From assembly GCF_000226565.1 (NCBI RefSeq), contig NC_016041.1, forward strand, positions 806,001-870,000: a stretch of 64,000 nt of DNA. The letters are read 5' to 3'. The position numbers and the translations under genes are program-made. The notes beneath the pieces are model-generated. The model saw only the letters and a program-made list of their open reading frames with translations. It made no database searches and had not been told where the DNA came from. Positions 1 through 64,000 of this stretch are shown here, in pieces; position 1 is the stretch's first letter, and every line of letters starts with the position of its first letter. Origin of the DNA: Glaciecola nitratireducens FR1064. GTDB lineage: Bacteria; Pseudomonadota; Gammaproteobacteria; Enterobacterales; Alteromonadaceae.

Positions 1-285
1 GAATTTGCACATAACCAATACCGTTCTTTAAAGGCGGAATATCTGGTTCTTGTTGGTATTTGTACTCACCTTGGTTGTTCACCACAGCATCTAACTGATG
101 GTGCTTTCGAGCAATACGCTGAGGGCGTAGCGGAAGGCTTCTTCTGTCCTTGCCACGGCTCTAAGTTCGATATGGCTGGTCGCGTTTTCCAAGGTGTTCC
201 AGCGCCACTCAATTTAGTGGTGCCACCGTATCAATACGTTGATGATAATACGATTATTATCGGCTCAGAAGCGGAGGTTGCGTAA
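1..285 (+). CDS. petA: Ubiquinol-cytochrome c reductase iron-sulfur (Rieske) subunit, C-terminal part
   Basis: The 5' end lies outside the window; frame 1 is open from base 1 to the TAA at 283-285. The visible 94 residues carry both Rieske cluster motifs, CTHLGC and then CPCHGS, whose two Cys and two His ligate the 2Fe-2S centre. The fragment ends in the usual short beta-rich tail. In the bc1 complex this protein carries electrons from ubiquinol at the Qo site to cytochrome c1, with the cluster domain on the periplasmic side. The stop overlaps the petB start (TAATG), so translation is probably coupled within petABC. Identity is secure; only the N-terminal membrane anchor and Tat signal are unseen. 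Confidence 0.97.
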
Positions 286-1550
286 TGAATGCATTTATGA
301 ACTGGATCGAAGAACGTATTCCCATGATGCGCACTGCTAATATGCATGCGATTCAATATCCAGCACCAAAAAACATGAATTTCTGGTACATATTTGGTTT
401 CTTAGCCACTATCGTGCTGGTAAACCAAATTATTACTGGTATTTGGTTAACGATGAACTTCGAACCATCCGCAGAACGCGCGTTCGCATCGGTTGAATAC
501 ATCATGCGTGAAGTCGACTACGGTTGGCTTATTCGCTACATGCATAGTACAGGCGCTTCAGCTTTCTTCATTGTCGTTTACCTTCACATGTTCAGAGGGA
601 TGATGTACGGCTCATATCAAAAACCTCGCGAATTGCTGTGGGTGTTCGGTATGCTAATTTACTTAGCACTTATGGCTGAAGCTTTCATGGGTTATGTATT
701 GCCTTGGGGTCAGATGTCATATTGGGGAGCACAGGTTATTGTATCGCTATTTAGTGCTATTCCAGTTGTCGGTCCTGACCTAGTCGAATGGATCCAAGGT
801 GACTACGTTATCTCGGGTGCAACGCTTAACCGATTCTTTGCACTGCACGTAATTGCGCTGCCACTAGTGATTGTGATTTTGGTTTTCCTACACATCATTG
901 CTTTGCATGAAGTGGGTTCGAATAACCCGGACGGCACTAACATAAAGCATAAAAAAGGTTCATTGGCTGAAGAAGACAAAACGTCTTATAAGATCCATGA
1001 GCATTACACGAATAAATACGACATCATTGACGACGTTGTACCTTTCTTCCCGCACATCGTGTTGAAAGATATGGTTGCCTTTAGCGTGTTCTTGTTCGGT
1101 TTCTGCTACATCATGTTCTTTATGCCTGAAATGGGCGGTTACTTCTTGGAGCATCCGAATTTTGAAATTGCGAACCCGTATAAAACACCTGTGCATATTT
1201 TCCCTGTATGGTATTTCACGCCGTTCTATGCGATTTTGAAGGCAGTACCAGATAAACTATTCGGTGTATTGACCATGTTCGGTGCTATCGCAGTGCTGTT
1301 TGCTATACCTTGGATTGACCGTGGTAAAGTGAGATCATGGCGTTACAGATGTGGCCTTCACAAAGTCAACTTGCTTGTGTTCGCAGCTGTATTCATATTT
1401 TTGGGATACCTCGGCGGTACACCACAAGAAAACTGGAAAATTGTTGCGTCACAAATAGCCACTATTATGTATTTTGGTTTCTTCGTTTTACTTTGGATTT
1501 ACTCAGGTAAAGAGAAAACCAAGCCAGTACCTGCGAGGATCACACTATGA
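285..1550 (+). CDS. petB: Cytochrome b subunit of the bc1 complex
   Basis: A 421-residue polytopic membrane protein that binds hemes bL and bH and forms the quinol-oxidising (Qo) and quinone-reducing (Qi) sites. The heme-ligand His pairs are visible at about residues 87/101 and 188/203. The Qo-loop motif, usually PEWY, reads PVWY at 307-310. I recall this variant from some beta- and gammaproteobacteria, so it is not a defect. Length is normal for a short bacterial cytochrome b without the subunit IV split. It overlaps petA by one base and petC by four (ATGA), giving a compact petABC operon. Confidence 0.98.
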   Translation: MNAFMNWIEERIPMMRTANMHAIQYPAPKNMNFWYIFGFLATIVLVNQIITGIWLTMNFEPSAERAFASVEYIMREVDYGWLIRYMHSTGASAFFIVVYLHMFRGMMYGSYQKPRELLWVFGMLIYLALMAEAFMGYVLPWGQMSYWGAQVIVSLFSAIPVVGPDLVEWIQGDYVISGATLNRFFALHVIALPLVIVILVFLHIIALHEVGSNNPDGTNIKHKKGSLAEEDKTSYKIHEHYTNKYDIIDDVVPFFPHIVLKDMVAFSVFLFGFCYIMFFMPEMGGYFLEHPNFEIANPYKTPVHIFPVWYFTPFYAILKAVPDKLFGVLTMFGAIAVLFAIPWIDRGKVRSWRYRCGLHKVNLLVFAAVFIFLGYLGGTPQENWKIVASQIATIMYFGFFVLLWIYSGKEKTKPVPARITL

Positions 1551-2281
1551 AAAAATGGTTAGCAATTTTACTGTTAGTGCCTACCTTCGCATTTGCCGCA
1601 GGTGGAACATATCCTAACGACCACGCGGATATTGATTTAACCGATAAGGCATCGTTGCAGCGTGGCGCTCAAACATTTATGAACTATTGTTTAGGCTGTC
1701 ACCAAATGCAGTATCAGCGTTACCAGCGCACTTTCCAAGATATTGGCGTGCCTGATGACCTAGGTGATAAGTACTTGCGTTTTACCGGTGAAAAGGTCAG
1801 CGATTACATTACGTCGCCAATGCCTGCGGAAGATGCGGCGACATGGTTCGGTGCTGCGCCACCTGACTTAACCTTAGTCGCACGTGTTCGTGGTGCCGAT
1901 TGGATTTACACGTATCTACGTACCTTTTATGTAGATGAGACCAAGACATTTGGTGTAAACAACCTAGCATTCCCTAATGCAGGTATGCCTCACGTTTTGC
2001 AAGGTTTGCAGGGAACACCAAGATTAGCTACCGAAATGAAAATGATCGATGGCGAAATGACAGAAGTGAGTGTTGGTTTACGCACCGATGGTGATGGACA
2101 ACTCACTACTGATGAATACGATCAGACTATTTTGGATTTGGTGAATTTCTTAGAATACTCTGGGGAGCCATCAAGATTACAATCAGAAAGCATAGGTAAA
2201 GGTGTGTTAATATTCATCCTTATTTTCTTTGTGTTTGTTTACCTGCTTAAAAAGGATTATTGGAAAGACGTTAAAAAATAA
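1547..2281 (+). CDS. petC: Cytochrome c1 subunit of the bc1 complex
   Basis: A 244-residue membrane-anchored c-type cytochrome that accepts electrons from the Rieske protein and passes them to a soluble cytochrome c. The N terminus is a Sec signal peptide ending near AFA-A (residues 17-18). The heme-attachment motif CLGCH is at residues 48-52, and a single C-terminal transmembrane helix (about 222-236) is followed by Lys-rich residues that keep it in the inner membrane. The AGMP segment in the second half is a candidate for the axial Met. It is the last gene of petABC and is followed by a strong terminator. Confidence 0.98.
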   Translation: MKKWLAILLLVPTFAFAAGGTYPNDHADIDLTDKASLQRGAQTFMNYCLGCHQMQYQRYQRTFQDIGVPDDLGDKYLRFTGEKVSDYITSPMPAEDAATWFGAAPPDLTLVARVRGADWIYTYLRTFYVDETKTFGVNNLAFPNAGMPHVLQGLQGTPRLATEMKMIDGEMTEVSVGLRTDGDGQLTTDEYDQTILDLVNFLEYSGEPSRLQSESIGKGVLIFILIFFVFVYLLKKDYWKDVKK

Positions 2282-2304
2282 CGACTTACCTGTAGTAATA
2301 AAAT

Positions 2305-2338
2305 AAAAGGGGCAGTGCGCCCCTTTTAGTGTTTTTAA
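2305..2338 (+). terminator. Rho-independent terminator of petABC
   Basis: Perfect 9-bp stem (AAAAGGGGC at 2305-2313, GCCCCTTTT at 2319-2327) with a 5-nt loop, followed by a T-rich stretch. It lies 23 bases after the petC stop and before sspA. Confidence 0.85.
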
Positions 2339-2387
2339 TTGTTTATTTTTTGCAATTCTCTTTTTGAGAGAGAATTCGGAGGTTTTA

Positions 2388-3020
2388 ATGGCTGTAGCCG
2401 CGAACAAACGTTCAATAATGACGTTGTTTTCTGACAATATTGATATTTATAGTCACCAAGTACGCATTGTATTGGCGGAAAAAGGTGTGGGCGTAGAAAT
2501 AAGCTACATCGATCCAACCCAATTGAGCGAAGATTTGTTGGAACTGAACCCATACGGCACAGTACCAACGTTAGTTGATAGAGAATTAGTACTTTATAAG
2601 TCTCATATTATTATGGAGTACTTAGATGAGCGCTTCCCGCATCCACCATTAATGCCTGTTTATCCGGTATCTCGCGGTGAGAGCCGTTTGATGATGCATC
2701 GTATTGAGCATGATTGGTATGCGTTAGCTGCGAAGATTTTCCGCAATGAACCAGGCGCAGAAGAAGCTCGCCATGAATTACGTGAATCTTTACTTGCGTT
2801 AGGTCCAATCTTTGCAGAAAAACCTTACTTCATGAGTGATGAATTCAGTTTGGTTGATTGTTACTTAGCGCCGTTGCTATGGCGTTTACCAGCTTTGAAC
2901 ATCACGTTGAGCGGCGCAGGTAGTAAAGACGTAGTGGCTTATATGAATCGTATATTCGAACGAGGTTCATTCAAAGCATCTTTGACTGACCAAGAGCGTG
3001 AAATTCATAATCCTCTATAA
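2388..3020 (+). CDS. sspA: Stringent starvation protein A (RNA polymerase-associated)
   Basis: A 210-residue glutathione-S-transferase-fold protein that binds RNA polymerase and modulates transcription under starvation and acid stress. The start is the ATG at 2388, which gives MAVAANKRS as in E. coli SspA and has a good ribosome site (CGGAGG, 2377-2382); an upstream in-frame TTG at 2364 is less likely. The thioredoxin-like N-terminal half contains the DIYSHQVRIVLAEKGV segment and lacks a catalytic GST Cys/Ser, as expected. sspB follows after 88 bases with an intervening hairpin; the sspA-sspB pairing after petABC is a common gammaproteobacterial order. Confidence 0.96.
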   Translation: MAVAANKRSIMTLFSDNIDIYSHQVRIVLAEKGVGVEISYIDPTQLSEDLLELNPYGTVPTLVDRELVLYKSHIIMEYLDERFPHPPLMPVYPVSRGESRLMMHRIEHDWYALAAKIFRNEPGAEEARHELRESLLALGPIFAEKPYFMSDEFSLVDCYLAPLLWRLPALNITLSGAGSKDVVAYMNRIFERGSFKASLTDQEREIHNPL

Positions 3021-3032
3021 GTAAGTTATTAA

Positions 3033-3057
3033 GAGCGGCTCATAATTATGGCCGCTC
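3033..3057 (+). other. Stem-loop between sspA and sspB
   Basis: GAGCGGC (3033-3039) and GCCGCTC (3051-3057) form a perfect 7-bp GC-rich stem with an 11-nt loop whose ends (TCAT/ATG) extend it partly. No uridine run follows, so it is more likely an mRNA-stabilising, processing or attenuating hairpin than a full terminator. Confidence 0.5.
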
Positions 3058-3108
3058 CTAAACCATCCTTTACATTATTTTTCCTGTGACAACAATTTGA
3101 GAGACCCA

Positions 3109-3645
3109 ATGGATAATATGACCAACAACCAACCGTACTTGCTTCGCGCTTTTTGCGACTGGATAGTTGACAACGGTTTAACACCTTACATTGTGGTAGA
3201 CGCAGATTTACCAGGTGTTGAAGTGCCTAGGCAGTTTGTGAAAGACGGCCAAATTGTTTTGAATGTCTCGCCTAGCGCCTGTGTAAACTTAAATGTCGGC
3301 TTAGAAGGTGTAGCATTTCAGGCGCGCTTTTCTGGACAACCGATGCAAGTGTTTGTGCCAAGCATTGCAGTTAGTGCCATATATGCTCGTGAAAACGGCG
3401 CAGGTACAGTTTTTACGCACACTCCTGAAGAGTTAGCCGAATATGAAAAGAACACTTACAAACAAGCGGGAGCGCCCTCTGTGGAACCTGCGAAGAAACT
3501 GCAAAGCGTTAAGCTAACGGAAGAGAGCCCTCCGAAGGCGAAAAAAGAAAGCTCAACCGAAGAAAGCAAGGCCAGCGGTCCTGAAAAACTATCAAAACCC
3601 AGTGATGAACCCCCCAAAAGACCGAGTCTAAAAGTAATCAAATAA
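3109..3645 (+). CDS. sspB: ClpXP protease specificity-enhancing factor SspB
   Basis: A 178-residue adaptor that binds ssrA-tagged and some untagged substrates and delivers them to ClpXP. The folded substrate-binding domain covers residues 1-115 (PYLLRAFCDWIVDNGLTP, then GQIVLNVSPSA and IYARENGAG). A long charged, Lys/Glu/Ser/Pro-rich linker follows. The last residues (RPSLKVIK) match the ClpX-binding XB tail of E. coli SspB (RPALRVVK). I chose the ATG at 3109, behind a weak GAGAG; the ATG at 3118 is an alternative. Directly after the stop lies a cluster of repeats tied to the nearby RAYT transposase. Confidence 0.95.
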   Translation: MDNMTNNQPYLLRAFCDWIVDNGLTPYIVVDADLPGVEVPRQFVKDGQIVLNVSPSACVNLNVGLEGVAFQARFSGQPMQVFVPSIAVSAIYARENGAGTVFTHTPEELAEYEKNTYKQAGAPSVEPAKKLQSVKLTEESPPKAKKESSTEESKASGPEKLSKPSDEPPKRPSLKVIK

Positions 3646-3657
3646 ACCGACCAAAAC

Positions 3658-3766
3658 ACCAAGGGGCCAGGTTTCTTGAAAATCAAATCAAGAGACCAGG
3701 TTACTTGAAAATCTAGCAAGGCCTTAGCTCAAGGTGCCGAGTTCAAGGGGCCGGGTTACTTGAATG
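3658..3766 (+). repeat. Three direct copies of a GGGGCCAGGT-type REP-like repeat
   Basis: Copies at about 3658-3684, 3688-3713 and 3742-3766 share the pattern TCAAGGGGCCAGGTTACTTGA with one to three changes each (for example GAGACCAGG in the second). Closely related copies lie at 5072-5144. Both clusters flank the REP-associated tyrosine transposase at 4219-4947, so these are probably its cognate repeats. Confidence 0.75.
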
Positions 3767-4006
3767 CGAGCGTGGTTTTATTGAAGTGTAAAACCGCTCA
3801 GATTCATTCGAATCGGAGCAATTTTCCGTAAATTTAGTTGCTGGCCCATTCTAAAGTAGTCAACTTGCTGTCACGTGCAGTTCAAGAAAGCAGCCAGTCC
3901 TTACGTCAACTAGAAAAATCAAATACTAGCTTTTTAGAGCGCAAAATGGTGTTATGCATTTTCTTATATAATAATTCGAAAAACCATAAACTAAGAGAGA
4001 TACATC

Positions 4007-4165
4007 ATGAATAAACTAGTACTCATTCTTCTGGCTATATTTTTGCCTCCAGTTGCTGTTTTCCTTAAAAGTGGTGCAGGCAAGGATTTACTAATCAACA
4101 TATTGCTTTGCATACTGTTTTACGTTCCAGGCATTATTCATGCATTGTGGGTATGCACTAAATAA
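4007..4165 (+). CDS. Pmp3/YqaE-family (UPF0057) small membrane protein
   Basis: A 52-residue protein, MNKLVLILLAIFLPPVAVF and onward, with two transmembrane helices around a short polar loop (KSGAGKD). The PPVAVFL motif in helix 1 and the LCILFYVPGIIHALWV segment in helix 2 are the hallmarks of the Pmp3/YqaE family. Related proteins in yeast, plants and bacteria respond to salt, cold or membrane-potential stress, but their molecular role is unclear. The ATG is preceded by AAGAGAGA (3993-4000). It stands alone between a repeat cluster and the RAYT gene, so it may have been carried with that element or simply be bracketed by it. Confidence 0.9.
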   Translation: MNKLVLILLAIFLPPVAVFLKSGAGKDLLINILLCILFYVPGIIHALWVCTK

Positions 4166-4218
4166 CGATTAGAGAGAGTGGCTAACGCAGATGTAAGTTC
4201 TTCGAAAGAGAATAGGAC

Positions 4219-4947
4219 TTAATCTGCGTTATTATTAATATATGCAATTTCCAAAAAATCTTCAGATCGCCTATCCCCGCCATGCTGGACATGTCCAACA
4301 TACCGCTCTAGCTGCTGAGATATTTGGGCGATAAATTTTGCGTTGCCTAAAACTCTAGATTTGTTTGTGGTTGTTGAAATTTGGTGAACCATATTCTCCG
4401 AAAGTGGCGATAATAGTAAATCGTTATAATATTTCTTTCGTTGCCGTTCATTGTCCCCAAGTGAGAGAAATAGAGGATGAGGAGTGATGAGGCTTATTTG
4501 CCGATCACCACCATTCGTGTGATAGCTACTCCACGGATAGTCTCTCGGATGCCTCACCATTCCAGCTCTAACCGGATTCATTTCGATATATCGATATAAA
4601 TTCAAAAGGTATTCTTCGCTGTCGGCTAGGCTAGATTTAAACCTGCCTTCCCAAAGCGTTCCCGTCCGTTCATAGGTGGTATTAATGTATCGCACATAAT
4701 AGCTGCCCAAGCTCTGCATTACGTTGCTAATGCCGGTATAGTCATTCGCTGTGAGTAATAGATGAACATGATTGGTCATCAAAACAAAACAATGCACTCT
4801 TACTGTGAACTTTTTTGCACTTTCTTTGAGTTTTTTCAGGTAAACAGCGTAATCTTTCGTTTGATAAAAACATGCTTGGCGATTGTTACCGCGCTGAATA
4901 ACGTGGACTGGAACATTAGGAACCATAATTCTTGGATGACGTGGCAA
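4219..4947 (-). CDS. REP-associated tyrosine transposase (RAYT, IS200-like Y1 family)
   Basis: A 242-residue HUH/Y1 single-strand transposase. Visible features are the N-terminal PRHPRIMVPNVPVHVIQRGNNRQ-like family signature, the metal-binding HUH motif as HVH within MTNHVHLLL, and the catalytic Tyr region SLGSYYVRYIN followed by GTLWEGRFKSS and YIEMNPVRA. RAYTs are domesticated relatives of IS200/IS605 TnpA linked to spread of REP palindromes. The start is probably the TTG at 4945-4947, which gives MPRHPRI as in relatives; an upstream TTG (4983) and a downstream ATG (4926) are alternatives. Matching repeats flank it on both sides (3658-3766, 5072-5144). The frame is intact. Confidence 0.92.
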   Translation of the reverse strand: MPRHPRIMVPNVPVHVIQRGNNRQACFYQTKDYAVYLKKLKESAKKFTVRVHCFVLMTNHVHLLLTANDYTGISNVMQSLGSYYVRYINTTYERTGTLWEGRFKSSLADSEEYLLNLYRYIEMNPVRAGMVRHPRDYPWSSYHTNGGDRQISLITPHPLFLSLGDNERQRKKYYNDLLLSPLSENMVHQISTTTNKSRVLGNAKFIAQISQQLERYVGHVQHGGDRRSEDFLEIAYINNNAD

Positions 4948-5071
4948 AATGAGTGCTACCAAAGTTGAAACCGACGTCAACAAATATACTAAAGCTTGTG
5001 TCTAAATATAGCTGTATTGAAGAATGGGAAAAACGCTATTGCTTAAAAATGTAAATAAACCAAGTTGCTAA

Positions 5072-5144
5072 AACCAAGGGGCCAGGTACCTTGAATTCAA
5101 CGTACCTGGCCCCTTGGTTATTCAACGTACCTGGCCCCTTGATT
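5072..5144. repeat. REP-like palindrome cluster (18-bp perfect inverted repeat plus a third copy)
   Basis: Positions 5072-5089 and 5102-5119 are perfect 18-bp inverted copies (core CCAAGGGGCCAGGTAC) with a 12-nt loop. A third copy, in the reverse orientation, fills 5121-5140 and abuts the dolP stop codon at 5145. The core matches the three copies at 3658-3766. Read on the minus strand, the palindrome follows dolP and is trailed by TTTT, so it may also serve as its terminator. Confidence 0.8.
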
Positions 5145-5729
5145 TTAGCGGATGAGCTCCATGACTCTGATGACCTTGGTGACGCCGTCGACATTTCTGG
5201 CGGCTTCAACGGCAGCGGCGGCTTCCTGTTTTGTTAATAAGCCCATGATGAACACTTCGCTGTCTTCCACTATCAGGTCGAGTTTAAACAATGGAATTTG
5301 CTCATCGGCGAGCATAATGGTTTTGATTTTTGAGGCTAACCAAACGTCATTCATCGTCGACGTCGCCGGAATAGGGCTTCCTAGTCTAATTTGATTGTGT
5401 ACTTTTGTGACGTTTTGTACGGTAGAAGCGGAGTTTTCGATATCAATAATCATTCTTTGCAATGGTGCCTGACCTGTCAACAGCACCTGACCATTGTAAA
5501 CATCAACGCTCACTGCCGCCTCGTCCTTCACCAATGGAATATCATTGATTGCGCTTCTTACTCTGCTTTGGGTCGTTTTGTCATCTATTTGTGTTCCTAC
5601 CGTTCGTCTGTCCGTAGCTGATGCAGTTGCAGCAGCGCCAGCAGTTCCAACTGCCATGAGTGCGCAACCGCTTTGCATAAACGCAACGAAGATAATCAAA
5701 ATCGTGGCGAACTTTCCCTTGCTAAACAT
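5145..5729 (-). CDS. dolP: BON-domain outer-membrane lipoprotein DolP
   Basis: A 194-residue lipoprotein with two BON domains, equivalent to E. coli YraP/DolP, which sits in the inner leaflet of the outer membrane and supports envelope integrity and BAM function. The N terminus is a signal peptide with lipobox MQSGC (Cys about 22). The first BON domain (about 48-115) contains VYNGQVLLTGQAP and the second (about 125-192) contains VEDSEVFIMGLLT; both hold the conserved Gly of the family. It is the last gene of lpoA-yraN-diaA-dolP, 12 bases after diaA. REP-like repeats begin immediately after the stop. Confidence 0.95.
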   Translation of the reverse strand: MFSKGKFATILIIFVAFMQSGCALMAVGTAGAAATASATDRRTVGTQIDDKTTQSRVRSAINDIPLVKDEAAVSVDVYNGQVLLTGQAPLQRMIIDIENSASTVQNVTKVHNQIRLGSPIPATSTMNDVWLASKIKTIMLADEQIPLFKLDLIVEDSEVFIMGLLTKQEAAAAVEAARNVDGVTKVIRVMELIR

Positions 5730-5741
5730 AAACCCTTCTCT

Positions 5742-6335
<594 letters not shown>

Positions 6336-6405
6336 TTATTGCCCCTTAAGTCGTGTCCATTCGGTGACTTTTTTTAGTTATTAGTTTCTTTTTATAAAGT
6401 CGTCG

Positions 6406-6744
6406 CTATACGTTCTTAATCCAGTTTACCTGTTCGCCGTCTATTGCTACAACATCTATTCGTAAATTTGTGTGGTGAGGATTCAATTTTTTTTGTAATA
6501 AATAGTAATTAATCGTTCTCTCAAGCTTTTTTCGCTTCTTCGACGTGAACTGCTCAGCGGCGCAACCATGGCTGTTAGTCGATCTAAACTTTACCTCAAC
6601 AAAAACAAGCTGGTGCTCGTCGAGCATAATCAAATCTATCTCTCCGACCTTGGCTTTGTAATTTTGTTCCAAAAATTGAAGTGAATGTTCGAGCAAATAG
6701 CGCTTTGCTGTTTGCTCTGCATCATGGCCAATCAAGCTGGCCAT
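6406..6744 (-). CDS. yraN: YraN/UPF0102 endonuclease-like protein
   Basis: About 112 residues with the restriction-endonuclease-like fold signature: GEIDLIMLD, then LVFVEVKFR, giving the E-x(n)-D-x(n)-ExK triad (Glu/Asp near 34-36, Glu-Val-Lys near 51-53). It ends in INWIK-like residues (VNWIKNV) as in E. coli YraN. The biochemical role is not established, though the fold is that of Holliday-junction-type nucleases. The ATG at 6744 is used here; an in-frame TTG at 6762, four bases after the lpoA stop, would add six residues and is equally possible. Confidence 0.93.
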   Translation of the reverse strand: MASLIGHDAEQTAKRYLLEHSLQFLEQNYKAKVGEIDLIMLDEHQLVFVEVKFRSTNSHGCAAEQFTSKKRKKLERTINYYLLQKKLNPHHTNLRIDVVAIDGEQVNWIKNV

Positions 6745-6765
6745 GAATTGGTGAGACACCAAAGA

Positions 6766-8919
6766 CTAAAAACCGTCTACTTGGGTTATTGAATCATTTT
6801 GTATAATAGCGCTTGGTAAATTACGGATCACTTGACGCTGCTCATTCACCGTCAACTTACCTGAAAGACCTTTTAAATCGGTGTGGCTGAAATATGCCAA
6901 CTGCTGCATTTGCTCGGAGAACTGAAACGCGTCATAGCCAAAAGCAAATAGACGTAAAAACGAACTGGGTGGTTTATTCCAAAGCGTATCTACCTGCTCG
7001 GCAAGTGGACTATTTCTTTGTTCTGGCATTAAAAAGGGCATATCAACAAACACCAAGCTGCGCAAATCGCGAATACTGTTTTTGTTTAGTTGATGCTGGT
7101 AGCTATAAGAGGTGGCGAATACAGGTATCGTCCGATCCGTGAACAAGCTAATACTAGCCTCAATAATTGGGTTCAATAATTCGACTTGCTGCGGCAAAGC
7201 GAAAACGACAAAAGCATCTACATCTCTTCTGTTGCGCGTTACGCTGTGGACCGTTTCTGAGCTTAAGTTAGACAGTTGGTTAATGCGTCGTTGACTTTGC
7301 AATACATCAAGTGCTGCGGTAATACCAACGCGTAAACCTTTATTATCGGAAAAAGTCACAACTTTTGGAGGTTTTATAGCATCGAGACCATTTAGGGCAA
7401 TCCACTGTTCATTGAAAGTATCAATCATTCGACGACTAAGTGACGAACCATTGCTGATAATGATTGGGGTGCGTATTCCTTGTTTTTTCATTAAATTTGC
7501 AAGTTGCGTCGCTTCATCTTCCGGAGCCAGTGCAAAATATACTTTTGCTGATGTGCTTTCAGCATTAGTCTTCAAACTAAGAGTAGCGTCTTGTGCCTGG
7601 TCTTGATTAGGCTGAAAAAGAGTTTTATCAGAAGATAAAGTGCTCGAATCATTATTCGGTAAGTCAACAAATTCATCTTGCAGCAAGGCAGCAACGGTGT
7701 TGTCTTTTGCTCCGATGTTTGATGTCGCCCGAGAAATACGGTTTAAGTAAACCAACATCGAATCAGGCAAGTTGAAGTTTTTCACCAAACTCACGTGTTC
7801 ACGCAGCAGTGGCCCAATGACAATATCATATTGCATGAGTCCTTCGGGCGTAATTTCGTCACTTACGAAGCGGCTGGTATCAGAACCTGTGTCCAAAAAG
7901 CGAATGTTTGGGATAGTCTCGCCTGGGTTGTTTTTATTGATATTTTCTAATTTTGCAAAGTAGGCCGTCATAATACCTTGCTTTATCGCATCTCCTTGCA
8001 CTTCAACGCGCCCACTTAACGGCAGTAAAACCGCAATGTTGCGCACTTCTTTTAGCGTCTGCGCTAGGTATCCTTTAACTCCGCTAGGCAGGTTAATAGA
8101 GAGTGGGTGGCTTGGATTTTGTTTTTGCCAGAAGATGATTGCTTGCTGTCTACTCGCATCTGTTAAGTTTTCATCCTCCAAGATATTAGCAAGTGACAAA
8201 TACGCGCGCATGAACGGATTGCTCTGCGCCATAGTAGTTTGAGTCGATTTCGATGACTTTAAAAACCATTTCCACAATATTTGCTCTGGCGCTGCGCTTG
8301 GTAGGCTGCGGGCATTCAATGCATCCGCACTTAGTGGGAGCTGACTAACGGGCGAACTATCGACATTCAATGGGCTATCGGCTTCCAACTGCTGGCTTAA
8401 CACATTAGCGGCTAAGTCCCAACGCTCATGTAATGCGGCCAAGTGTGCGATAAGCACTTCTTTGCGAGCGATAAATTGGTTCGCAGTAATAGGAGTGAGC
8501 CATGAAATCATTGTGTCTATCGGCGTTTGGATAAGCTCAGCAGATAGTCCAGACGCATAGTGCTGTATCAATGCGCACTCGGCTTTTAATAGTAGCGAGT
8601 ATTGTTGTTGAATCGGATTTTCTAAGAACGGTTCTATGTTGGCAATGATAATATCAGAGCGACGACATTCACCACCCGTTTGAAAGTCTTGAGCAGCGGC
8701 TAGCAACAGGCTGTTGCGTTGCTCGATGTCACCGTTTTTCAACCATTCCACTTCCGCTTTCTGCAATGATTTTTCGGCATTGTTTAGAACCACTTCCTTA
8801 GAAGGCTTGTCTACCTTATCGAGTGGTTTCTGAGTCGTTGTTTTTGTTGGAGTGGCACAACTGCTCAAAAACAATAAAATGAATGCGATAAGCACATACT
8901 TGCTATGTGTGGGTGCCAT
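6766..8919 (-). CDS. lpoA: Penicillin-binding protein activator LpoA
   Basis: An outer-membrane lipoprotein of about 717 residues that spans the periplasm to activate PBP1A for peptidoglycan synthesis. The start ATG at 8919 gives a clean lipoprotein signal (VLIAFILLFLSSC, Cys 21); an upstream TTG at 8958 is less likely. The N-terminal half is helical TPR-like. The C-terminal half is a periplasmic-binding-protein-like domain beginning at about NIAVLLPLSGRVEVQGDAIKQG and containing the FGYDAFQFSEQM segment near the end. Low-complexity Asn/Gln/Ser stretches in the middle look like a linker. It heads lpoA-yraN-diaA-dolP and is divergent from rsmI. Confidence 0.96.
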   Translation of the reverse strand: MAPTHSKYVLIAFILLFLSSCATPTKTTTQKPLDKVDKPSKEVVLNNAEKSLQKAEVEWLKNGDIEQRNSLLLAAAQDFQTGGECRRSDIIIANIEPFLENPIQQQYSLLLKAECALIQHYASGLSAELIQTPIDTMISWLTPITANQFIARKEVLIAHLAALHERWDLAANVLSQQLEADSPLNVDSSPVSQLPLSADALNARSLPSAAPEQILWKWFLKSSKSTQTTMAQSNPFMRAYLSLANILEDENLTDASRQQAIIFWQKQNPSHPLSINLPSGVKGYLAQTLKEVRNIAVLLPLSGRVEVQGDAIKQGIMTAYFAKLENINKNNPGETIPNIRFLDTGSDTSRFVSDEITPEGLMQYDIVIGPLLREHVSLVKNFNLPDSMLVYLNRISRATSNIGAKDNTVAALLQDEFVDLPNNDSSTLSSDKTLFQPNQDQAQDATLSLKTNAESTSAKVYFALAPEDEATQLANLMKKQGIRTPIIISNGSSLSRRMIDTFNEQWIALNGLDAIKPPKVVTFSDNKGLRVGITAALDVLQSQRRINQLSNLSSETVHSVTRNRRDVDAFVVFALPQQVELLNPIIEASISLFTDRTIPVFATSYSYQHQLNKNSIRDLRSLVFVDMPFLMPEQRNSPLAEQVDTLWNKPPSSFLRLFAFGYDAFQFSEQMQQLAYFSHTDLKGLSGKLTVNEQRQVIRNLPSAIIQNDSITQVDGF

Positions 8920-9112
8920 GTTTTGAAAATTGGAAATTAGGTTCACAAGTGCTCTCAAATAACTAATATAGTACTAGTTTACTCAAGCTCAGGTAAATAT
9001 CTATCAACTTTGACATATTCTGTTCTAAAGTACGTGCATAAAGTGTAAAAGCTGTGGTTTGATTTAGTGTAATATTGCCCGCGTGCAACTAAGAGTTGGA
9101 AAATAGAGAAAA

Positions 9113-9964
9113 ATGCAAACTACGACAACATCAGGAACGCTTTACATCGTGCCCACGCCCATTGGGAATTTATCTGATATTAGCTCTCGAGCGCTCGATA
9201 TCCTGAAAGAGGTTGATTTAATCGCCGCAGAGGACACGCGGCACACCTCACGCTTGTTATCCCATTATTCTATAGGCACGTCGACCATTTCGATGCATGA
9301 CCATAATGAAGCAGCTCGTTCAAATCAATTAACGTCGAAACTACTTGAAGGTAAAAACATCGCGTTGGTTTCTGACGCGGGAACGCCGTTAATAAGCGAT
9401 CCTGGGTTTATTTTTGTTCGAGATTGTCGAGAGAAGGGAATACCTGTCATTGCTTTACCTGGCCCATGCGCGCTAACTACCGCATTAAGCGCCTCCGGTT
9501 TGCCAACCGATAAATTTACCTTTCATGGCTTTTTACCTGTAAAGCAACAAGCCAAGGCAGAAGCGCTAAAGTTACTCACAAACTCAGGTTCTACAACCGT
9601 ATTTTATGAAGCACCCAGGCGCATTCGGGATACAATTGCGGCTTGTCACGAAAACTTGCAAGAAGATCACGAAATTGTTTTAGCAAAAGAGATAAGTAAA
9701 ACCTTTGAAACTTATAAACAAGGCCGAGCGGAAGCTATTTTAGAATGGCTAGATGCAGACCCAGTCCACCAAAAGGGTGAATTTGTGTTGATGATTTATT
9801 GCCCTAATAATTTGAACTCTGATGGTGCATCACAGGAAGCTTTGTCTTTACTCGCGTTACTAGCAAAAGAACTGCCTCTGAAAAAAGCAGCGGCCTTAAC
9901 CGCTGCGCACTATGGTCTTAAGAAAAACGCACTCTACGCAATCGGCTTAGACACTCTCAAATAG
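9113..9964 (+). CDS. rsmI: 16S rRNA (cytidine(1402)-2'-O)-methyltransferase RsmI
   Basis: A 283-residue SAM-dependent methyltransferase of the tetrapyrrole-methylase fold that 2'-O-methylates C1402 in the 16S rRNA decoding centre. Diagnostic segments are [15 protein letters not shown] at the N terminus, [43 protein letters not shown], and FYEAPRRI. Length matches E. coli RsmI. It diverges from lpoA across about 190 bases, as in other gammaproteobacteria. The last 18 bases overlap the 3' end of argR on the opposite strand. Confidence 0.97.
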
Positions 9965-10411
9965 GTCTTCTACACGTTGACGAAGTTCTTCTATCTCAGT
10001 GATATCAGCGGGGGCAATAAAAATGGTGTCATCGCCAGCAATGGTGCCAAGTACACCGTCAGTGTGGCTTAATGAATCAAGCAGGCGCGCTATGAGTTGC
10101 GCCGCACCAGGGCTGGTGCGAATAATTACCATCACATTGTTGTGCACAATATCTAACACAAGCTGTTTTAACGGGCTTTTTGCGGTCGGCATACCGAGCT
10201 CAGGCGGCAAGCAATAAACCATATCGCCGCGTGCATTTCGAGTTCGTACCGCACCAAATTTACTCAACATTCGAGACACTTTCGACTGGCTAATATTGTC
10301 AAAGCCAGCCTCTTTCAACGCATTAACAATTTCACCCTGCGAACCGTAGCTTTCGGTTTTCAATAGCTCTTTAAATGATTTTACTAGGGCGTCTTGTTTG
10401 CTCGATGACAT
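9947..10411 (-). CDS. argR: Arginine repressor ArgR
   Basis: A 154-residue hexameric repressor of arginine biosynthesis. The N-terminal winged-helix domain (about 1-75) contains [20 protein letters not shown]; the C-terminal domain contains [13 protein letters not shown], where the Asp pair binds arginine, and hexamerises. It diverges from mdh across 222 bases, the same arrangement as in E. coli. It converges with rsmI, and the two coding regions overlap by 18 bases, which leaves no room for a separate terminator for either gene. Confidence 0.97.
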
Positions 10412-10633
10412 ATTACTGAAAGCCTCATTATTGACAATGGCGTATTCTGCATCAGCGAGACCCTTTTCGCAAACGAATGTGACTAATAAATGTTAGCAAA
10501 TTGTAAGCATTGTAGGCTTTTTGTGAAGGTGAGCGTAAAAAAGAGGGATAAGACTATCGGGTGATTGAGATCTTCACGTATATAGATTATTGTGTCGCCC
10601 GCAAATAAAAGCTTTTATTAACAGGAGAATTTT
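10412..10633. promoter_or_regulatory. Divergent argR / mdh promoter region
   Basis: A 222-base intergenic region that must hold the promoters of both genes. I could not pick out a convincing ARG box or a matched -35/-10 pair by eye. The mdh ribosome-binding site is clear (CAGGAG at 10622-10627). Confidence 0.5.
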
Positions 10634-11572
10634 ATGAAGGTAGCTGTACTAGGCGCCGCTGGTGGTATCGGTCAAGCGTTATCATTATTATTGAAAACAC
10701 AATTACCTGCTGGCTCTGAGCTAGCATTGTATGACGTTGCACCTGTTGTTCCAGGTGTTGCTGTTGATTTAAGTCATATCCCTACTGATGTTGCTGTTAC
10801 TGGCCACGGTAAAGATGAGCTAGCTGAAGCACTAACTGGTTGTGATATTGTTTTAATTCCTGCGGGCGTTCCAAGAAAGCCTGGTATGGACCGTTCTGAT
10901 TTGTTTAACATCAATGCTGGTATCGTTAAAAACCTTATCGAAGCAGTTGCAGACAATTGTCCAAAAGCTTGTATCGGCGTTATTACTAACCCGGTAAACA
11001 CAACGGTTGCTATTGCTGCTGAAGTGCTTAAAGCGAAAGGCGTTTACGACAAAAACAAACTGTTTGGGGTAACTACACTAGATGTTATCCGTTCAGAAAC
11101 TTTTGTTGCAAACCTTAAGGGTTTAAAAACGACTGAAGTTCACGTTCCTGTTATCGGCGGTCACTCAGGTACAACTATTCTTCCACTTCTTTCACAAGTT
11201 GAAGGCGTAAGCTTTACTGATGAAGAGATTGCAAGTTTAACAACGCGTATCCAAAACGCAGGTACTGAAGTTGTTGAAGCTAAGGCCGGTGGCGGTTCTG
11301 CTACATTGTCTATGGGTCAAGCCGCTGCACGTTTCTGCTTGTCACTTGTTGCTGCAATGCAGGGTGAAGCAGTTATCGAATACACTTACGTTCAAGTTGA
11401 TGGTTCTGATGACGCTGCGTTCTTTGCTCACCCAGTACGTTTGGGCGCAAATGGCGTTGAAGAAATTCTACCATACGGCGACTTAAGCGATTTTGAAGAA
11501 AACGCTAAAAATTCAATGCTTGAAGGCCTACGTGGCGACATCAAAATGGGTGTCGATTTCGTTAACGGCTAG
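10634..11572 (+). CDS. mdh: NAD-dependent malate dehydrogenase
   Basis: A 312-residue TCA-cycle enzyme that interconverts malate and oxaloacetate with NAD. The Rossmann motif [10 protein letters not shown] is at the N terminus, the substrate-binding arginine segment [11 protein letters not shown] near 81, and the catalytic His in VIGGHSGTT near 177. Length equals E. coli Mdh. The codon use is strongly biased (many GTT, GCT, GGT), as expected for a highly expressed gene. A strong terminator follows 26 bases after the stop. Confidence 0.98.
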
Positions 11573-11597
11573 TGCATGTTGAGTTAGATGAAAGTAG

Positions 11598-11634
11598 CCG
11601 GCTGTTTATTAAATTAAACAGCCGGTTTTTTTTT
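11598..11634 (+). terminator. Rho-independent terminator of mdh
   Basis: An 11-bp perfect stem (CCGGCTGTTTA at 11598-11608, TAAACAGCCGG at 11615-11625) with a 6-nt loop, followed by nine T residues. Confidence 0.92.
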
Positions 11635-11839
11635 GCTGATGCATTATGGTTGGCAAAATACTAAGCCGTTTATGCGACGTGTGTATGCGATCTAGAACTC
11701 TGATTGCTAATACAAACAAAACCAATTCACCGATAATTTCATATACATATTCATTCTGTTAAGAAAACAATGCGCATAAACTAAGGCGTATGGATGACAC
11801 AATAGATTTGCATATCTTAAGCAATCAAAAAGGCTAGGC

Positions 11840-12304
11840 ATGATAAATAAACTTAAAGAATTTTTTAAAAATGAAATTGCATTCAGTACTTCCGGTGGCT
11901 CAAAGGAGAAGCAACAGCATAGTTTAGAACAAGCCTGTGCTTTGTTGTTAATGGAAGTGTCTAATGCTGATTTTGAGCAATCGGATGTTGAAAAAGAGAA
12001 GATAAAACAGGTGCTTAAATCGTTATTTAGTTTGTCAGATGAAAAACTGGCGGAGTTATTCGAGTACAGCAAACAGGCAAGTAAAGACACCACGTCGGTA
12101 CATCCATTTACATCAATGATAAATGACAGCTATGAGTACGACCAGAAAGTCAACTTACTCGGGTTAATGTGGAAAGTAGCATATGTTGATGATGAGCTTG
12201 ATAAATACGAAGAGGCTGTCATTAGGAAAGTGTCTGAATTGCTGTATATCTCTCACAGTGATTATATAAAAGTGAAACACCAAGCCGAAGATGATAGGAA
12301 GTAG
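11840..12304 (+). CDS. TerB-family (tellurite-resistance-like) protein
   Basis: A 154-residue, mostly helical cytoplasmic protein. The segment LEQACALLLMEVSNADFEQSDVEK and the second half WKVAYVDDELDKYEEAVIRKVSELL match the acidic helical repeat of the TerB family, in which clustered Asp/Glu residues are thought to bind metal ions. The precise role is unknown; many single-domain TerB proteins have no link to tellurite. It is probably transcribed with the small DUF2945 gene 66 bases downstream. The 206 bases before it, after the mdh terminator, hold no other gene I can support. Confidence 0.85.
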   Translation: MINKLKEFFKNEIAFSTSGGSKEKQQHSLEQACALLLMEVSNADFEQSDVEKEKIKQVLKSLFSLSDEKLAELFEYSKQASKDTTSVHPFTSMINDSYEYDQKVNLLGLMWKVAYVDDELDKYEEAVIRKVSELLYISHSDYIKVKHQAEDDRK

Positions 12305-12370
12305 ATCCGAGATACGAAAGTAAGCTTGTATCCGAAAATAAATTGATAAAAAAGAAAAGAGGAATTTAGC

Positions 12371-12592
12371 GTGGAAGGATTTGCCATTAATACGAAAGTG
12401 AGTTGGGATTGGGGTAGCGGCACAGCTGAAGGGAAAGTGACTTCTCGTTTTACCGAAAAAGTAACGAAAACTATTAAGGGAACTGAGGTGACACGGGAGG
12501 CTTCTAGCGAGTGCCCAGCTTATTTGATTGAACAAGATGACGGTGACGAAGTTTTAAAATCTCATAGTGAAGTGGAACGAGTAAATAACTAG
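12371..12592 (+). CDS. DUF2945-family small protein (Tudor-like fold)
   Basis: A 73-residue protein starting with GTG at 12371, behind GAGGA (12359-12363). Features are the KVSWDWGSGTAEGKVTSRF segment, the central ITKGTEVTR-like basic stretch, and PAYLIEQDDGDEVLKSHSEV at the C terminus. This pattern (a WxxGxGxxxGxV strand, then YLI-DG-VLK-S) is that of DUF2945, also labelled hypervirulence-associated protein with a Tudor-like barrel. Function is unknown. It follows the TerB-family gene and faces a DUF2383 gene. Confidence 0.82.
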   Translation: MEGFAINTKVSWDWGSGTAEGKVTSRFTEKVTKTIKGTEVTREASSECPAYLIEQDDGDEVLKSHSEVERVNN

Positions 12593-12593
12593 C

Positions 12594-12620
12594 AAAAAAA
12601 TAGGCCGCATGAGCGACCTA
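12594..12620 (-). terminator. Probable minus-strand terminator of the DUF2383 gene
   Basis: On the minus strand a hairpin (12620-12601, TAGGTCGC/GCGGCCTA with one mismatch) is followed by seven T residues (12600-12594). It lies 84 bases past the stop of the gene at 12704-13153. Confidence 0.6.
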
Positions 12621-12703
12621 TATAATCTATCTACTTACTAAGAACAGGTAATTAAAAGGTGCTTAAGACGCAAGTCTGAAAACAGCCTTATAAAAGTACG
12701 TAC

Positions 12704-13153
12704 CTATTGCTTCATCGTCTCTTGCAATGCTTTCATCTCGTCATGCAGGCTCTGCGCCTCAGCCTTGACTGCTCGAAGGGTCACCATCGCGGCAGCCGGT
12801 TGGTCAGCACCCATGGCCTCGTCGAGTACCTCAAGCACTTTGTCCTCAACTTCTTCTAACTGATCCACAAAAGTGAAATCTTGATTTGACGAAATGCTGC
12901 TCGCTAATTTCGTGTACATCTTTCTCGCCTCTACTGCCCACGATGAGCCTTTCTCGACATCACCTTGCTCAGCGATAGCCAGTGGTTGCAGTTGTGCGAT
13001 TGTCTTTTCTTTGTTTTCCACCATACGGCTAAATGCCGACTTAACCGACATGTTGTCGACTTCTTTCATCGCGTCTTCATAAAAACCAATCCCGGCATGT
13101 AATACTTGAATGACATCAGTTACTTTTTCGACTTGTTTTACTTGATTAGTCAT
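12704..13153 (-). CDS. PA2169-family four-helix-bundle protein (DUF2383)
   Basis: A 149-residue all-helical protein without a signal peptide. The pattern VIQVLHAGIGFYEDAMKEV, then SAFSRMVENKEKTIAQLQPL, and a final helix VTLRAVKAEAQSLHDEMKALQ matches the DUF2383/PA2169 family, which has a ferritin-like helical bundle. It has Glu and His residues at helix positions that could bind metal, but I cannot demonstrate a di-iron site. Function is unknown; relatives are often stress-induced. It has its own hairpin terminator. Confidence 0.82.
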   Translation of the reverse strand: MTNQVKQVEKVTDVIQVLHAGIGFYEDAMKEVDNMSVKSAFSRMVENKEKTIAQLQPLAIAEQGDVEKGSSWAVEARKMYTKLASSISSNQDFTFVDQLEEVEDKVLEVLDEAMGADQPAAAMVTLRAVKAEAQSLHDEMKALQETMKQ

Positions 13154-13300
13154 AGATACTCCTGTTATTCGTTATTGGAAAAACGCTGCTTGCTACTCTA
13201 ATTGTAGAGCAGCGTTACGTCCTCACTAAGAATAAAGCAACAGTTGTGCCTAATTTAAGGTGTTGATTTTGCTAAATTATATTTATATTTTTTAAGCATA

Positions 13301-13336
13301 AAAAAGGGACCCTTACAATTTTACATAGGGTCCCTT
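13301..13336 (-). terminator. Rho-independent terminator of ppc (minus strand)
   Basis: Perfect 10-bp inverted repeat (AAGGGACCCT at 13304-13313, AGGGTCCCTT at 13327-13336). On the minus strand it ends in a T run (13305-13301) and lies about 40 bases after the ppc stop. Confidence 0.88.
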
Positions 13337-13376
13337 ACATTCTTACAGGGTTAAGCTAGGCGCATATATAGTGAAT

Positions 13377-15986
13377 TTACCCAGTGTTACGTAAACCAAT
13401 AGCAATACCCGTAATAGTTACCATCATCGCCATCTCTAAAGTTGCGGTGTCGTTATCGTTGTAATCAGACGATCCTTCTTTACGGATCCGGTCTAACAAC
13501 TCTATTTGCAAGTAATGCAATGGCTCGAGGTAACCGCCACGGATCTCCATCGACAGTTTGCCGTGCGGGTCATCTTCCATCATGTCGGTATGATCTAGAA
13601 TGCGCAGTATCGAAGCAATGCTTTGTTTAAGCTCAGCGCGCAAGCCTTCGCCGAAGTGTTTCAGATTGTCAGGCACTAATCGTGCGTCGTAAGCTGCGCT
13701 GATATGAGGCTCAGCTTTTTTGAACACCATATCAAGCATAGACAATCTTGAATTAAAGAACGGCCAGTTATCAATCATATCCTTGACCGCTTCTTCACTA
13801 CCGTCCTCGATAACACTTTCAACCGCTTTCATAACGCCTAACCAAGACGGCAACACCATACGCGTTTGCGCCCATGCGAATATCCATGGAATAGCCCGCA
13901 AGCTCTCGATACCGCCCTGTGGATTACGTTTAGCTGGACGGCTTCCAAGCGGCAGTTTGCCAAGTTCCTGCTCAGGAGTTGCCACGCGGAAGTAGGGGAC
14001 AAACTCTGGGTCTTCTCTCACAACACCGCGGTAGTTGTCACGTGCTTGCGCTGCCATTTTCGTTATGGTTTCTCGCCACAGAGGCTTAGGGGCTGGTGGC
14101 GGGCAAAGCATTGCTTCAACAACTGCCGCTGCGTATATAGACAAACTGCGTTTAGCCAACTGCGGCATACCGAATTTGTAGCGAATAGTTTCGCCCTGTT
14201 CGGTTACTCTGAATCCGCCGGTCAGTGAGCCAGGAGGCTGTGAGTGAATAGCGGCTTTCGCCGGTAATCCACCGCGACCAATTGTGCCGCCACGACCGTG
14301 AAACAAGGTAAGATTTACTGACTTTTCTTCGGCAAGCGCGACTAAGGCTTCTTGTGACTCATATTGTGCCCAGCCTGCAGCGAGCGAGCCTGCGTCTTTT
14401 GCTGAATCAGAATAGCCGATCATGACATACTGACGACCTTTGATGTAGCCTCTATACCAGTCAATATCGAGCAAATTACGCATGACTTTTGGTGAATTAT
14501 TTAAATCATCGAGGGTTTCAAACAGCGGAGCTACGGGCATTGGCCAACTCAAGCCTGCTTCTTTCAATAGCAACTGAACAGCCATAACATCGGATGCTTC
14601 TCTTGCCATGGATATAATGTAAATACCAAAACTTTCTCGACTGTGGCGCGATATCACAGCGCAAGTATCCAAGACTTCTTGAACGTCCTCGCTTGGCTGC
14701 CAGTTTCGCGGGATCAGGGGTCTTTTAGAGCTAAGTTCACGCAGTAAGAATGCCTGTTTATCGTCTTCACTCCATTGCGCGTAGTCACCGAGCCCAAGAT
14801 AGCGAGTGAGTTCGCTGAATACGTCGGCGTGGCGATCTGAATCCTGACGAATATCCAATTGCAACAAATTCACACCAAAGCAGTGTACTCGACGAATGGT
14901 GTCTTTCAACACACCTTCAGCAATGACTGCCATGCCGCATTCATGCAATGATTCGTAGCAGGCTAATAAGGGTGTTAACAGCTCATCATTGTTTGCGACC
15001 CATTCTTCTAAAGGGAGCAGGTTGTCACGTGTTTTCTCTAATTTGTTTCTAATCGCTTTTAGCGCAGCTCTATAGGGTTCTTTCGCATCACCAACCATAT
15101 CGCGCAATTTGTCATTGCAGTCATTCATGGAGAGTTCAATATACAAATCATCCATATCTAGGGCGAATAACTTAGCAGCTCTGCGTCGAGCAAGCATGAG
15201 AACTTCTTCGGTTACCTTTGAGGTGACGAATGGATTGCCATCGCGATCGCCGCCCATCCAAGAACCTATTTGCACTGTTTTAGCGTCGAGCGGCAGGGTA
15301 ATGTCGAATTCGGCCTTTAGGTATTCTTCTAACTCACGTAAGAACTCAGGTACCGCTTCCCATAACGAGCTTTCAATCACAGAGAAGCCCCAGCGAGCTT
15401 CATCTACCGGTGTTGGGCGCACAGAACGTATCTCTTCAGTGTGCCATGCTTGGCTTATTAACGCTGCAATGCGATTTTTGATCTTCCCGCGGTCTTTGCT
15501 GCTCAAATCAGGTGCATGCATTGCTTCAAGCTGAGCGGCCAGCTGCCTGTGCTTATGAATGAGAGTGCGGCGAGTCACTTCCGTAGGGTGTGCCGTTAAT
15601 ACTAAGTCAATATTGAGACTCTTCACCGCAGCGATGACTTTTTCTTTATCTGTGGCGATGGTTTTAATTTTTTCGAGTGACGAAGCGAGCGATTCATCAC
15701 GCTGATTTGCGCTGTTATATTCTTGCTCAGCAATATTGGCTAAATTTAAGAACTGAGCGAAAGCTCGTCCTATCGTTAATAGAGACTGATTATCTAAACT
15801 TGAAAATAAGGCGGTGAGGCGATCTGTGCTTTTTGTATCATCGGCATAAGAATCGCGGCCGTCCTGTCTGATTTGCTCTATTTTTTGTAGCCATTCGCTG
15901 CCTAATTCAGCTTCAATGGTTTCACCAAGTGTTGCACCCAAATAACGTACCGTATCCTTTAATTGTGCGTCGAGCGAATCGTTCAT
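13377..15986 (-). CDS. ppc: Phosphoenolpyruvate carboxylase
   Basis: An 869-residue cytosolic enzyme that fixes bicarbonate onto PEP to give oxaloacetate, replenishing the TCA cycle. The catalytic His motif VLTAHPTEVTRRT lies near residue 132-144, the PEP/Mg site FHGRGGTIGRGG and GYSDSAKDAGSLAAGW in the middle, and the conserved C terminus RNTG at the end. Length is typical of the bacterial enzyme (about 880). It is a single-gene unit with its own terminator; mdh lies about 2 kb away on the other strand. Confidence 0.98.
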   Translation of the reverse strand: MNDSLDAQLKDTVRYLGATLGETIEAELGSEWLQKIEQIRQDGRDSYADDTKSTDRLTALFSSLDNQSLLTIGRAFAQFLNLANIAEQEYNSANQRDESLASSLEKIKTIATDKEKVIAAVKSLNIDLVLTAHPTEVTRRTLIHKHRQLAAQLEAMHAPDLSSKDRGKIKNRIAALISQAWHTEEIRSVRPTPVDEARWGFSVIESSLWEAVPEFLRELEEYLKAEFDITLPLDAKTVQIGSWMGGDRDGNPFVTSKVTEEVLMLARRRAAKLFALDMDDLYIELSMNDCNDKLRDMVGDAKEPYRAALKAIRNKLEKTRDNLLPLEEWVANNDELLTPLLACYESLHECGMAVIAEGVLKDTIRRVHCFGVNLLQLDIRQDSDRHADVFSELTRYLGLGDYAQWSEDDKQAFLLRELSSKRPLIPRNWQPSEDVQEVLDTCAVISRHSRESFGIYIISMAREASDVMAVQLLLKEAGLSWPMPVAPLFETLDDLNNSPKVMRNLLDIDWYRGYIKGRQYVMIGYSDSAKDAGSLAAGWAQYESQEALVALAEEKSVNLTLFHGRGGTIGRGGLPAKAAIHSQPPGSLTGGFRVTEQGETIRYKFGMPQLAKRSLSIYAAAVVEAMLCPPPAPKPLWRETITKMAAQARDNYRGVVREDPEFVPYFRVATPEQELGKLPLGSRPAKRNPQGGIESLRAIPWIFAWAQTRMVLPSWLGVMKAVESVIEDGSEEAVKDMIDNWPFFNSRLSMLDMVFKKAEPHISAAYDARLVPDNLKHFGEGLRAELKQSIASILRILDHTDMMEDDPHGKLSMEIRGGYLEPLHYLQIELLDRIRKEGSSDYNDNDTATLEMAMMVTITGIAIGLRNTG

Positions 15987-16181
15987 ATTTCCAGTTTTCC
16001 TTAGTTAAAAACAACCACAACAAGATACTCATCATTAGGGCTAAAGTCTAATTCTTAGGTTTATAACTGACTATTAGTTGAGATAAGCAGCGAATTTTAA
16101 AGCTTTTGAGAATGTGTTAAGCTACGCCCGAAATTTTTATACGACTAACTTAAATCATTAAATTACTATTTTGGAGACCCT

Positions 16182-16802
16182 GTGTCAGATAAGTATTCAA
16201 CAGTAGAATCACAAGCAAGTTACGGTATTGGTTACCAGATGGGTGAACAACTTGCCTCTAACCCTTTCGACGGACTAGACGTAGAAACAGTATTAACTGG
16301 TTTAACAGACGGTTTTAATCGCGCACAGCCACAAGTTGATAACAACGACCTACGTGCTGCGTTCACCGAAATTCACGAACGTATGCAAGCTGCTAAGCAA
16401 GAACAATTTGCAGGCGCAGTTGAAGAAGGTACTAAGTTCTTAGCAGAAAATGCAAAACGTGAAGAAGTTCTTACCACTGAAACTGGTTTGCAGTACGAAA
16501 TACTGACTGTGGGCGAAGGCGAAAAGCCGACTCCAGCATCCACAGTTCGTACTCACTATCACGGTACGCTTATTAATGGCGACGTTTTTGATAGCTCTTA
16601 CGAACGCGGTCAGCCAGCTGAATTTCCAGTAGCTGGTGTAATCAAAGGTTGGACTGAAGCATTACAAATGATGCCTGTTGGTTCAAAATGGCGTTTGTAT
16701 GTACCACATGACCTCGCTTACGGTGAGCAAGGTGCTGGCGGCGCAATCGGTCCATTTAGCACATTAGTGTTTGATATTGAGTTATTAGATATTGTTGGCT
16801 AG
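16182..16802 (+). CDS. fklB: FKBP-type peptidyl-prolyl cis-trans isomerase FklB
   Basis: A 206-residue protein, the same length as E. coli FklB (FKBP22). The N-terminal helical dimerisation domain (about 1-90) carries QASYGIGYQMGEQLA. The C-terminal FKBP domain (about 95-206) carries VRTHYHGTLINGDVFDSSYERGQPAEFPV and PFSTLVFDIELLDI, including the aromatic residues of the active pocket. There is no signal peptide, so it acts in the cytoplasm. The start is GTG at 16182 behind TTGGAGA (16171-16177). A terminator follows. Confidence 0.95.
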   Translation: MSDKYSTVESQASYGIGYQMGEQLASNPFDGLDVETVLTGLTDGFNRAQPQVDNNDLRAAFTEIHERMQAAKQEQFAGAVEEGTKFLAENAKREEVLTTETGLQYEILTVGEGEKPTPASTVRTHYHGTLINGDVFDSSYERGQPAEFPVAGVIKGWTEALQMMPVGSKWRLYVPHDLAYGEQGAGGAIGPFSTLVFDIELLDIVG

Positions 16803-16870
16803 TGATTGCCAAGTCTGTGGATTTGCGTTGAAGGCGTGATCTGCGGTGATGTAATTGAAATTAAATAGAA

Positions 16871-16897
16871 GGAAGCATTTTTTGCTTCCTTTTTTTT
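16871..16897 (+). terminator. Rho-independent terminator of fklB
   Basis: Perfect 7-bp stem GGAAGCA (16871-16877) / TGCTTCC (16883-16889) with a 5-nt loop and eight T residues. Confidence 0.88.
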
Positions 16898-16950
16898 GCC
16901 TACGCTTATCTTTCAGCGTTGAGCAATCTTGCCCCAATAGGAGGTTTTCG

Positions 16951-17436
16951 CTACTTTTCTCTATCGAGCACTTGGATAGCACCAACCTCAAGCATCGGTG
17001 CGGCGTCTAAATTCTCCGCATCCATCATGATCGCAATGCGCTGCATGGTAGCAACCAACTGCGTTTGCTCCCACTCCTCCAATTTTTCGAAGCGGTCAAT
17101 AAAGTGTTCTTGCAGCGGTTTTGGCGCATTTTCTAGTGCTTTTGTTCCGAGTTCAGTTAGGTGAAGACCCACTTTTCGTTTGTCTACCGTTGAACGCTCT
17201 CTTATGACGAGTTCTCGAACTTCGAGTCGGTCTAGTATATTCGTGACGGTCGCCGAACTAAGGTTAATGTTGCTCGCAATGTCTTTTACCATCACTCCAT
17301 CATGAGCTGATATTTCCTGCAAAACGAAAAGTTGTGGCGCCGTTAAGCCAGAATCTTTGTTGAGTTTCTTGGAATATAAATCGATGGCTCTAATCACTTT
17401 TCGCAAGGAAACCAGTAATTCTTCATACTTTTTCAT
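16951..17436 (-). CDS. MarR-family regulator, CosR/EctR-like
   Basis: A 161-residue winged-helix regulator. The start MKKYEELLVSLRKVIRAIDLYSKKL, then LTAPQLFVLQEI, the recognition region IASNINLSSATVTNILDRLE, and the wing RSTVDKRKVGLHLT are typical of MarR proteins. The N-terminal signature is closest in my memory to CosR/EctR, which represses ectoine and compatible-solute genes in vibrios and methylotrophs. That makes the divergent proBA operon a plausible target, since proline is also an osmolyte. The assignment as an osmoregulator is inference. Confidence 0.85.
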   Translation of the reverse strand: MKKYEELLVSLRKVIRAIDLYSKKLNKDSGLTAPQLFVLQEISAHDGVMVKDIASNINLSSATVTNILDRLEVRELVIRERSTVDKRKVGLHLTELGTKALENAPKPLQEHFIDRFEKLEEWEQTQLVATMQRIAIMMDAENLDAAPMLEVGAIQVLDREK

Positions 17437-18262
17437 CGTTCAGCGGGGCTCGTTATAGTTTATTGGTATTAATTAGAACTCTATTAAAAAAGTGAGTTTT
17501 TATCGCTTTTATAGAGAAAACAGGGTTTATATACTATAAATAGATGTAAATTCAACCAATAATGCATGAAAATAGTTCGACATGGATCTATTTTTTCACA
17601 CTTTGATGCGATTATTACATCAATTTAACACAATTAAACCCACTTAAATTTGATTTTAGTACCAAAAATAGTCAATAATATACGTCGACTTCTAATCAAT
17701 CGAGTGCAATTTAAATATTATGGTTACGAAAAAAGGTCAAAACAACACAATGACCAATTTCAAAAAACACAACACCTTCGTACAATCTGTAAATGTGCTT
17801 TCCCTTGCGCATGGCGGTTCACACTCTCCTACGTGACTGTTTAACAACTTTGTCCTACTCCATAGGATAACTATTGATACGTTGAGTTCTATCTAGTTCA
17901 TCGAACTTTTTATTATATTATTTAGTCGTTTTTTTTGTAAATTAATAACAAAGAAAAACCATGAGCTTAGATTCCGTCAGGATATATTTCGTAACAGCAT
18001 AAGAAATGACGTGTATGCAATAGTCGCTTTACGTCAGATATTTCAACATTGATTTTAGATGTTCAAAAATTTAGTTTAGAGGAAATCGCTTTTTTATCTG
18101 AAAAATCAGAGATAAGAAGCAACAACCTATTAGGTTTGCCATAAGTAACGAAATCATCTTTATAATGATTGGAATGGCGAACGAAAGTAACAAAACCGCG
18201 AGAAACAGTATCGATAAAGTGAATGCTGTTCTACTAAAGAGATTTTAATTTTGGAGACAACA
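17437..18262. promoter_or_regulatory. Long AT-rich intergenic region between the MarR regulator and proBA
   Basis: 826 bases without a supportable gene. It contains a palindrome TTTATA-TAC-TATAAA at 17526-17540, about 90 bases upstream of the regulator, and a short hairpin AGTTC-ATC-GAACT followed by TTTTT near 17894-17911. The first is a candidate operator and the second a candidate weak terminator of a leader transcript. Short potential reading frames here have no family-like features. Confidence 0.45.
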
Positions 18263-19378
18263 ATGAGTTCGGTAAGTTGGAAGAGAATAGTAATAAAAGT
18301 GGGGAGCGCGTTAATTGCTCCAAACCAAAACGGTTGTAGTAGCCATTATTTATTAGGTATTGCTCAATTCATCGTACGTTGCAAGTCAATGGGCATTGAG
18401 GTGGTATTAGTCTCATCTGGCTCTGTTGCGGCAGGCGCGCATTTGTTTAATGAACAAGAAGAAGGTTACAAGCCTTCGATCGCGGTCAAGAAAGCAATGG
18501 CGGCAGCTGGCCAAATGGAAATGATGACGACTTGGGATCGCTTATTTGATTTTCCAACGGCTCAAATTTTGGTGACTCACGGTGATTTAAGAGATCGAGA
18601 GCGCTATATCAGCATTCAAGAAACGATATTTAGTTTGCTCGAAAACGGCATCTTGCCAATTTTGAATGAGAACGACACGGTAACCACCGATAAGCTAAAA
18701 GTAGGCGACAACGATAACTTGTCAGCGATGGTTGCAGCCGCAGCAGACGCAGATACCTTAATTATCTGTTCTGACGTAGACGGACTTTATGACAGCAATC
18801 CACATACTAATGCAGACGCGAAATTGTTGTCGTCGGTACCATTCATAACGGATGAAATTTTTGAAATGGCAGGTGGCGCAACTAGCTCAGTTGGCACCGG
18901 CGGCATGAAAACAAAAATAGAAGCAGCTGAAAAAGCAGTTGCCCACGGCATCGATACTTACATTGTTAATGGTTTTACTGTGCAGACGTTCAACACGCTA
19001 CTGTCGGGTAAAAATCCAGGTACGCATTTTGCGCCGGATAAAAAACCAATGAACGAGCATTTACACTGGATGACACACACTTCAACCGCTCAAGGTGAAG
19101 TGGTAGTTAATAATGATTTTAACACTGAGCTTGAAGGCGACAGTGAACAACTTACTAGCAACGAAATCATTGCGGTAAACGGCGACTTTGCCGTCGGCGA
19201 CACCATTTTGGTGAGAAAAGACGACGGTACTAGAATTGCAAACGCCACGTCAAACTACAGCAGTTGTTTGCTTAGTTTTATTGCCGAGCAAGATGATGAA
19301 GAGTTTGCTTCTAAGTTTGAAGACAGCACTGGCCCGATAATATCAGATAGTAATATAGCCCTACTGGAGGACAAATGA
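18263..19378 (+). CDS. proB: Glutamate 5-kinase with PUA domain
   Basis: A 371-residue enzyme that phosphorylates glutamate to gamma-glutamyl phosphate in the first step of proline synthesis. The amino-acid-kinase domain (about 1-260) shows IVIKVGSALI, VLVSSGSVAAG, ILNENDTVTTD, GDNDNLSA and GTGGMKTKIEAAE. A C-terminal PUA domain (about 278-355) follows. I start at the ATG at 18263 behind TTGGAGA; an in-frame TTG at 18251 lies inside that ribosome site. It overlaps proA by four bases. The first part carries the usual proline-feedback region, so flux may still be feedback-controlled. Confidence 0.96.
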   Translation: MSSVSWKRIVIKVGSALIAPNQNGCSSHYLLGIAQFIVRCKSMGIEVVLVSSGSVAAGAHLFNEQEEGYKPSIAVKKAMAAAGQMEMMTTWDRLFDFPTAQILVTHGDLRDRERYISIQETIFSLLENGILPILNENDTVTTDKLKVGDNDNLSAMVAAAADADTLIICSDVDGLYDSNPHTNADAKLLSSVPFITDEIFEMAGGATSSVGTGGMKTKIEAAEKAVAHGIDTYIVNGFTVQTFNTLLSGKNPGTHFAPDKKPMNEHLHWMTHTSTAQGEVVVNNDFNTELEGDSEQLTSNEIIAVNGDFAVGDTILVRKDDGTRIANATSNYSSCLLSFIAEQDDEEFASKFEDSTGPIISDSNIALLEDK

Positions 19379-20622
19379 GTTTAATTAAAGACCTATCAAG
19401 AAAAGCAGCCGAAGCAGCACAAATCCTATCGGTTTTGGATGAAGCAGAAAAAAACGCTGTTTTAATGGATATGGCTAAGACCTTGCGTGACAATGCAAAC
19501 GGTATCATTGAGAACAACGCTAAGGATCTAGTTAATGCTAAGAATAACGACCTAGCAGCGTCCATGATCGACAGACTGACCCTAAACCAAGAGCGCATTG
19601 AAGCGATGGCTGAAGGACTGGAAACAGTTGCTATACTGCCAGACCCTGTTGGCGTTGAAAGAGATTTAGGCACTCGCCCTAATGGTCTACAAATCAGAAA
19701 AATGAGAGTTCCGCTGGGTGTGGTTTGCATGATTTATGAAGCGCGTCCAAACGTAACTGCAGATGCTGCAGGCTTATGTTTCAAATCAGGTAACGCAGCC
19801 ATTTTACGTGGTGGTAAAGAAGCATTGGAATCAAGCTTATTCATCGCAAACTTGCTTCAAGACGTGCTAGAAAAGCATAACTTACCAAGAGAGCTTATTT
19901 CGGTAGTACCAAACGCCGACAGAGCCCTGATGCAAGAGTTGATGGAACAAAAAGACTACATTGACGTGATCATACCGCGCGGTGGTGAAGGTCTTATCAA
20001 CTACGTAACTGAAAATAGTAAAGTACCTGTTATTCAGCACTTTAAAGGTGTATGTCACCTGTATATTGACAAAGAAGCGGACATCGAAACCGCCATCAAC
20101 CTGTTGGTGAACGGCAAAACGCAGAGAACGGGTGTATGTAATGCGCTTGAAGGCTTGCTGGTACATGAAGACATTGCTGAAGAATTTTTGAGTGTTGCGG
20201 GTCCTATTTTGGAAGAGCATTCTGTTAAAGTGAACAGCTGTGAAAATTCAAGCAAGTACTTTAATAACTCAACTGTGATTAAAACTGATGGTTTTGGTGA
20301 AGAGTACCTAGATTTAGAGATTGCTGTGCGCATTGTACCTACTATTGAAGGAGCTATGCAGCATATTGCCCGTTTCGGTAGTCATCACACTGAGGTTATT
20401 TGTACTAAGAACGAACTGACCGCTAAGCGTTTCCAGCGCACTGTGGATTCATCTGTTGTTATGGTTAATGCGTCATCACGCTTCTCTGATGGTAGTCAGC
20501 TAGGCTTGGGTGCTGAGATCGGTATCGCAACCACTAAGCTGCACGCCTACGGGCCTATGGGCTTGGAGTCATTAACTACTGAGAAGTATTTAGTGAATGG
20601 TGTGGGGCAAGTTAGGGCTTAG
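19375..20622 (+). CDS. proA: Gamma-glutamyl phosphate reductase
   Basis: A 415-residue NADPH-dependent enzyme of the aldehyde dehydrogenase superfamily that reduces gamma-glutamyl phosphate to the semialdehyde. Visible motifs are PLGVVCMIYEARPNVTADA, the region FKSGNAAILRGGKEA, DVIIPRGGEGLI, and GKTQRTGVCNALEGLLVH, which contains the catalytic Cys. The terminal AYGPMGLESLTTEKYLV is also diagnostic. It is translationally coupled to proB (ATGA overlap). The ProA product cyclises and is reduced by ProC, which is not in this window. Confidence 0.97.
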   Translation: MSLIKDLSRKAAEAAQILSVLDEAEKNAVLMDMAKTLRDNANGIIENNAKDLVNAKNNDLAASMIDRLTLNQERIEAMAEGLETVAILPDPVGVERDLGTRPNGLQIRKMRVPLGVVCMIYEARPNVTADAAGLCFKSGNAAILRGGKEALESSLFIANLLQDVLEKHNLPRELISVVPNADRALMQELMEQKDYIDVIIPRGGEGLINYVTENSKVPVIQHFKGVCHLYIDKEADIETAINLLVNGKTQRTGVCNALEGLLVHEDIAEEFLSVAGPILEEHSVKVNSCENSSKYFNNSTVIKTDGFGEEYLDLEIAVRIVPTIEGAMQHIARFGSHHTEVICTKNELTAKRFQRTVDSSVVMVNASSRFSDGSQLGLGAEIGIATTKLHAYGPMGLESLTTEKYLVNGVGQVRA

Positions 20623-20674
20623 AAATAGCCCTGATAGGTGTGTTTAATATTGCATCTACGTTGCGTACATTAAA

Positions 20675-20704
20675 AGAGCGGCCGCATGGTCGTTCTCTCT
20701 TTTC
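20675..20704 (+). terminator. Possible terminator of proBA
   Basis: A 9-bp stem with two G-T wobbles (AGAGCGGCC at 20675-20683, GGTCGTTCT at 20688-20696) is followed by the pyrimidine tract CTCTTTTCT. Weak but correctly placed about 50 bases after proA. The 280 bases after it (to about 20985) show no gene. Confidence 0.5.
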
Positions 20705-20979
20705 TAGCTATTAACGTTATCTGACGTACGTTTTTTACAGCACTTTATGTCATACTCTTCGATATCACATATCGATAAACACAGCCTTTTAGCTTTCGAC
20801 TCTGAATAAAACAATCTTATGACTAATGAGTAAAAGTGGGCTTCAGGAAAGTGAAGCACCGCTTGAATAAATAATCTTTACGTTCTGTTACTGATTAGGC
20901 GCTGCCAAAGGTCGCTGCTAACGACAATAATGCGAATAATTGTTTGTATAATAGTAATTCTAACTGGCTGCAAGAACAA

Positions 20980-21011
20980 TAAAGAAAAGCCTGTGACACA
21001 GCACAGGCTTT
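20980..21011 (-). terminator. Terminator of the PEP-CTERM-like gene (minus strand)
   Basis: Perfect 10-bp inverted repeat AAAGCCTGTG (20986-20995) / CACAGGCTTT (21002-21011) with a 6-nt loop. On the minus strand it is followed by a T-rich tract, about 90 bases past the stop at 21103. Confidence 0.75.
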
Positions 21012-21102
21012 ATTATTGTTTAGTTGTTCTCGTCGACTTAACCGCAGTAAAAATTTAAAGCCCAAGAGCAGTTTAAAATCATTGTAGCTGCGACTTCCAA
21101 AA

Positions 21103-21939
21103 CTACGCCTTAATTGTGGGAGTTGTCGTTCTGAGGCGGAAGACTAAAAGTCCTAGACCACCCAGTATTGCCAAACTCGCCGTTGCTGGTGCAACTACAT
21201 TTACAGCCGTCGAAGGAACGTTGACGGCCAAAGATTTGAACTCGGCTGTTTGGCTTTCGGTATAAATACCCACTCTACCGCTCACAAATGTACTATCACT
21301 AACACTGTAGTCTATAGTCTGAGGCGTACCACTTTGCGCAACATTGGTAGGCACAATAGCGCCTTGTATACCACGAATGCTCTGCATCAACCCCTGAACT
21401 GAAAGACTAATTGAATCTGCAACACGCGAGATACTAAATTTATATGCAACGTCCTCAAGCCAAAAACTGCTATCCCAGTTTTTGATTGTGTTACTGCGAC
21501 CATTTTCTTCTTTGACCAAGAAAAGGCCCGTTTTACCTGTTACGTCTTTCACACCGCTTGAGTTTGAACCATCTCCTTGACTCCAACCCAATCGATAATG
21601 ATTGTTCGCATCTTGCCAACCAAACACTAAACCTAAGATATCGTCATCGTCACATGTGTTCTCAGCTTGACAGCTGGCGTTGTACGCATATGTAGGTGTA
21701 AAAATCCCGCTAAATGTAAAGTCCCCACCGAGTGTAAAGTCGCTGATAAGCGCGCCCGAGGAATTCCCCTGTTTTTTGGGAGCGTTATCATGTAACTGTA
21801 CCCAATTTTCGTTGCTTAATCTGTCCGAGGATGGCGAAACAGACTCGGTCCACTTAGTCGTGTCGATTAGAATTTGCGCAGACTGTGCACTAAATGACAA
21901 CGTCAATGCGGCTATACTGATAAAACGTGTTAGCGTCAT
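21103..21939 (-). CDS. Secreted lectin/TSP-C-like protein with PEP-CTERM-like sorting signal
   Basis: A 278-residue secreted protein. Residues 1-20 are a Sec signal ending SAQSAQ. The body (about 22-230) is beta-rich, with DDDILGLVFGWQDANNHYRLGWSQGDG and VSGRVGIYTESQTAEF, a pattern like the thrombospondin C-terminal / laminin-G lectin-type fold; two Cys near residues 92 and 97 may pair. The C terminus (about 245-278) has VAPATASLAILGGLGLLVF followed by Arg, which looks like a PEP-CTERM tripartite signal with VPEP replaced by VAPAT, a variant I associate with Alteromonadales. Such proteins are processed by exosortases and are often linked to exopolysaccharide loci, here divergently adjacent. 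No exosortase is in this window. Confidence 0.75.
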   Translation of the reverse strand: MTLTRFISIAALTLSFSAQSAQILIDTTKWTESVSPSSDRLSNENWVQLHDNAPKKQGNSSGALISDFTLGGDFTFSGIFTPTYAYNASCQAENTCDDDDILGLVFGWQDANNHYRLGWSQGDGSNSSGVKDVTGKTGLFLVKEENGRSNTIKNWDSSFWLEDVAYKFSISRVADSISLSVQGLMQSIRGIQGAIVPTNVAQSGTPQTIDYSVSDSTFVSGRVGIYTESQTAEFKSLAVNVPSTAVNVVAPATASLAILGGLGLLVFRLRTTTPTIKA

Positions 21940-22288
21940 TGATTACTGCTCCTGATGCTATATATGGCTAGAAATAATACAGGTCAAACCAGCTTTCAGC
22001 AATTTAATATAAGAATATTGTTTATAACTTTTTATACTTGTGTATTCTTTCTTATACCATACGAGAGCGGTGCAGAGAGAGACTGTGTAGATATCATGTA
22101 ATTCAGTAATAAATCTTTTGAAGCCAACGATAGTATGCTCAAAAAACAATATAAAAGAAACGGTTGCCACTACAAGCAGCTAGTATTTGATAGCGACAGT
22201 TCAACGAAAGGTTATCAAAAAAGGTGACTTCATCGACGCACTGTAGCAAAATCGTACAAACTTTATTTACGAACACTCCTCTTATTTT
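21940..22288. promoter_or_regulatory. Divergent promoter region between the PEP-CTERM-like gene and the exopolysaccharide operon
   Basis: 349 AT-rich bases, presumably holding both promoters. I found no operator or hairpin I would defend, and a short minus-strand reading frame inside (21958-22170) has no family features. Confidence 0.4.
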
Positions 22289-24310
22289 ATGTCATTAAAA
22301 AATTTAGTTGTAATTTTGCGAGGCTCTTGCTTTCTCATATTCATTGTTATTGGGCTTTGTCTAAATGTCTCAAAAACCTTCGCAAACGATGTAGTCATTG
22401 CCTATACTGATGAGCAGATGTGGCAATGGGTCAATGAAACTTATCTGCTGACGGAAAGTACAATCGAAAAAGAAGAGTCCTTGTTTGTTGCTTCACGGGT
22501 TCTTGGTCAATCTTGCCGTGTTAACTTAACTGTTCCGACCAACTCTGCCGATTTGCTCCAAGAATCTCTATATTGGGAAAAAAATTACGGGCTTGAGCTT
22601 CGCGGTGGCATTACCAGTGGGGATTTAGATAATAGCGAAATAGACGATGGGGGGCTAAGTTACCTTGAGCTCTCTTGGGATGTGCTCGACAACGGCTACA
22701 AAGAGTTCGATTATAGAGCGCAAGACTTGAAGCGCCGCGCTGCCCTTGAACGAATTTCTACACAGCTTGAACAAATAGCTAACCGCTACCGTTGTCGCAG
22801 TTATCAAATCGGCAAGTCCTTCGTTGGTATTGAGGCGAAGATTGCTGCTGCAAAGCTCGGCTTGATGGAGTCTGTGTATAAAATAGAACAAGAAGCCTAT
22901 TTTAATGGTGGCAGCGATTTAGATGAATTACTGATTTCGGAAGAAGCATTATTTACACTACGTCGTCGGCTGGAGCAGCTCAATTCTCCGCAAAACTATC
23001 AACAGGAAACCTTCGAAGTACTTAATCTGCCTGCTTTTGACATCAATATTGAGCAACTGCTACAAAACATCGGCGATGACCCGAGGTTTAAAAGTGTTGT
23101 CGATCTCCAGCAGCAGCGCGCAGCTGCAATTAACCCGTATCAAGATGGTAATCGACTACGATTTTTCGTGCGTAAAGAATTCGATATATTGTCTTCTAAT
23201 CGTGACGATTTGGTTGCAGGAGTTCGGTTTGCTGTGCCCTTGGTGTTTGCGGATAGACCAAATTATCAAAACAAGCTGCAGCAACTTGACCAAGAAAGAA
23301 GCCTTGATGAGTGGGAGCGTATAACAAGAGTGCGCGAGGCTTATCAAAGTTTTAGACAGCAGAGTGATAGAGTAATAACGCAAAACTATCGTTATCTGCG
23401 CAGCAAAGAGCGCATGCGCCGAGTTTTTAGCCGCAAAGCCATGGGTGACCCATTGATGTTACAAGCGGTTATCGCTCGGCTAGTTACTTATGTCGATGCT
23501 AGCCTTGAGCTGATTGCTGCAAAGCAAGGGTTGTTTGAAAGAGCGAATGCATTGTTTCTGACCTCAAGATTGGATTTTTCACCCGAATACATTCGCCCGC
23601 TACCCATGTCTATCGAAAACCACCGCTCTCGGCCCTACTCACGAGGAGTCTACATTTGGTCTGATGCCTTTAATCGGCTCAGTAACGAGCAAATATTATT
23701 GTTACTACAAACCAAATCATTCACACGAGTAATGCTGTCTTACAGTAAGATGACAGACAAACAAAAGCTGGCCAATTTTATGCAAAGCGCCCAGCAAAAA
23801 GGCATCAAGATTGAGTTGATGCTCAGTGATAATCAATGGGTTTACGAGCGTAACCATATGAAAGCTGCGCAAACGGTCGCGGCGCTGACGATGCAAACTG
23901 ATCATATTCATCTGGATATTGAACCCCAAGCCCTGGATAGTTACGCTGAGGAAAAGGAGCAATACCAACAGCGCTTTATTGACATGCTCAAAGCGATACG
24001 CTTGCAGTCGCCCGATGTTTATTTGAGCATAGCCGTTCCTTTTCACTGGGAGCTAGAAACCTACCGTAAAGTCGCGGCATTGACTGATAAAGTTGTGGTG
24101 ATGAACTACGAAAATGACCGTGTTGATACGCTAGTACGTCGAATGAAAAATATTTTGCAGGTTGTACCTAAGTCGAAAGTAGCTATGGCCGTTAGACCAA
24201 ATGATTTTTCTACAAATTTTGCGCTTGAAGAGAGCCTGAAGCTAGTGAATAAAGCATCGGGGGTTGACGAGTTTGTAATGCATAAACTTGCTGACCTAGT
24301 TAATGAATAA
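22289..24310 (+). CDS. TolC-like outer-membrane factor fused to a GH18-like TIM-barrel domain
   Basis: A 673-residue exported protein with a signal peptide (about 1-34, ending SKTFA). Residues 40-440 look like an outer-membrane efflux protein: two long heptad-rich helical hairpins (DLKRRAALERISTQLEQIA; LQQLDQERSLDEWERITRV), each preceded by amphipathic beta-hairpin segments (YGLELRGGITSGD and LSYLELSWDV; RLRFFVRKEFD and LVAGVRFAVPL). Residues about 455-673 resemble a GH18-type barrel: RGVYIWSDAF, then IHLDIEP with a D-x-E pair, YLSIAVPFHWE, and VVVMNYEND. The C-terminal position puts this domain in the periplasm. It is the first gene of a four-gene operon (12 bases before the HlyD gene). I infer an export channel with an attached polysaccharide-cleaving domain; substrate unknown. 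Confidence 0.65.
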   Translation: MSLKNLVVILRGSCFLIFIVIGLCLNVSKTFANDVVIAYTDEQMWQWVNETYLLTESTIEKEESLFVASRVLGQSCRVNLTVPTNSADLLQESLYWEKNYGLELRGGITSGDLDNSEIDDGGLSYLELSWDVLDNGYKEFDYRAQDLKRRAALERISTQLEQIANRYRCRSYQIGKSFVGIEAKIAAAKLGLMESVYKIEQEAYFNGGSDLDELLISEEALFTLRRRLEQLNSPQNYQQETFEVLNLPAFDINIEQLLQNIGDDPRFKSVVDLQQQRAAAINPYQDGNRLRFFVRKEFDILSSNRDDLVAGVRFAVPLVFADRPNYQNKLQQLDQERSLDEWERITRVREAYQSFRQQSDRVITQNYRYLRSKERMRRVFSRKAMGDPLMLQAVIARLVTYVDASLELIAAKQGLFERANALFLTSRLDFSPEYIRPLPMSIENHRSRPYSRGVYIWSDAFNRLSNEQILLLLQTKSFTRVMLSYSKMTDKQKLANFMQSAQQKGIKIELMLSDNQWVYERNHMKAAQTVAALTMQTDHIHLDIEPQALDSYAEEKEQYQQRFIDMLKAIRLQSPDVYLSIAVPFHWELETYRKVAALTDKVVVMNYENDRVDTLVRRMKNILQVVPKSKVAMAVRPNDFSTNFALEESLKLVNKASGVDEFVMHKLADLVNE

Positions 24311-24322
24311 GGGCAAACAATA

Positions 24323-25324
24323 ATGAAGTTGCATCAAAAAAAGAGTTATTTAGTCTCCCAGGACGAGGGGCATCCCGAACGCAGGAAGTGGCCTCGATTC
24401 ACACAACTGCTGTATTTTTTATTTATTTTATTTATCTTTTTGTACGTAATTTATTTCTTTTTTGCTCGTAGTTTTTATCTTAAAACAGACGGCATTATTG
24501 AAGTTTCAAAGCAGAGAATAGCCGCAACTCACGGTGGTAAAATTGAACAATTTACTGTAGCCCAAGGAGACCGTTTTAAAGCAGGAGATAAATTAGCGGT
24601 TATTGGAGCCGCGCGCTTTTGTAGTCCGCCGGCCGCCGATACGCGTTCAGCGCAGCTAGCATTTACTATAAAAGATGAAGAGATTGAGTTAAGTGGCTTA
24701 CTTAAAGAATTCGCGTTGCTTAAACGTATTCAAGCGCAGCCCGCTCGAATCGATGCAGGCATTCGTCGTGCACTAGAGTTAAATGCACCGCTGCTGCAAA
24801 ACCCGCAGGCTGAAAATATTAAGATGCTAGAAAAACAGAATGAAATTGATATTCAGCGCTTACGCATTGCGAATTTGAATGAACGCCTTAAACTACAGCG
24901 CAACGTTGCTGTGACTGTAAATAATGATCCGAGTTGCTCAGCAGAAATAATTTCAGCGCCGTTTGATGGGTACGTATTTTCAACCACTTTTAGCCAAAAT
25001 GAGGTGAGCAATCGTGGCGAGACTATTATGACGATCGTGGCTGATAATGCTGAAGTGAACATAGAGATTTACTTAGAGAATGATTTGTTTGCTTCTGCAC
25101 AACCGCAGCAAACCTTTGACATTACACTTCCTAATGGTGAGTCGTCGAAAGCCGTTGTTAGCGAGATATTCTCCTCTGCGATTACGCAGCCAGAGCGTGC
25201 TTGGAATAACTATAAGCCAGTAATACCGCAGCTGAAGGCTAACCTTGTGCCAGTAGATAAAAGCGATGTAGAACTATGGAAGCAGTACGATCGATACAGT
25301 GTCGACGTTAAGGGGATAAAATGA
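24323..25324 (+). CDS. HlyD-type membrane-fusion (periplasmic adaptor) protein
   Basis: A 333-residue inner-membrane-anchored adaptor. A single transmembrane helix (about 28-49, rich in Phe/Leu/Ile) follows a basic cytoplasmic N terminus (ERRKWPR). The first half of the lipoyl/barrel-sandwich domain is at about 55-95 (GGKIEQFTVAQGDRFKAGDKLAVIG), a helical coiled coil spans about 110-205, and the second lipoyl half is at about 210-240 (ISAPFDGYVFSTTFSQNEVSNRGETIM), followed by a beta-barrel domain. This is the type I secretion/efflux adaptor layout and also that of the Alg44 periplasmic part. AAGGG-type ribosome site at 24310-24314; the stop overlaps the next gene (ATGA). It would bridge the glycosyltransferase and the TolC-like protein. 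Confidence 0.8.
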   Translation: MKLHQKKSYLVSQDEGHPERRKWPRFTQLLYFLFILFIFLYVIYFFFARSFYLKTDGIIEVSKQRIAATHGGKIEQFTVAQGDRFKAGDKLAVIGAARFCSPPAADTRSAQLAFTIKDEEIELSGLLKEFALLKRIQAQPARIDAGIRRALELNAPLLQNPQAENIKMLEKQNEIDIQRLRIANLNERLKLQRNVAVTVNNDPSCSAEIISAPFDGYVFSTTFSQNEVSNRGETIMTIVADNAEVNIEIYLENDLFASAQPQQTFDITLPNGESSKAVVSEIFSSAITQPERAWNNYKPVIPQLKANLVPVDKSDVELWKQYDRYSVDVKGIK

Positions 25325-26724
25325 GAGCATTCTACGCTGTATCAGCGAAACCTAATTATATCCTCACTTCATTACAGCATGTTGAAGAACAAGCCATCGT
25401 GAATGTCGCATCTGAATGTCTAGGTTTCTTCGTTAGCTACGAAAACGATGAACAGGCTGAGCATCTCTTAAATGCTATACGCCAACATGATAACCCAAAC
25501 GTCTATTTGCGTGCGATTGTGTTGCTGCATAATAGCGAGCTCAAGCCAAATTACATCCGCGAACGCTTCGATTGTGTATTTACTGAAGACGAATTTACAG
25601 AAGTGCAATTAGCTGATTTACAAAGTAAGTTTGGAAAGTTAAATAGCTGGATTGCTAAAATACCTAATAATGATAATACGCTAAGTGATGCAAGTTTACG
25701 TTTCCGGGCGCTGCGCTTGATGGCGAGTCGCAATGCGCGCTGCACGCCTAACGCGACGATCTATGATAAACGAGGCTTTGAATACAGCCTACTTAGGCCT
25801 TTGTTCAGCGAGTCAGATGGCAGTGTTGAAAAGGTTTTAGCGTTTTTACAGTCTCAGCAGTTAGTGAAAGATGAGTTTGTTAAAAAAGCACACTTTTGTC
25901 CCCACTGTGACAGTGCCTTTTTAAATTTTAAAGAAACTTGTCCAGACTGCAGTAGTGATAATTTGGAACGCGACGAACTCATCCATCACTTTAAGTGCGG
26001 TCATACGGACGTGATCAATAAGTTTATCTATAATAATCGTTTAAAGTGTCCCAAATGTGAAGATGATTTAAAACATATTGGTGTTGACTACGATAAGCCA
26101 TCGACGGTTTCAACTTGTTTAGAGTGTAAGCGTACCTTTCAAGACCCTGAAGTTAAAGCTGACTGTTTTGCCTGCCATCGTTCCAGTAGCAGTGATGATT
26201 TGACTTTACGCACAATGAGTGCGTTTAGTGTCTCAGCAATAGGCGCCAATGCCGCGCGTTTTGGTCTAGATGCATTATTTACCTCAATACTCCAGACCGA
26301 TCTAAAGCTTTATAGCAGTGCCGAAATTAAGCAGTTTGTTATAGTCGAAAAAGCGAGGATAGAACGTTATAAAAAGTCTGAAACAAGCTTAGCTGTCATT
26401 CATTTTGCCAACTTAGAGGCTCTATTTGATACTCTTGGACGCAAAACCGAACAAGTGTTTAAAGAAATTAGTGCGGTCTTTAAGTCGATTTTTCGTGAGT
26501 CGGATCTGATCACGGCGAAAAACGAAAGTTTGTATGCGGTGATAATGACTGAAACCTCCACTCAAAATGCTAAGTTGGCGATTGAGCGACTTGACGATGC
26601 TATCAAAGGCTTATTCGAGGGTAGTCTTGATTTCACACTGCAGGTAAATACTGAGATTACTAATATAATTGAGGTTGATGATTTAGATGTTGTTATCGAT
26701 GAATTTATTTCTGCTGAGGGTTAA
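25321..26724 (+). CDS. TackOD1-like zinc-binding protein with degenerate GGDEF domain (predicted c-di-GMP receptor)
   Basis: A 467-residue soluble protein with no signal or transmembrane segment. Residues 1-115 look like a degenerate receiver domain. Residues about 185-300 hold CxxC pairs at 193/196, 207/210, 243/246, 266/269 and 282/285 plus Cys226, with the linking phrases LIHHFKCGH and HIGVDYDKPSTV; I recognise this as the TackOD1 metal-binding output domain. Residues about 340-460 are a GGDEF fold in which the active-site motif is NESLY (401-405) while the inhibitory-site motif RESD (392-395) is kept at the correct five-residue spacing. The same design, a dead cyclase that senses c-di-GMP, is established for PelD. 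It is translationally coupled to the HlyD gene, so I infer control of the adjacent polysaccharide synthase. Confidence 0.72.
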   Translation: MRAFYAVSAKPNYILTSLQHVEEQAIVNVASECLGFFVSYENDEQAEHLLNAIRQHDNPNVYLRAIVLLHNSELKPNYIRERFDCVFTEDEFTEVQLADLQSKFGKLNSWIAKIPNNDNTLSDASLRFRALRLMASRNARCTPNATIYDKRGFEYSLLRPLFSESDGSVEKVLAFLQSQQLVKDEFVKKAHFCPHCDSAFLNFKETCPDCSSDNLERDELIHHFKCGHTDVINKFIYNNRLKCPKCEDDLKHIGVDYDKPSTVSTCLECKRTFQDPEVKADCFACHRSSSSDDLTLRTMSAFSVSAIGANAARFGLDALFTSILQTDLKLYSSAEIKQFVIVEKARIERYKKSETSLAVIHFANLEALFDTLGRKTEQVFKEISAVFKSIFRESDLITAKNESLYAVIMTETSTQNAKLAIERLDDAIKGLFEGSLDFTLQVNTEITNIIEVDDLDVVIDEFISAEG

Positions 26725-26732
26725 CTAGCTTT

Positions 26733-28034
26733 ATGGAAGGGTTGCTCGAATTTGCCTTAGGACTCACGGGCACTCAGCTAATTGCCTATTTTTGGCCGTT
26801 TTTTATACTTGATATGCTGCGCTACGTGGTGTTAGAAAGTATTCTTATTTTTGCATTTCTTTTTCGCAAGCGCAGAGATAAACCGAAAAGACGCTTGGCA
26901 CGTCATCAGCTATTCTTTGAAAAGCCATTGGTCTCTATTCTGGTTCCAGGTAAAAACGAGGGTAAACATCTACTTAAGTTAGTTCAATCGCTTGCACAAC
27001 AAACCTATAAAAATATTGAGCTGATTGTGGTCGATGATGGCTCAGATGACGAAACGCCTATTATTTGTCGACGGTTGCAGCGTGAAGGTAAAATCGATGT
27101 CTTTATCCGCAACGAAGTCAGAGGTGGAAAGGCCTCTGCAGCTAATACAGCATTTCAGCACTCGAAGGGCCGCTATATCGTACATATTGATGCCGATTCA
27201 CATTTAGAAAGTGATGCGATTGAGAAAATACTCCTGCCTTTTTATTTAAATGAAAATGTTGGCGCAGTGGGTGGCGACGTGCGAGTGGCCAATTCAGATG
27301 ATAGTTTTGCCAGTCGTTTACAAACTATCGAATATTATAAAACCATCAGTGCAGGGCGCACCGCGTCATCTGAACTCAATATTTTACGTATTATATCGGG
27401 TGCTCATGGTGTATTTCGACGTGATGTATTGGAACGCATCGAAGGTTGGGATGTTGGCCCTGGGCTTGATGGTGATCTCACTTTAAAAGTTCGAAAGCTC
27501 GGCTATGACGTAGTGCATCAAGTTGATGCAGTTTGTTATACAAACGTACCAACCACATTCAGAAAGCTGTCTAAACAGCGCTATCGTTGGGATAAATCAT
27601 TAATTCGATTTCGTTTGCGCAAACATTTAGACGTACTGAAGCCGGATGCTAATTTCCGTGGTTCTAACTTCTTTTCCGTATTAGAAAATATAATTTTCAA
27701 CGTGTTTTTTGATTTTAAATGGTTTGTCTATTTTATTATTATGCTAATCACACAACCAGAGAATCTGGGGTATATTTTTATCATTAATTATTGCCTGTAT
27801 TTTCTCGCGAACTGCTTTCAGTTTGTCATAGTGCGGATGCTAGTAAACGATACTTTCAAGCAACCTGATAAATTTTTGCCTCTGTTCCTGCCGCTCATGC
27901 CTTTTTATACGGGAGTGTATTTGCGTATAGTTCGCACATATTCATATATCATGGAGTTCTTTCATAAAACCTCCTACGATGATAGTTGGAACCCTTGGAA
28001 AGTTTCGCGAATAGCAAAAAAAGATGACCTTTAG
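26733..28034 (+). CDS. Processive-type family 2 glycosyltransferase (polysaccharide synthase)
   Basis: A 433-residue membrane glycosyltransferase. One or two transmembrane helices (about 15-45) precede a GT2 catalytic domain with VSILVPGKNEG (68-77), VVDDGSDDETP (99-109), HIDADSH (DxD at 153-155), the third Asp in GLDGDLTLK (246-248), and QRYRW (282-286), the QxxRW acceptor/processivity motif. C-terminal transmembrane helices (about 320-410) follow. This D,D,D,QxxRW pattern is shared by cellulose, hyaluronan, chitin and poly-GlcNAc synthases; the sequence does not fix the sugar. It lies eight bases after the TackOD1-GGDEF gene, behind GAGGG, and is the last gene of the operon. Confidence 0.88.
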   Translation: MEGLLEFALGLTGTQLIAYFWPFFILDMLRYVVLESILIFAFLFRKRRDKPKRRLARHQLFFEKPLVSILVPGKNEGKHLLKLVQSLAQQTYKNIELIVVDDGSDDETPIICRRLQREGKIDVFIRNEVRGGKASAANTAFQHSKGRYIVHIDADSHLESDAIEKILLPFYLNENVGAVGGDVRVANSDDSFASRLQTIEYYKTISAGRTASSELNILRIISGAHGVFRRDVLERIEGWDVGPGLDGDLTLKVRKLGYDVVHQVDAVCYTNVPTTFRKLSKQRYRWDKSLIRFRLRKHLDVLKPDANFRGSNFFSVLENIIFNVFFDFKWFVYFIIMLITQPENLGYIFIINYCLYFLANCFQFVIVRMLVNDTFKQPDKFLPLFLPLMPFYTGVYLRIVRTYSYIMEFFHKTSYDDSWNPWKVSRIAKKDDL

Positions 28035-28060
28035 AATAAACGTAACGTGATTTTTATCCT

Positions 28061-29308
28061 TTAAGAGCCTCTAAAGTCATAAACAAAATTTTTGGATAAC
28101 ATTAATTTTTGAGTTGCTAAATCAGATACAATAGTGTCATGTGCCACTGCTAAAAATCCAACATCAAACACTTGGTTTGGATTTAATTCAGTTAAGACTT
28201 CTACATTAAAAGTTTGGAAAACCTCTTCTTTATTAACCCACGGATCATATATCTGAACATCTAATCCCATATTGATTAACACAATGTAAAGCTCGTATAC
28301 TTTTGTGTTTCTTATATCAGGACAGTTTTCTTTAAACGTAAAGCCCAATAGTAAAATTTTACAATTGAGTGGATTGATCTTACGCAAAATCAGTTTGCGT
28401 AAAAAGTCATTGGCAAAATAGTTTGGCATTCCATTGTTTATTTCTCTGGCGGTTCTCATTAAATCGGGGATAAATCCGGCATTTTCAGATTTATGTAACA
28501 AGTAATAAGGATCGACACTGATACAATGGCCACCAACCATGCCCGGCATTAATTTCATAAAATTCCATTTGGTTGCGGCTGCGTCAATGACATCCTTGGT
28601 GTTAATGCCTAGTTTATTAAACACTTGATGTAACTCATTGACTAGCGCGATATTGACATCGCGTTGCACGTTTTCTATTACTTTTGACGCTTCAGCGACT
28701 TTGATTGAAGGAGCTTTGTGTGTACCTGCAATCACAATAGTTTGATACAAGGTATCTATTAGCTCGGCAACTTCTGGTGTAGAGCCAGAGGTAACTTTTA
28801 TTATGTTGGTGAGTCGTTTTACTTTGTCCCCAGGATTAATGCGTTCAGGTGAATAGCCTGCAAAAAAGTCTTTGTTGAATACTAAACCACTGATTTTTTC
28901 CAATATTGGTACGCATATGTCTTCCGTAACGCCGGGGTAAACTGTTGATTCATATATAATAATATTTCCATTAGCGATATGCGGGGCTATCATTTCACTA
29001 ACGTTTATAAGCGGAGTTAAGTCTGGTTGTTTATTTATATCGACGGGCGTTGGCACGGTAACTATATAAATATTACATGCTTTAATCTTATTAATATCAG
29101 AGGTTATGGATAGTTTATCGGACAAATGTATTTCATCTGTTTCAAGCTCCTCCGTATTGTCATAGCCCAAGTTAAGCTCTTGGACACGTTTTTGATTAGT
29201 ATCGAATCCAACCGTAATAAAGTGTTTACCAAACTCTACCGCTAAAGGTAAACCAACGTAACCAAGACCGATAACCCCTATTTTCGTGGCACTTCTATTT
29301 AATTTCAT
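28061..29308 (-). CDS. UDP-N-acetylhexosamine 6-dehydrogenase, TviB/WbpO-like
   Basis: A 415-residue NAD-dependent enzyme that oxidises a UDP-HexNAc to the uronic acid. The Rossmann motif IGVIGLGYVGLPLAVEFG is near the N terminus; VTVPTPVD, YESTVYPGVTE and SPERINPGD follow, with the catalytic Cys in GMVGGHCISVDPYYL (near 265) and FTFKENCPDIRNTKV in the C-terminal domain. The overall pattern, including TVYPGVTE and FKENCPDIRNT, is closest in my memory to Vi-antigen TviB and WbpO, not to UDP-glucose dehydrogenase. It is convergent with the glycosyltransferase with a 26-base gap and looks more AT-rich than its neighbours, which hints at transfer. Confidence 0.85.
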   Translation of the reverse strand: MKLNRSATKIGVIGLGYVGLPLAVEFGKHFITVGFDTNQKRVQELNLGYDNTEELETDEIHLSDKLSITSDINKIKACNIYIVTVPTPVDINKQPDLTPLINVSEMIAPHIANGNIIIYESTVYPGVTEDICVPILEKISGLVFNKDFFAGYSPERINPGDKVKRLTNIIKVTSGSTPEVAELIDTLYQTIVIAGTHKAPSIKVAEASKVIENVQRDVNIALVNELHQVFNKLGINTKDVIDAAATKWNFMKLMPGMVGGHCISVDPYYLLHKSENAGFIPDLMRTAREINNGMPNYFANDFLRKLILRKINPLNCKILLLGFTFKENCPDIRNTKVYELYIVLINMGLDVQIYDPWVNKEEVFQTFNVEVLTELNPNQVFDVGFLAVAHDTIVSDLATQKLMLSKNFVYDFRGS

Positions 29309-29803
29309 TTATACATCCGCGGGTTATCAAGAAGTTCGTGGCTTTTGGTGTTTATAATGAAAATAATAAACGCGATCCTTTTCCTATGCAATACAGTGAT
29401 TATATTGAGCTAAAAGAAAAGGAACTGATATTGATTTATACCGTTAAAAAAGTATTTATCTCAGAGTACCGTATCTAATTGAGAGGTGTTTGCATACTGC
29501 TAGCTTACCTTTAAATACTTTAGAAATGCATTAATAGGGTTTTTAGCAATGTGATTTTGCGTTTATTTCGTTTGCGTCTTCGAACTCGAGGCTTATCTCG
29601 TTGAACAATGCACCAACGTTCTCCGTCCTGTTTGAAATCGCGATTTGTGAAGGGGCTATTATTCTTAATGATATCAAAGTGATTAATTAGCCAATATAAA
29701 CACTCCATCCGAACACAAAAAAACATTACGCCATCAAGAGTTATATGCAAGAATACCAGCATTAACATTTTATTAAAGAATGACCATTAGGCGAGGGTAT
29801 GCC
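29309..29803. other. Intergenic region between the dehydrogenase and the TRAP genes
   Basis: About 495 AT-rich bases. It must hold the promoters of the minus-strand dehydrogenase and the plus-strand TRAP operon. A minus-strand frame (29520-29768) has a basic C terminus but no recognisable family and no good ribosome site, so I do not call it. Confidence 0.4.
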
Positions 29804-30325
29804 ATGTCTGTAGTAGGCACTGTTTCATCCGTATCAGCAGCAATTGACATCATCAATAAAAAAATTGGCGAATGGGTAAGCTATTTTACGTTTTTAATGG
29901 CTGCTATCACTTTTGTAGTTGTGATCCTACGTTATGGCTTCAATCTCGGCTGGATAGCAATGCAGGAGTCCATCGTTTACCTGCACGCAGCGGTGTTTTT
30001 ACTTGGCAGTGCGTATACTCTGCAGCACGACGGTCACGTAAGAGTCGATGTGTTTTATCGGCGCTTCAGTGACAAACACAAGGCGCTAGTTAATCTTGTG
30101 GGGACTCTGTTTTTCTTATTGCCTGTCATGCTATTCATTACTTTAGTCAGTTGGCACTATGTTTTGGAATCATGGCAAACACTTGAAGGCTCAATGGAAT
30201 CTGGCGGGCTCCCATTTTTGTATGTGTTGAAATCATTTATTCTGTTATTTTCAATAACAATGCTTTTGCAGGGTATATCAGAAGTCATCAAACAAAGCAT
30301 GATTTTGGCGGGAGTTTCTAAATAG
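29804..30325 (+). CDS. dctQ: TRAP transporter small permease (DctQ family)
   Basis: A 173-residue protein with four predicted transmembrane helices (about 25-45, 60-80, 100-120, 140-165). The WIAMQESIVYLHAAVFLLGSA segment and the following HVRVDVFYRR are typical of DctQ/YiaM small TRAP subunits. I choose the ATG at 29804, seven bases after GAGGG (29793-29797); the ATG at 29780 lacks a site. Its stop overlaps the next start (TAGTG). With DctM and DctP it forms a Na+-coupled solute importer. Confidence 0.9.
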   Translation: MSVVGTVSSVSAAIDIINKKIGEWVSYFTFLMAAITFVVVILRYGFNLGWIAMQESIVYLHAAVFLLGSAYTLQHDGHVRVDVFYRRFSDKHKALVNLVGTLFFLLPVMLFITLVSWHYVLESWQTLEGSMESGGLPFLYVLKSFILLFSITMLLQGISEVIKQSMILAGVSK

Positions 30326-31698
30326 TGGAAATTTTGTCTCTCGTCCTGTTTCTTGTAGTTTGTCTATTTTTATTGGTTGGGTATCCAGTTGCCTTGACGC
30401 TTGCCGGCACTTCCCTTGTCTTTGCCGGCATAGGTATCTTTTTTGGCGCGTTCGACGCTAGCTATTTGTTAGCCACACCTAGTCGCCTGTTTGGTATCGT
30501 GAATAACCAAACGCTTATTGCAGTGCCACTGTTTGTTTTTATGGGGGTTGTGTTAGAGCGTTCTAAAATTGCCGAAGACTTGCTCGTAGCAATGTCGGGT
30601 CTTTTAGGCCGTTTTAAAACCGGCTTAGGTGTATCAGTGGTGTTGGTAGGTATGTTACTAGCTGCCAGTACAGGTATCGTTGGTGCTACTGTAGTTACAA
30701 TGGGTTTATTGTCTTTGCCTACTATGCTTAAGCACGGTTATTCGCCATCTCTAGCAACGGGGACGATTTGTGCAACTGGCACCTTGGGTCAAATTATACC
30801 GCCTTCTATTGCTCTCGTTTTGCTTGGCGACGTGCTGTCGAGTGCTTATCAAAAAGCACAGCTCGATATGGGGATATTTTCTCCCGATAGCGTTTCTGTT
30901 GGCGACTTATTTGTGGGCGCACTCGTACCGGGGCTAATTCTCGTTGTATTCTATTTATTGTATTTATGGGCGGTCAGTAAGTTTAGTCCCTCACAGGTAC
31001 CTGCACACGGTCAAGAAAGTGAACACGCTAATTTGAAGGAACTGCTTCTTGCTTTACTGCCACCATTAATACTGATCACCGCTGTTCTGGGGTCTATATT
31101 GACGGGTAAAGCCACACCTACCGAAGCCGCTGGAGTTGGCGCTATAGGCTCGGTTATCCTTGCGCTATTGAAGAAGACAATTAGTGTTGGAAACACCAAG
31201 TATGTGGTGCGTGAAACGACAAAAGTGACTTCAATGGTATTTTTGATACTCATCGGAGCGTCCATTTTTTCGCTAGTTTTCCGAGGGTTTGGAGGCGAAG
31301 AGCTGCTGCAAGCCTTTTTTACTGATTTACCGGGCGGCGCATTTACGGCCATGCTGTTGGTTATGATTGTTATATTTCTACTTGGGTTTATTCTAGATTT
31401 TATCGAAATCACCTTCGTAGTTGTTCCGATTGTCGCACCAATCCTACTTATGATGGGGCTAGACCCTATATGGTTGGGTATTATGATTGCGGTTAATCTG
31501 CAAACTAGCTTTTTAACGCCGCCCTTTGGCTTCGCTTTATTTTATCTTCGTGGCGTGGCGTCAGATTTAGTAAAAACGGAGCAAATCTACAAAGGAGTGA
31601 TTCCGTTCATTATTATTCAGCTGGTTTTATTGGTTGTCATGGCTATTTGGCCAGAGATTATTACCTGGTTACCTTCAGTCGTTTATGACGGTAACTAG
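30325..31698 (+). CDS. dctM: TRAP transporter large permease (DctM family)
   Basis: A 457-residue polytopic protein with about 12-13 helices, the transport subunit of a TRAP importer. It starts with GTG at 30325 overlapping the dctQ stop. Characteristic segments are PLFVFMGVVLERS, AAASTGIVGATVVTMGLLSLP-like LLAASTGIVGATVV, TGTICATGTLGQIIPPSIALVL, and ATPTEAAGVGAIG in the middle, with FLTPPFGFALFYLRGVA near the end. Uptake is driven by the Na+ gradient, which fits the NQR sodium pump encoded downstream. Confidence 0.93.
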   Translation: MEILSLVLFLVVCLFLLVGYPVALTLAGTSLVFAGIGIFFGAFDASYLLATPSRLFGIVNNQTLIAVPLFVFMGVVLERSKIAEDLLVAMSGLLGRFKTGLGVSVVLVGMLLAASTGIVGATVVTMGLLSLPTMLKHGYSPSLATGTICATGTLGQIIPPSIALVLLGDVLSSAYQKAQLDMGIFSPDSVSVGDLFVGALVPGLILVVFYLLYLWAVSKFSPSQVPAHGQESEHANLKELLLALLPPLILITAVLGSILTGKATPTEAAGVGAIGSVILALLKKTISVGNTKYVVRETTKVTSMVFLILIGASIFSLVFRGFGGEELLQAFFTDLPGGAFTAMLLVMIVIFLLGFILDFIEITFVVVPIVAPILLMMGLDPIWLGIMIAVNLQTSFLTPPFGFALFYLRGVASDLVKTEQIYKGVIPFIIIQLVLLVVMAIWPEIITWLPSVVYDGN

Positions 31699-31722
31699 TC
31701 TTATTTCTAAAGGAGATTAAAA

Positions 31723-32817
31723 ATGAAAAAGTCATTTGGTTTATTGTTTGCTGCCGCAGCTATGTTCGCTGTGGTTTCTTGCGGCGGGAAAAGTGAGGAC
31801 AGTGCAACAGTGACGGCAGGTAAGCCCGCCGAAACGATTAAATGGAAGTTAGTAACCTCGTGGCCAAAGAACTTTCCAGGTTTAGGTAAGGGACCGGAGA
31901 CCTTTGCAGAATATGTCAATGAGATGTCTGGTGGACGCTTAGAAGTGAGAGTCTACGGTGCTGGTGAGCTAGTACCTGGTTTTGAAGTATTTGATGCGGT
32001 GTCGAGTGGCAGCGTAGAAATGGGGCACGCTGGGGCGTATTACTGGAAGGGTAAAATGTCGGCAGCACCGATCTTTAGCGCCATTCCATTTGGTATGAAC
32101 GCGACCGAAATGAATGCATGGTTGCACTATGGCGACGGCATGAAATTATGGCGCGAATTATATGCACCGTATGGCGTTATTCCATTCGCAGGAGGAAGTT
32201 CAGGTGTGCAAATGGCGGGTTGGTTTAATAAAGAAATCAATAGCCTAGAAGATTTTCAAGGACTGAAAATGCGCATACCTGGTTTGGGTGGCGACGTATT
32301 TAAAGAAGTAGGTGGTCTGCCTATTACGCTTACCGGTGGTGAGTTATTTACCGCTCTACAAACCGGCGCAATTGACGCAACAGAGTGGGTTGGCCCATAT
32401 AATGACTTAGCATTTGGCTTGCATAAAGCAGCAAAATACTATTATCACAGTGGGTGGCATGAGCCGGGTACGTTGCTTGAATTTACCGTAAACAAAGCGG
32501 CATTTGATGCGCTGCCAAAAGACTTACAAAAAATAGTGGAAGTAGCTACGCGTGCTACTAATCAAGATATGTTAGATGAATACACGGCACGAAACCCGAA
32601 TGCTTACAAACAACTTGTTGAGTATGGAACTGAAATGCGTGCATTACCTGCCGATGTTATTGAAGCGCTTAAAGTCGCGACAGCAAAAGTGATTAAACAA
32701 GAGCGTGCCGACGACAAAGATTTCGATAGAATTTATGCATCGTATGATGCTTTCTTCCAAGATGTAAAAGCCTATCACAAGGTATCAGAGCAAGAATATT
32801 ATGAAAATAGAGAGTAG
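31723..32817 (+). CDS. dctP: TRAP transporter substrate-binding lipoprotein (DctP family, TakP-like)
   Basis: A 364-residue periplasmic solute receptor. The N terminus is a lipoprotein signal (lipobox VVSC, Cys about 20) followed by a Ser/Thr/Lys linker. The fold is marked by WKLVTSWPKNFPGLG, MGHAGAYYWKGK, KMRIPGLGGDVFKEVG with the conserved carboxylate-binding Arg, and IDATEWVGPYND. The last segment resembles TakP-type receptors for 2-oxo acids or lactate, so a small 2-oxo/hydroxy acid is my best guess for the ligand. Lipidation is less usual than a soluble receptor in Gram-negative TRAP systems. It is the third gene of a Q-M-P cluster. Confidence 0.92.
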   Translation: MKKSFGLLFAAAAMFAVVSCGGKSEDSATVTAGKPAETIKWKLVTSWPKNFPGLGKGPETFAEYVNEMSGGRLEVRVYGAGELVPGFEVFDAVSSGSVEMGHAGAYYWKGKMSAAPIFSAIPFGMNATEMNAWLHYGDGMKLWRELYAPYGVIPFAGGSSGVQMAGWFNKEINSLEDFQGLKMRIPGLGGDVFKEVGGLPITLTGGELFTALQTGAIDATEWVGPYNDLAFGLHKAAKYYYHSGWHEPGTLLEFTVNKAAFDALPKDLQKIVEVATRATNQDMLDEYTARNPNAYKQLVEYGTEMRALPADVIEALKVATAKVIKQERADDKDFDRIYASYDAFFQDVKAYHKVSEQEYYENRE

Positions 32818-32995
32818 CTTTTCGATCTGATCTGATTTGTTTATTGCCCGAATAGCACTAGAATGCGCGCGTTTATTAGATATAACAGTTAGTTTTGCGT
32901 AGAATGCTTGGTATAGGTCCTAGCTTACAAGCAGCAGCAAATTAGCCATTTCATCAATCGCGCGCTTTTTATGCGTGATAAAAAAGGAAGTTATT

Positions 32996-34189
32996 ATGGT
33001 CATCAAGCCAAAAATTAGAGGTTTCATCTGTACCAATGCTCACCCAGCAGGTTGTGCAAAGAGTGTTGAAAACCAAATCAACTATGTAAAGTCGCAAGAT
33101 GTGAAGAGCAAGTCTGAACTTCAAGGCCCCAAAAAAGTGTTAGTGATTGGTAGCTCCACCGGATATGGACTGGCTTCTAGAATTACCTCTGCATTTGGCT
33201 ACGGCGCAAAAACCCTAGGGATCTGTTTCGAAAAAGAACCGTCAGAACGCAAAACAGGAACGGCTGGCTGGTATAATACAGCGGCTTTTCATGACCAAGC
33301 AAAGGCAGCCGGGCTATATGCTGAAACGATTAACGGCGATGCTTTCTCTGATGACATTAAAAAGACCACTATTGAAAAAATAAAGCAAGATTTAGGTCAA
33401 GTCGACCTGATCATATACAGCTTAGCATCTCCTAGAAGAACCGATCCCGATACAGGTGAAGTCTACAAATCTACGCTAAAACCGGTTGGGCAAGGCTATA
33501 CGACTAAAACATATGACACAGACAAAGACAAAGTCCATGAAATAACGCTTGAACCAGCTAATCAGGATGAAATTGACCAGACCGTAAAAGTCATGGGTGG
33601 AGAAGACTGGGAACGTTGGTTAGTCATGTTGAATGAAGCCGGCGTCGTAGCAAAGGGGGCGAAGACTACGGCCTATACTTACATTGGTAAAGAACTGACT
33701 TGGCCTATATACGGACAAGCAACCATTGGTCTGGCGAAAGAAGATCTAGATCGAGCAGCTAGCGCGATTATTGATAGGCTGAAAAGCAACAACGTGAGTG
33801 CGAATGTATCGTCTTTGAAGGCGCTAGTAACACAAGCGAGTTCAGCAATTCCGGTTATGCCTCTATACATTTCGCTTATCTATAAAGTGATGAAAGAGGA
33901 AGGCACGCACGAAGGCTGTATCGAACAAATAGCGGGTCTTTACACCACCTGTCTTTATGCAGCAAATCCTGCAGTGGACAACATGAATCGCTACCATATG
34001 GAAGACAATGAAACCAATGACGCTACCCAAGCTAAAATTAAAGCACTATGGGACAGGGTTACTCAGGAGAACTTCCATGACTTAAGTGATTATGCGGGTT
34101 ATCACCATGAGTTCTTAAACTTATTCGGCTTTGACATTCAAGGTGTTGATTATGAGGCCGATGTTGATCCTGTAGTAAATTGGTCGTAA
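32996..34189 (+). CDS. fabV: Enoyl-[acyl-carrier-protein] reductase FabV
   Basis: A 397-residue NADH-dependent enoyl reductase of fatty-acid elongation, homologous to the trans-2-enoyl-CoA reductases. I start at the ATG at 32996, behind AAGGAAG (32984-32990). The N terminus shows KPKIRGFICTNAHPAGC; the nucleotide site is VLVIGSSTGYGLASRI; and the catalytic Tyr-x8-Lys is present within PIYGQATIGLAKEDL. FabV is longer than FabI (about 260) and is much less sensitive to triclosan, so this organism may be naturally tolerant if no FabI exists elsewhere. It is a single-gene unit. Confidence 0.96.
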   Translation: MVIKPKIRGFICTNAHPAGCAKSVENQINYVKSQDVKSKSELQGPKKVLVIGSSTGYGLASRITSAFGYGAKTLGICFEKEPSERKTGTAGWYNTAAFHDQAKAAGLYAETINGDAFSDDIKKTTIEKIKQDLGQVDLIIYSLASPRRTDPDTGEVYKSTLKPVGQGYTTKTYDTDKDKVHEITLEPANQDEIDQTVKVMGGEDWERWLVMLNEAGVVAKGAKTTAYTYIGKELTWPIYGQATIGLAKEDLDRAASAIIDRLKSNNVSANVSSLKALVTQASSAIPVMPLYISLIYKVMKEEGTHEGCIEQIAGLYTTCLYAANPAVDNMNRYHMEDNETNDATQAKIKALWDRVTQENFHDLSDYAGYHHEFLNLFGFDIQGVDYEADVDPVVNWS

Positions 34190-34678
34190 CTGGTCTGAAA
34201 TAACGATGTAAAATAGCTTGTTTACCAGCGAAGTGTAAAAACCATGCGATACAGAGCCATCCTTTACTCTGAAAGGGTAAATGGTGGCTTAATTCAGTCG
34301 TAAGGTGGAACATTTTGTTCACGATGCATCAATTAAATTGTGGTTTTTGACATTATTGGCATAGCATTTTCACCTTTATTAATGCTAAAATCCGCGCGTT
34401 CCATTGCTAGATGGACGAAGATGAATTCATTTTTCTTCATGACGACCATCTCAGCGATGTTGCGACTACACATAATAATAATAAACCACGGATGAGTGTA
34501 GACCTTCTTATAGGGCCTGCTCATTTTTTATGTAACACGTTTTCTAAACGTTTAAGCACTGATGTAAATGGCGTAGAAGGTGATTTTGTTTTTCTTTTAC
34601 GGTAATAAGTGATTGAGTTATAACGGTTTAATAACAGGGTCGTTGATACACCTCGGTCGGGCATAACACAAAGTAACA
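34190..34678. other. Intergenic region upstream of nqrA
   Basis: About 490 bases after fabV. It contains an imperfect hairpin near 34246-34286 (11 of 14 pairs) that could end fabV transcripts, and two short overlapping frames that I do not support. The nqr promoter is probably here, but no convincing box is visible. Confidence 0.4.
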
Positions 34679-34724
34679 AATTTTAATCGGCTTACTAAGC
34701 AGCAGCCATAGGCTGATTAAAATT
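34679..34724 (+). promoter_or_regulatory. 13-bp stem-loop in the nqr leader
   Basis: AATTTTAATCGGC (34679-34691) pairs with GCTGATTAAAATT (34712-34724), all Watson-Crick except one G-T wobble, around a 20-nt loop. It ends 30 bases before the nqrA ATG and no U run follows, so it could be a 5'-UTR control or stability element. Confidence 0.55.
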
Positions 34725-34754
34725 GGTATCTTAAATTAGAGTAGTCAATTACGT

Positions 34755-36095
34755 ATGATAAAAATCAAGAAAGGCTTAGATCTTCCTATCGAAGGCGCGC
34801 CGGAGCAGAAGGTCCATCCAGGGCCGGCTGTGACGAAAGTCGCCATCCTTGGGGAAGAGTATAATGGCATGCGTCCTACGATGCATGTTCAGGTTGGGGA
34901 TGTTGTCAAAAAAGGGCAGTTGCTTTTTGAAGACAAGAAAAACCCGGGTGTAAAATTTACGGCACCAGCAGCAGGTGAAGTCATTGAAATTAACCGTGGC
35001 GCAAGACGTGTCTTGCAGTCTGTGGTTATCAAACTTCAAGGTGACGAAGAAGTTACATTCACTAGCTATGACGAAGCAGCTCTTGCTTCTGCAGAGCGCT
35101 CTGCAATAAGCGAATTATTGGTTGAGTCTGGTGCATGGACAGCTATTAGAACGCGTCCATTCAGCAAAAACCCAAAAGTAGGTTCAACACCTTCTTCAAT
35201 TTTTGTTTCAGCTATGGACACCAATCCGCTTGCTGCCGACCCACAAATCATTATCGCTGAACGTAAGGACGATTTTGCTTTTGGTCTAAAGGTATTAGCT
35301 AAGCTAACCGACGGTAAAGTGTTTGTGAGTAAAGCACCTGGCGCTGATATTCATACAGGCGACGCAGTGGTTGAAGTGAACGAATTTGCTGGACCGCATC
35401 CTGCTGGTCTTGTGGGTACTCACATACACCACCTTGATGCCGTTGGCATGAAGAAATTCGTATGGCATGTTGGGTATCAAGACGTCATCGCGTTTGGTTC
35501 ATTACTAAAAACCGGCAAGCTCGACACATCGAAGGTTTTATCGATTGCAGGGCCTGCAGCTAAAGCTCCGAAATTGATAAGCACTATTTTGGGCGCTAGT
35601 CTTGATGAGCTTACCGCAGATCAGAAAATTGACGGTCCTGTGCGCGTTGTGTCTGGTTCAGTCTTAAATGGCGTAACAGCCTCTGGCCCGCAGGCTTATC
35701 TCGGACGCTACCATACGCAGGTTTCACTGCTCGTAGAAGATAGAGAAAAGCGTCTGTTTGGTTGGATTATGCCAGGTTCAAACCAGCATTCTGTGACTAG
35801 AGCTTATTTAGGACATTTATCACCTAAAAAGTTATTTAATATGACCACACAAACTAATGGTTCAGACCGTTCAATGGTGCCAATCGGTAATTATGAACGT
35901 ATCATGCCATTAGACATTATTCCGACTCTATTACTTCGTGACATCATTTCCGGTGATCTAGAAGGTGCACAAAATCTTGGTGCGCTTGAATTAGACGAAG
36001 AAGATTTGTCCTTATGTACCTATGTTTGCCCTGGCAAATACAACTATGGACCAATTTTAAGAGAGTGTTTAACCAAGATTGAAGAAGAGGGTTAA
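34755..36095 (+). CDS. nqrA: Na+-translocating NADH:quinone reductase subunit A
   Basis: A 446-residue peripheral cytoplasmic subunit of the Na+-NQR complex, implicated in ubiquinone binding. The start [16 protein letters not shown], the barrel-sandwich segment [21 protein letters not shown], and the C-terminal [17 protein letters not shown] are diagnostic. It is the first gene of nqrABCDEF, three bases before nqrB. The complex couples NADH oxidation to Na+ export and powers Na+-coupled uptake such as the TRAP and SNF transporters of this window. Confidence 0.98.
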
Positions 36096-36098
36096 GTC

Positions 36099-37310
36099 AT
36101 GGGTTTAAAAGCAATAATCGAAAAAGCAGAACCTGATTTCGAACCAGGTGGTAAATACGAAAAGTTTTATGCACTGTATGAAGCAGCCGCTACTATTTTT
36201 TACACGCCGGGCAAAGTGAATAAGGCTAATACGCATGTAAAAGACAGTATCGATTTAAAACGCATTATGATCATGGTTTGGATGGCAACATTCCCAGCTA
36301 TGTTTTACGGTATGTATAACGTTGGTCTGCAGGCATCTTATGCTATCGAAGCCGGCGGCGCGTTGTATGATGGTTGGCAAGCAGGTTTGTTCTCTGCATT
36401 AGGCGGAACCTTAACGGCTGACTCTGGCATATTATCAATGCTGTTCTACGGTGCTTGTTTCTTCATCCCTATCTACGCCACAACGTTTGTGGTGGGTGGT
36501 TTCTGGGAAGTTCTGTTCGCATCTGTTAGAAAACATGAAGTAAACGAAGGCTTCTTCGTAACTTCAGTGCTGTTTTCATTGACCCTACCAGCAACTATCC
36601 CGCTATGGCAGGTTGCTTTGGGTATCACTTTCGGTGTTGTCATCGCGAAGGAAATCTTTGGCGGAACCGGTCGTAACTTCCTAAACCCAGCGTTATCTGG
36701 TCGTGCTTTCCTTTACTTTGCATATCCTGCACAAATCTCAGGCGACCAGCCTTGGGTTGCTGCTGAGTTAGCTGACGGTTATTCAGGTGCAACTTGGTTA
36801 AGTAATGCGGCAAACGGGCAAATGGACTTTTCAGACATGGGTCTTTGGATGAACTCCTTCTTGGGTGACATACCAGGCTCAGTTGGTGAGGTATCCAGTT
36901 TGATGATCCTGCTGGGTGGCTTGTTCATCATTTATCTCGGCATTGCGAGTTGGCGAATTGTATTGGGTGTAGCGCTAGGCGTGACCTTCTTCAGTACCTT
37001 GCTTAACTTCTTTGCGCCAGACGCAACCTCAATATACGCAATGCCGTTCTACTGGCATTTTGTAATCGGCGGTTTGGCCTTCGGTATGTTCTTTATGGCT
37101 ACGGACCCGGTGTCTGCATCATTTACTAACCAAGGTAAATGGTTCTATGGGTTCTTTATCGGATTTATGACAGTGTTAGTAAGAGTCATCAACCCAGCAT
37201 TCCCTGAAGGTATTATGCTAGCTATATTGTTCGCTAATTTATGGGCGCCATTATTCGATTACTTCGTAGCGCAAAGCAATATTAAACGGAGGGTTGCTCG
37301 TGTCGGCTAA
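36099..37310 (+). CDS. nqrB: Na+-NQR subunit B
   Basis: A 403-residue integral membrane subunit with about ten helices. The covalent FMN site is the Thr in SGAT within [11 protein letters not shown], attached by the flavin transferase ApbE encoded downstream. The [21 protein letters not shown] segment is also family-typical. NqrB holds most of the Na+ channel and, at its N terminus, the quinone site. It overlaps nqrC, whose ribosome-binding site (CGGAGGG) lies within its 3' end. Confidence 0.98.
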
Positions 37311-38079
37311 AAAAGAAACTTTAGGTAAAACAGTCGGTGTTGTCGTTGCTGTTTGTTTAGTTTGTTCAATTATAGTATCGGGTGCAGCGGTAGGTTTGCG
37401 GGAACTACAGCAAACCAATGCAGCGCTTGATAAGCAGTCGAACATATTAACTGCAGCTGGACTACTCGGCGAAGCGAAAACGAAAAAAGACATTGCGACA
37501 ATTTACGATGCGAAGGTTGAAGAGCGTTTTGTAGACCTAGCATCTGGTGAATACGTCGCTAACCCTGCTGAGGGTGAACCGAAGCCATACGACATGTACG
37601 GAAGAGTGTCTAAGGCCGATGCTACAAGCACAAAAGTAGATGGCAGCCCGGCTGGTTTTTCTCGACGTGCAAATGTCGCTAGCGTGTATTTGATCAAAGA
37701 TGATAGCGGTACAGTTTCACGCATTATTTTACCCGTGCACGGCAGCGGTTTGTGGGATTTGATGTATGGATTCCTAGCAATCGACAACGATGGTCAGACT
37801 ATTCGTGAATTGATTTTCTACCAACACAAAGAAACTCCAGGACTAGGTGGCGAAATTCAAAACCCAGAATGGCAGGCTAAGTGGGACGGTAAAAAGCTTT
37901 ATGATGACGGTAACGTTGCCATTGAAGTTAACAAGGGTGAAAACAAAGACGACCAGTATGCAGTTGATGCACTATCAGGTGCGACACTAACCAGTAACGG
38001 CGTACAAAATACGCTGCAGTATTGGGCTAGTGACAACGGCTACGGTAATTACCTTAAAAAGCAATCTTGGAAATCATAA
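37300..38079 (+). CDS. nqrC: Na+-NQR subunit C
   Basis: A 259-residue subunit with one N-terminal transmembrane helix and a periplasmic FMN domain. The start is GTG at 37300, seven bases after CGGAGGG (37287-37293); a TTG at 37294 sits inside that region. The covalent FMN motif SGATLT occurs in [15 protein letters not shown] near residue 223, modified by ApbE. The [12 protein letters not shown] segment is also conserved. It overlaps nqrB by 11 bases. Confidence 0.97.
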
Positions 38080-38088
38080 GGCACCACA

Positions 38089-38721
38089 ATGGCTGACACT
38101 AAAGAAATGAAAAAAGCCCTGTTTGGGCCAATAATAGACAGTAATCCTATTGCGTTGCATGTACTCGGTATTTGCTCTGCATTGGCAATTACAACAAAGC
38201 TAGAAACCGCACTCGTTATGTCTTTGGCATTAACAACAGTAACCGCGTTTTCTAGTTTGTTTATCTCACTAATACGTAAACAAATTCCTTCAAGCGTGAG
38301 GATCATCATACAGATGACAATCATTGCTTCGTTGGTAATCGTTGTTGACCAAGTATTGAAAGCTTATTCTTATGAAATTTCAAAGCAGCTTTCAGTATTC
38401 GTCGGATTGATTATCACTAACTGTATCGTGATGGGGCGCGCGGAAGCTTACGCAATGAAGTCACCCCCAGTAATGAGCTTTTTAGATGGTATTGGTAATG
38501 GTTTGGGTTACTCATTCGTCCTAATCGTGATTGGTACAATCAAGGAAATCGCCGGTTTTGGTACGTTACTTGGTTTTGAAATTTTACCACTCGTCACGAA
38601 CGGTGGTTGGTATCAGGGTAACGGCTTGTTAATATTACCGTTTAGCTCATTTTTCCTCATTGGCGGTTTGATTTGGTTCATTCGTACTATTCGCCCTGAA
38701 CAAGTTGAGCCTAAGGAATAA
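38089..38721 (+). CDS. nqrD: Na+-NQR subunit D
   Basis: A 210-residue integral membrane subunit with six helices. It pairs with NqrE in inverted topology, and the two hold an iron cofactor between conserved Cys residues; here [16 protein letters not shown] supplies the key Cys near residue 112. The motif [20 protein letters not shown] is the family signature. It lies between nqrC and nqrE with gaps of only a few bases. Confidence 0.97.
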
Positions 38722-38723
38722 TC

Positions 38724-39332
38724 ATGGAACATTACGCAGCATTATTTATTAGAGCAGTATTTGTTGAGAACATGGCGTTGTCACTGTTCTTGGGGATGTG
38801 TACTTTCTTGGCAGTATCAAAGAAAGTAAAGACATCAATGGGTTTGGGCGTAGCCGTTATCGTAGTATTAGGTATTTCGGTGCCGGTCAACCAAGTTATT
38901 TTTGTTAATATCCTTGCTCCAGGCGCTTTGGATTGGGCTGGTTTCCCAGATGCCGACCTTAGCTTCTTGAGTTTCTTGACTTTTATCGGCGTTATCGCGG
39001 CATTGGTTCAGATATTGGAAATGACACTGGACAAGTTTTTCCCTGCTTTATATAACGCATTAGGGATCTTCTTACCGCTTATCACCGTAAACTGTGCAAT
39101 ATTCGGTGGTGTTGCGTTCGCGGTTCAACGCGAATACAACTTCACTGAAAGTATCGTTTACGGCATCGGCAGCGGCGCAGGTTGGGCAATAGCCATTATC
39201 TTGCTAGCTGCTGTTAGAGAAAAGTTAAAGTATGCTGATATGCCAGATGGTATCCGCGGATTAGGTTCTGTGTTTATGATTGCTGGTTTGATGGCATTGG
39301 GCTTCCAGTCATTCACAGGTATTTCGCTGTAA
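38724..39332 (+). CDS. nqrE: Na+-NQR subunit E
   Basis: A 202-residue integral membrane subunit with six helices that complements NqrD. The ligand Cys for the shared iron centre lies in [15 protein letters not shown] near residue 120, with a second conserved Cys in [11 protein letters not shown] near residue 26. The N terminus [19 protein letters not shown] is diagnostic. It starts two bases after nqrD, implying coupled synthesis of the pair. Confidence 0.97.
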
Positions 39333-39353
39333 GGCGAATTAGGAGTATAGATA

Positions 39354-40586
39354 ATGAATTCAGTTGAAATCTATCTCGGTGTAGGCATGTTTATCGCTAT
39401 CGTTTTAGCGTTAGTTTTTATCATCATGTTTGCGAAATCGAAATTAGTGCCTGAAGGTGATGTTGTCATCACCATTAACGGCGATCCAAGCAAATCAATT
39501 ACAACCTCTCCGGGCGGAAAGTTATTAGGCGCTCTAGCTGATTCAGGTATTTTTGTGTCTTCAGCATGCGGCGGCGGCGGTTCTTGCGGTCAGTGTACTG
39601 TTGATATCAAATCAGGCGGTGGTGAGATATTACCAACCGAGCTTGATCACATATCAAAGCGTGAAGCGAAGCAAGGTTGTCGTTTATCTTGCCAAGTATC
39701 CATCAAGCAAAACATGGATATTGAGCTTCCAGAAGAAGTTTTTGGTATTAAAAAGTGGGATTGTGAAGTGCTTTCTAATGACAGCAAAGCAACCTTCATC
39801 AAAGAACTTAAGCTTGGCATACCTAACGGCGAGAGCGTTCCGTTTAAAGCCGGTGGTTACATTCAAATTGAGGCGCCACCTCACCATGTTAAGTACAAAG
39901 ATTTTGATGTACCAGAGAAATTCCGTAAAGATTGGGAACACTTCGGTTTCTTCGATGTAGAGTCAAAGTGTGACGAAGAAACTATTCGTGCATACTCAAT
40001 GGCAAATTACCCAGAAGAAGAAGGCATCATTTTGCTGAACGTGCGTATTGCTACGCCGCCACCAAATAATTTGAGCCTTCCAGCTGGTAAAATGTCATCA
40101 TTCATTTGGTCATTAAAGCCAGGCGACAAAGCCACGATATCCGGTCCTTTCGGTGAGTTTTACGCGAAAGAAACAGATGCAGAAATGGTATTTGTTGGCG
40201 GTGGTGCAGGTATGGCCCCAATGCGTTCACACATTTTTGACCAACTTCGTCGAATTAAAACAGACCGTAAAATGACGTTCTGGTACGGCGCTCGTTCGTC
40301 ACGTGAAATGTTCTACGTAGAAGATTTCGACATGTTAGCCAAAGAAAACGATAACTTTGAATGGCATGTAGCACTGTCAGATCCACAACCAGAAGATAAC
40401 TGGGAAGGCGACACAGGTTTTATTCACAACGTACTGTTGGAAAACTACCTGAAAGACCACCCAGCACCAGAAGATTGTGAGTTCTACATGTGTGGTCCAC
40501 CTATGATGAACGCCGCAGTAATCAACATGCTCAAAGAGCTTGGCGTTGAAGACGAAAACATCATGCTAGATGACTTCGGTGGCTAA
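39354..40586 (+). CDS. nqrF: Na+-NQR subunit F (NADH dehydrogenase module)
   Basis: A 410-residue subunit that takes electrons from NADH. It has an N-terminal membrane helix (about 5-27), a 2Fe-2S ferredoxin domain with [10 protein letters not shown] and a fourth ligand Cys in GCRLSCQ (about 70-115), a FAD domain with [11 protein letters not shown], and an NADH domain with [13 protein letters not shown] and [10 protein letters not shown]. The C terminus [10 protein letters not shown] is family-typical. It ends the nqr operon and is followed by a terminator and a repeat element. Confidence 0.98.
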
Positions 40587-40616
40587 TCAGCCATAAGGAA
40601 GAAAGCAACAACATTA

Positions 40617-40638
40617 GGCGCCTCATTGGCGCCTTTTT
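40617..40638 (+). terminator. Rho-independent terminator of the nqr operon
   Basis: GGCGCC (40617-40622) and GGCGCC (40628-40633) form a self-complementary 6-bp GC stem with a TCATT loop, followed by five T residues. Confidence 0.85.
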
Positions 40639-40689
40639 ATTAAAAAATAAATAATAAATAATAAAAAACAACAACAGAAGCTCAAATAT

Positions 40690-40816
40690 AAAACCGAGAA
40701 TAGCCCCCCTCTGCGCCATTAGCAAACCTTCACTAGGCAAGGACGCCTAGTGTGAGCGGTCAGGATGACGAAAAGCGCGTTTGCTAATGGCGCAGAGGGG
40801 GGCTGTTCTCGGTTTT
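40690..40816. repeat. Large inverted repeat (38 bp arms) between nqrF and apbE
   Basis: Left arm 40690-40727 and right arm 40779-40816 are complementary at 37 of 38 positions and include a run of six C / six G. The 51-nt loop holds one copy of the hairpin element described separately. The outer edge on the plus strand ends in TTTTT, so it could also terminate transcription. No target-site duplication is evident. Confidence 0.85.
40729..40772 (+). repeat. REP-like hairpin element, copy 1
   Basis: An 8-bp stem CACTAGGC (40731-40738) / GCCTAGTG (40745-40752) is followed by the tail TGAGCGGTCAGGATGACGAA (40753-40772). It lies inside the loop of the large inverted repeat. Confidence 0.75.
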
Positions 40817-40830
40817 TGCGGTCTTAAACT

Positions 40831-40874
40831 TTCGCTAGATCGAGAGGCCTAGCGTGAGCGGTCAGGATAACGAA
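40831..40874 (+). repeat. REP-like hairpin element, copy 2
   Basis: A 6-bp stem CGCTAG (40833-40838) / CTAGCG (40849-40854) is followed by TGAGCGGTCAGGATAACGAA (40855-40874), one base different from copy 1 in the tail. The second stem pair is A-T in copy 1 and G-C here, a compensatory change. Confidence 0.75.
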
Positions 40875-40979
40875 CTTTTATGTCCATCAGTAAATTCATG
40901 TATAATGCAGCGCAACGAAACGTCGCTATGCTGGTCTTACAGTTGTAACCCACGTTTTCAGTTTACCAACTAGTTATAT

Positions 40980-41999
40980 ATGAGGATTGCCTTGAAATTT
41001 TTACTGCCTTTTCTATTATTATTTGTATTTTCGTGTGCCCCCCAGCAACCGCTTGAGATTGCTATAACCGGCAAAACAATGGGAACCACATATAATATAA
41101 AAGTGGTTCAGCAAAGCGATGCGCCCATCGATATACAGGCACTACAGGCAGAAATTGATGATGCGCTAATTCAAGTTAACGCATTAATGTCCACTTATGA
41201 CCCTAAGTCAGAGCTATCCTTGTTAAACAAAGCACAAGCAGGACAAGCATTTCCTATATCAGAACAAACCGAATACGTGCTAACAGAAGCCATTAGGTTG
41301 AATAACTTGAGCCAAGGCAGCCTTGACATAACTGTTGGTCCTTTAGTCAATCTGTGGGGCTTTGGGCCCGATAAACGACCAGAAGTGATACCTACCCAAA
41401 CCCAACTAACGGAAATTGCAGATTATGTGGGTATTGATAAGTTCCAGTTAGTTGATGGCGTTGTCACAAAGTTACACTCAAAGTTGTATATAGATTTATC
41501 GACAATTGCAAAAGGGTATGGTGTTGATGTTGTAGCTGATATCATAGAAAACAATCAAATAGATAATTACCTAGTTGAAATTGGCGGCGAAATGCGAGTT
41601 GCCGGCAAAAAAGGCAATGGCTCTGATTGGCGCATTGCTATTGAACAACCTATAACGACAGAGCGGGCCATACAAAAGATTATCAGTATAGGCGACAATG
41701 CCGTAGCCACGTCAGGCGATTACCGTAATTATTTTGAAAAAGACGGTGTGCGCTATTCGCATTTAATTGAACCAACTACCGGGTATCCTATTAAGCATAA
41801 TCTTGTATCGGTTACCGTAGTGCATCCTTCATCAATGACTGCAGATGGTTTAGCTACAGCGTTGAATGTCATGGGGGCGGATAAAGCAAAGGTTTTAGCA
41901 GTCAGCAATGATCTAGCCGTATTTATGATCATGAAGGAAGGCAGCGAATTTATTGAATACGCGTCTCCCGCATTTGTAAGAGATGTTAAACAAAATTAG
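40980..41999 (+). CDS. apbE: FAD:protein FMN transferase ApbE
   Basis: A 339-residue periplasmic lipoprotein (lipobox VFSC, Cys about 19). It transfers FMN from FAD to Thr in SGAT motifs, here of NqrB and NqrC. Family markers are TGKTMGTTYNIKV at the mature N terminus, the ALMSTYDPKSELSLLN segment, VGPLVNLWGFGP, STIAKGYGVDVVADII, and the metal/nucleotide motif VATSGDYRNYF with SHLIEPTTGYP. It sits between the nqr operon and nqrM, an arrangement common in marine gammaproteobacteria. Confidence 0.97.
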   Translation: MRIALKFLLPFLLLFVFSCAPQQPLEIAITGKTMGTTYNIKVVQQSDAPIDIQALQAEIDDALIQVNALMSTYDPKSELSLLNKAQAGQAFPISEQTEYVLTEAIRLNNLSQGSLDITVGPLVNLWGFGPDKRPEVIPTQTQLTEIADYVGIDKFQLVDGVVTKLHSKLYIDLSTIAKGYGVDVVADIIENNQIDNYLVEIGGEMRVAGKKGNGSDWRIAIEQPITTERAIQKIISIGDNAVATSGDYRNYFEKDGVRYSHLIEPTTGYPIKHNLVSVTVVHPSSMTADGLATALNVMGADKAKVLAVSNDLAVFMIMKEGSEFIEYASPAFVRDVKQN

Positions 42000-42064
42000 C
42001 GACCGTGTGCGGCAGCATCGCCGTTCAGTCATATTAAAGCATTTTGAAAATTTTAGAGGTAAGC

Positions 42065-42298
42065 GTGAGTACATTTATTTTAGCATTTGCATTTTTCTTA
42101 CTGATGGTAGCGGCCATGGCAGTGGGTTATATCCTGCAAAAAAAAACGATTGCTGGCAGTTGCGGTGGTTTAGGGGCAATAGGTATTTCAAAAGCCTGTG
42201 ATTGCCCAGAGCCATGCGATAGAAAAAAAGCAAGAATGGAAAGAGAAGAACAAAGACAGAAAAAAATAAAGGAATGGCAAGATAACCAAATTCTATAA
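42065..42298 (+). CDS. nqrM: Na+-NQR maturation protein NqrM
   Basis: A 77-residue protein with one N-terminal membrane helix (about 3-22) and a Cys-rich cytoplasmic part: GSCGGLGAIGISKACDCPEPCD, with four or more Cys. NqrM (DUF539) is needed for insertion of the iron centre between NqrD and NqrE. The start is GTG at 42065, behind AGAGG (42055-42059); a TTG at 42044 would add residues not found in relatives. It lies 65 bases after apbE. Confidence 0.93.
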   Translation: MSTFILAFAFFLLMVAAMAVGYILQKKTIAGSCGGLGAIGISKACDCPEPCDRKKARMEREEQRQKKIKEWQDNQIL

Positions 42299-42409
42299 GC
42301 GGCGAACAGTTGAAATACATAACTCCCGCGTCCAATTGTAAAACAACAAAGGCCCTCTCTGTCAAAACAACGCGATGAATAATTGGTAAATCACTAATAG
42401 TGTTTTAAA

Positions 42410-42425
42410 CTGTGTGTATATACAG
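42410..42425 (+). promoter_or_regulatory. LexA (SOS) box upstream of dinB
   Basis: CTGT-N8-ACAG palindrome with alternating TG/TA centre, a good match to the gammaproteobacterial LexA consensus (CTGT-(AT)4-ACAG). It lies 47 bases before the dinB ATG. Confidence 0.82.
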
Positions 42426-42472
42426 TGTTGCTGAGTTGGAATTCCACATTATTCTGAAGCAAATATTATCTA

Positions 42473-43534
42473 ATGCGTAAGTTTATTCACATCGACATGG
42501 ACTGCTTTTACGCAGCAGTCGAGATGCGTGACGACCCAAGCTTAAAGCACAAACCAATTGCCATTGGTGGCAGCGCCGATCGCAGGGGTGTCGTAGCTAC
42601 TTGTAACTATCCTGCGAGAAAATTTGGTGTGCGCTCAGCTATGGCTACCGCAACCGCCCTAAGGCTCTGTCCAGACCTTGTTTTGGTGAAAGGTCGAATG
42701 GATGAATACAAAAAAGTGTCGGACCAAATAAAGGAAATTTATTTGCGTTATACCGATGAGATTGAGCCTCTCTCGTTGGATGAAGTCTTTTTAGATGTCA
42801 CCGAAAGTGAATTGTTTGGCGGGAGTGCTACCTATATTGCTGAAGATATTCGACGTGCAATATTTGAAGAAACAGGCTTAACCGCTTCAGCAGGCGTGGC
42901 TCCTATAAAATTTGTGGCTAAAGTTGCTAGTGACGAAAACAAACCGAACGGTATTTGTGTAATTAATCCAGCGCAATTGGACGAGTTTGTTAAGCGCCTC
43001 CCCTTGAAGAAAATACCGGGCGTGGGCAAGGTAACACTCGAAAAGTTAAATAAACTCGGGTTATACAAATGTGAGGATATTCGTTCATTCCCCATCGAAA
43101 AACTACATAAACATTTCGGTAAATTTGGCGCCGCTCTTTGGAAACGGGCACATGCTATCGATGAAAGAAGACTTTCGACAAACAGAAAAAGAAAGTCGAT
43201 AGGGGTGGAGCGAACCTTAGACAAAGATCTTGTAAGCTTGGAAGAATGCAAAGAAGTGGTAACAAGGCTGCTGCCTAAGCTTTATGAACGAATTGATACT
43301 AAAAAACACAGTCCAATTAAGTCATTGGGAGTGAAACTGAAGTTTGACGACTTTCAACAAACCACTGTTGAACAGCAGTCACAAGAAGTAAACGAGCAAT
43401 TATTAATCGAATTGCTCGCCAAGGCATTCGAAAGAGGAGATGGTAAAAACGTCCGCTTAGTGGGGCTGCACGTATCTTTGGCAGATAATATTAATGCTGA
43501 TCAACTCGCTTTGCCCTTGTTTAGTGCAGAATAA
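42473..43534 (+). CDS. dinB: DNA polymerase IV (Y-family)
   Basis: A 353-residue translesion polymerase, similar in length to E. coli DinB (351). The first catalytic motif is FIHIDMDCFYAAVE (residues 4-17), with the second Asp/Glu pair in LSLDEVFLDVTE near 102-113. The helix-hairpin-helix KIPGVGKVTLEKLNKLG and the little-finger domain follow. The C terminus ends QLALPLF near the tail, which fits a beta-clamp-binding motif (QLxLxLF). A LexA box precedes it, so it is SOS-induced. Confidence 0.97.
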   Translation: MRKFIHIDMDCFYAAVEMRDDPSLKHKPIAIGGSADRRGVVATCNYPARKFGVRSAMATATALRLCPDLVLVKGRMDEYKKVSDQIKEIYLRYTDEIEPLSLDEVFLDVTESELFGGSATYIAEDIRRAIFEETGLTASAGVAPIKFVAKVASDENKPNGICVINPAQLDEFVKRLPLKKIPGVGKVTLEKLNKLGLYKCEDIRSFPIEKLHKHFGKFGAALWKRAHAIDERRLSTNRKRKSIGVERTLDKDLVSLEECKEVVTRLLPKLYERIDTKKHSPIKSLGVKLKFDDFQQTTVEQQSQEVNEQLLIELLAKAFERGDGKNVRLVGLHVSLADNINADQLALPLFSAE

Positions 43535-43650
43535 GCAATATACTTTAGTTTCATTTCATAATAACAATAATAAGCTATGCAAGAAGTGCCAAGCTCTTTT
43601 AAAAGAGAAAATAGACTTCTGCTTAATATGCAATCCTAACGGAGACATCA

Positions 43651-45201
43651 ATGCCTTTTCCTAACGCAGTTTTAGAAACAAATATTGCACAATTGACTCA
43701 TGAATATGACGCTTATGTATTAGTCAGTAACACGCTGTCGAGTCAGCACTACCCAGATATTCAACAAAATTTAGAGCAGCACCAGTCGCTCGACAAGCGC
43801 GTTGGCGGACATGCAGTTCTTGTTGCAGCGGACGTTGTTGGCGGAAGGTTACTGCAAGTGCCTGTAGGTCAATTAGACCGAGACTACGACGATGTTCGCC
43901 GCATCTTTGATGCAGCGCGAAACGTCGCACAGACCCTCTTGGACTCAGGTGTACGCAAGCCGCTTCTAGAAATCAATCTAGCGGGCTTAAATGAGAGCCA
44001 AGCAGCGCAATTTAAAAATGCTGTCGAAGCGGCATATTTGGGACTATGCCAAGGTTTATGGCAGCCTCTTGAAGCAAGGCAAGCTTTAGATGAACACGAA
44101 ATTGAACCGATTGAATTCATTGGTTTGATTGACGGCAGCAGTAGCATCGATGTATCTCGTTTAAATGCTATTGAAGCAGGGAAGCGAATTGCACGTGACC
44201 TCTGCGGCACTGAGCCTGAGCGCATGGCACCGCCAGGTTTCGCCGATTACTGTGTTGCGGCATTCAAAGGCTCAAATGTGAAAGTAACGGTTGTTTCTGA
44301 CGATGCACATATCAAACATGAGTATCCTCTGCTGCATGCTGTCGCGAGAGCTTCAATTGAAGTGAAAAGACATCGTCCCCGCATTATTCGCATGGTTTAC
44401 GAGCCATCGGGCGAAATTACTAAAACACTTTTATTTGCAGGCAAAGGCATCACTTTTGATACTGGCGGCGCTGATTTAAAAGTGAATGGTCATATGGCAG
44501 GTATGAGCCGAGATAAAGGCGGCGCTGCAGGCGTTGCCGGTTTTATGAAGACACTTTCTTTACTCGCGCCGAAAGGCATTAAAGTTATCGCAGAACTCGG
44601 CGCAGTTCGAAACAGTATTGGTGCTGAAGCCTTTATACCGGATGAAATTATTACTAGCCATGCAGGCGTAAGAGTACGCGTTGGCAATACGGATGCTGAA
44701 GGCAGAATGTTGCTTGCCGACCTACTTTCGCATTTGCGAGAAGATGCAGTTAGTGCGGTAAACCCTCAATTGTTTTCAGTTGCAACCCTAACAGGACACG
44801 CAGCAATGGCTTTTGGACCCTATACCGCGCTGGTTGAAAACAAACCTGCCCGAGATATGGGTATTGCAAAGCAATTATTCGTGCAGGGTGAACTATGTGC
44901 TGATCAGGTGGAGCCATCGCTTTCGCGTCGCGAAGATTTTGACTTTGTTAAGCCACGCACAAAAGCGGATGATGTGTTGTCTTCAAACAATGCGCCTTCT
45001 GTAACCACTATGCGTGGTCATCAATTCCCAATGGCATTTTTAACGATTGCGTCTGGCTTGGACAAACATGAGGCTAGCGCAAAACAGCCATTGCCTTTCA
45101 CTCACGTCGATATCGCGGGTAGCGGCATCGAGGGGCTTGATTGGCAACATGGAAAGCCAACAGGCGCGCCAGTTAATGTGTTTGTTAACACTTACTTATA
45201 G
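43651..45201 (+). CDS. M17 leucyl aminopeptidase family protein (NPEPL1-like)
   Basis: A 516-residue cytosolic metallo-aminopeptidase. The C-terminal catalytic half carries GKGITFDTGGADLK (metal Lys and Asp), MSRDKGGAAG, and the signature NTDAEGRMLLAD with metal Asp/Glu and catalytic Arg. The N-terminal half is longer and different from PepA, closer in memory to the NPEPL1-type proteins. Substrate range is not predictable. A DUF1653 gene starts eight bases after the stop and is probably co-transcribed. Confidence 0.9.
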   Translation: MPFPNAVLETNIAQLTHEYDAYVLVSNTLSSQHYPDIQQNLEQHQSLDKRVGGHAVLVAADVVGGRLLQVPVGQLDRDYDDVRRIFDAARNVAQTLLDSGVRKPLLEINLAGLNESQAAQFKNAVEAAYLGLCQGLWQPLEARQALDEHEIEPIEFIGLIDGSSSIDVSRLNAIEAGKRIARDLCGTEPERMAPPGFADYCVAAFKGSNVKVTVVSDDAHIKHEYPLLHAVARASIEVKRHRPRIIRMVYEPSGEITKTLLFAGKGITFDTGGADLKVNGHMAGMSRDKGGAAGVAGFMKTLSLLAPKGIKVIAELGAVRNSIGAEAFIPDEIITSHAGVRVRVGNTDAEGRMLLADLLSHLREDAVSAVNPQLFSVATLTGHAAMAFGPYTALVENKPARDMGIAKQLFVQGELCADQVEPSLSRREDFDFVKPRTKADDVLSSNNAPSVTTMRGHQFPMAFLTIASGLDKHEASAKQPLPFTHVDIAGSGIEGLDWQHGKPTGAPVNVFVNTYL

Positions 45202-45209
45202 GTTTTTAG

Positions 45210-45419
45210 ATGAAAACTGGATTATATAAGCACTATAAAGGCAATAACTATGAAGTCATTGGTGTAGCACGCCACTCGGAAGATGAAACAGAATTAGTGG
45301 TTTATAGGCCAACTTATGGTGAGAAAGGGCTTTGGGTTCGTCCACTGGATATGTTTACAGAGAGCATTGAAGTTGATGGAAAACAAATTCCAAGGTTTAG
45401 CTATATAGATGAAACGTAA
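45210..45419 (+). CDS. DUF1653 family protein
   Basis: A 69-residue soluble protein of the DUF1653 family: GLYKHYKGNNYEVIGVARHSE, then ELVVYRPTYGEKGLWVRPLDMF and a final RFSYI. The fold is a small beta barrel; no function is established. It lies eight bases after the M17 peptidase gene. Confidence 0.9.
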   Translation: MKTGLYKHYKGNNYEVIGVARHSEDETELVVYRPTYGEKGLWVRPLDMFTESIEVDGKQIPRFSYIDET

Positions 45420-45550
45420 TTCGCTATCAGACTACGGTAACTAGTTCTAATATAATTAAGCACTTTTTACTGAATAGCTCCGTATTGAACTAAATTGCAA
45501 AAAAACATGTAAACACGAACAATCGAAAAAGTAACATTAAGGAATAAATA

Positions 45551-46414
45551 ATGAAAAATATGATAGGAAAAAGCGTTTTAGCACTATCACTCGCTGGGCT
45601 ATTTGCATCTTCTGCATTTTCCCAAGGCCGTTTCGATGACGTTGAAGTGAAATCACAATCGGTAGGCGGCTCGGTGCATATGCTAGTTGGAGCGGGCGGT
45701 AATATCGGCGTTTCTGCTGGGCCTGATGGACTACTGATCGTTGATGATCAATATGCTGATCTAGCAGACAAAATTGCAGTAAGCCTTGCTGATATAAGCA
45801 AAGAGCAGACTCGCTATGTCATCAACACGCATTTTCACGGCGATCACACTGGTTCAAACGCATTTTTTAGTAAGCACAAACAAGCGACGATATTTGCCCA
45901 TGAAAATGTGCGTGTTCGTTTAGCTGCAGGAGAAGATACCGATCCTGCTATGCTGCCTGTTGTAACGTATGACAAAGGTGTTAAGTTTCATATGAACGGT
46001 GACACAGTGCATGTATTCCATCTTGCGTCTGCGCACACAGATGGCGATAGTGCGGTTTGGTTTGAACAACCCGATGTAATGCATACCGGTGATTTATTCT
46101 TTAAAGATTGGTTCCCGTTTATAGACTTAAATTCAGGTGGCTCAGTGGTGGGCTATATAGCTGCAGTTGAAACGTTGTTGACGATGATTGATAATGACAC
46201 GAAAGTTATCCCAGGACACGGTGCGTTGGCTAACAAGGCCGATTACGTGCGCTTCTTAGATATGATTAAGAAAACCTACGCTTATGTTCAGGCTAAAAAG
46301 ATGGCTGGTATGAGTGAAGACGATATGGTTGCCGCTGGGCTGGAAGATAAGTGGAAAAGCTGGTCTTGGAACTTCATTACTGAAGAAAGATGGATAAGAA
46401 CCTTATACAAGTAG
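45551..46414 (+). CDS. Exported metallo-beta-lactamase-fold hydrolase
   Basis: A 287-residue MBL-fold protein with a Sec signal peptide (about 1-24, AFS-Q). The zinc motif is HFHGDH (about 91-96), with further ligand His/Asp in ASAHTDGDSAVW, VMHTGDLFF and VIPGHG. The lack of flanking B1/B3 lactamase features and the presence of the LVGAGGNIGVSAGPDG segment point to the large family of uncharacterised periplasmic cyclase/hydrolase-like MBL proteins. I would not claim beta-lactamase activity. Its 3' end overlaps the GNAT gene by 25 bases. Confidence 0.85.
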   Translation: MKNMIGKSVLALSLAGLFASSAFSQGRFDDVEVKSQSVGGSVHMLVGAGGNIGVSAGPDGLLIVDDQYADLADKIAVSLADISKEQTRYVINTHFHGDHTGSNAFFSKHKQATIFAHENVRVRLAAGEDTDPAMLPVVTYDKGVKFHMNGDTVHVFHLASAHTDGDSAVWFEQPDVMHTGDLFFKDWFPFIDLNSGGSVVGYIAAVETLLTMIDNDTKVIPGHGALANKADYVRFLDMIKKTYAYVQAKKMAGMSEDDMVAAGLEDKWKSWSWNFITEERWIRTLYK

Positions 46415-46911
46415 GTTCTGATATTGAATTAAGGGCAGCCGCAATAGAAGATCTTGCGGCTGTATCCGCTTGGTTTGTTCCCCGCAAACTAGCAAGTTCA
46501 GCAGAGGAACGAGAATTAATCCGTCAGTGGGCGGGCCCAAAAATCAGGTACCCCTGTTCAGCCGAACAGCTCGCATTTCATGTTATCAACGGTAATTACC
46601 AATCTTTTACACTAACTGAGAACAACAACATTGTTGGCTTTGGCCAAATTCAACTAGTGAAACAGCGTGCGCATCTAGCTCGACTCGTGATTAATCCAAA
46701 TTATAGAGGTTTGGGCTTGGCTAAACGTTTGTTATCTGAACTTATTGAAAATGCCCAGCAACAAATTCAGGTAAAAGAAGTGTCGTTGTTTGTTTATCTT
46801 GAAAACACAACTGCAATTGCTTGTTATACAAAATTTGGATTTGCAGAGTCGGCGACGCCTCCTGGCATAAATGCCCTCGACGGCTGTCGCTTTATGACTC
46901 TGCGTTATTAA
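46390..46911 (+). CDS. GNAT-family N-acetyltransferase
   Basis: A 173-residue cytoplasmic acetyltransferase. The acetyl-CoA site is LARLVINPNYRGLGLAKRLLSEL (R/Q-x-x-G-x-G/A type, residues about 97-119), and the terminal VYLENTTAIACYTKFGFAES is typical. The acceptor is unknown. The gene starts inside the 3' end of the MBL-fold gene, which indicates translational coupling. It converges with the amidohydrolase gene after five bases. Confidence 0.88.
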   Translation: MDKNLIQVGSDIELRAAAIEDLAAVSAWFVPRKLASSAEERELIRQWAGPKIRYPCSAEQLAFHVINGNYQSFTLTENNNIVGFGQIQLVKQRAHLARLVINPNYRGLGLAKRLLSELIENAQQQIQVKEVSLFVYLENTTAIACYTKFGFAESATPPGINALDGCRFMTLRY

Positions 46912-46916
46912 GGTTT

Positions 46917-48599
46917 TTATTTAGCAAATACTTGCTGACCATTTATCCATGTTTCTAATACTTGGGTATCGCGAATATCTGACGCTGGCCCAGTAAAGAT
47001 GTCTCTATCAATAAAGATGAAGTCAGCACGCTTACCTACTTCTAAGGTACCAAGTTTGTCTTCTTGAAAAGCTGCATAAGCTGCGTCTAAGGTAAAGCCA
47101 CGAAGTGCATCTTCAACAGACACTTTTTCTTCAGGTATCCATCCCATTTTAGGTTCATTTTCACTACTTTGACGCGTCACTGCCGCATGCAGTCCATGAA
47201 AGGCGTTCGCAAGTTCTACTGGGAAGTCAGAGCCAAAGGCGATCCTTGAGCCTTGGTCTAAAAAAGTTCTCCAAGCATAGGCTCCTTTTAATCTTGCTTT
47301 ACCAATGCGATCTTCAGCCATGTTCATATCGCTTGTGGCATGAGTTGGCTGCATTGATGGAATAATACCAAGCTCTTTGAATAGAGGTATATCCTCTACT
47401 GCAACAACCTGAGCATGCTCAATGCGATGCCGCTGTGTATTCTCTGGGAAGGTCTTGAAGGTTTTAGCAAACTGCTGTAGCGCTAATCTGTTAGCTCTGT
47501 CACCAATTGCATGAAAGTTAAGCTGGAAATTAGCGCCAAGTACCTGTGAAAACAAACTTGGTAAGCTTTCCTGCGGGGTAACTAATAATCCATGATTATC
47601 TTTATCATCCGAGTAGGGCTCAATTAACGCAGCTCCGCGACTTCCTAATGCTCCATCACCATAAGCCTTCACACTTCTAATGCTTAGCATATCGTTCTTT
47701 GTTGTGATGTGGCCAGCCGCGAGCATGTCATTAATTTGTGGGTCTGTGGCCGCAATCATTGCGTATATTCTAAATTTAAGCTCTCCAGATTGTGCTTGCT
47801 GCTGATAAAAATCATACACTTGTTTGCTGATACCTGCGTCATGCACGCTGGTGATGCCTAACGACAATAAATGCTCAGACGCTGCATTAAGTTGCTGGGA
47901 CAGCTGGTCTACATCCGCCGCTGGGATTAATTTCGTTACCAAAGATTCGGCGTTATCGATTAAGACGCCTGTTGGTTGACCATTTTTGTCTTTTACTATT
48001 TCGCCGCCAGCCGGTGAGGGCGTATTTGCGTCAATTCCAGCTAACTTCAAGGCTGCGCTATTTACCCATACTGCGTGTCCATCAACTCTTGATAACACAA
48101 CTGGACGATCCTTTAGCGCTGCGTCTAAACTTTCTTTACTTGGAAATGCGTTGCTTGACCATAAGACCTGATTCCAGCCTCTGCCAATAAGCCACTGTGT
48201 GGTTGTGGATTTCGCGCTGTCTTTTGGTAATGCGTGAGCACTTACAAACTCTAAAACTCTCTTAACCGCTTCGTCTTCACTTTTGGTGCCGCGTAAATCA
48301 ATTTCTAATAGGTTCTGTCCTAAACCCAAAATATGCCCATGAGCATCAATTAAGCCGGGTAACATAACGCGGCCTTTCCCGTCTATTTTTGTAACAATTC
48401 CACCGGGTTCTTGGGTCAGATTCATGCCGACAATAAATTCGTCTTCAAACGCAATATTGGTGAACGTGATTAATTTGCCTTGTTGATTCAAGGTGTAGCC
48501 TTTTACATTCTCAATAAACGTAAGTGAGAAGGCCGATGTGGAAAATAACGCGAGTATAAGCGTGCTTGTCCTGAGCAGTGTTTTAAGCATTGATTTCAT
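46917..48599 (-). CDS. Exported YtcJ-like amidohydrolase
   Basis: A 560-residue metal-dependent hydrolase of the amidohydrolase_3 (YtcJ) group. A signal peptide covers about 1-25. The metal motif DAHGHILGLG (near 84) replaces the usual HxH with H-x-H as HGH; later ligands occur in NFHAIGDRANR, IEHAQVV and AFGSDFPVE. The substrate is unknown; relatives with this layout act on amides, hydantoins or N-acyl compounds. It is followed by the PLP enzyme gene upstream on the same strand (41 bases). Confidence 0.88.
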   Translation of the reverse strand: MKSMLKTLLRTSTLILALFSTSAFSLTFIENVKGYTLNQQGKLITFTNIAFEDEFIVGMNLTQEPGGIVTKIDGKGRVMLPGLIDAHGHILGLGQNLLEIDLRGTKSEDEAVKRVLEFVSAHALPKDSAKSTTTQWLIGRGWNQVLWSSNAFPSKESLDAALKDRPVVLSRVDGHAVWVNSAALKLAGIDANTPSPAGGEIVKDKNGQPTGVLIDNAESLVTKLIPAADVDQLSQQLNAASEHLLSLGITSVHDAGISKQVYDFYQQQAQSGELKFRIYAMIAATDPQINDMLAAGHITTKNDMLSIRSVKAYGDGALGSRGAALIEPYSDDKDNHGLLVTPQESLPSLFSQVLGANFQLNFHAIGDRANRLALQQFAKTFKTFPENTQRHRIEHAQVVAVEDIPLFKELGIIPSMQPTHATSDMNMAEDRIGKARLKGAYAWRTFLDQGSRIAFGSDFPVELANAFHGLHAAVTRQSSENEPKMGWIPEEKVSVEDALRGFTLDAAYAAFQEDKLGTLEVGKRADFIFIDRDIFTGPASDIRDTQVLETWINGQQVFAK

Positions 48600-48640
48600 T
48601 TACATTCCTTTTGGTGTCAATTTTATTTTTGTAAAACAGT

Positions 48641-49648
48641 TTAAGCTTCTGGATTCATTATTGGGGGCTGCGTTAGATAATCCTGCTGCCATATTTTTTG
48701 CATTGATGCCTGACTAATATTTCCACCCGATAATAACACTAGCACCTTCTGGTTGGCAGGTTTATCACTCAACCAAGCTGCCACGGCTGCCATGGTCATG
48801 GCGCAGGTTGGCTCTATGTGTAATTTTAACAAATGATGTAACCATTGTGTCCAATAAGCAATTTGTTGTTCTTCTACCTCGTAAAAGTCATCGACCGTTT
48901 TTAATATTTCGAAGGTATGTTCGCCAATAGCGGGCGTCGCTGCGCCGTCGGCCAAAGTATCTGGCGGGCCATCAAGGCGTTCAATCTTTCCGCTTTGCAA
49001 ACTTCGCGCAGCATCATTTGCATTTAAAGGCTCAGCACCCACAACCTCAGCATTGGGTAAACGCGCTTTGGTTGCAATAATGGCACCGGATAGCAGACCA
49101 CCACCACCACATGGGGCAAAAACGCCATTTGGCTCGACGCCAGTTTCTGCTAGTTGCTGCAGAGCCTCTAAGGTTACGGTACCTTGGCCTGCAATAATAT
49201 CAGGATGATTAAACGGCGGGATCCAAAGCGTTCCTTCCTCATGGCTTGCTTTTTCAACGGCAATATCTGCTTCTTCTCTGCTAGCAAATCTGTTTATTTG
49301 TGCACCATAAAACTCAGTTGCCGCCGCTTTGATGGGGGAAATAGTGTCTGCACAGTAAATTGAAACAGGAATGCCAAATTGCCCACAGGCAAAGGCCACT
49401 GCTTGCGCATGGTTTCCTGATGAATTGGCGATAACACGTTGAGGAAGTGCTCCTTGCTCATGCAGTTTAGCTAATATGTTGGTTGCTCCGCGTAGTTTAA
49501 ATGCACCTGTTCGCTGTAAACATTCAGCTTTGAAGTAAATTTGATGACCGAGCCAGTGATTGAGCAAACGCGATTCAAATATCGGTGTTTGTTTTACAAT
49601 GCCACTAATGCGTGTTTGTGCCGCTTCTATATCAGCTATCGATACCAT
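48641..49648 (-). CDS. PLP-dependent threonine/serine dehydratase-like enzyme
   Basis: A 335-residue fold-type II PLP enzyme. The PLP Lys is in RTGAFKLRGATN (near 52), the substrate loop is NSSGNHAQAVA, and the phosphate loop is PCGGGGLLSGA. There is no regulatory ACT domain, so it matches catabolic threonine dehydratase, serine racemase or related lyases. Sequence alone does not separate these. It is transcribed with, and upstream of, the amidohydrolase. Confidence 0.88.
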   Translation of the reverse strand: MVSIADIEAAQTRISGIVKQTPIFESRLLNHWLGHQIYFKAECLQRTGAFKLRGATNILAKLHEQGALPQRVIANSSGNHAQAVAFACGQFGIPVSIYCADTISPIKAAATEFYGAQINRFASREEADIAVEKASHEEGTLWIPPFNHPDIIAGQGTVTLEALQQLAETGVEPNGVFAPCGGGGLLSGAIIATKARLPNAEVVGAEPLNANDAARSLQSGKIERLDGPPDTLADGAATPAIGEHTFEILKTVDDFYEVEEQQIAYWTQWLHHLLKLHIEPTCAMTMAAVAAWLSDKPANQKVLVLLSGGNISQASMQKIWQQDYLTQPPIMNPEA

Positions 49649-49901
49649 CTAAAAAATATCCTTTTAGGAGAACACTAATTCGTTTCACCGTGTTTTCATA
49701 TTAAGCACTAGTTTAAACGTATCCGGTTTTTATATGAAGCGTTAGCAGAAAAAATCTCTGTGCAGCGGGCGGAAGCGCAAGTAAAGCGCTACTTTATGTT
49801 TTCGATACCTATCGCAAAGGGAAGTTGTGGAAAAACATTCAAAATTTGCTATTGTCGTTTGCCTAAATAGGAAGACATACACACTTAAAAAGGATGCCGC
49901 T

Positions 49902-50276
49902 ATGGGGCTGTTAGATGGTTTATTAGGAAACGCTTCAAAAATTGACGTTTCATCGGTTACGGAAGAACTAGCACCGATACTTTCTAGTGCTGAACAAGTA
50001 GTAGAAGCCTACAAAATGGTTCGGGACTTGATTGTATTTACTGATAAAAGATTAATGTTTATTGATAAACAAGGTGTTACGGGTAAGAAAGTTGATTATT
50101 TATCAATTCCCTATCGAGCAATTACACAAGTAAAGGTAGAAACTGCGGGGCATTTTGATATGGACTGTGATCTTAAGATATGGGTTTCAGGTCAATCAGA
50201 ACCAATCGAGACCAAGTTAAAATCCGGTTTGGCGCAAGATGTCCAAAAGACCCTAGCAAATATGATGTTTACCTAA
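49902..50276 (+). CDS. Bacterial PH-domain protein
   Basis: A 124-residue single-domain protein. I start at the ATG at 49902, behind AAAGGA (49888-49893). The motif EAYKMVRDLIVFTDKRLMFIDKQG followed by KKVDYLSIPYRAITQVKVET is the signature of the bacterial pleckstrin-homology family (PF08000). The role is unknown; there is no membrane segment. It stands alone. Confidence 0.88.
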   Translation: MGLLDGLLGNASKIDVSSVTEELAPILSSAEQVVEAYKMVRDLIVFTDKRLMFIDKQGVTGKKVDYLSIPYRAITQVKVETAGHFDMDCDLKIWVSGQSEPIETKLKSGLAQDVQKTLANMMFT

Positions 50277-50411
50277 GATAAAGTCAGCGTTAAGTGCACC
50301 AACATTACGAACCAACGAGAAACCATAAATGACCATTCTAAAAAACAAAGCCTTAGTAGTCTGGTCATTATTATTGTCGCCTCAATTAAGCTCGGTCGAT
50401 AACGCAGACAT

Positions 50412-50441
50412 AAAAAATGCGCCTTCGATAGTGAAGGCGCA
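50412..50441 (-). terminator. Rho-independent terminator of the DPP-IV-like gene (minus strand)
   Basis: Perfect 9-bp stem TGCGCCTTC (50418-50426) / GAAGGCGCA (50433-50441) with a 6-nt loop; on the minus strand it is followed by six T residues (50417-50412). It lies about 65 bases after the stop. Confidence 0.88.
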
Positions 50442-50505
50442 CTGTTAGTAAAAAACAATATCAAGTAAGTACCTTATCTGCTTACTGAATCGTGACCTGA
50501 AGCTA

Positions 50506-52731
50506 TTATTCTACCGTTTTCATTGGCTGCAAATGTTTGTCAAAGAAATTGGTGATTGTTTTATACAAATGAATTCCGGTATTTTTACCACGAATGCTAT
50601 GTTTCTTACCTGGGTAATCCATTACTTCAAACGGCAGGGCTAAGTCCTGCAAATGTTTGTATAACATGGTGCTGTGAGTAAATAACACATTGTCATCCGC
50701 CATACCGTGGTAAATTAGCAAATCACCTTTAAGGTCTTTGGCATATGGAAATACGGATGAGTCCGTATAGGCTTGGTCATCTGTCTTTGGATTGCCCATG
50801 TACCGTTCTGTGTAATGAGTGTCATATAAACGCCAGTCGGTAACGGGTGCGCCTGACACGCCTGCTGCAAAGTAGTCACCACCTTTGAACATTGTCATCA
50901 GCGTCATATAGCCACCGTAGCTGTGCCCATGTACTCCAATTCTTGCTGGGTCAACATAATCTAAGGTGCGTAAAAACTTCACTCCAGCTATTTGATCGTC
51001 TACTTCAACAAAGCCCATTTTTTTGAATAACGGATCTTCGAAGGCCTTGCCTCTGTTATATGAACCACGATTATCGACTGTAAAGACAACATAGCCTTTG
51101 CTAACCCAATGCTGCATTAATAGACCACGATTGCCACCCCAGCTGTTGGTGACTGTTTGAGCATGAGGACCGCCATATAAATAAACGATAACCGGGTGTT
51201 TGCCTTTCAATTCTGTTGGCTTATATAGGCGATAGTGAAGGTCGGTACCATTTTGCGCTTTTATCTTGCCAAACTCCGGCTTAACCCAGCTATCGGTATA
51301 GGCAAATAAGGGATGGTCTTTATCGACTTTGTTTTCTTCAAGCCAAGTGATCATGCTGCCGTCGGCTTGATGCAAACTGACTTGTGCAGGCGAGTTAGTG
51401 CTTGAATGCGAATCCACATATACCGAAGCGTCAGAGCTGAAGGTCGCACTGTGGAATCGATTCGCTTCACTTAGTCGAGTTATATTGCTGCCATCAAGTG
51501 ACACTGAATAGACATGACTTTCCAATACAGTGTCTTTGCGTCCTTGAAAGTAGATAAGTCCTTTCTTTTCGTCAATGGCTTTGATGCTTTCAACAACCCA
51601 GTCACCTTGGGTGATTTGTCGAACGAGTTCACCGTTATTACGATACAAGTAAAGGTGTTTAAAGCCATCGCGTTCTGAGGCCCAAACGAAATGTTTGTTG
51701 TCTGCCAAAAAACGTAAATCGAAATTTAAGTTAACCCACGTGTTGCTGGTTTCTTGCAATAGCACTGTTTGCTCGCCGCTATCAATATTCACCGCGTTCA
51801 AGTTAAGTATTTGCTGGTCGCGAGATTGCGTTTGATAAGTCAACGTGGATGAATCCATCCAATTAGCGCGAGCCAAATATATATCTTTGTTTTCGCCCAA
51901 GTCTACCCAACGAACTTTGCCACTATCGAGGTTGGCGACAGCCAATTCAATATACACATTATTGCTGCCGGCTTTAGGATACTTCTGCTCTATAGTGCTA
52001 ATAGAGTCGGCATAGATTTCTGAGCGCACGATGTTGTCAACGGGGCTTTCATCAACCTTCGTAAAAGCAATGTGCTTTTCGTCTTTTGACCACCAATAGC
52101 CTGTCATGCGGCCCATTTCTTCTTGTGCGACAAACTCGGCCATGCCGTATTTAATGTCGCCGCCGCCTTTGGTTGTGATGGCTTGTTCTTTTCCTGTTGC
52201 GACGTTCATCACATATAAATTTTGCTCACGAATGTAGGAAATAAAGTTTCCTTTTGGTGAGAATTTAATGTCAGTTTCAAATGCGTCTGTCTCTAGTAAT
52301 CGTTTGGCTTTTTTATCGCCAATTTTAAAGTAGTAGACGTCTCCAGCTAAGGGAAATAGTAAAGCACTGCCGTCATTAGACCAATCATAAGTAATGATGC
52401 CGCTGCCGTAGACACGCATCCGCTCGCGGCGCGTTTTTTCTTCGTCGGATAAGACTTCGGGACCAGTATGTAGGTCGTCTGAATTAAATAGAATTTGTGT
52501 TTTACCAGTAGGGATGTGATATTCCCATAGGTCATATCGATCGTAGTCAGCTTCTTTTCCTTTCAAAAAAGTCACTCGCTGACCATCTGGCGATACTTGA
52601 ATACCTTTTGGCGTGCTGCCTGATAAAGAGGGTGACTGGTGAATGCGCTCAATGCTGAGCGTTTCTGCATTTACATTTGAGGTTAAGCTGAACCCAAACG
52701 CGCAAGCTAAAGTAATGATTAGTCTGTTCAT
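50506..52731 (-). CDS. S9 family dipeptidyl peptidase IV-like peptidase
   Basis: A 741-residue exported serine peptidase. The start is the ATG at 52731, which gives a signal peptide (MNRLIITLACAFGFSLTSNVNA); the longer frame upstream is not credible. A beta-propeller domain (about 60-480) has FVAQEEMGRMTGYWWSKDEK, the double-Glu motif that anchors the substrate N terminus. The alpha/beta-hydrolase domain has VYLYGGPHAQ, the nucleophile in GHSYGGYM, the Asp in HGMADDNV, and the His in GKKHSI. It would release X-Pro/X-Ala dipeptides in the periplasm. Confidence 0.94.
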   Translation of the reverse strand: MNRLIITLACAFGFSLTSNVNAETLSIERIHQSPSLSGSTPKGIQVSPDGQRVTFLKGKEADYDRYDLWEYHIPTGKTQILFNSDDLHTGPEVLSDEEKTRRERMRVYGSGIITYDWSNDGSALLFPLAGDVYYFKIGDKKAKRLLETDAFETDIKFSPKGNFISYIREQNLYVMNVATGKEQAITTKGGGDIKYGMAEFVAQEEMGRMTGYWWSKDEKHIAFTKVDESPVDNIVRSEIYADSISTIEQKYPKAGSNNVYIELAVANLDSGKVRWVDLGENKDIYLARANWMDSSTLTYQTQSRDQQILNLNAVNIDSGEQTVLLQETSNTWVNLNFDLRFLADNKHFVWASERDGFKHLYLYRNNGELVRQITQGDWVVESIKAIDEKKGLIYFQGRKDTVLESHVYSVSLDGSNITRLSEANRFHSATFSSDASVYVDSHSSTNSPAQVSLHQADGSMITWLEENKVDKDHPLFAYTDSWVKPEFGKIKAQNGTDLHYRLYKPTELKGKHPVIVYLYGGPHAQTVTNSWGGNRGLLMQHWVSKGYVVFTVDNRGSYNRGKAFEDPLFKKMGFVEVDDQIAGVKFLRTLDYVDPARIGVHGHSYGGYMTLMTMFKGGDYFAAGVSGAPVTDWRLYDTHYTERYMGNPKTDDQAYTDSSVFPYAKDLKGDLLIYHGMADDNVLFTHSTMLYKHLQDLALPFEVMDYPGKKHSIRGKNTGIHLYKTITNFFDKHLQPMKTVE

Positions 52732-52801
52732 AATGAATTGTTCGTCGTTCACGTTGTTATTGTTTGAATGGCGCAAAAGAGTATCACAACCTAGGTAAAA
52801 T

Positions 52802-53431
52802 ATGACTGAAAAATACAAAGCATTGGTGCTCGGCGCGTCAGGTTTAGTTGGCAAAGCGCTGGTTAATCAACTATGTCAGGACGACCGATATTCACAGGTA
52901 ACGTGTTTGGTGCGCTCACCGTTATCAAAAGCGCAGTACCATGATCCACTAAATAAAATACAGGCCATTGTCATAGACTTCGAGGAGCTTCAGGACTATC
53001 AAGGTTACTTTTCAGTTGAACACGTTTTTTGTTGTTTAGGCACGACGATTAAACAAGCGGGTTCGCAGTCAAACTTCCGACGTGTCGATTTTCAGTTTGT
53101 GCACGTTGCGGCGCAATTAACGCGGGCACAGCGTGCTAAAAGCTTTGTTTGGATTTCTTCTGTTGGCGCGAACGCGAAGAGTGGTAACTTTTATCTAAAA
53201 GTAAAAGGGGAATTAGAAAACGCCATCCTTAGTATGCCGCAGCTAGACAATGCCGCTGCTGTGCGGCCTAGTTTACTGCTAGGGCAGCGCACGCAAAAGC
53301 GCACGGCGGAAAGTTGGGGAATTGCCATCATGAAGGTGTTGTCGCCCATAATGTTTGGTCCTTTAGCTAAATATCGACCAGTGAGCGCGAACCAAGTGGC
53401 TTATCAGATGATCCAACTGCAAGTTTTCTGA
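52802..53431 (+). CDS. NAD(P)-binding atypical SDR, HTATIP2-like
   Basis: A 209-residue Rossmann protein with LVLGASGLVGKALVNQL at the start, HVFCCLGTTIKQAGSQ in the middle, and FVWISSVGANAKSGNFYLKVKGELE (containing the Ser and YxxxK catalytic residues). The pattern matches the HTATIP2/TIP30-like oxidoreductases. Substrate unknown. It diverges from the DPP-IV gene across 70 bases. Confidence 0.88.
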   Translation: MTEKYKALVLGASGLVGKALVNQLCQDDRYSQVTCLVRSPLSKAQYHDPLNKIQAIVIDFEELQDYQGYFSVEHVFCCLGTTIKQAGSQSNFRRVDFQFVHVAAQLTRAQRAKSFVWISSVGANAKSGNFYLKVKGELENAILSMPQLDNAAAVRPSLLLGQRTQKRTAESWGIAIMKVLSPIMFGPLAKYRPVSANQVAYQMIQLQVF

Positions 53432-53569
53432 AATAGGACTGGCGATAGAGGGGCATAATTACTATACTCGCGCCGATTTTTAGCTAAAGTTAATCTTAAT
53501 TTGCATCGATAAGCTATATAGGGACATACTAAGTATGTTCCTTCATGAAGTTTTAAGAGGCAATTCATT

Positions 53570-53938
53570 ATGGCTACAGCTATTCCAACAGATGTTGAAA
53601 CACTGATAGAAAATATAAGAATTGAACAGTTCTGGTGGGACGGGGTACAAATTAAAATCCCTTTTCATTGCGTGTACGCATGCATTCCTAATCCAGTAGC
53701 TGATGAATGGAAGCTGATCAATGGTGTCAAAGTGCCTTTGATCCGTGTCGACAAGTATCTAATCCCGCTTTGGGACCCTTTTCATCAAAACATGTCTGAG
53801 ATGCCCAAGCTTGCGGTAGTGATATCGCATCATAAAGGCAATCAATTTGGATTATTTGCTTATCCAGCCGATCATATTGATGAACATATTATGCTGTCAT
53901 ACGACGAGTGGTTTGAAACCCAGTCTTCATTTCAATAA
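53570..53938 (+). CDS. Hypothetical protein, possibly CheW-like
   Basis: A 122-residue soluble protein that I do not firmly recognise. The order of segments, IKIPFHCVYACIPNP, then WKLINGVKVPLIRVDKYL, then KLAVVISHHKGNQFGLFAYPADHI, resembles the beta-barrel pattern of CheW domains (hydrophobic strand, G-x-V-P-x-x-x, VVI-x-x-x-x-G-x-x-x-D). No che genes are nearby. A ribosome site, AAGAGG, precedes the ATG. Confidence 0.6.
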   Translation: MATAIPTDVETLIENIRIEQFWWDGVQIKIPFHCVYACIPNPVADEWKLINGVKVPLIRVDKYLIPLWDPFHQNMSEMPKLAVVISHHKGNQFGLFAYPADHIDEHIMLSYDEWFETQSSFQ

Positions 53939-54044
53939 GGTATTGTGCGCCTTATGATTACTTTTAGCGGTGTTTCTGCTTTTATTGCAGCTGTCTATCT
54001 ATAGACAGCCAGCAGCCGATTAATAAGTAATTTACGGAGAACAC

Positions 54045-54566
54045 ATGCTCCCAGTAGCAGAAGTTTTTGGCGCAATAGCCGTTGTTTTTAATTTTATTGG
54101 ATACCGACAAAGCGATATTAACCGATATCGCTTTATTTCATCTATCGCGCTGTTGAGCGTTAGTATTCACTTTTTCTTGTTGGGCGCAATGGCCGCCGGT
54201 ATTGGCTGCATGCTGGCCAGTATTCGTAATATTGTTGCTATGAAGTATCGTGGTCTACCGGTCCTATTTACCTTCGTGACAGCCAATCTTTGTTTTTTCT
54301 TTTATGAATTGTTTTGGTTGAATCATAGCTGGACGATTGTGATTGCCTATGCTTCTTCACTCATATTCACGGTAGGCTCAATTACCCTAACGAGTGCTAA
54401 GATGATCCGTCAGTGGTTTATTTTAGCTGAAGTACTAGGCTTAGTTTACGCAATTATGGTTGGCAGTATATTTGGTACGGTATTTAATATAACTAACTTG
54501 TGCAGTATATTTTATACATTGTATCGAGATTCCTCGGCAGAAAAGAGCGCTTTACCTAAAGATTAA
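54045..54566 (+). CDS. YgjV-family inner-membrane protein
   Basis: A 173-residue protein with five or six predicted transmembrane helices. The EVFGAIAVVFNFIGYRQSD start, HFFLLGAMAAGIGCMLASIRN, and the terminal FNITNLCSIFYTLYRD match the YgjV (Imp-YgjV) family. No function is established. A terminator shared with the convergent ExbD gene follows. Confidence 0.88.
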   Translation: MLPVAEVFGAIAVVFNFIGYRQSDINRYRFISSIALLSVSIHFFLLGAMAAGIGCMLASIRNIVAMKYRGLPVLFTFVTANLCFFFYELFWLNHSWTIVIAYASSLIFTVGSITLTSAKMIRQWFILAEVLGLVYAIMVGSIFGTVFNITNLCSIFYTLYRDSSAEKSALPKD

Positions 54567-54593
54567 ATGAAGCATAGAGAAAAAATAGCAAAA

Positions 54594-54620
54594 AAAAACG
54601 CTGCATCAAGCAGCGTTTTT
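54594..54620. terminator. Bidirectional terminator between the YgjV-like and ExbD genes
   Basis: AAAAACGCTGC (54594-54604) and GCAGCGTTTTT (54610-54620) form an 11-bp stem with a 5-nt loop. A-rich and T-rich edges allow termination in both directions, which suits the two convergent genes. Confidence 0.85.
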
Positions 54621-54640
54621 GAATTTGTTTTGTAAGAGAG

Positions 54641-55048
54641 TTACTTCTCTTTTACCAACACTGATATTTTGCTAATACCCGCTAATTTAACTTGGTCCAT
54701 AACACTAACTACAACACCATGCTCAGTGTTTTCACTGGCTTGAATTGCAGCTGAGTCGGTGTCATTATTTGCTAAATACGTCTGTGCGTTCGCAACAACA
54801 CGACGGATATCAACAATACGACCGTTCATAAGTATTTGGCCTGACTCGTCAATTCTAATAGATAATGACTTACTATTTGGTGGTGGAGGACTATCGCTCT
54901 CTGGCGGACGCGTAGGCTCTAAGCCTTTCTCTGATGAGAAGGTCGTTGTCACGATAAAGAATATCAACATGATAAACACGATATCCAACATTGGTGTCAT
55001 GTCTACTGCTGCGTCCTCATCACCGGATGTATGTTTTTTTCTTTTCAT
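54641..55048 (-). CDS. ExbD/TolR-family biopolymer transporter
   Basis: A 135-residue energy-transducing protein. The ATG at 55048 gives the usual ExbD length; upstream in-frame starts (to 55177) would add an unrelated tail. Features are a short charged N terminus, the transmembrane helix with the proton-relay Asp in VDMTPMLDIVFIMLIFFIV (about 17-37), a Pro-rich linker (TRPPESDSPPPPN), and the periplasmic SIRIDESGQILMNGR domain. No exbB is visible next to it, so its partner must be encoded elsewhere. Confidence 0.9.
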   Translation of the reverse strand: MKRKKHTSGDEDAAVDMTPMLDIVFIMLIFFIVTTTFSSEKGLEPTRPPESDSPPPPNSKSLSIRIDESGQILMNGRIVDIRRVVANAQTYLANNDTDSAAIQASENTEHGVVVSVMDQVKLAGISKISVLVKEK

Positions 55049-55245
55049 TTTTACACTCAGTCCTTCTAATTCTGCTCTATAGCAATTCATCTTAGCGAAC
55101 AACATAGTATAGTAACTTGCTAGAAAAAGCATAGAGTTTTGTAAACGAATTTTACAAAAAACTATTTTTTCTTTCATTTGTTGTCAAAAACTAGCTTTGC
55201 GTCATGAATTTAAGCGATTTTGTAATTCTACTTTCCCTAACTCTA

Positions 55246-56076
55246 CTAGTCAGTAGGGCTATGATCAAGGGCTTTACCTAACCAGTTAAAATAAGTTGCC
55301 ATTTCAACCGCTATTTTCGATAGTTGAATACCGCTTGGATAAATACCTAGCTTTGCTTCTGCACTTTGTTTTGTGCCCTGCACCAAAAATGCATTTTTAA
55401 TGGGGTGATGTTGAATGCATGCCTCGAAAGCTCGGGCTGCAACTTCTTGCGGTCGTGCGTAATAGAAGCTTTTGAGTTCTTTATCGATGAGTACACTCTT
55501 TTGCATGAGTTCGCTTGGCAAATTGCCATTGCCTTCCAAAAAAATAGTTTCAAAGCAAAGAGCCAGTTGGCTATTTAGTGCGTGAGCGTTCATTTGAGCA
55601 TTTTCATTAAGCCAAATTTCAGAGGCAAACAGATTGCTACCCGATACTGCAAACATTTTACTCGCAATGTAGTGGTCAAAGGCGTGAAACCACTCGTGAG
55701 CTAGCGCCCCAGCGCCGGCGTTCTTCGCTAATGAAAGTTGTTTCTTTGCACTATTGTAGTGTGCGCTAGCGTGTTTTTGGCCACCAACCCCGAATCCTAG
55801 AGATAATGTGCCATTGAGTGAAATGACGTTTTCAGGTACTTGCAGGATATCCATTAAGTCGCACAGCGCGTCGAAAAAAAGATTTGCAGCAATTCGCTTT
55901 TCTTCTTCGGTGACCCATTTGCCTATTTCAATTGAGCAAAAGCGGAAGAGGCGCAATACATCTTGGAAACTGACGTCCGCGCCAGCGCGGTGCTCATCTC
56001 CGTTGCGATAGAATTGGGTATGTAAACGACCTTTCTTTGTTTTTGTAGGGTCAGTCTTCGATTGTATTGGATGCAT
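55246..56076 (-). CDS. CLCA_X-type family protein with HExxH motif
   Basis: A 276-residue soluble protein. The ATG at 56076 is used; a TTG at 56085 is an alternative. The segment GAGALAHEWFHAFDHYIASKM (near 132-152) contains HEWFH, an HExxH metallopeptidase-type motif in a context like the LPD1 domains of polyvalent proteins; a third ligand could be Glu in ARAFEACIQH. I believe this family is called CLCA_X. Its substrate and partners are unknown. No signal peptide is present. Confidence 0.75.
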   Translation of the reverse strand: MHPIQSKTDPTKTKKGRLHTQFYRNGDEHRAGADVSFQDVLRLFRFCSIEIGKWVTEEEKRIAANLFFDALCDLMDILQVPENVISLNGTLSLGFGVGGQKHASAHYNSAKKQLSLAKNAGAGALAHEWFHAFDHYIASKMFAVSGSNLFASEIWLNENAQMNAHALNSQLALCFETIFLEGNGNLPSELMQKSVLIDKELKSFYYARPQEVAARAFEACIQHHPIKNAFLVQGTKQSAEAKLGIYPSGIQLSKIAVEMATYFNWLGKALDHSPTD

Positions 56077-56269
56077 TATTCTCAATTGGCGTTAACTGTG
56101 CGTGTAGATTCTGTATACGCGGAATACTCAAAGGCTATCACTTTTTTATCTATTATTCTGATTCAAAGTGCAGAAATACATTGGCTTGAATTCATTCTTG
56201 TGCAAGCATTGGCGCGAGTAGCGCTGTACTCGATTCATGTCGAGCAATAATATAAAAGGAAGCACAGCT

Positions 56270-57577
56270 ATGGATTTTTCATCAATCTTAACCGTAATTA
56301 ACGACAATCTTGATAAAGGATTAGCGTTAATTACGAGCACACAAACCTACGTGCAGTTGGCTATGCTTGTGGTCATTTATGGTATTGCATTTGGAGTTGC
56401 ATACAAAATACGCCACAGCATTGGCTTAACGCACAACGAGCCTGACGACGTTGCTCACCCACTGCGCAAATTTGCGTATCGAATTGGCGGCGTTTTGTTT
56501 CCGCTTATTGCCATTTTGTTGCTGCAAGTATCGCGTAAAGCTGGCGAAAATCTCGAGTACACCCCTTGGGTTATTCAAGTCGCACTTTCTGTTGCAATAT
56601 TATTGTTCTTTAGCTCCATTATTCGTGCGTTTGTTACTCATCACTATGCGGCGACGCTGTTCCGCTGGGTTGGCTTACCGATATTGTTTTTACATTTAGT
56701 TGGACTGTTACCTAGCATTGTCAGTGCCTTAGAAGAAATGTCAATGAGTGTCGGTAACGTCGATATATCTGTTTATGGTGTCGTCAGAGTATTGTTGTTT
56801 GGTGGTTTTTTGTTTTGGCTTGGCCGCGTGTCCAATAGTTTTGGTAAAGCCGTTATCAAACGCCAAGAAAGTTTAGACATTCCAACAAAGGAAGTTTTTT
56901 CGAAATTATTTGAAGTAACCCTTTTCTGCATCATTGTTTTGTTGTTACTAAATGTAATGGGTATCAATCTGACTACGCTAGCTGTATTTGGCGGTGCTGT
57001 AGGTGTCGGTATCGGCTTAGGTTTGCAGTCTATCGCCTCGAACTTTATATCAGGTATCATTATCCTTCTTGACCGCTCTTTAACGGTCGGTGATTTTGTC
57101 GAATTAGGTGATGGTCAAAAAGGATTTGTACGCGAATTTAAGATGCGCTATGCCGTTTTAGAAACCTATGATGGCAAAGATATACTGGTTCCAAATGAAA
57201 AGTTCATTTCAGACTTTTTAGTTAACTGGACGCATAAAGATCCCAAACAGCGATATCGCGTCGATTTTTCCGTGCCCTATGCTACGGACGTTCGCAGCAT
57301 GGTTGAGTTCATCAAAGTTGCCGTTGCCGAGCATCCTCAGGTTTTGAGTGGCGAAAGCGTGCCTTTCGAAGAGCGTCCAGATTGTGAAATAGATAGCTTC
57401 GGTGATTCAGGCATCAACATGTTTGTAGAGTTTTGGATGATTGGCGTTGATGACGGTAAAAATCGTGTCGGTGGCGACTTAATGCTGACTATTCTTGAAA
57501 CTCTGAGAGAGCACGGTATCGAAATTCCATTCCCTCAACGGGAAGTTAGAATTCTTGATCCAGAGCAGCAAGCCTAG
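56270..57577 (+). CDS. MscS-family mechanosensitive channel
   Basis: A 435-residue membrane protein. The start is the ATG at 56270 behind AAGGA (56256-56260). Several N-terminal helices (about 20-210) precede the pore helix TM3, recognisable as LAVFGGAVGVGIGLGLQSIASNFISGIIIL with its Gly-Ala packing (about 245-275), and the cytoplasmic beta domain DRSLTVGDFVELGDGQKGFVREFKMRYAVLETYDGKDILVPNE. It opens under membrane tension to release osmolytes on hypo-osmotic shock. It diverges from the CLCA_X-type gene. Confidence 0.92.
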   Translation: MDFSSILTVINDNLDKGLALITSTQTYVQLAMLVVIYGIAFGVAYKIRHSIGLTHNEPDDVAHPLRKFAYRIGGVLFPLIAILLLQVSRKAGENLEYTPWVIQVALSVAILLFFSSIIRAFVTHHYAATLFRWVGLPILFLHLVGLLPSIVSALEEMSMSVGNVDISVYGVVRVLLFGGFLFWLGRVSNSFGKAVIKRQESLDIPTKEVFSKLFEVTLFCIIVLLLLNVMGINLTTLAVFGGAVGVGIGLGLQSIASNFISGIIILLDRSLTVGDFVELGDGQKGFVREFKMRYAVLETYDGKDILVPNEKFISDFLVNWTHKDPKQRYRVDFSVPYATDVRSMVEFIKVAVAEHPQVLSGESVPFEERPDCEIDSFGDSGINMFVEFWMIGVDDGKNRVGGDLMLTILETLREHGIEIPFPQREVRILDPEQQA

Positions 57578-57650
57578 GCTTGCTGTGTTATCGACTCAAT
57601 GGTGTAAACAGAGCATAGAGTGGATGTAGACCCTGTGTGGGCTTGCAAGG

Positions 57651-58205
57651 CTAAGCAGTTGTCCACTCTTCAAAAATCTGTGCGCACCACTGCTTAACGC
57701 GCTCGTCGCTCTGATCATATTGATTTTCATCGTCTAAAGACAAGCCAACAAAAAACTCGCCGTCTTCAGTTAACGCTTTTGATGCGGTAAATTCATAACC
57801 CTGATTTGGCCAATAGCCGATAACGTCGCACCCTAAAACGATTAATTCGTCATGCAGCATTCCTAAGGCATCTTGAAACCAATCTGCATAGCCCAATTGG
57901 TCTCCTAACCCGAAGAGCGCAACTGTTTTTCCCGCCAAATCCAGTGCTTTGATATCGTCCCAAGTAGACTCCCAGTCTTCTTGCAATTCACCGAAATCCC
58001 AAGTTGATATGCCGTATAAGACTAGATCGTATTGTGTCGATTTTTCAAGTGCGTGTTCTTTAATGTCGAACATACTGATATTCGCTTCGATTCCTTGTTG
58101 ACTTGCGATGGACTCCAACTCAGTTTGTATTTTTTCACTCGCCATCTCTGTATAGCAGGTGGTTGAACCATAAAAAATGGCAATTTCTTTTTTTGCTGAA
58201 CTCAT
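57651..58205 (-). CDS. Long-chain flavodoxin
   Basis: A 184-residue FMN electron carrier. The phosphate loop is IFYGSTTCYTEMASEKI (about 9-25), and the isoalloxazine-binding loops are STWDFGELQEDWE (near 67) and LFGLGDQLGYADWFQDALG (near 97). The extra insertion (about 120-145) marks the long-chain class. FldB is the closest E. coli paralogue by length, but I leave the gene unnamed. It starts five bases after the PhoD-like gene stop. Confidence 0.92.
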   Translation of the reverse strand: MSSAKKEIAIFYGSTTCYTEMASEKIQTELESIASQQGIEANISMFDIKEHALEKSTQYDLVLYGISTWDFGELQEDWESTWDDIKALDLAGKTVALFGLGDQLGYADWFQDALGMLHDELIVLGCDVIGYWPNQGYEFTASKALTEDGEFFVGLSLDDENQYDQSDERVKQWCAQIFEEWTTA

Positions 58206-58210
58206 TACTC

Positions 58211-60289
58211 TTACTCTGCCTCGGCCTGTTTATCTGAACCTACCTGTGAATATTTTGAAAACCTTGATTTGGCTTTTGAAAAGCTGACGTATTCGCCGTC
58301 ACTGCATAACAGTGCGCAGTCTACCTCACTCGCGTCATCATTCAAGGTTAGAACGCCGATGTTACAGTTATTGACCAGCGTCCCGCTGTGATTACTGGGT
58401 TCGCGTTGCTTAACGGACATGTTTCTTCGCATTGTTAGCCAGTTGAGCGGTGAACGAGGGCCATAGAACCACCTGTTTAGCCTATCGAACCATTTTAGCA
58501 GCCCAGGCGGAAACTCGTTGTGCAGTCCGCTACTTGTGAATTGAGTTATATGTGGGCTATTACGCCGAAAACGTAAGCTCACATCGTACACAAACGAATA
58601 GTGCACGTCTCCCGATAGTATAATGAAATTTGGTGGAGTTTTAAGGTGTCGGAATATGTTCAAAATCACGCTGGCCGTACCTCTATGAGCCATCCAGTTT
58701 TCAGCATCGACAACCAGCGCGCCGCCAAAAAAAGTGAATATTCGCTGTACGGTTTCTATAAACTTTACACCGTATATTGGTGCGGGAGACACCATAATAA
58801 CCGACTCTTTACCCATAATAGATTGCTGAAGCTCGCATAACGCTTCCCAATCCATGAGCCCTGAGGGTTTATTCAACGACGATTCTGAGCGCCAACGTTG
58901 GGTTCGGGTATCCAGCACATGCACAGGCGGTTGCGTTGCCAGCTCATAGTGCCATTGATCAAAGTGAAATAATGTTTCGATGAGCTTGTTGTGCGAATCG
59001 CCGTATATCGCAGTATCTTTTGAATCACCTGAAGCGGTATTTGCGCAGCTGACTGAGAATTCTTTGTGGAATTCACTAAACAATGGCTCTATTTTTAATC
59101 TAGGATTGCCACAGCCTTGGCACAAAAAGTAGGCGGTCATTGCGTTTCCGATAATGCGCTTAGAAAAGGGATGTCCGTAGACCTGTTGCTCCCAGCCTCT
59201 TGTTAAATTCCAATCGTCGGTAACGTCATGATCATCGAACATCATATAGCTTGGCACATGAGCAAGGGCGCGATGAACTTTTGCTAAACCTGCTTGAAAT
59301 AGCTCTATGTGTTGTCTTTCTTTATCATATATCTCTTGGTTTGATTCGCTCAGTTCCTGTTTGTTTAAATCAACAAATTGCCAGAGTGTCGGAGACCAAG
59401 TTAATAGATACATCGCTAACATTTCGCTCAATGCAATAAGATGATTTTTGGCATTTACCGACGTGAATACGGGTTTACGTTTAGCGCCAAAAAACGTTTT
59501 GGTCAGCTTGTCGTTAGCTTCAATCTCTGGCAGCAATAGCTCTCGTTGATAAAAGCTATGTTCATGTGACATTAACTCGATTAGGTCATTGAACGTTGCT
59601 CCATCAAACTGCTCATTGTGAAGTCCTAACAACTTAATTATTTGATGTACGGCGTGCAGCATCGGTCCTGACACATCATCGATATAAACTTGGTCGCCTG
59701 TCATCAGCATCAAATCAGGGCGATTTATGCTTTTGCTTTCGCTCGTTTTCGATGCATTCACTTTATTGGCCAATTCATCAGCCACTAAATTGTCTAGTTG
59801 CGGTAACGCGTCTTGACCATGAAAATGTGGCTTACGGCAAGAGCCTTGAGTTACTTTAGTTAAGTGTTGATTGAATCGAAAGTTAGGCAGTGTATGTCCC
59901 TCGTAAACTAAGTGGGGCATATCTTTTAGAACACTTTGAAGCAGCATTTCTTCGGTGCTAGCAATCGCCTTATCGGCATTATTTGAATTTATATCGAGCT
60001 TACTTTGAAGGTCACTTAATAAATCATAATGATATAGCGCTCCCGACTGAATCAAGGGTTCATCGGTGGTTGATTCTAGGGTAATTAATTGAATGAAAGC
60101 GCGCTGCCCAACGCAAAATGTGTCTTGTTGAACATTTGCATGCTGCATGTCAACGGCATTGCCATGTGTATCAAACAAGACCGGTTTTATGTTGATTGCT
60201 ACAGAACTTACCAACCACCAAACAATACGCTGATTGTCAGTGTGGCGCAAAACAGGACCAGCCATGACCGTGGGGAGTGATTGCGTCAA
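58211..60289 (-). CDS. PhoD-like metallophosphatase
   Basis: A 692-residue protein of the PhoD/alkaline phosphatase D superfamily. Metal motifs are LMTGDQVYIDDVSG (near 200), MMFDDHDVTDDWN (near 356), and ILSGDVHYSFVYD (near 570). No signal peptide is visible, so it may be cytoplasmic. I use the TTG at 60289, because AAAGGAG lies about 11 bases before it and relatives start with LPxVLAGPxLR; an ATG at 60265 is the alternative. It is divergent from the lipoprotein gene and may form a unit with the flavodoxin gene. Substrate unknown (phosphodiester or phosphomonoester). Confidence 0.85.
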   Translation of the reverse strand: MTQSLPTVMAGPVLRHTDNQRIVWWLVSSVAINIKPVLFDTHGNAVDMQHANVQQDTFCVGQRAFIQLITLESTTDEPLIQSGALYHYDLLSDLQSKLDINSNNADKAIASTEEMLLQSVLKDMPHLVYEGHTLPNFRFNQHLTKVTQGSCRKPHFHGQDALPQLDNLVADELANKVNASKTSESKSINRPDLMLMTGDQVYIDDVSGPMLHAVHQIIKLLGLHNEQFDGATFNDLIELMSHEHSFYQRELLLPEIEANDKLTKTFFGAKRKPVFTSVNAKNHLIALSEMLAMYLLTWSPTLWQFVDLNKQELSESNQEIYDKERQHIELFQAGLAKVHRALAHVPSYMMFDDHDVTDDWNLTRGWEQQVYGHPFSKRIIGNAMTAYFLCQGCGNPRLKIEPLFSEFHKEFSVSCANTASGDSKDTAIYGDSHNKLIETLFHFDQWHYELATQPPVHVLDTRTQRWRSESSLNKPSGLMDWEALCELQQSIMGKESVIMVSPAPIYGVKFIETVQRIFTFFGGALVVDAENWMAHRGTASVILNIFRHLKTPPNFIILSGDVHYSFVYDVSLRFRRNSPHITQFTSSGLHNEFPPGLLKWFDRLNRWFYGPRSPLNWLTMRRNMSVKQREPSNHSGTLVNNCNIGVLTLNDDASEVDCALLCSDGEYVSFSKAKSRFSKYSQVGSDKQAEAE

Positions 60290-60499
60290 TGTGTTCTTAG
60301 CTCCTTTGGGACACTGTCCTAGGACTCTCGTTAGTCTAAATACTCTTAGTTTAAACGATGCCCCAAGATTTTTGTTAACCTGACAACTTTATTTTATTTT
60401 TGTACGTAAGTTGTCATCAATAAGTTTGCCGTCGACGTGTATACTCGCTGGCTGCTGTTATTTGTACTAGTAAAATATATACCACTCAAAGGATATAGA

Positions 60500-61654
60500 A
60501 TGAAAAAGCTCATGGCGATAGTTGTTGTCTCATCAATTGTAACTTTCTGTGTTGGCTGCACGCCAGACCAAAACAGTGCTGATGTCATTACTGAGGATGT
60601 AATTGCCTATAATAAAGCCAGTAAAGCTGTGCCACTAGTAGGCAGTTGGATTATCGATCTTGATGCTGGCGTGATGATAGATCCACAAACTTCGGGATTG
60701 AAATATGACAACGGCTATTTGTATTCGCTTTCTGATGCAAGCGCGCATGCTAGCCAAGTAAAAAGATTACACAAAATTTCGCCGGATGATAGTCAAATAA
60801 TGGACAAACTTGGGCCAACCGAATTCAGTGATAGCGTGAGAAACAGCTGCTTTTATGATTACCTTGCTGGTAAACCAGATTATGAAGGACTCGCACCGAT
60901 ACCCAGTGAGGAAAATGCATGGGTTTTTGTAACTGAAGACGCTAGTCGCTCAAAGCAACTGAGCGAAACCTGCCAGCAGCAGTTCGCGAATACAGGCTCA
61001 ACTTTTTTTCCTACTTTGTTGGTACGTCTAAAGCTAAGTGATGACAGTATTGAAGTAACACACGTTCGTCCTATTCAATTTCCAAGATCAGCACAAGTGG
61101 GTGATTTTCCAAACGATGGTATAGAGGGCCTCACCTTTACAAAAGATAATAGATTATTGCTTGGCTTGGAAAAAGATGCTAACAAGCAGCCTAGGGTTTT
61201 TGAAGTAACGATAGACGATAAGTTTTGGCAGGCGGCAGACTTTGCTGTGGTATCGGACAGTGAATTGTTGTTACCCACTTTTGAACAAGGAAATCATCCG
61301 ATCAACGGAATGGATGTGTATTATCCTTCACCGGATAGCGCTGGTTATTTATTAGCGGCGGCGCGCAATGACAGTGAACTTTGGGTTGTCGATTTAGCCA
61401 AAAGTAAGCCAACTAAACGTATTAAATTGGCTTTTTTTGCACCCTCAGGTGATGCTGCTTGCGAGTCGACACACTTGATGGACAATGCGTCTATTGAAGG
61501 GGTTGCTGTTGTTGATAATTATGTGTGGATGGTCAATGATCCGTGGAAGGTGAATTACCTTAAAAATGTGGTTTGCGCTAGCGACGAATATCGATACCAG
61601 CAAATGGCGCCATTGTTGTTTAAGATGAAAATTGAAGATGCTTGGTTCGAGTAA
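60500..61654 (+). CDS. Putative beta-propeller lipoprotein
   Basis: A 384-residue lipoprotein. The ATG at 60500, behind AAAGGA, gives a lipoprotein signal (lipobox CVGC, Cys about 20). The body has repeated strand patterns such as QTSGLKYDNGYLYSLSD, DYEGLAPIPSEENAWVFVTED, DGIEGLTFTKDNRLLLGLE and IEGVAVVDNYVWMVND, each with an (x)xEGLA-type turn and a Trp/Leu-rich strand. This resembles the esterase-like phytase / SdiA-regulated beta-propellers, but I cannot name a function. It faces away from the PhoD-like gene. Confidence 0.7.
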   Translation: MKKLMAIVVVSSIVTFCVGCTPDQNSADVITEDVIAYNKASKAVPLVGSWIIDLDAGVMIDPQTSGLKYDNGYLYSLSDASAHASQVKRLHKISPDDSQIMDKLGPTEFSDSVRNSCFYDYLAGKPDYEGLAPIPSEENAWVFVTEDASRSKQLSETCQQQFANTGSTFFPTLLVRLKLSDDSIEVTHVRPIQFPRSAQVGDFPNDGIEGLTFTKDNRLLLGLEKDANKQPRVFEVTIDDKFWQAADFAVVSDSELLLPTFEQGNHPINGMDVYYPSPDSAGYLLAAARNDSELWVVDLAKSKPTKRIKLAFFAPSGDAACESTHLMDNASIEGVAVVDNYVWMVNDPWKVNYLKNVVCASDEYRYQQMAPLLFKMKIEDAWFE

Positions 61655-61685
61655 CTCTCGCCCTGCTTTTCTGCCGCTCAGACGA

Positions 61686-61735
61686 AGCCACGTTCAACAG
61701 TCAATGCTGTGGTCACAAACGTGGCTGAGTTTTAT
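61686..61735 (+). terminator. Possible terminator of the lipoprotein gene
   Basis: AGCCACGTT (61686-61694) and AACGTGGCT (61718-61726) form a 9-bp stem around a 23-nt loop, followed by GAGTTTTAT. It lies 31 bases after the stop and before the convergent msrA gene. Confidence 0.5.
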
Positions 61736-61743
61736 CGTTTTCT

Positions 61744-62283
61744 CTATGATTTCTTCAGCTTGCTCACGAAGGTTTTCTTAAAATTCGCTAACTTGGGCGC
61801 GACGACCATATTGCAATATTGATTTTGCGGATTATTCGTAAAGTAATCTTGATGGTAATCTTCAGCCTGAAAATAATTATCAATGGGTAAAATTTCTGTT
61901 ACAACTGGATCTGGCCAAATTTTATTATCTTCAATTTCTTTAACAATCTCTTCAGCCGCTATTTTTTGTTCGTCATTGTGATAATAAATGCCGCTGCGGT
62001 ATTGGGTACCAGTATCGTTTCCTTGACGATTTAGTTGTGTTGGGTTGTGCAATGCGAAGAAAATTTCCAGTACTTCGCGCAAGGTTAGTTTAGCTGTGTC
62101 AAACGTAACCTGAACCACTTCTGTGTGGCCTGTTTCTCCCGTACATACGGCTTCGTAACTGGGATTGTCTGCGTGACCGTTAGAATAGCCTGAATAGGCC
62201 GACGTTACCCCTTCAACGGTGTTCATTGCTGTTTCTAAACACCAAAAACAACCGCCACCCAATGTTATTGTTTGCGAACTCAT
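61744..62283 (-). CDS. msrA: Peptide methionine-S-sulfoxide reductase MsrA
   Basis: A 179-residue repair enzyme that reduces methionine-S-sulfoxide. The catalytic motif GGGCFWCLE has the reactive Cys at 12. Other markers are the GYSNGHADNPSYEAVCTGETGHTEVVQV segment and FFALHNPTQLNRQGNDTGTQYRS. It lacks a signal peptide and acts in the cytoplasm. Recycling Cys residues would be the second Cys of the CFWC motif or a later one. It is a single-gene unit. Confidence 0.96.
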   Translation of the reverse strand: MSSQTITLGGGCFWCLETAMNTVEGVTSAYSGYSNGHADNPSYEAVCTGETGHTEVVQVTFDTAKLTLREVLEIFFALHNPTQLNRQGNDTGTQYRSGIYYHNDEQKIAAEEIVKEIEDNKIWPDPVVTEILPIDNYFQAEDYHQDYFTNNPQNQYCNMVVAPKLANFKKTFVSKLKKS

Positions 62284-62413
62284 GATTTATCCTATTAGCT
62301 GTGTAATTCTTTTACTTGGTACATAAAGTGCGACTAACTAGACCAAATTTCAAGTCATCTATTCTTAATATATTCACGTATAAGAATTAACTAACTATGT
62401 AAACGAGGCAAAC

Positions 62414-62803
62414 ATGGCATTCACGCTATTTTATGATGGCCTTTGTCCATTGTGCGAAAAAGAAATAACGCATTTAATGAAACGCGATAAAGACAACAAT
62501 ATTGTATTCGAAGATATTTCGCTTCCAGACTTCTCGTCGCGCTATCCGCATCTGAGTTTGGACGAGTTAAATGCTCGCATACACGGTCAGTTAGATGACG
62601 GTAGCATGATTACAGGCTTAGATGTTACGCACAAAGCTTGGAGTTTAGTGGGGGTGACTTGGTTGTATGCACCACTGAGATGGCCTGTGATCAGATGGTT
62701 TGCAGATAAATTCTATCTGGTATTTGCGAAACATAGATACAAAATTTCGTATTGGTTAACGGGTAAAGAAAGATGCGAGAGCAATCGTTGTAATTTGAAA
62801 TAG
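62414..62803 (+). CDS. DCC-family thiol-disulfide oxidoreductase-like protein (DUF393)
   Basis: A 129-residue protein of the DCC family: FYDGLCPLCEKEITHLMKRD at the start with CxxC at residues 11-14, and LVGVTWLYAPLRWPVIRWFADKFYLVFAKHRYKIS near the end. The thioredoxin-like fold and CxxC suggest a redox function, but no substrate is established. It has a start ATG behind GAGG. Confidence 0.9.
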   Translation: MAFTLFYDGLCPLCEKEITHLMKRDKDNNIVFEDISLPDFSSRYPHLSLDELNARIHGQLDDGSMITGLDVTHKAWSLVGVTWLYAPLRWPVIRWFADKFYLVFAKHRYKISYWLTGKERCESNRCNLK

Positions 62804-62924
62804 CATTTTTTTGTGAAACAGCAGCAAATGTAAATGACGGTTACGTGAAGTATAAAAAGCGACGAAAAATAATTTTTTCATTAGTCACGCAATGACAATA
62901 TTGGACTCATCATACGGGAGTAAT

Positions 62925-63710
62925 ATGCAACAGACAGATAGCGACAAAAAATATGCACTGGTCATAGGCGCAAACGGCGGTATAGGCAAAGAGGTGGTCA
63001 GTCAGGTAAGTGCGCAACAACGATTTGATACGATCTACACTCTCTCTCGCGGTGAGGCTGCTTATAATATTAGTGATTTCAGTGCTCACACAAAGCTTAT
63101 TCACAAAGCAATGGATACAGCAGATGAAGCGGCGGTGAAGAGCTTCATCGATGAACTAAAGGACAATGGGGTAAAATTGAGCTTAGTGATCTGCACGACG
63201 GGGATCCTGCATCAAGAAGCAAATACACAAAGCACACCGGAAGTAGTCGGGCTAAAACCAGAGAAGCGTTTGGAAGACATGCATGAAATGCAGCTGGCCG
63301 AGTATTTTAGAATAAACAGCATATTGCCCGCGATTTGGCTGCAGAATCTAGTCAAGGTTGTAGATAAGCAAGGTGCCAACCTTGTTTTCTTTAGCGCCCG
63401 TGTTGGCAGTATCAGTGAAAATGAACTAGGTGGCTGGTATGGATACAGAGCATCGAAAGCTGCGCTCAACATGCTTGTAAAAACTGCAGCGGTGGAATAC
63501 AAGCGCAGAGCGCCGAACGTCAGCTTAATGTGCTATCACCCCGGAACCGTCGACACAGGACTGTCGAAGCCATTCCAAGCCAACGTAAAACCTGAAAAAT
63601 TATTCACACCACAATTCACAGTGGAACAGCTTCTTTCTATTTGCGCTGATTTAAATCCAGAGCAAAGCCCATTTTACTTAGATTGGAAAGGTGAAGCTAT
63701 TGCTTGGTAG
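62925..63710 (+). CDS. Short-chain dehydrogenase/reductase
   Basis: A 261-residue NAD(P)-dependent SDR. The cofactor motif is VIGANGGIGKEVV (near 12), the catalytic Ser is in FFSARVGSIS, and YGYRASKAALNML supplies Tyr-x3-Lys. I prefer the ATG at 62925, behind GGGAG (62916-62920), to the ATG at 62892, which lacks a site. The closing YHPGTVDTGLSKPFQANV resembles the CsgA-like SDR group. Substrate unknown. Confidence 0.9.
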   Translation: MQQTDSDKKYALVIGANGGIGKEVVSQVSAQQRFDTIYTLSRGEAAYNISDFSAHTKLIHKAMDTADEAAVKSFIDELKDNGVKLSLVICTTGILHQEANTQSTPEVVGLKPEKRLEDMHEMQLAEYFRINSILPAIWLQNLVKVVDKQGANLVFFSARVGSISENELGGWYGYRASKAALNMLVKTAAVEYKRRAPNVSLMCYHPGTVDTGLSKPFQANVKPEKLFTPQFTVEQLLSICADLNPEQSPFYLDWKGEAIAW

Positions 63711-63739
63711 GCTATAGGGCTTGTTTTAATCGTTTTTGT

Positions 63740-63765
63740 AAAGCCGATTTTTATCGGCTTTTTTA
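63740..63765 (+). terminator. Rho-independent terminator of the SDR gene
   Basis: AAAGCCGAT (63740-63748) and ATCGGCTTT (63753-63761) form a 9-bp stem with a TTTT loop and a T run. Confidence 0.88.
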
Positions 63766-63852
63766 TTGCTTTAAGCTCAAGACTTTTTGTTACGAGGCTG
63801 TTAATATCCACCGCTCAACATCAAATAACAAAAATAAAAAGAAGGATTATTG

Positions 63853-64000
63853 ATGAGTGGTTCAAGAGAGCAATTTGGCTCAAAGCTTGGTTTTATTCTT
63901 GCTGCTGCAGGTTCTGCTGTCGGCATTGGCAATCTAGTTGGTTTTCCCGTTGGTGCTGCCAAAAACGGCGGCGGTGCTTTCCTATTGATGTATGCCATTT
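63853..64000 (+). CDS. Sodium-dependent SNF/NSS-family transporter, N-terminal part
   Basis: Runs off the end of the window; 49 residues are visible. The start ATG at 63853 follows GAAGGA (63841-63846). The segment [24 protein letters not shown] and [13 protein letters not shown] is the TM1 unwound, Na+/substrate-binding region of the neurotransmitter:sodium symporter (LeuT) fold, with the characteristic G-x-x-x-G-N-x-x-x-FP. The substrate (often an amino acid) cannot be told from this fragment. Confidence 0.9.

Follow-up and report, generated by a model that had tools for sequence, protein, structure and literature searches.

Four tightly packed genes in the 64,000-nucleotide stretch of Glaciecola nitratireducens FR1064 DNA analysed here (hereafter the window) combine a membrane GT2 synthase with a HlyD-type adaptor and a TolC-like outer-membrane factor, which raises the question of whether they represent a new type of synthase-dependent polysaccharide export system, as the initial annotation proposed, or a variant of a known one. 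We consider it probable that the operon encodes a divergent polysaccharide secretion machine of the Mxd type that depends on a synthase, is gated by c-di-GMP and has a TolC-type exit of its own, in which the new element is a TolC-like/barrel fusion encoded in the same operon.

Architecture and conservation of the operon

ORF calling confirmed the four genes at the coordinates listed below, with products of 673, 333, 467 and 433 aa (genes 1–4) and intergenic spacings of 12 nt (genes 1/2), an ATGA overlap (genes 2/3) and 8 nt (genes 3/4), which bears out the packing and the overlap read from the DNA at the outset.

22289..24310, + strand: gene 1, signal peptide, TolC-like outer-membrane factor (approximately residues 41–426) and C-terminal barrel (ORF, AF2, Foldseek, Pfam OEP in homologues)
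23630..24307, + strand: glycosidase-like TIM barrel of gene 1, approximately residues 448–673 (alignments, Foldseek, profile match to PDB 10yv)
24323..25324, + strand: gene 2, HlyD/EmrA-type periplasmic adaptor, MxdC homologue (Pfam, profile, TM)
25321..26724, + strand: gene 3, degenerate receiver, TackOD1 zinc-ribbon and degenerate GGDEF, MxdA homologue (Pfam, AF2, Foldseek, blastp)
26494..26505, + strand: RxxD (R392–D395), I-site-like motif of the GGDEF domain (conservation in 35 loci)
26733..28034, + strand: gene 4, membrane GT2 synthase, MxdB homologue (Pfam/NCBIfam, blastp, profile)
27576..27590, + strand: QRYRW motif (Q282–W286), processive-GT2 signature (at least 97% conserved, 35 loci)
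21103..21939, − strand: divergent gene, secreted protein with a thrombospondin-C/lectin-like domain and a C-terminal anchor; an uncertain part of the system (Pfam, neighbourhood)

In a gene-neighbourhood survey of TackOD1 loci in the Pseudomonadota, GT2 and HlyD adaptor genes adjoined the TackOD1 gene in all 35 of the loci, many of which are bare three-gene operons. As predicted, genes 2–4 thus occur together well beyond chance, and a lone-gene coincidence was ruled out by the same count. The distances among the TackOD1, GT2 and HlyD proteins were strongly correlated (Mantel r 0.89–0.96), and the set was also present in named Plesiomonas, Photobacterium, Phyllobacterium, Roseibium and Palleronia records. 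One scan of genome contigs with gene 3 as the query returned two close loci only.

Genes 2–4 are divergent homologues of the Mxd proteins

The gene 3 protein matched TackOD1 in Pfam (E 2e-61), as did MxdA itself (E 5e-71), and it also matched GGDEF just past the cut-off (E 3e-5), the GGDEF fold being confirmed by AF2 and Foldseek; its reading as a metal-binding protein with a degenerate GGDEF domain was therefore correct. Although the GGDEF signature is lost, D395 is kept in 35/35 loci and R392 in about 33 of them. RxxD is common in GGDEF domains at large, so its survival is a suggestive hint of c-di-GMP binding and no stronger than that. Direct comparison by blastp aligned gene 3 with MxdA (27% over 380 aa, E 9e-34) and gene 4 with MxdB (29% over 390 aa, E 7e-53), the mxd locus of Shewanella oneidensis MR-1 having been recognised by 8 kb of identical megaplasmid sequence and by exact matches to the published mxd promoter primers.

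Gene 4 matched the GT2 family (E 1.6e-29, Pfam), and its motifs D102, D153xD155, D248 and Q282RxRW286 showed at least 97% conservation across the 35 loci, in agreement with the processive type assigned to it. Against the profile of the gene 4 family, PgaC scored far above BcsA and BgsA (193, 36 and 33 bits, respectively), which makes gene 4 PgaC-like rather than cellulose-synthase-like. The predicted adaptor, gene 2, has one N-terminal TM (residues 24–54) and matched HlyD_3 (E 3e-8, Pfam); the best solved relative of its family profile was EmrA (E 7e-21), with MexJ and MacA also matched, which upholds the HlyD-type reading. Its link to MxdC is one of profiles (type A adaptor profile against MxdC, E 2.4e-13), and a motif search of the adaptors for a TolC-docking hairpin tip gave no consistent signal.

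Judged by sequence, gene 3 is a homologue of MxdA, gene 4 of MxdB and gene 2 of MxdC, direct identity being a modest 27–29% for genes 3 and 4. The operon shares with mxdABCD of MR-1 a TackOD1/degenerate GGDEF protein, a GT2 and a HlyD-type protein in one operon, but differs in gene order (TolC-mxdC-mxdA-mxdB here, mxdA-B-C-D in MR-1) and in lacking a counterpart of the small mxdD-like gene. Since gene order varies across the Mxd-like family, we did not treat it as defining Mxd membership, and we describe the operon as homologous and divergent Mxd-type without claiming an mxd orthologue.

In S. oneidensis the mxd genes have been described as a cluster, putatively for an exopolysaccharide, without which biofilm does not form, and mxdA and mxdB mutants lose both aggregation and biofilm (PMC3691769). 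MxdA has been reported to bind c-di-GMP (PMC7666153, PMC11395469); because of this report and the RxxD kept here, the predicted licensing of the synthase by c-di-GMP through the gene 3 protein is well supported, binding by that protein being expected by analogy. Its place in a protein reported as a c-di-GMP effector gives a working context to the orphan TackOD1 domain, whose function was called obscure in 2018 (PMC5847659). Neither a proven product or export route for any Mxd system nor a description of an Mxd outer-membrane exit or polymer was found in the literature examined. Mxd is required for Shewanella biofilms, and an Mxd-type operon with a TolC-like gene suggests how an Mxd polymer may leave the cell.

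A TolC-like factor fused to a glycosidase-like barrel

Pfam matched no domain in gene 1 of the window, while OEP (PF02321) matched three of nine gene 1 homologues (best E 3.4e-10). The AF2 model (pLDDT 83.5) contains the two strand-pair and long-helix repeats of the TolC fold, and Foldseek aligned it with the TolC, VceC and OprM structures (E ~1e-8 to 1e-7, prob 1.00). The initial annotation had named this structure check for its TolC-like first protein, and the fold was indeed found. The operon genes include this TolC-like protein instead of a BcsC-, PgaA- or AlgE-type porin, as used in TPR-scaffolded export (Bcs, Alg, Pga and Pel); no such porin was present among them.

The attached glycosidase-like domain was likewise recovered by Foldseek, in which the C-terminal part of gene 1 matched TIM-barrel enzymes, among them the GH18-type chitinase 3co4, Cwp19 and PgaB (4f9j), and the barrel profile also matched PDB 10yv by sequence (E 2.6e-6). 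H541, D543, E545, M605 and Y607 are invariant in nine of nine aligned barrel members, forming HxDxE and MxY motifs with a GH18-like placement in the barrel. The classical GH18 signature DxxDxDxE is incomplete, with His at position −4; DxE and MxY are invariant, the remainder of the signature is missing, and Pfam GH18 matched neither the gene 1 protein nor its homologues. A stand-alone secreted relative in genome G1047 keeps HLDIEP and the solved relative 10yv keeps LDVEP; a divergent member in G860 has kept the length of the barrel region and lost HxDxE. Editing or release of the product by this domain, as proposed, is a possible, putative role.

On the GT2 tree, the loci with the fusion beside the core genes fall into two separate branches. 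Five TolC-like matches were obtained in 277 genomes of the family, all five in the same four-gene order, and the two fusion forms showed a weak mutual profile–profile match (E 1.4e-4, prob 52%). The fusion has no counterpart in the mxd operon (MR-1 examined at the operon level) or in any of the 23 tested genomes with the three-gene form, indicating that the core machine can do without it. No paper on a TolC–glycosidase fusion serving exopolysaccharide export turned up in our literature search.

Comparison with other polysaccharide systems

We compared the operon with four further systems. PgaC is the nearest named synthase family by profile and the PgaB barrel is matched by fold, but the PgaA porin and the deacetylase of PgaABCD have no counterpart here; PNAG membership was rejected, as gene 4 scored 158 bits against NCBIfam TIGR03937 (PgaC/IcaA), for which the cut-off is 422. 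PelD is a degenerate GGDEF receptor with RxxD that gates a synthase, and the gene 3 protein, with a degenerate GGDEF and RxxD, is predicted to play the same role, whereas PelA-, PelB-, PelE-, PelF- and PelG-like genes are absent from the operon. One gene 3 homologue matched Pfam PelD_GGDEF weakly (E 0.0023).

The statement that no synthase-dependent system uses a HlyD/TolC conduit calls for correction. In the rhizobial mixed-linkage glucan system, BgsB resembles HlyD (PMC9495663), and an XcsA–XcsB(HlyD)–TolC route, not validated and not encoded as one operon, had already been proposed for cyanobacterial cellulose (PMC12430437). BgsBA resembles the present operon in its GT2, HlyD-like partner and c-di-GMP activation (predicted here), but bgsBA was described as two genes without a TolC-like gene (PMC9495663), and BgsA (669 aa) carries its own C-terminal c-di-GMP domain. 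Mixed-linkage glucan membership was rejected on this length difference from gene 4 and on the BgsA score. The Xcs route offers a synthase, a HlyD-like adaptor, a TolC-like exit and an associated hydrolase; its synthase is cellulose-synthase-like with PilZ, unlike the PgaC-like gene 4, in which Pfam found no PilZ domain, and cellulose membership was rejected on this and on the BcsA score. The Xcs parts are scattered in T. vulcanus, and the cyanobacterial route has been questioned since its parts are not co-encoded (PMC12430437). Here, the synthase, HlyD and TolC-like parts are co-encoded, in one operon and in two separate family branches, so that export of a synthase-made polysaccharide via a tripartite efflux-type conduit becomes directly testable.

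Proposed mechanism and alternatives

The c-di-GMP binding, complex formation, export route, polymer chemistry and barrel activity that we infer would fit together as follows. Binding of c-di-GMP at RxxD of the catalytically dead GGDEF in the MxdA-like protein would license the synthase, and the receiver-like domain of the same protein may take a second input. The MxdB-like GT2 would polymerise a sugar chain and move it across the inner membrane; because the synthase is PgaC-like and the barrel GH18-like, the polymer is probably HexNAc-containing. The HlyD-type adaptor may carry the chain, or couple the complex, across the periplasm, a TolC-like trimer would be its outer-membrane exit, and the barrel on each TolC subunit may act next to the channel, with either the polymer or peptidoglycan as its target. 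The fullest version, a TolC-type trimer as a dedicated exit with pump-less HlyD coupling, three chain-trimming or chain-releasing hydrolase domains and TackOD1 as a clutch through which the c-di-GMP signal and that of the receiver reach the synthase, is offered tentatively, at a little below an even chance.

The barrel of an Mxd-type machine could instead act on peptidoglycan, clearing or anchoring the cell wall around the channel. Cwp19 is a cell-wall lytic enzyme, and Foldseek matched the functional region of the C. difficile protein; furthermore, the chain ends of TolC are periplasmic, which places the barrel near the cell wall rather than inside the lumen. We nevertheless regard this as rather unlikely, since the matches to PgaB and the chitinase are about as good, no fusion turned up outside these polysaccharide loci in the genomes searched, and ordinary TolC proteins are not known to carry such a domain. 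A non-catalytic barrel with a binding or structural role would suit both the G860 member and the incomplete GH18 signature, but the five invariant residues, together with the motifs kept in G1047 and 10yv, make this reading rather doubtful.

HlyD/TolC pairs usually serve ABC, RND or MFS pumps, and the adaptor is homologous to EmrA, as expected if the adaptor and TolC-like protein served ordinary efflux or type I secretion unrelated to the polymer, with the synthase a mere neighbour. However, no ABC, RND or MFS pump gene lies within the operon, and the adaptor stays with GT2 and TackOD1 in every surveyed locus, including the bare three-gene operons, which makes this very improbable. We give a similarly small chance to the reading that the operon founds an entirely new class among synthase-dependent systems: the gene order is distinct, the TolC/barrel fusion was not found in the described systems checked, and the synthases of clade A stand well apart from MxdB in the GT2 tree, but three of the four genes are homologous to those of the named, genetically studied Mxd system (PMC3691769). 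The mxdABC homology refutes the new type for the core, and only the outer-membrane part stays new.

Neighbouring genes

The genes from 28061 onward (a TviB-like dehydrogenase, TRAP transporter genes and a FabV-like gene) have no counterparts at the homologous loci; we did not count them as part of the system. The divergent gene at 21103..21939 keeps its place next to the operon in four Alteromonadaceae loci, and its product is possibly a polymer-binding surface protein. A small TPR protein gene lies upstream of the operon in f57, and an exosortase is present in the genome.

The operon core is of the Mxd type

The four open reading frames of the initial annotation were all recovered at its coordinates, on one strand and separated by gaps of 8-12 nt or by an ATGA overlap:

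22289-24310 (+), gene 1, TolC-like/barrel fusion (673 aa)
24323-25324 (+), gene 2, HlyD/EmrA-type adaptor (333 aa)
25321-26724 (+), gene 3, TackOD1/GGDEF protein (467 aa)
26733-28034 (+), gene 4, GT2 synthase (433 aa)

Gene 3 matches TackOD1 (E 2e-61) and, weakly, GGDEF, and its predicted structure begins with a receiver-like domain and includes a GGDEF fold. Gene 4 retains the conserved aspartates and QxxRW of GT2 enzymes, and its synthase family scores 193 bits for PgaC, versus 36 for BcsA and 33 for BgsA.

Because the gene layout resembled that of the Shewanella mxd cluster, we searched the genus Shewanella, marked by OmcA/MtrC cytochromes, for TackOD1. A TackOD1-bearing genome contained an 8,001-base megaplasmid stretch identical to NC_004349 (S. 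oneidensis MR-1), and published mxd promoter primers (PMC3691769) had exact matches a short way upstream of the TackOD1 gene in this genome. These replicon and primer matches thus identify MxdA as the TackOD1 protein (E 5e-71), MxdB as the GT2, and MxdC as the HlyD-type protein. Gene 3 aligns with MxdA (27% over 380 aa, E 9e-34), as does gene 4 with MxdB (29% over 390 aa, E 7e-53), and a profile of adaptors from the window's clade finds MxdC (E 2.4e-13). Aggregation and biofilm formation fail in mxdA and mxdB mutants, and MxdC is described as similar to an efflux pump (PMC3691769). MxdA is reported to bind c-di-GMP and to have CheY3 and a diguanylate cyclase as interaction partners (PMC7666153, PMC11395469). 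In the aligned members of the gene 3 family, the GGDEF signature is gone, whereas the RxxD motif keeps D395 in 35/35 and R392 in about 33/35, these two and R349 being the best-kept positions of the domain. Since the signature is lost while the RxxD residues are kept, the sequence pattern fits a c-di-GMP receptor, like the reported role of MxdA, rather than a cyclase.

The trio is conserved across genomes

Of 395 genomes from the order, 24 had a TackOD1 match above the cut-off, as did 14 of 398 from the phylum; within the genus, the window's own genome was positive and 12 others were negative. The neighbourhoods of these places, together with two named ones, gave 35 loci, and a GT2 and a HlyD-type gene adjoin the TackOD1 gene in every one, which bears out the expected co-occurrence of these genes elsewhere. 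The majority are bare three-gene operons (TackOD1-GT2-HlyD) with unrelated flanks, and the distance matrices of the three proteins correlate at r 0.89-0.96. One genome (G352, family f25) holds two separate cassette copies (L049 and L050), and in another (G360) the GT2 gene is broken into two ORFs (L055, 6960-8275, (-)), by either decay or sequencing error. The trio recurs in named Plesiomonas, Photobacterium, Phyllobacterium, Roseibium and Palleronia records. An Aeromonas caviae plasmid of 29 kb, which is mobilizable, also carries mxdA-like and mxdB-like genes (L083, NZ_AP024951, 5575-7944), and given this carriage the cassette may be horizontally mobile. Two sets of loci concern TackOD1 itself:

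L085 5927-7804 and L088 6146-7843, alphaproteobacterial receiver-TackOD1 members with histidine kinase or Hpt genes nearby
L086 6890-7891 and L087 6911-7894, haloarchaeal plasmid TackOD1 genes without a neighbouring GT2

The TackOD1 proteins of Roseibium and Palleronia open with a true receiver domain and two-component genes lie nearby, so phosphorelay control is likely for this version. The absence of an adjoining GT2 in haloarchaea indicates that TackOD1 serves as an output domain more generally and has been recruited to this system.

Gene 1 is an optional TolC-barrel module

Because the window's copy of gene 1 gave no convincing Pfam match, nine homologues were aligned and the structure was predicted (pLDDT 83.5). 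A hydrophobic N-terminus, suited to a signal peptide, is followed by a TolC-like region and finally by a distinct barrel. In the model, a strand pair and a long helix occur twice (helices 135-205 and 326-426), and a barrel of alternating strands and helices begins at residue 451. Foldseek matched the model to TolC, VceC and OprM (E ~1e-8 to 1e-7, probability 1.00), and three homologues matched the Pfam OEP family directly, in agreement with the TolC-like first protein initially proposed. The Foldseek matches of the barrel were a chitinase (3co4), Cwp19 and PgaB, and its profile hits a C. fimi protein of solved structure (PDB 10yv, deposited as 'putative GH97') around a shared HxDxE motif.

In the GT2 tree, the window's clade comprises Alteromonadaceae relatives and one family of another class (f57), and MxdB belongs to the second main clade. 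Where loci from the window's clade are complete, they contain the fusion (TolC-HlyD-TackOD1-GT2), which is also present in f30, a separate nested group inside the MxdB clade (TackOD1-GT2-TolC-HlyD). The two fusions share their domain order and invariant H541, D543, E545, M605 and Y607, with a modest profile match (E 1.4e-4). A search of 23 genomes with the three-gene form found no homologue anywhere in them. The fusion is therefore an optional module repeatedly tied to an Mxd-type synthase, and machines of the three-gene form presumably make use of some other outer-membrane protein. Among 277 genomes of the window's family, all five hits covering the TolC-like region lie in the same four-gene order, although one (G860) has lost HxDxE; a sixth (G1047) is a stand-alone barrel located elsewhere:

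L128 7620-9584 (-), divergent member of the TolC-like fusions, four-gene order unchanged, C-terminal domain without HxDxE
L129 7689-8567 (+), stand-alone secreted barrel with HLDIEP and no Pfam family, single-domain relative of the fused barrel

In f57, the TolC-like gene is preceded by one for a small, exported protein with TPRs, reminiscent of the TPR scaffolds in classical systems (L072, 12345-12953, (-); L073, 13267-13965, (-)).

Proposed export route

In a tripartite conduit of this kind, the adaptor and the TolC-like protein would be the two standard outer components, and the synthase would take the pump's place. Since both ends of a TolC chain are periplasmic, the barrel would sit in the periplasm, beside the channel, where it may act on the polymer, act on peptidoglycan, or only bind. 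The PgaC-near synthase and the GH18-like barrel hint at a HexNAc-containing polymer. A HlyD partner of a synthase, BgsB, is known (PMC9495663), and a synthase-HlyD-TolC model, as yet unproven, exists for cyanobacterial cellulose (PMC12430437); its parts are not operon-encoded, in contrast to the exit described here. In light of these precedents, the initially claimed new type of export system reduces to a variant with a divergent Mxd-type core, of which the co-encoded TolC/barrel exit is new. The system makes both the TolC-exit hypothesis and the outer-membrane step of Mxd directly testable.

Flanking genes

28061-29308 (-), lone TviB-like nucleotide-sugar dehydrogenase gene, converging on gene 4
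21103-21939 (-), gene for a secreted protein that combines a thrombospondin-C/lectin-like domain with a C-terminal anchor

The dehydrogenase could supply an acidic HexNAc precursor; its gene does not adjoin the operon in relatives and is thus probably unrelated. The thrombospondin-C/lectin-like gene is kept beside the operon in four Alteromonadaceae loci (the window, L005, L006 and L053), and its product is possibly a polymer-binding surface protein. The window's genome has one exosortase (G000:C1:2826926-2827675).
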